Positions 1 to 10,153 of a stretch of DNA of 10,153 bases are shown piece by piece. Every line of letters begins with the position of its first letter. Position 1 is the first letter of the stretch. The position numbers were made by a program, and so were the translations under genes. Where the stretch lies: NCBI GenBank assembly GCA_028689195.1, contig JAQTWR010000069.1, forward strand, positions 1 through 10,153. Reading direction: 5' to 3'. This DNA comes from Anaerolineales bacterium. Its GTDB lineage: Bacteria; Chloroflexota; Anaerolineae; Anaerolineales; Villigracilaceae. Under the pieces are notes generated by a model, which saw only the letters and a list, made by a program, of their open reading frames with translations, ran no database searches and had not been told where the DNA came from.

Positions 1-67
1 ATTTAATTAAATAGCCTGAAAGCGCTTATGCGCGATCTGTCTCGCGGCGAGTCCCCCAAATAAAATG

Positions 68-191
68 GGGAGTGACTAATCTTGTGGGCTAACCACAAAG
101 GCGCAAAGCCGCCAAGTCGCTAAGAATCCTTTGAGTCTTCGTGCCTTTGTGGCTTCGTGGTTAATGAAAGCCCATTCTTTTAGCCACTCCC
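68..191. repeat. Imperfect foldback (inverted) repeat upstream of rpsO
   Basis: The two halves of this stretch are complementary in blocks that keep the same order. GGGAGTG (68-74) pairs with CACTCCC (185-191), GGGCT (86-90) with AGCCC (169-173), AACCAC (91-96) with GTGGTT (157-162), and CCACAAAGGC (93-102) with GCCTTTGTGG (143-152); the last two pairings compete. The low-complexity CACAAAGGCGCAAAG / CTTCGTGCCTTTGTGG wording resembles dispersed intergenic repeats seen in many environmental bacterial genomes. No transposase or target duplication is visible, and no convincing ORF covers 1-220. It may be a degenerate MITE-like element or a dispersed repeat. Positions 1-67 contain nothing I can assign. 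Confidence 0.5.
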
Positions 192-219
192 ATAAAATGA
201 GGGGGCAGCCTGAAAATTC

Positions 220-228
220 TGGTATAAT
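220..228 (+). promoter_or_regulatory. Extended -10 promoter for rpsO
   Basis: TGGTATAAT contains a consensus -10 hexamer (223-228) with a TG extension, about 108 bases before the S15 start codon. No good -35 hexamer sits 16-18 bp upstream (that area is G-rich), which is tolerable for an extended -10 promoter. Transcription would begin near 235 and give a leader of about 100 nt. Inferred from motif match only. Confidence 0.5.
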
Positions 229-243
229 CACCGCCTTGACTGG

Positions 244-305
244 TCCTGCCCTACGGTTTTGGCTGTGGGCATGGAGACCTGCGAAGTGCGGCATGTTCTT
301 GCCGC
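244..305 (+). promoter_or_regulatory. Structured rpsO mRNA leader, possible S15 autoregulatory site
   Basis: Two hairpins can form between the predicted transcription start and the ribosome binding site. TCCTGCCC (244-251) pairs with GGGCATGGA (267-275) with one bulge, and GCGGCA (288-293) pairs with TGCCGC (300-305) around a six-base loop. S15 represses its own translation through leader structures in several bacterial groups, and those structures differ between phyla, so a structured leader here is plausible. I see no exact match to a known S15 binding motif, and the assignment is inference. Confidence 0.3.
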
Positions 306-336
306 CATTATCTTACAAAGAAAGGAAGCATACGTC

Positions 337-609
337 ATGCCGCTTGCAAAAGAAGTTAAGACCAAGGCTATTGATGATTTTCATCGCCACGAGAAGGATA
401 CCGGTTCGCCCGAAGTGCAAATCGCCATCCTGACCAATCGCATTACTCAACTCACCGAGCATTTGCGAAGCAACAAGCAGGATCAATCCTGCCGCCGCGG
501 ATTGCTGAAGATGGTTGGTCAACGCCGCCGCCTGCTCACATATTTGCGTAAAAGCAATTACCAGAGCTACCTCAGCGTAACCGATCGCTTGCAACTCCGC
601 CGTAAGTAA
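337..609 (+). CDS. rpsO: 30S ribosomal protein S15
   Basis: This encodes a 90-residue protein, the usual length for S15, which binds the central domain of 16S rRNA (helices 20-22) and is a primary-binding protein in assembly of the 30S platform. The sequence shows the family hallmarks: an N-terminal [17 protein letters not shown] segment, the central [17 protein letters not shown] loop with the HLR..K.D stretch that touches rRNA, and the C-terminal [17 protein letters not shown] helix. The ATG at 337 is chosen because AGGAAG lies at 323-328 and because the protein then begins at the conserved position; an upstream in-frame ATG at 259 would add 26 unrelated residues inside the structured leader. 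It is followed by a terminator and then pnp, the same gene order as in Escherichia coli and many other bacteria. Confidence 0.97.
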
Positions 610-617
610 GTTTGTTA

Positions 618-652
618 GACCCTAAAGGTCGCGAGACTTTTAGGGTCTTTTT
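618..652 (+). terminator. Rho-independent terminator after rpsO
   Basis: The stem GACCCTAAA (618-626) pairs perfectly with TTTAGGGTC (639-647) and is followed at once by five T residues (648-652). It starts 8 bases after the rpsO stop codon. It would end most rpsO transcripts, while leakage could feed pnp, as happens at the equivalent terminator in E. coli. Confidence 0.85.
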
Positions 653-657
653 AATAG

Positions 658-677
658 CCCTCTCCCGCGGGGAGAGG
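658..677. repeat. Short GC-rich palindrome, related to the repeat at 8802-8873
   Basis: CCTCTCCC (659-666) and GGGAGAGG (670-677) form an 8-bp hairpin with loop GCG, just after the rpsO terminator. The same CCCTCTCCC/GGGAGAGG arms form the first hairpin of the larger element inside the 3' end of the MFS gene. Two copies of the same arms in 10 kb suggest a dispersed palindromic repeat family, of which this would be a fragment. Confidence 0.45.
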
Positions 678-683
678 AAGAAA

Positions 684-754
684 CCCGCAGTCAGGAATTG
701 AATAGTGCGAACAAATGGTTGTTCCCACTCTTCAGTCCCTGACCCACTGGCGGG
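684..754 (+). promoter_or_regulatory. Long foldback structure in the pnp 5' region
   Basis: Nested complementary blocks make an almost continuous 71-base foldback. CCCGC (684-688) pairs with GCGGG (750-754), GTCAGG (690-695) with CCTGAC (738-743), AGTG (704-707) with CACT (726-729), and GAACAA (709-714) with TTGTTC (719-724) around an ATGG loop; the interval 697-702 is also partly complementary to 731-736. In E. coli the pnp leader contains a long stem cut by RNase III, after which PNPase removes the duplex and lowers its own expression. The shape and position here fit that role, but the sequence is not homologous by eye. The structure is seen; the regulation is inferred. Confidence 0.45.
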
Positions 755-767
755 AAAGTTACCGTAA

Positions 768-785
768 CACAGTATTAATGCTGTG
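768..785. promoter_or_regulatory. Near-perfect 18-bp palindrome before pnp
   Basis: CACAG-T-ATTAAT-G-CTGTG is symmetric except for one base pair, and the smaller palindrome GTTAC-C-GTAAC (758-768) lies beside it. It ends 7 bases before the pnp Shine-Dalgarno sequence. It could be a repressor operator, a small hairpin near the ribosome binding site, or the -10 region of a pnp promoter (TATTAAT), but no partner -35 is convincing. Confidence 0.25.
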
Positions 786-806
786 CTACACAGGAGAAAA
801 TTAAAT

Positions 807-3041
807 ATGAAACCCGAATTAAAACGTTATTCAACGACCGTTGGTACGCGCGTCCACACTTTTGAAACTGGCACGCTGGCGGCTCAGGCTGGCGGCGCAG
901 TCACATTCAGCGCGGGCGAGTCTACGGTTTTTGCCGCCGCTACCATGGGCGGCGTGCGCGATGGCATTGACTTCTTTCCGCTTTCGGTGGATTTTGAAGA
1001 GCGCATGTACGCAGGAGGCAAAATCCCCGGATCGTTCTTCCGCCGCGAAGGACGCGCCAACACCGACGCGATTCTTGTCGCGCGCCTCACTGACCGCCCG
1101 CTGCGCCCGCTGTTCCAGCATGGAATGCGAAACGAAGTGCAGGTCATTATGTACAGTTTCTCTGCCGACGGCGAAAATCCGCTGGATATTCTTGCAATCA
1201 ACGCGGCTTCTGCCGCCATTATGATTTCGGATATTCCTTGGGCGGGACCTGTCGGCGCGGTGCGCGTGGGACGCGTCAATGGCGAATTCGTCATTAACCC
1301 GACCTTCGCAGAGATGGACGCTTCTGACCTCGACCTGAGACTCGCGGGAACAAAAGACGCGATCCTCATGGTGGAATGCGGCGCGAGCGAAATCCCCGAA
1401 GACGTGATGGTTGCCGCGCTCGAATTGGGACATAAATCCATTCAGCCGATTATTGAATTACAGATTCAAATGCAAGCGGAAATTGGCAAGCCCAAACGCG
1501 AAGCCTTCATCGAAACCGCAAACGAAGAGTTGCAAAAGAAAGTTTTCGATGCGGTCAACCAGCGCATGAACGAGTTGCTCGATAAACCGTTGAGCAAAGG
1601 CGAGTTCTATGGCGGCATGGACGAATTGCAAGCCGCGATGATTGCCGAATTCTGCGTTGAAGGCGACGCCGCCGCGCCTTCGCAAAAAGACGTGAAATCC
1701 GCGTTTAGCGAAGCGGAACATAAAATTGTGCGTGAAAGAATCCTTGGCATGGGCAAGCGCCCCGATGGACGCGCGCCTACCGACATCCGCCCGATTTGGT
1801 GCGAGGTGGGACTTTCTCCGCGCGCGCACGGCACAGGACTTTTCACCCGCGGCGAAACGCAGGTTTTATCCTTTGCAACGCTCGGCACGTTGGGCGAAGC
1901 GCAGGAACTCGACAACCTTTCGCCGAACAAAGAAAAGCGTTATATGCATCATTACAGCTTCCCGCCTTTCTCGACGGGCGAGGTGAAAATGTTGCGCGGA
2001 CAAAGTCGCCGCGAAGTGGGGCATGGCGCATTGGCTGAACGCGCGCTCGAACCCGTCATCCCTGCGGCGGAATCTTTTCCGTATACGATTCGCGTGGTGT
2101 CTGAGGCGCTGTCTTCAAACGGCTCGACTTCAATGGGTTCTGTCTGCGGCTCGACCCTCGCGCTGATGGATGCGGGCGTGCCGATCAAAGCGCCGGTTTC
2201 CGGCGTGGCAATGGGACTCATCACTGACGAGACGGGACGCTATCAAATTCTCACCGACATTCAAGGCACTGAAGATCATCTCGGCGATATGGATTTCAAA
2301 GTGGCTGGAACCGCCGCAGGAATCACCGCTTTGCAAATGGATATTAAAATCAGCGGTTTGAGCGCGCAGATGATGAAAGAAGCGCTGGCGCAGGCTCACA
2401 CCGCGCGCATGTCCATCATGGAAAAAATGCTCGAGGCAATTCCAGAATCGCGCGCAGATTTGAAACCTCACGCGCCGCGCATCATTACCGTCAGAATCCC
2501 GATTGATAAAATCGGCGCGTTGATCGGTCCCGGCGGAAAGAATATCCGCGCCTTGCAGGAAGAGACGCATACCAAGATTGACATTCAAGAAGACGGCACG
2601 GTTTACATCGCTTCGACGGATGGCGAAGGCGCGAAGATCGCGCAGGAGCGCGTCGAGGGTTTGAGCGAATCGGTGGTGGTCGGAAATATTTATACGGGCA
2701 AGGTGGTTCGCATCGAAGCGTTTGGCGCGTTTGTGAATTTACTCCCCGGCATGGACGGGCTTGTGCATATCTCGCAATTGGCGAGCGAGCGCGTGAACTC
2801 TGTCGAAGACGTTTGCGCGATGGGCGACGAATTGACTGTTATGGTCACGGACGTCGATCCGCAAGGCAAAATCCGCTTGTCGCGCCAAGCTGTGCTGGAA
2901 GGTTGGTCGGCTGAAGAAGCGCGCGAGAAGGATAAGGGCGGTTCGCGCGGCGGCAACGGCGGCGGACGCGGTGGAGATCGCGGCGGACGCGGCGGCGATA
3001 GGGGCGGGCGCAACGGCGGAGATCGCGGCGGACGTAGATAG
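807..3041 (+). CDS. pnp: Polyribonucleotide nucleotidyltransferase (PNPase)
   Basis: This 744-residue enzyme degrades RNA 3' to 5' with phosphate, releasing nucleoside diphosphates, and can add tails in reverse; it works as a cytoplasmic trimer, often with an RNA helicase and RNase E or Y. Domains in order are the first RNase PH core (about 10-215, with FFRREGR at 77-83), an all-alpha linker domain (about 235-305), and the second catalytic RNase PH core (about 320-540). The second core has the SNGSTSMGSVCGS phosphate site near 437-449 and metal/catalytic residues D490, D496 and K498, matching E. coli D486, D492 and K494. A KH domain (about 558-616, GPGG at 574-577) and an S1 domain (about 624-693) follow. 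Residues 711-744 form a Gly/Arg/Asp-rich tail. The ATG at 807 has AGGAG at 792-796; an in-frame GTG at 783 would place that site inside the gene. Confidence 0.97.
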   Translation: MKPELKRYSTTVGTRVHTFETGTLAAQAGGAVTFSAGESTVFAAATMGGVRDGIDFFPLSVDFEERMYAGGKIPGSFFRREGRANTDAILVARLTDRPLRPLFQHGMRNEVQVIMYSFSADGENPLDILAINAASAAIMISDIPWAGPVGAVRVGRVNGEFVINPTFAEMDASDLDLRLAGTKDAILMVECGASEIPEDVMVAALELGHKSIQPIIELQIQMQAEIGKPKREAFIETANEELQKKVFDAVNQRMNELLDKPLSKGEFYGGMDELQAAMIAEFCVEGDAAAPSQKDVKSAFSEAEHKIVRERILGMGKRPDGRAPTDIRPIWCEVGLSPRAHGTGLFTRGETQVLSFATLGTLGEAQELDNLSPNKEKRYMHHYSFPPFSTGEVKMLRGQSRREVGHGALAERALEPVIPAAESFPYTIRVVSEALSSNGSTSMGSVCGSTLALMDAGVPIKAPVSGVAMGLITDETGRYQILTDIQGTEDHLGDMDFKVAGTAAGITALQMDIKISGLSAQMMKEALAQAHTARMSIMEKMLEAIPESRADLKPHAPRIITVRIPIDKIGALIGPGGKNIRALQEETHTKIDIQEDGTVYIASTDGEGAKIAQERVEGLSESVVVGNIYTGKVVRIEAFGAFVNLLPGMDGLVHISQLASERVNSVEDVCAMGDELTVMVTDVDPQGKIRLSRQAVLEGWSAEEAREKDKGGSRGGNGGGRGGDRGGRGGDRGGRNGGDRGGRR

Positions 3042-3070
3042 ATTTCGTCCACGAAGAATACAATGAACGC

Positions 3071-3110
3071 AAAAAAGCGGGCAGAGTGAAAACTCTGTCC
3101 GCTTTTTTTT
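3071..3110. terminator. Bidirectional terminator between pnp and the convergent lyase gene
   Basis: AGCGGGCAGAGT (3076-3087) pairs with ACTCTGTCCGCT (3092-3103) over 12 bp, with one G-T pair and a GAAA loop. It has an A6 run on the left (3071-3076) and T8 on the right (3103-3110), so it should terminate transcription from both directions. It lies 29 bases after the pnp stop and 21 bases beyond the stop of the - strand gene. Confidence 0.88.
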
Positions 3111-3131
3111 GGGGGGGACTGCTATTTTGTT

Positions 3132-4544
<1,413 letters not shown>

Positions 4545-4569
4545 TTAAATCTCCTTATTGACTGATGAA

Positions 4570-5052
4570 TTATTCCAACGGCAATGCCGTTGTGGTTTTT
4601 ATCTCGTTTAACACCAAACTGGTGTGGATGCGGGCAATGCCGGGAATTGGAGTCAACCAATCCACTACAAAGCGCTCCAAATCCTTACGGTTGCGAAGAA
4701 CTACTTTTAGCAAATAATCATATTCGCCTGTGATGTGATGGCATTCCAGCACCTCGGGAATTTCCTGAGTGAGATTGCGGAATTTTTCCACCTGCTCGAC
4801 CTGATGCATCTGCAAACCGATGTGGATAAAACAGAGCAGGTCGTATCCCGTTTTTTCTCGATCCACGACGGCGGCGTATCTGTGAATGTAGCCTTGTTTT
4901 TCCAGACGTTTTACGCGGGCGTGAGCGGCGGGAGGCGATAAATTAATTTGACGCGCCAATTCTGTATTGCTCATTTTTCCGTCAGATTGCAAGGCGCGCA
5001 GGGCGGCTTTGTCCACATCATCGAGCACATAAACTTGAGAGGTTTTTATCAT
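4570..5052 (-). CDS. Lrp/AsnC family transcriptional regulator
   Basis: The 160-residue protein has the usual Lrp layout: an N-terminal helix-turn-helix at about 11-60 (LDDVDKAALRALQSDGKMSN then TELARQINLSPPAAHARVKR), a hinge strand (GYIHRYAAVVD), and a C-terminal RAM ligand-binding domain at about 72-150 with the family motif ITGEYDYLLKV (107-117). Such proteins form dimers and octamers, bind amino acids, and often control an adjacent metabolic gene and themselves. The neighbour 25 bp downstream is an aromatic amino acid lyase, so tyrosine or another aromatic amino acid is a reasonable ligand; that is inference. The start at 5052 has AGGAC 8 bases upstream on the - strand. It could equally be a global Lrp, but the operon position suggests a local regulator. 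Confidence 0.92.
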   Translation of the reverse strand: MIKTSQVYVLDDVDKAALRALQSDGKMSNTELARQINLSPPAAHARVKRLEKQGYIHRYAAVVDREKTGYDLLCFIHIGLQMHQVEQVEKFRNLTQEIPEVLECHHITGEYDYLLKVVLRNRKDLERFVVDWLTPIPGIARIHTSLVLNEIKTTTALPLE

Positions 5053-5068
5053 AAAATGTCCTGTGATT

Positions 5069-5140
5069 CAATATTGTTTTGTGGAATAGGCGATATTCAA
5101 AATAATGATAACATTTTCCGCCTATTTTTTACGAATATTC
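5069..5140 (-). promoter_or_regulatory. Promoter/operator region of the lrp-tpl unit
   Basis: This AT-rich stretch carries several symmetric elements: CAATATTG (5069-5076), GAATATTC (5133-5140), and an inverted pair AATAGGCG (5085-5092) / CGCCTATT (5119-5126) whose centres are 34 bp apart. On the - strand TTGAAT (5100-5095) and CAATAT, 18 bp further on, could be -35 and -10 boxes. Lrp-type proteins bind several AT-rich palindromic sites spaced by helical turns, so autoregulation here is plausible. The repeats are seen; the binding is inferred. Confidence 0.4.
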
Positions 5141-5163
5141 TGAATTAGACGCGCCTCCCCCCA

Positions 5164-5775
5164 TTAAACGGAATAAATCAATATGGCGATTTTTATTACA
5201 AATACATGAGCGCATACATAAATAATTGCCCATAAAGGATAACGGTTGGCAGAAGCCATATCTATTGTTTGATAAATTGGTTCGATTGTCGCAACTATAA
5301 CTATGCAGATCCAGGTAAGGTGTTCAAAAGCCAAATCCTTGAATATTGTTTTGACAATGAGTAATAAAACTGTGACGGGAAGGAGATGAAAAACAATCTC
5401 TACAAGAAATCCTATCGCTGGATAAAACAATAACGATTGTGGAAATAATATATTCATATCAGGCAGGAGTTTCACTCGTAAATCCACCAGAGCCATGATG
5501 ATTCCCAATAAGATTGCCAAACCAGCATAGCGAACCTGCCATTTTAGATTTTGCGCTTCATAAATGGCGAACCAGTTTTTAGAAATTAAAATGGCTGGCA
5601 AGATAAAGCCGAGAATTATTACAACTGGGAACGCTGTCAATGGATTTATTCTGCCAAGAAATCGCGCGAAAACAAATCTATCAGTAAAATACAACGTTCC
5701 CACGAATCCCAGTATCAATATCGAAATACCAAAGTAGATAAGAAATTGCAAATTGATGTTTTTAATTGTTGTCAT
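5164..5775 (-). CDS. Integral membrane protein of unknown function
   Basis: This encodes a 203-residue, very hydrophobic protein with about six predicted membrane helices (roughly 10-30, 46-65, 83-98, 116-142, 152-170 and 181-201). I do not recognise the family. Polar residues inside or near the helices, such as E126, H130, E165 and H190, recall the spacing of acidic/His pairs in CPBP-type intramembrane proteases, but the diagnostic EExxxR motif is absent, so I do not assign that. The gene is visibly more AT-rich than tpl, pnp or the MFS gene and uses many ATA, TTA and AAT codons, which may point to horizontal acquisition. It starts 44 bp after the PPOX-like gene and has only a weak ribosome binding site. 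It ends the three-gene - strand unit, with no clear terminator before lrp. Confidence 0.7.
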   Translation of the reverse strand: MTTIKNINLQFLIYFGISILILGFVGTLYFTDRFVFARFLGRINPLTAFPVVIILGFILPAILISKNWFAIYEAQNLKWQVRYAGLAILLGIIMALVDLRVKLLPDMNILFPQSLLFYPAIGFLVEIVFHLLPVTVLLLIVKTIFKDLAFEHLTWICIVIVATIEPIYQTIDMASANRYPLWAIIYVCAHVFVIKIAILIYSV

Positions 5776-5819
5776 AGATTGTGACCATCAAAGAGAATTT
5801 TCAACTCAAGGGAAAAAGG

Positions 5820-6335
5820 TTAATTGTCTCTGCTGTTTGATAACGCGCTCCACGTGCCGCGTGTCATTTCGCCAATGAGCACAGGCTCCATCCGCGAGAA
5901 TTTTATCTCGCGCACTTTGCTCATGTTTTTCCACAAGATTGCGTGACCTTTTGTAAAACTTACTTTCCTTACCCGCCGTCGCAGCAATGCAATTTCTATG
6001 TCCGTTGCTGCTCGAACTTCCCCGGCAATCCCATACAAGCGGATTGCTGGAGGGTCAACGAAACGTCCACGAATTAGTGATTTCAACCAAAACCACGGAC
6101 TACTATTTACCGCCAGCACGCAGACTTGTTTGTTCGTTTCGAAATTATGGGGCAGTTGACTTGGATACTCTTCGAAATACATGCCTTGTCCCGCATCGCC
6201 TAAAATCAGGGAGCCGATTGGTGTGACGTGAGGTTCCCCATGTTCATTGACCGTCGCAATTGCGTAATGAAACGATGACCGAAAAGACTGCTTGAAGAGC
6301 CGTTTGATTTTGTCCCAATTTTCATCGAGTTGCAT
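5820..6335 (-). CDS. Pyridoxamine 5'-phosphate oxidase-like (split-barrel flavin-binding) protein
   Basis: This 171-residue protein has the split-barrel signature HYAIATVNEHGEPHVTPIGS near residues 23-42, followed by YFEEYPSQLPHNFETNKQVC and a strand GIAGEVRAA. That is the order of the FMN-binding barrel in the PPOX/general stress protein superfamily. Members bind FMN, F420 or heme and reduce or sense small molecules, so no specific reaction can be given. The C-terminal part, rich in Arg and Lys (KVREIKFSRMEPVLIGEM), completes the barrel. I choose the ATG at 6335 because AAAGGA lies 8 bases upstream; a GTG at 6368 would add 11 residues without a comparable site. It sits in the middle of the - strand unit controlled from the 6842-6887 palindrome, suggesting a role in a stress or xenobiotic response. 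Confidence 0.75.
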   Translation of the reverse strand: MQLDENWDKIKRLFKQSFRSSFHYAIATVNEHGEPHVTPIGSLILGDAGQGMYFEEYPSQLPHNFETNKQVCVLAVNSSPWFWLKSLIRGRFVDPPAIRLYGIAGEVRAATDIEIALLRRRVRKVSFTKGHAILWKNMSKVREIKFSRMEPVLIGEMTRGTWSALSNSRDN

Positions 6336-6375
6336 CTTTAGAATCCTTTCTGCTGTTTTGACAACCACCGCGGTT

Positions 6376-6789
6376 TTAATTCCAAATGAATCTCTTATCT
6401 TTCCAACTTAGCCCCATGATTACGAGACCGACGAGTATGTTATAGAAAGTCACAAACTTTCCGAAGAGTTCGCCTGTCGAGAAATCAAAAAACAGCCCGG
6501 TGTTCAAATCATATAACAGGGCATACAACCCAAAAAACACCATTGCCGAGCCGAGCGCGATTCCGAACAAGAGGGCTTTTGGGTTTTTCAACAGGGTGAA
6601 AGTTCCTGTCATAAAAGCCAGCAGAATCAGCCACAGGTCTGCGATTTGAAACGAAAGGAAATAGTTTCGGAACCCTGGAACACTTTCCTCGACTGGGAAC
6701 CTGCCAGACCACACCAAATTCCATTGAAGCAGGATGCCTGCGCCCGTGAGAAAACTCAACACACAAACAAAGGTTTGCGATTTTTTCAC
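6376..6789 (-). CDS. Four-helix membrane protein of unknown function
   Basis: This is a 137-residue protein with four predicted membrane helices (about 7-27, 46-66, 72-93 and 110-128) and a soluble loop at 28-45 between the first two. I do not recognise the family. The start codon is GTG at 6789, supported by a strong Shine-Dalgarno AAGGAAGG (complement of 6796-6803) six bases before it. It is the first gene of the leftward unit, with a predicted leader of about 47 nt from the promoter inside the 46-bp palindrome. The next gene starts 40 bp after its stop. Being the first gene under the shared operator suggests it belongs to the same response as the exporter, but no function follows from that. 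Confidence 0.7.
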   Translation of the reverse strand: MKKSQTFVCVLSFLTGAGILLQWNLVWSGRFPVEESVPGFRNYFLSFQIADLWLILLAFMTGTFTLLKNPKALLFGIALGSAMVFFGLYALLYDLNTGLFFDFSTGELFGKFVTFYNILVGLVIMGLSWKDKRFIWN

Positions 6790-6841
6790 AGAGTACCTTC
6801 CTTGGTCTTTCCTACACTAGGGAGGAATCGGCTTATATTTT

Positions 6842-6887
6842 TATACTAACACTAATATTGACTATAGTCAATATTAGTGTTAGTATA
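6842..6887. promoter_or_regulatory. Perfect 46-bp palindrome containing two mirror-image divergent promoters
   Basis: Every base pair from 6842 to 6887 is symmetric about the 6864/6865 centre (two 23-bp arms, no loop). On the + strand TTGACT (6858-6863) and TAGTAT (6881-6886) are 17 bp apart; on the - strand the identical pair is TTGACT (6871-6866) and TAGTAT (6848-6843), also 17 bp apart. The rightward promoter serves tetR-MFS-Rph-like, the leftward one the three - strand genes. The -35 boxes are back to back and the promoters share 14 bp, so one polymerase should exclude the other. The palindrome is the obvious binding site for the adjacent TetR. Each arm also repeats ACTAA (6845-6849 and 6851-6855), leaving room for two dimers. 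Confidence 0.85.
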
Positions 6888-6903
6888 TTTATAGGAGATA
6901 AAC

Positions 6904-7497
6904 ATGCCTGAACCCCTCACCCGCACTCAAAAACGCCAAAAAGAGACCAAAGAACGGATTTTCCGTGTAGCGATGGAAATGTTTGCAAAGAACAGCTTTG
7001 AAAACACCACCGTTTCCGACATTACAGAAGCCGCCGACATTGGCAAAGGCACGTTTTTCACGTATTTCCCCACCAAGGAAGCGGTCTTCAAACAACTTGG
7101 GGAAATCACAATGGAAATGATGTCTGCCACCGCAGAGGAAGGTATCAAGGCGAAACAGCCAATTCCCCTTGTCTTGAAAAACACCCTCACCGCTTCGGCT
7201 GAATGGCACGAAGCCAATAAACCCATCACTCAACAGATGGTGCGACTAAATGTTTCCATGGAACCCAATACTCCCAACAAAAAAAGGTTTTTGGAATTGC
7301 TGACAAACTTGATTCGCATTGGGCAGGAGAATGGCGAATTAAACAATGAAATTAATGTTCAAGATGCCGCGCTTGTCTTGGCGGCGATCTATTTCACGGC
7401 TGTTTCGGTTTGGGCGCTGACCGAAAACGTGTCGCTGCGGGAAAGACTCGAATCTGCTGTTGATATTGTTTTGAAAGGCTTGTCGGCGCGTACATGA
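6904..7497 (+). CDS. TetR family transcriptional repressor
   Basis: The 197-residue protein has a TetR N-terminal DNA-binding domain (about 14-62): IFRVAMEMFAKNSFENTTVS leads into the recognition helix region ITEAADIGKGTFFTYFPTKEAV, with the typical GTFFTYFPTKE ending. The C-terminal half is an all-helical ligand-binding and dimerisation domain that cannot be matched to a specific inducer. It lies right beside the 46-bp palindrome and overlaps the MFS exporter gene by 4 bp (ATGA), so it very probably represses itself and the exporter until an effector binds. AGGAGA at 6893-6898 fixes the start. The predicted transcription start (about 6892-6894) falls at this Shine-Dalgarno sequence, giving a leader of only about 11 nt. 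Confidence 0.93.
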   Translation: MPEPLTRTQKRQKETKERIFRVAMEMFAKNSFENTTVSDITEAADIGKGTFFTYFPTKEAVFKQLGEITMEMMSATAEEGIKAKQPIPLVLKNTLTASAEWHEANKPITQQMVRLNVSMEPNTPNKKRFLELLTNLIRIGQENGELNNEINVQDAALVLAAIYFTAVSVWALTENVSLRERLESAVDIVLKGLSART

Positions 7498-8870
7498 ATC
7501 AAAAATGGATTGGCTTTAGCGGCCTCCTGGTGGGGATGAGCGCCTCAGCCTTGATGCAAACCTTGGTCGCCACCTCCCTGCCTGTCATCGAACGCGACCT
7601 GGGTGGGATGCAGTTATACAGTTGGGTCTTTGGCGGATATATGCTCGCCTCCACCATCACCATTCCGCTGTTCGCGCGGCTGGCGGATATCCTCGGACGC
7701 CGCACGCTGTATGTGGCTGGACTGCTTATCTTTCTCCTCGGCTCTGCGCTGGTAGGACTTTCACAAAGCATGGAACAGTTGGTTGCCTTCCGCGTGGTGC
7801 AGGGCATCGGCGCGGGAGCAGTCGCGCCTGCGGCGTTGGCATCCATCGGGGATTTGTTTGGCGAAAATGAACGCGGCAAAATTTTCGGCATTATCGGTGC
7901 AGTGCAGGCGCTGGCTAATTTGATTGGACCTCCGCTCGGCGGTTGGGTCACGGATACATTCTCCTGGCGTTGGGGCTTTTATCTTGTCCTGCCGCTGGGC
8001 GCGTTGGCAATGACATTGGCGCTGCTTGGACTTCCAAATAAAACTCAGCCAACCAATACCCTTCAAATTGACTGGCTCGGCGCGCTCCTCATTGGAACTG
8101 GTTTATGTTTGGGACTTTTAGGATTTCAGTGGATTGGCTTGGGCGCGAATCATCTTGTCTACGGAATTGCATTTTGTCTCGGCGCAATTGCGCTTCTTGG
8201 ACTCGCCGTGAGTTGGGAACAAAAACAATCTGCTCCCGTCATTCCGATAACCTTGTTAAGTCACCCGTTGTTATGGAGAGCGGTTCTGGGAACACTTCTG
8301 CTGGGATTTGTTACCAATGGCGCAGTCGCTTACTTCCCACTTTATCTGGAAAAAATCCATGGATTGACTGCAACCGCCACTGGATTATCTCTTCTGCCGA
8401 TGTTGCTGATGGCGGGCATCGCGTCGGGCGTGGGTGGCGGACTGGCGAGTCGCTGGCAACGTCAGACTCAAGCAATCGCATGGATACTTGTCATCGCAGG
8501 TTTTGCCTTGTTGACTATGACAATGACTAGCAGTATTGCATGGATGGCAGCCCTCATCGGTGCGGGCATGGGATTACTGCTTCCCGTGTATCTGCAATCG
8601 GCGCAAAGCGCAGGCGGAGAATCACATCTTGCCACTGCCAGCGGATTAATCCAAATGGCGCGCAACATGGGCGGAGCCATGGGCATTCCTTTGCTCGGTA
8701 TCTGGCTCGCAGTCGGTGAAGTGGACACAACTATGTTTGCATCCATCTTCGCAACGCTGGCAGTCATTGGCGTACTCGGTTTTCTATTGGGATTTGCATC
8801 TCCCTCACCCTATCCCTCTCCCACAGGGAGAGGGGACTCCCTTCCCCTGTGGGGGAAGGGTCGGGGATGA
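7494..8870 (+). CDS. MFS drug exporter, DHA2 (EmrB/QacA-like) family
   Basis: This 458-residue multi-pass protein probably exports drugs or other toxic compounds by proton antiport across the inner membrane. Family motifs seen are an N-terminal LVATSLPVIERDLGG (24-38), motif A LADILGRR (63-70), motif B RVVQGIGAGAVAPA (100-113) and motif C with GPPLGG (145-150). About 14 hydrophobic segments are visible, as expected for DHA2. Its start overlaps the tetR stop (ATGA), implying translational coupling and regulation by the repressor. From about residue 436 the sequence (SPSPYPSPTGRGDSLPLWGK) is encoded by the GC-rich palindromic repeat, and the TGA stop is inside that repeat, so the native C-terminus was probably replaced or extended by about 23 residues after the last helix. 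Substrate is unknown. Confidence 0.92.
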   Translation: MNQKWIGFSGLLVGMSASALMQTLVATSLPVIERDLGGMQLYSWVFGGYMLASTITIPLFARLADILGRRTLYVAGLLIFLLGSALVGLSQSMEQLVAFRVVQGIGAGAVAPAALASIGDLFGENERGKIFGIIGAVQALANLIGPPLGGWVTDTFSWRWGFYLVLPLGALAMTLALLGLPNKTQPTNTLQIDWLGALLIGTGLCLGLLGFQWIGLGANHLVYGIAFCLGAIALLGLAVSWEQKQSAPVIPITLLSHPLLWRAVLGTLLLGFVTNGAVAYFPLYLEKIHGLTATATGLSLLPMLLMAGIASGVGGGLASRWQRQTQAIAWILVIAGFALLTMTMTSSIAWMAALIGAGMGLLLPVYLQSAQSAGGESHLATASGLIQMARNMGGAMGIPLLGIWLAVGEVDTTMFASIFATLAVIGVLGFLLGFASPSPYPSPTGRGDSLPLWGKGRG

Positions 8871-8873
8871 GGG
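8802..8873. repeat. Palindromic repeat with three-way-junction fold overlapping the MFS 3' end
   Basis: Three stems can form. The outer stem is CCCTCA (8802-8807) with TGAGGG (8868-8873), extended by CCC (8808-8810) against GGGG (8863-8866). Hairpin 1 is CCCTCTCCC (8814-8822) with GGGAGAGGG (8826-8834), loop ACA. Hairpin 2 is CCCTTCCCC (8839-8847) with GGGGAAGGG (8852-8860), loop TGTG. The in-frame peptide SPSPYPSPTGRG is the kind often annotated where such repeats run into genes. It supplies the MFS stop codon and ends 18 bases before the next gene. It may slow transcription between exporter and enzyme or protect mRNA 3' ends, but lacks a T-tract and is not a standard terminator. Confidence 0.8.
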
Positions 8874-8891
8874 CAAACACGAAGGTTTTTT

Positions 8892-10153
8892 ATGACAATC
8901 GCTTGGTTTCATGAATTGGATTTAGGAGATATTTCTTTAGTCGGTGGAAAGGGCGCCAATTTGGGGAAGATGGCGCGCGCGGGGCTTCCCGTCCCGCCTG
9001 GGTTCTGCGTCACAACCGACGCGTACAAGCAGTTCATTAACGAGATGGATTTATGGACTGAGATGGAACGTCTGTTGGCAACTCTGCCCGCGCGTGAGGC
9101 TGGTGAGAAAATCCGTCAGCGGATTGAAAATGCCCGAATGCCAGAATCAATTTCAAAGTCCATAAAAGAAGCGTATGCAAAACTTAACGGCGGATTCGCG
9201 CCCGTCGCCGTCCGTTCATCCGCCACTGCTGAAGACCTTGCCGACGCCAGTTTTGCAGGTCAGCAGGAAAGTTATCTCGGCATTCGCGGAAATGAAAAAT
9301 TGACTCTGCACGTCCAGCGCTGTTGGGCATCGTTGTGGACGGAGCGCGCCATCACCTACCGCGAGCGGAATCGTTTTCCGCATCAGCAGGTCAGTCTTTC
9401 GGTGGTGGTGCAGGAGATGGTGGCGTCGGATGTGGCGGGCGTTTTGTTCACGGTCAATCCCGTGACGAATCAAAAAGATGAAATGCTCATCAACGCCGCG
9501 TATGGATTGGGCGAAAGCGTGGTCTCTGGGCGCGTCACGCCCGACACGTTCAAAATTGCGCGCAAGCGTTTCCGCGTGCTGGAGCAAATGCGCGGCACGA
9601 AAGCCACGCGCATTGACATGACCGACGGTGGCACGCTGGAATCCAACACTGCGTCAACGGAACGCGAGCGGCTGAGTTTGGATGATTCGGCTTTGCGCCG
9701 TCTCTTCTCGTTGGGCGAGCAGGTTGAAAAATATTACGGCGCGCCGCAGGATATTGAATGGGCGATTGCGAAGAACCAACTTTATCTTTTGCAAACCCGC
9801 CCCGTCACATCGTTGACCGTCAACACACCGAAGCCTCAAACCCTGAACCGCACACAGCACGCCATTGTTGATGATATTTTGGAACATTATCCCGAGCCGC
9901 CTTACCCGTTGGATTATTTTGCCGTCACCGATAGTTACCAGCAACTGATGAATGCGCTTCTTGACTACGGTGTGGAGTTGCCTCCGTCCGATGAAATCAT
10001 CCTGCTCGATAAAGATGGCATTCCCAACATCGCTCCGCCCAACCCGCGCTTGAAGTTTCGTTTCTTCTTTTCTTTTGCGTATCTACTCAAGAAATTAAAG
10101 TCAGACCCAAATATCTGGATCAATCAGCAACACGCGGAATTTACTTCCGAGTT
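8892..10153 (+). CDS. PEP synthase/rifampin phosphotransferase-like enzyme, N-terminal part (runs off the window)
   Basis: An uninterrupted frame from ATG 8892 reaches the window edge (420 codons). Residues about 1-306 are a PEP/pyruvate dikinase-type ATP-grasp domain with VGGKGANLGKMARAGLPVPP (17-36), VAVRSSATAEDLADASFAGQ (105-124), QEMVASDVAGVLFTVNP (174-190), AAYGLGESVVSGRVTPDTF (202-220) and PQDIEW...LLQTRP (285-304). K20, R108, E289, Q301 and R303 fit the ATP-site residues of rifampin phosphotransferases. After residue 310 comes a different, Pro/aromatic-rich segment (HYPEPPYPLDYFAVTDSYQQ) and not the swivelling His domain directly, which resembles the Rph layout (ATP domain, drug-binding domain, His domain) more than PEP synthase. 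The His domain lies outside the window, so the catalytic His is unseen. GAAGG (8881-8885) is the ribosome binding site. The 21-bp gap from the MFS stop suggests one operon with tetR and the exporter. Confidence 0.85.
   Translation, partial: MTIAWFHELDLGDISLVGGKGANLGKMARAGLPVPPGFCVTTDAYKQFINEMDLWTEMERLLATLPAREAGEKIRQRIENARMPESISKSIKEAYAKLNGGFAPVAVRSSATAEDLADASFAGQQESYLGIRGNEKLTLHVQRCWASLWTERAITYRERNRFPHQQVSLSVVVQEMVASDVAGVLFTVNPVTNQKDEMLINAAYGLGESVVSGRVTPDTFKIARKRFRVLEQMRGTKATRIDMTDGGTLESNTASTERERLSLDDSALRRLFSLGEQVEKYYGAPQDIEWAIAKNQLYLLQTRPVTSLTVNTPKPQTLNRTQHAIVDDILEHYPEPPYPLDYFAVTDSYQQLMNALLDYGVELPPSDEIILLDKDGIPNIAPPNPRLKFRFFFSFAYLLKKLKSDPNIWINQQHAEFTSE

Follow-up and report, generated by a model that had tools for sequence, protein, structure and literature searches.

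The region between the two divergent operons of the window (the whole stretch of DNA analysed here, a 10,153-base contig of the 2.85-Mb, 82% complete assembly G000) probably carries a divergent promoter-operator that TetR autoregulates: a single palindromic operator would give both -35 boxes, and each promoter would have its own mirror-image -10. As the sequence-only reading had reported, positions 6842-6887 form a perfect, loop-free palindrome of 2 x 23 bp, written TATACTAACACTAATATTGACTA/TAGTCAATATTAGTGTTAGTATA and centred on 6864/6865, in which 23 of 23 pairs are symmetric; the symmetry ends there, arm positions 24-26 being AAA versus TTT. The longest perfect arm was 10 bp in 300 simulated windows of the same composition (Markov-1) and 14 bp in 20,000 simulated 114-bp intergenic regions, versus 23 bp observed. 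The 46-bp palindrome is real and far beyond chance. A search with its central 22-mer, allowing up to 3 mismatches, returned a single site in its own assembly, which rules out a dispersed repeat or a mobile element. The same element is found in L002, a locus of a separate MAG (G020), with 3 bases changed, 2 central and 1 at the edge, and because it recurs there an assembly artefact is unlikely.

The length of the symmetry, which had been called unusual, is less exceptional than claimed. Among 56 other TetR loci, surveyed strand-aware up to 350 bp upstream (the comparison set of 54 described below plus L025 and L026), two carry a perfect palindrome without a loop, 36 bp long at L028 and 32 bp long at L048, which shows that other TetR genes can have long symmetry too. 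At L028 (positions 1363-1462, genome G009), upstream of another TetR gene of the genus, two perfect 36-bp palindromes were observed with centres 64 bp apart, and a promoter-like TTGACA and an A/T-rich stretch lie between them. The special feature of the window is that both promoters are carried by the symmetry, rather than the length of the palindrome.

The promoter scan found TTGACT-17-TAGTAT on each strand, with 9 of 12 consensus matches and a TG ahead of the -10, and the two cores (6858-6886 and 6843-6871) overlap by 14 bp, which bears out the earlier description. Over the region, 3 promoter-like sites were returned versus 1.7 expected from shuffles, an excess too small for the hexamers to count for much by themselves; the -10 TAGTAT matches 4 of 6 positions of the sigma-70 consensus, which is assumed for Chloroflexota. 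By consensus, both operons are faced by promoter-like sequences. The predicted transcription starts lie near 6893 and 6836, about 57 bp apart, and the rightward one would give a leader of just ~11 nt, which counts against the promoter-operator model. The equality proposed for the two promoters is exact in the window but not in L002, where TTGACC-17-TAGTAT is paired with TTGACT-17-TAGTAT. When the consensus scan was applied to the palindrome at the four ortholog loci (the window, L002, L003 and L004), a right-facing promoter was found at three and a left-facing one at two. The rightward unit of L004, ATGACT-17-TAGTAT, falls under the scan threshold, and this locus has an additional left-facing match further out than the palindrome.

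The features of the region are collected in Table 1. The order tetR, MFS gene, PEP-synthase-like gene is identical at all four ortholog loci, and the claim that this operon and the one of the membrane protein and the PPOX protein are joined by the operator is supported, the operator itself being read from sequence comparison. The designation "Rph-like" for the third rightward gene stands as far as a PEP synthase/Rph superfamily match goes, but its full-length ortholog (L065, 839 aa) scores 413.7 bits versus an Rph cut-off of 999 (NF041857) and is below the PEP-synthase cut-offs as well. In G020 (L065 2514-6656), the 839-aa PEP-synthase-like protein is followed by a 536-aa protein with a mobile domain as its sole Pfam match, an ATP-binding domain match in Pfam being absent from the latter; the pair is possibly a split enzyme.

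Table 1. Features of the divergent promoter-operator region and of the flanking genes in the window
Feature	Position	Strand	Evidence
46-bp perfect loop-free palindrome with two mirror-image promoters	6842..6887	.	43/46 bases kept in L002
Probable TetR operator core TTGACTATAGTCAA, with TGAC-N4-GTCA at 6859-6870	6858..6871	.	10/30 versus 0/54 TetR loci
-35 box TTGACT of putative rightward (tetR) promoter; would double as operator left half	6858..6863	+	promoter scan
Extended -10 TGT-TAGTAT of putative rightward promoter	6878..6886	+	TGTTASTNT equidistant from GTC in window, L002, L003, L004, L006 and L008
-35 box TTGACT of putative leftward promoter; would double as operator right half	6866..6871	-	promoter scan
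Extended -10 TGT-TAGTAT of putative leftward promoter (mirror copy)	6843..6851	-	minus-strand module in window and L002 only
TetR-family regulator, 197 aa	6904..7497	+	PF00440, 50 bits versus cut-off 24
MFS exporter, EmrB/DHA2 kind	7494..8870	+	PF07690, E 2.8e-54; TIGR00711, 192 bits, below cut-off 230
PEP-synthase/Rph-like enzyme, truncated by window end	8892..10151	+	PF01326
137-aa hydrophobic, probably membrane protein; leftward gene 1	6376..6789	-	no family
PPOX-class flavin-binding protein; leftward gene 2	5820..6368	-	PF01243, 30.6 bits versus cut-off 28.1
203-aa hydrophobic protein; probable leftward gene 3	5164..5775	-	ORF only; no Pfam match

Neither Pfam nor NCBIfam matched the 137-aa protein at E 0.001; just DUF4271 came up, at E 0.045. 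Its gene is also present in L002 and is broken there: in G020 it stops near residue 107-110, at contig ends (L002 1-130 and L059 1-260), in what looks like an insertion-sequence boundary, one end having a transposase-start-like reading frame. The left arm of the palindrome has thus been kept in G020 beside a damaged gene, which counts against the promoter-operator model. A CAAX-protease-like gene was observed ahead of the PPOX gene in G020. The divergent genes of L003 and L004 differ from that of the window; their products are a short protein, matched below threshold as carboxypeptidase-regulatory-like, and a protein of the TPR/zinc-ribbon kind. Elsewhere in the window, the minus strand at 3132-5052 holds a tyrosine phenol-lyase (764 bits, above the cut-off of 721), with an Lrp/AsnC-type regulator before it. 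At 3071-3108, where genes converge, a near-perfect inverted repeat of 17 bp with runs of A and T resembles a bidirectional terminator, and 2926-3034 encodes a polynucleotide phosphorylase C-terminus with a Gly/Arg-rich repeat. Copies of a CCCTCTCCC...GGGAGAGG repeat lie at 655-677 and 8808-8865, and one of them overlaps the MFS gene at its 3' end.

As judged from its distribution, the central TGAC-N4-GTCA of the palindrome is very probably the operator of the adjacent TetR. This core was searched strand-aware within 200 bp upstream of the TetR protein match, the slices beginning at the protein or domain match and possibly lying some tens of bases within the gene. The inverted repeat, which overlaps the promoters, is conserved with its regulator: it is exact in 10 of the 30 loci that carry this TetR or a relative (the window, counted here, with L002-L020, L025, L026 and L096-L103), and in 0 of 54 other TetR loci, made up of 24 weak matches of the same protein search and 30 TetR_N domain-search loci, of which 2 reach 7/8. 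The exact carriers are the window, L002, L003, L006, L007, L008, L009, L010, L026 and L096; L004, L025 and L102 match 7/8 at best, and a core-like site, 7/8 matches included, is absent from 17 of the 30, a point against the model. The earlier proposal of one operator covering both promoters holds in that a TetR operator would lie over back-to-back promoters, but the core spans ~12-14 bp (6858-6871) and not 46. Named exact carriers include Pseudoglutamicibacter and Propioniciclava, which we take to be Actinomycetota, Halalkalibacter and Salsuginibacillus, presumably Bacillota, and one Acidobacteriota MAG. The recognition stretch ADIGKGTFFTYF is common to the window, L006, L007 and L008, and that of L009 is related. 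Upstream of tetR in L007 and L009, two TGAC-N4-GTCA-like cores were observed, 16-17 bp apart, and not one.

The predicted model of the TetR protein (pLDDT 91) has TetR-family FadR structures as its top PDB matches, and among solved structures Thermus thermophilus FadR is the nearest to it, with 27% identity. The consensus site of T. thermophilus FadR, TTGGACTTAGTCCAA, for which PMC5597230 reports binding by gel shift, closely resembles the window core TTGACTATAGTCAA. Allowing up to 2 mismatches, TTGACTATAGTCAA gave 11 sites in G000 versus 3 for the reversed control; the corresponding sites and controls were 8/6 in G012, 4/3 in G020 and 10/11 in G022. In the same search for a regulon elsewhere, patterns longer than TTGACTATAGTCAA returned the local site only.

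Scanning the genome collection with the TetR protein yielded 19 loci, of which L002 (89%), L004 (77%) and L003 (61%) are close; these three come from MAGs named Chloroflexi or Anaerolineales. Whole-genome searches (101 relatives, 400 genomes of the order and 57 of the genus) recovered the same three, in G020, G012 and G022, so that a TetR ortholog is present in 4 of the 57 genus genomes. In the 396 class genomes, 26 had a match at E 1e-20 or better, none above 37% identity except G000 and G012. Further relatives with 70-89% identity are listed on metagenome contigs; nothing was found in viral contigs, nor in plasmids at E 1e-15. From the identities of 61, 77 and 89%, L003 would have diverged first and L004 next, ahead of the split between L002 and the window; tree support around the window is uneven, from 0.26 to 1.0, and the L003 protein itself lies outside that tree.

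Between the window and L002, 43 of 46 palindrome bases are kept (21/23 in the left arm and 22/23 in the right), versus 36/68 in the intergenic flanks (25/52 + 11/16), gaps in L002 being scored as changes, and the 7-base spacers are kept 7/7 on each side. In L003 and L004, the outer segment of the right arm is kept at 7/8 and 8/8 positions, and that of the left arm at 3/8 and 5/8; with 12 and 14 of 23 pairs symmetric, both loci are quasi-palindromes. The alignment of relatives proposed by the sequence-only reading thus recovers the element in L002, but the left mirror half is missing in two of the three close orthologs. The outcome that reading had named as refuting it, homologous loci lacking the palindrome, therefore holds in part, and the symmetry is lineage-specific.

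The rightward unit, TGAC-N4-GTC-N8-TGTTASTNT, is found with equal spacing in the window, L002, L003, L004, L006 and L008; the 18 loci that match, out of 103 collected, represent these six places or copies that overlap them. Five of the ten exact core carriers (L007, L009, L010, L026 and L096) are without the TGTTASTNT part, which also weighs against the model. In the actinobacterial L006 and L008, PEP-synthase-like genes lie downstream, with an MFS gene between in L008. In the 57 genus genomes the rightward pattern was hit 6 times and nowhere outside the four ortholog loci (G000 and G020 on both strands, G012 and G022 on one), versus 1 hit for the reversed control. In the 396 class and 400 phylum genomes, two draws that overlap, the listed hits are the G000 and G012 loci and 4 other distinct ones, with none in G020 or G022, and the reversed control gave 4 and 5 hits.

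The minus-strand module pattern of the leftward copy is absent from L003, L004, L006 and L008; the mirror half occurs at two loci only, the window and L002, which share the divergent gene of the 137-aa protein, and perfect symmetry in the window only. On this comparison, the rightward unit before tetR is the old form, and the leftward mirror half looks like a later addition in the line that led to the window and L002. The symmetry thus looks derived, a second promoter of mirror-image form having brought the divergent operon under the control of the repressor that already governed the rightward one.

In the switch that we infer, with its TetR binding, transcription starts, induction and exclusion, the operator palindrome TTGAC-N4-GTCAA would supply a -35 box on either strand, and the two extended -10s would be mirror images. 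As the operator half TTGACT equals a -35 box, a -10 at a distance of seventeen bases would be enough to complete a promoter on the far side. TetR sitting on the middle would hide both -35 boxes and keep off both operons, tetR-MFS-PEP-synthase-like on the right and membrane protein-PPOX-membrane protein on the left. Binding of a ligand would release TetR, and RNA polymerase could then load in either direction, one at a time for steric reasons, as is deduced from the RNA polymerase footprint size. Mutually exclusive firing of the two promoters is sterically plausible. In E. coli, the five bidirectional promoters tested in PMC12825309 had a basal activity too low for competition, which emerged once one direction was raised or activated. 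Since basal activity gave no competition there, exclusion would matter here only if the derepressed promoters are strong.

It is rather unlikely that the whole 46 bp forms an extended operator for several TetR dimers, its symmetry serving binding alone and the leftward promoter being incidental. Pairs of TetR-family dimers can bind overlapping palindromes, as reported for DarR (PMC10636190), and such an arrangement would fit the 32-36 bp palindromes at 2/56 other TetR loci, the paired cores of L007 and L009, the AGTG at positions 12-15 on both sides in L003 and the intact spacers of the window and L002. The spacer, however, varies among the remaining loci that have the rightward unit (TTTTCAG, AAATTAT, AGTTTCT, TGTTTCT), and the outer left arm is not conserved in L003 and L004, although the part of TetR expected to read DNA is near-identical. 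The outer parts of the palindrome look instead like -10 regions that persist only at loci in need of a promoter on that side.

That the palindrome is a repeat with no regulatory role, or a structural element such as a hairpin, cruciform or terminator, appears very improbable, even though the DNA can be folded into a hairpin of 21 bp whose loop has 4 nt (-18.2 kcal/mol, z -9.6): the element is single-copy in its own assembly, and the core and the rightward unit are kept in L003 and L004, where the symmetry is incomplete. A terminator or structured RNA was rejected, there being no Rfam match at gathering score within the window and the palindrome lying in the wrong place, between gene starts and upstream of both predicted starts. 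We give still less credit to a -10-centred bidirectional promoter of the kind described by Warman et al., with the central TATA as a shared -10. The plus strand does hold TTTATA-17-TATAGT, which scores 9/12, but this has no partner on the opposite strand; the central TATA is CGTA in L002 and is altered in L003 and L004 too, and the central promoter was rejected because the centre is not conserved. In addition, starts predicted ~57 bp apart fall outside the 7-25 bp definition given in PMC10268837.

Under the preferred reading, a -35-centred pair of promoters on one TetR operator, the mirror half could have arisen in one step, a replication template switch copying the right arm with its promoter onto the left through the self-complementary operator; we regard this origin as tentative and rather doubtful. 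It is favoured by a symmetry that covers the 7-base spacer, which is variable among other carriers, and that reaches just one base further than the -10, and by the two outgroup orthologs (L003 and L004) being only quasi-palindromic and the window perfect. In E. coli quasi-palindromes, template switching makes imperfect inverted repeats perfect or more perfect (PMC7202029), and PMC8794818 describes perfect stems produced in a single event. The spacers kept 7/7 on each side between the window and L002 point to some constraint or selection, which counts against a one-step copy, and the evidence comes from two loci only, too few to decide. If it were true, a perfect palindrome would at once have put the neighbouring gene under the same repressor, and operators whose half-site is a -35 box would seed promoter mirroring as a general capture route for divergent genes.

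Whatever its origin, the locus would be a clean natural case of the same promoter sequence on opposite strands under one repressor, and because the promoters are identical, polymerase competition could be measured with promoter strength removed as a confounder. It also suggests a route by which a TetR captures a neighbour, as the operator already has a -35 box per strand and only the -10 is missing. The pattern TGAC-N4-GTC-N8-TGTTASTNT is a likely operator of a TetR lineage that, at the loci covered here, is accompanied in two phyla by PEP-synthase-like enzymes and in most cases by an exporter. A keyword search of open-licence PMC articles found no paper on a TetR with mirrored divergent promoters.

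In Tn10 tet and acrR/acrAB, likewise, a TetR-family repressor acts by overlapping divergent promoters, with an exporter among its targets; neither Tn10 nor acr is known to have promoters that mirror each other. Unlike these, in the window a single operator would yield the -35 box of each promoter, and one promoter is the exact mirror image of the other. Tn10 is described with two operators, tetO1 and tetO2 (PMC11686294), and PMC12825309 places acrR/acrAB among the bidirectional promoters that share a -10. The bidirectional promoters of Warman and Grainger also rely on symmetry for two-way RNA polymerase loading, one direction excluding the other, but they share a -10, with starts 7-25 bp apart, whereas the window would share the -35 region, with starts predicted ~57 bp apart, and by prediction lies outside that class. 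The T. thermophilus FadR site TTRNACYNRGTNYAA is a similar palindrome that likewise overlaps core promoters; it is an odd 15-mer with other target genes, whereas the window core TTGACTATAGTCAA is an even 14-bp palindrome with N4 between GAC and GTC. In dimer-of-dimers operators of the QacR and DarR type, more than one TetR-family dimer can occupy overlapping palindromes; in the window, the outer arms track the promoters and not TetR. TetR autoregulation and overlapping divergent promoters are thus known already; what is new is the -35-centred mirror pair.
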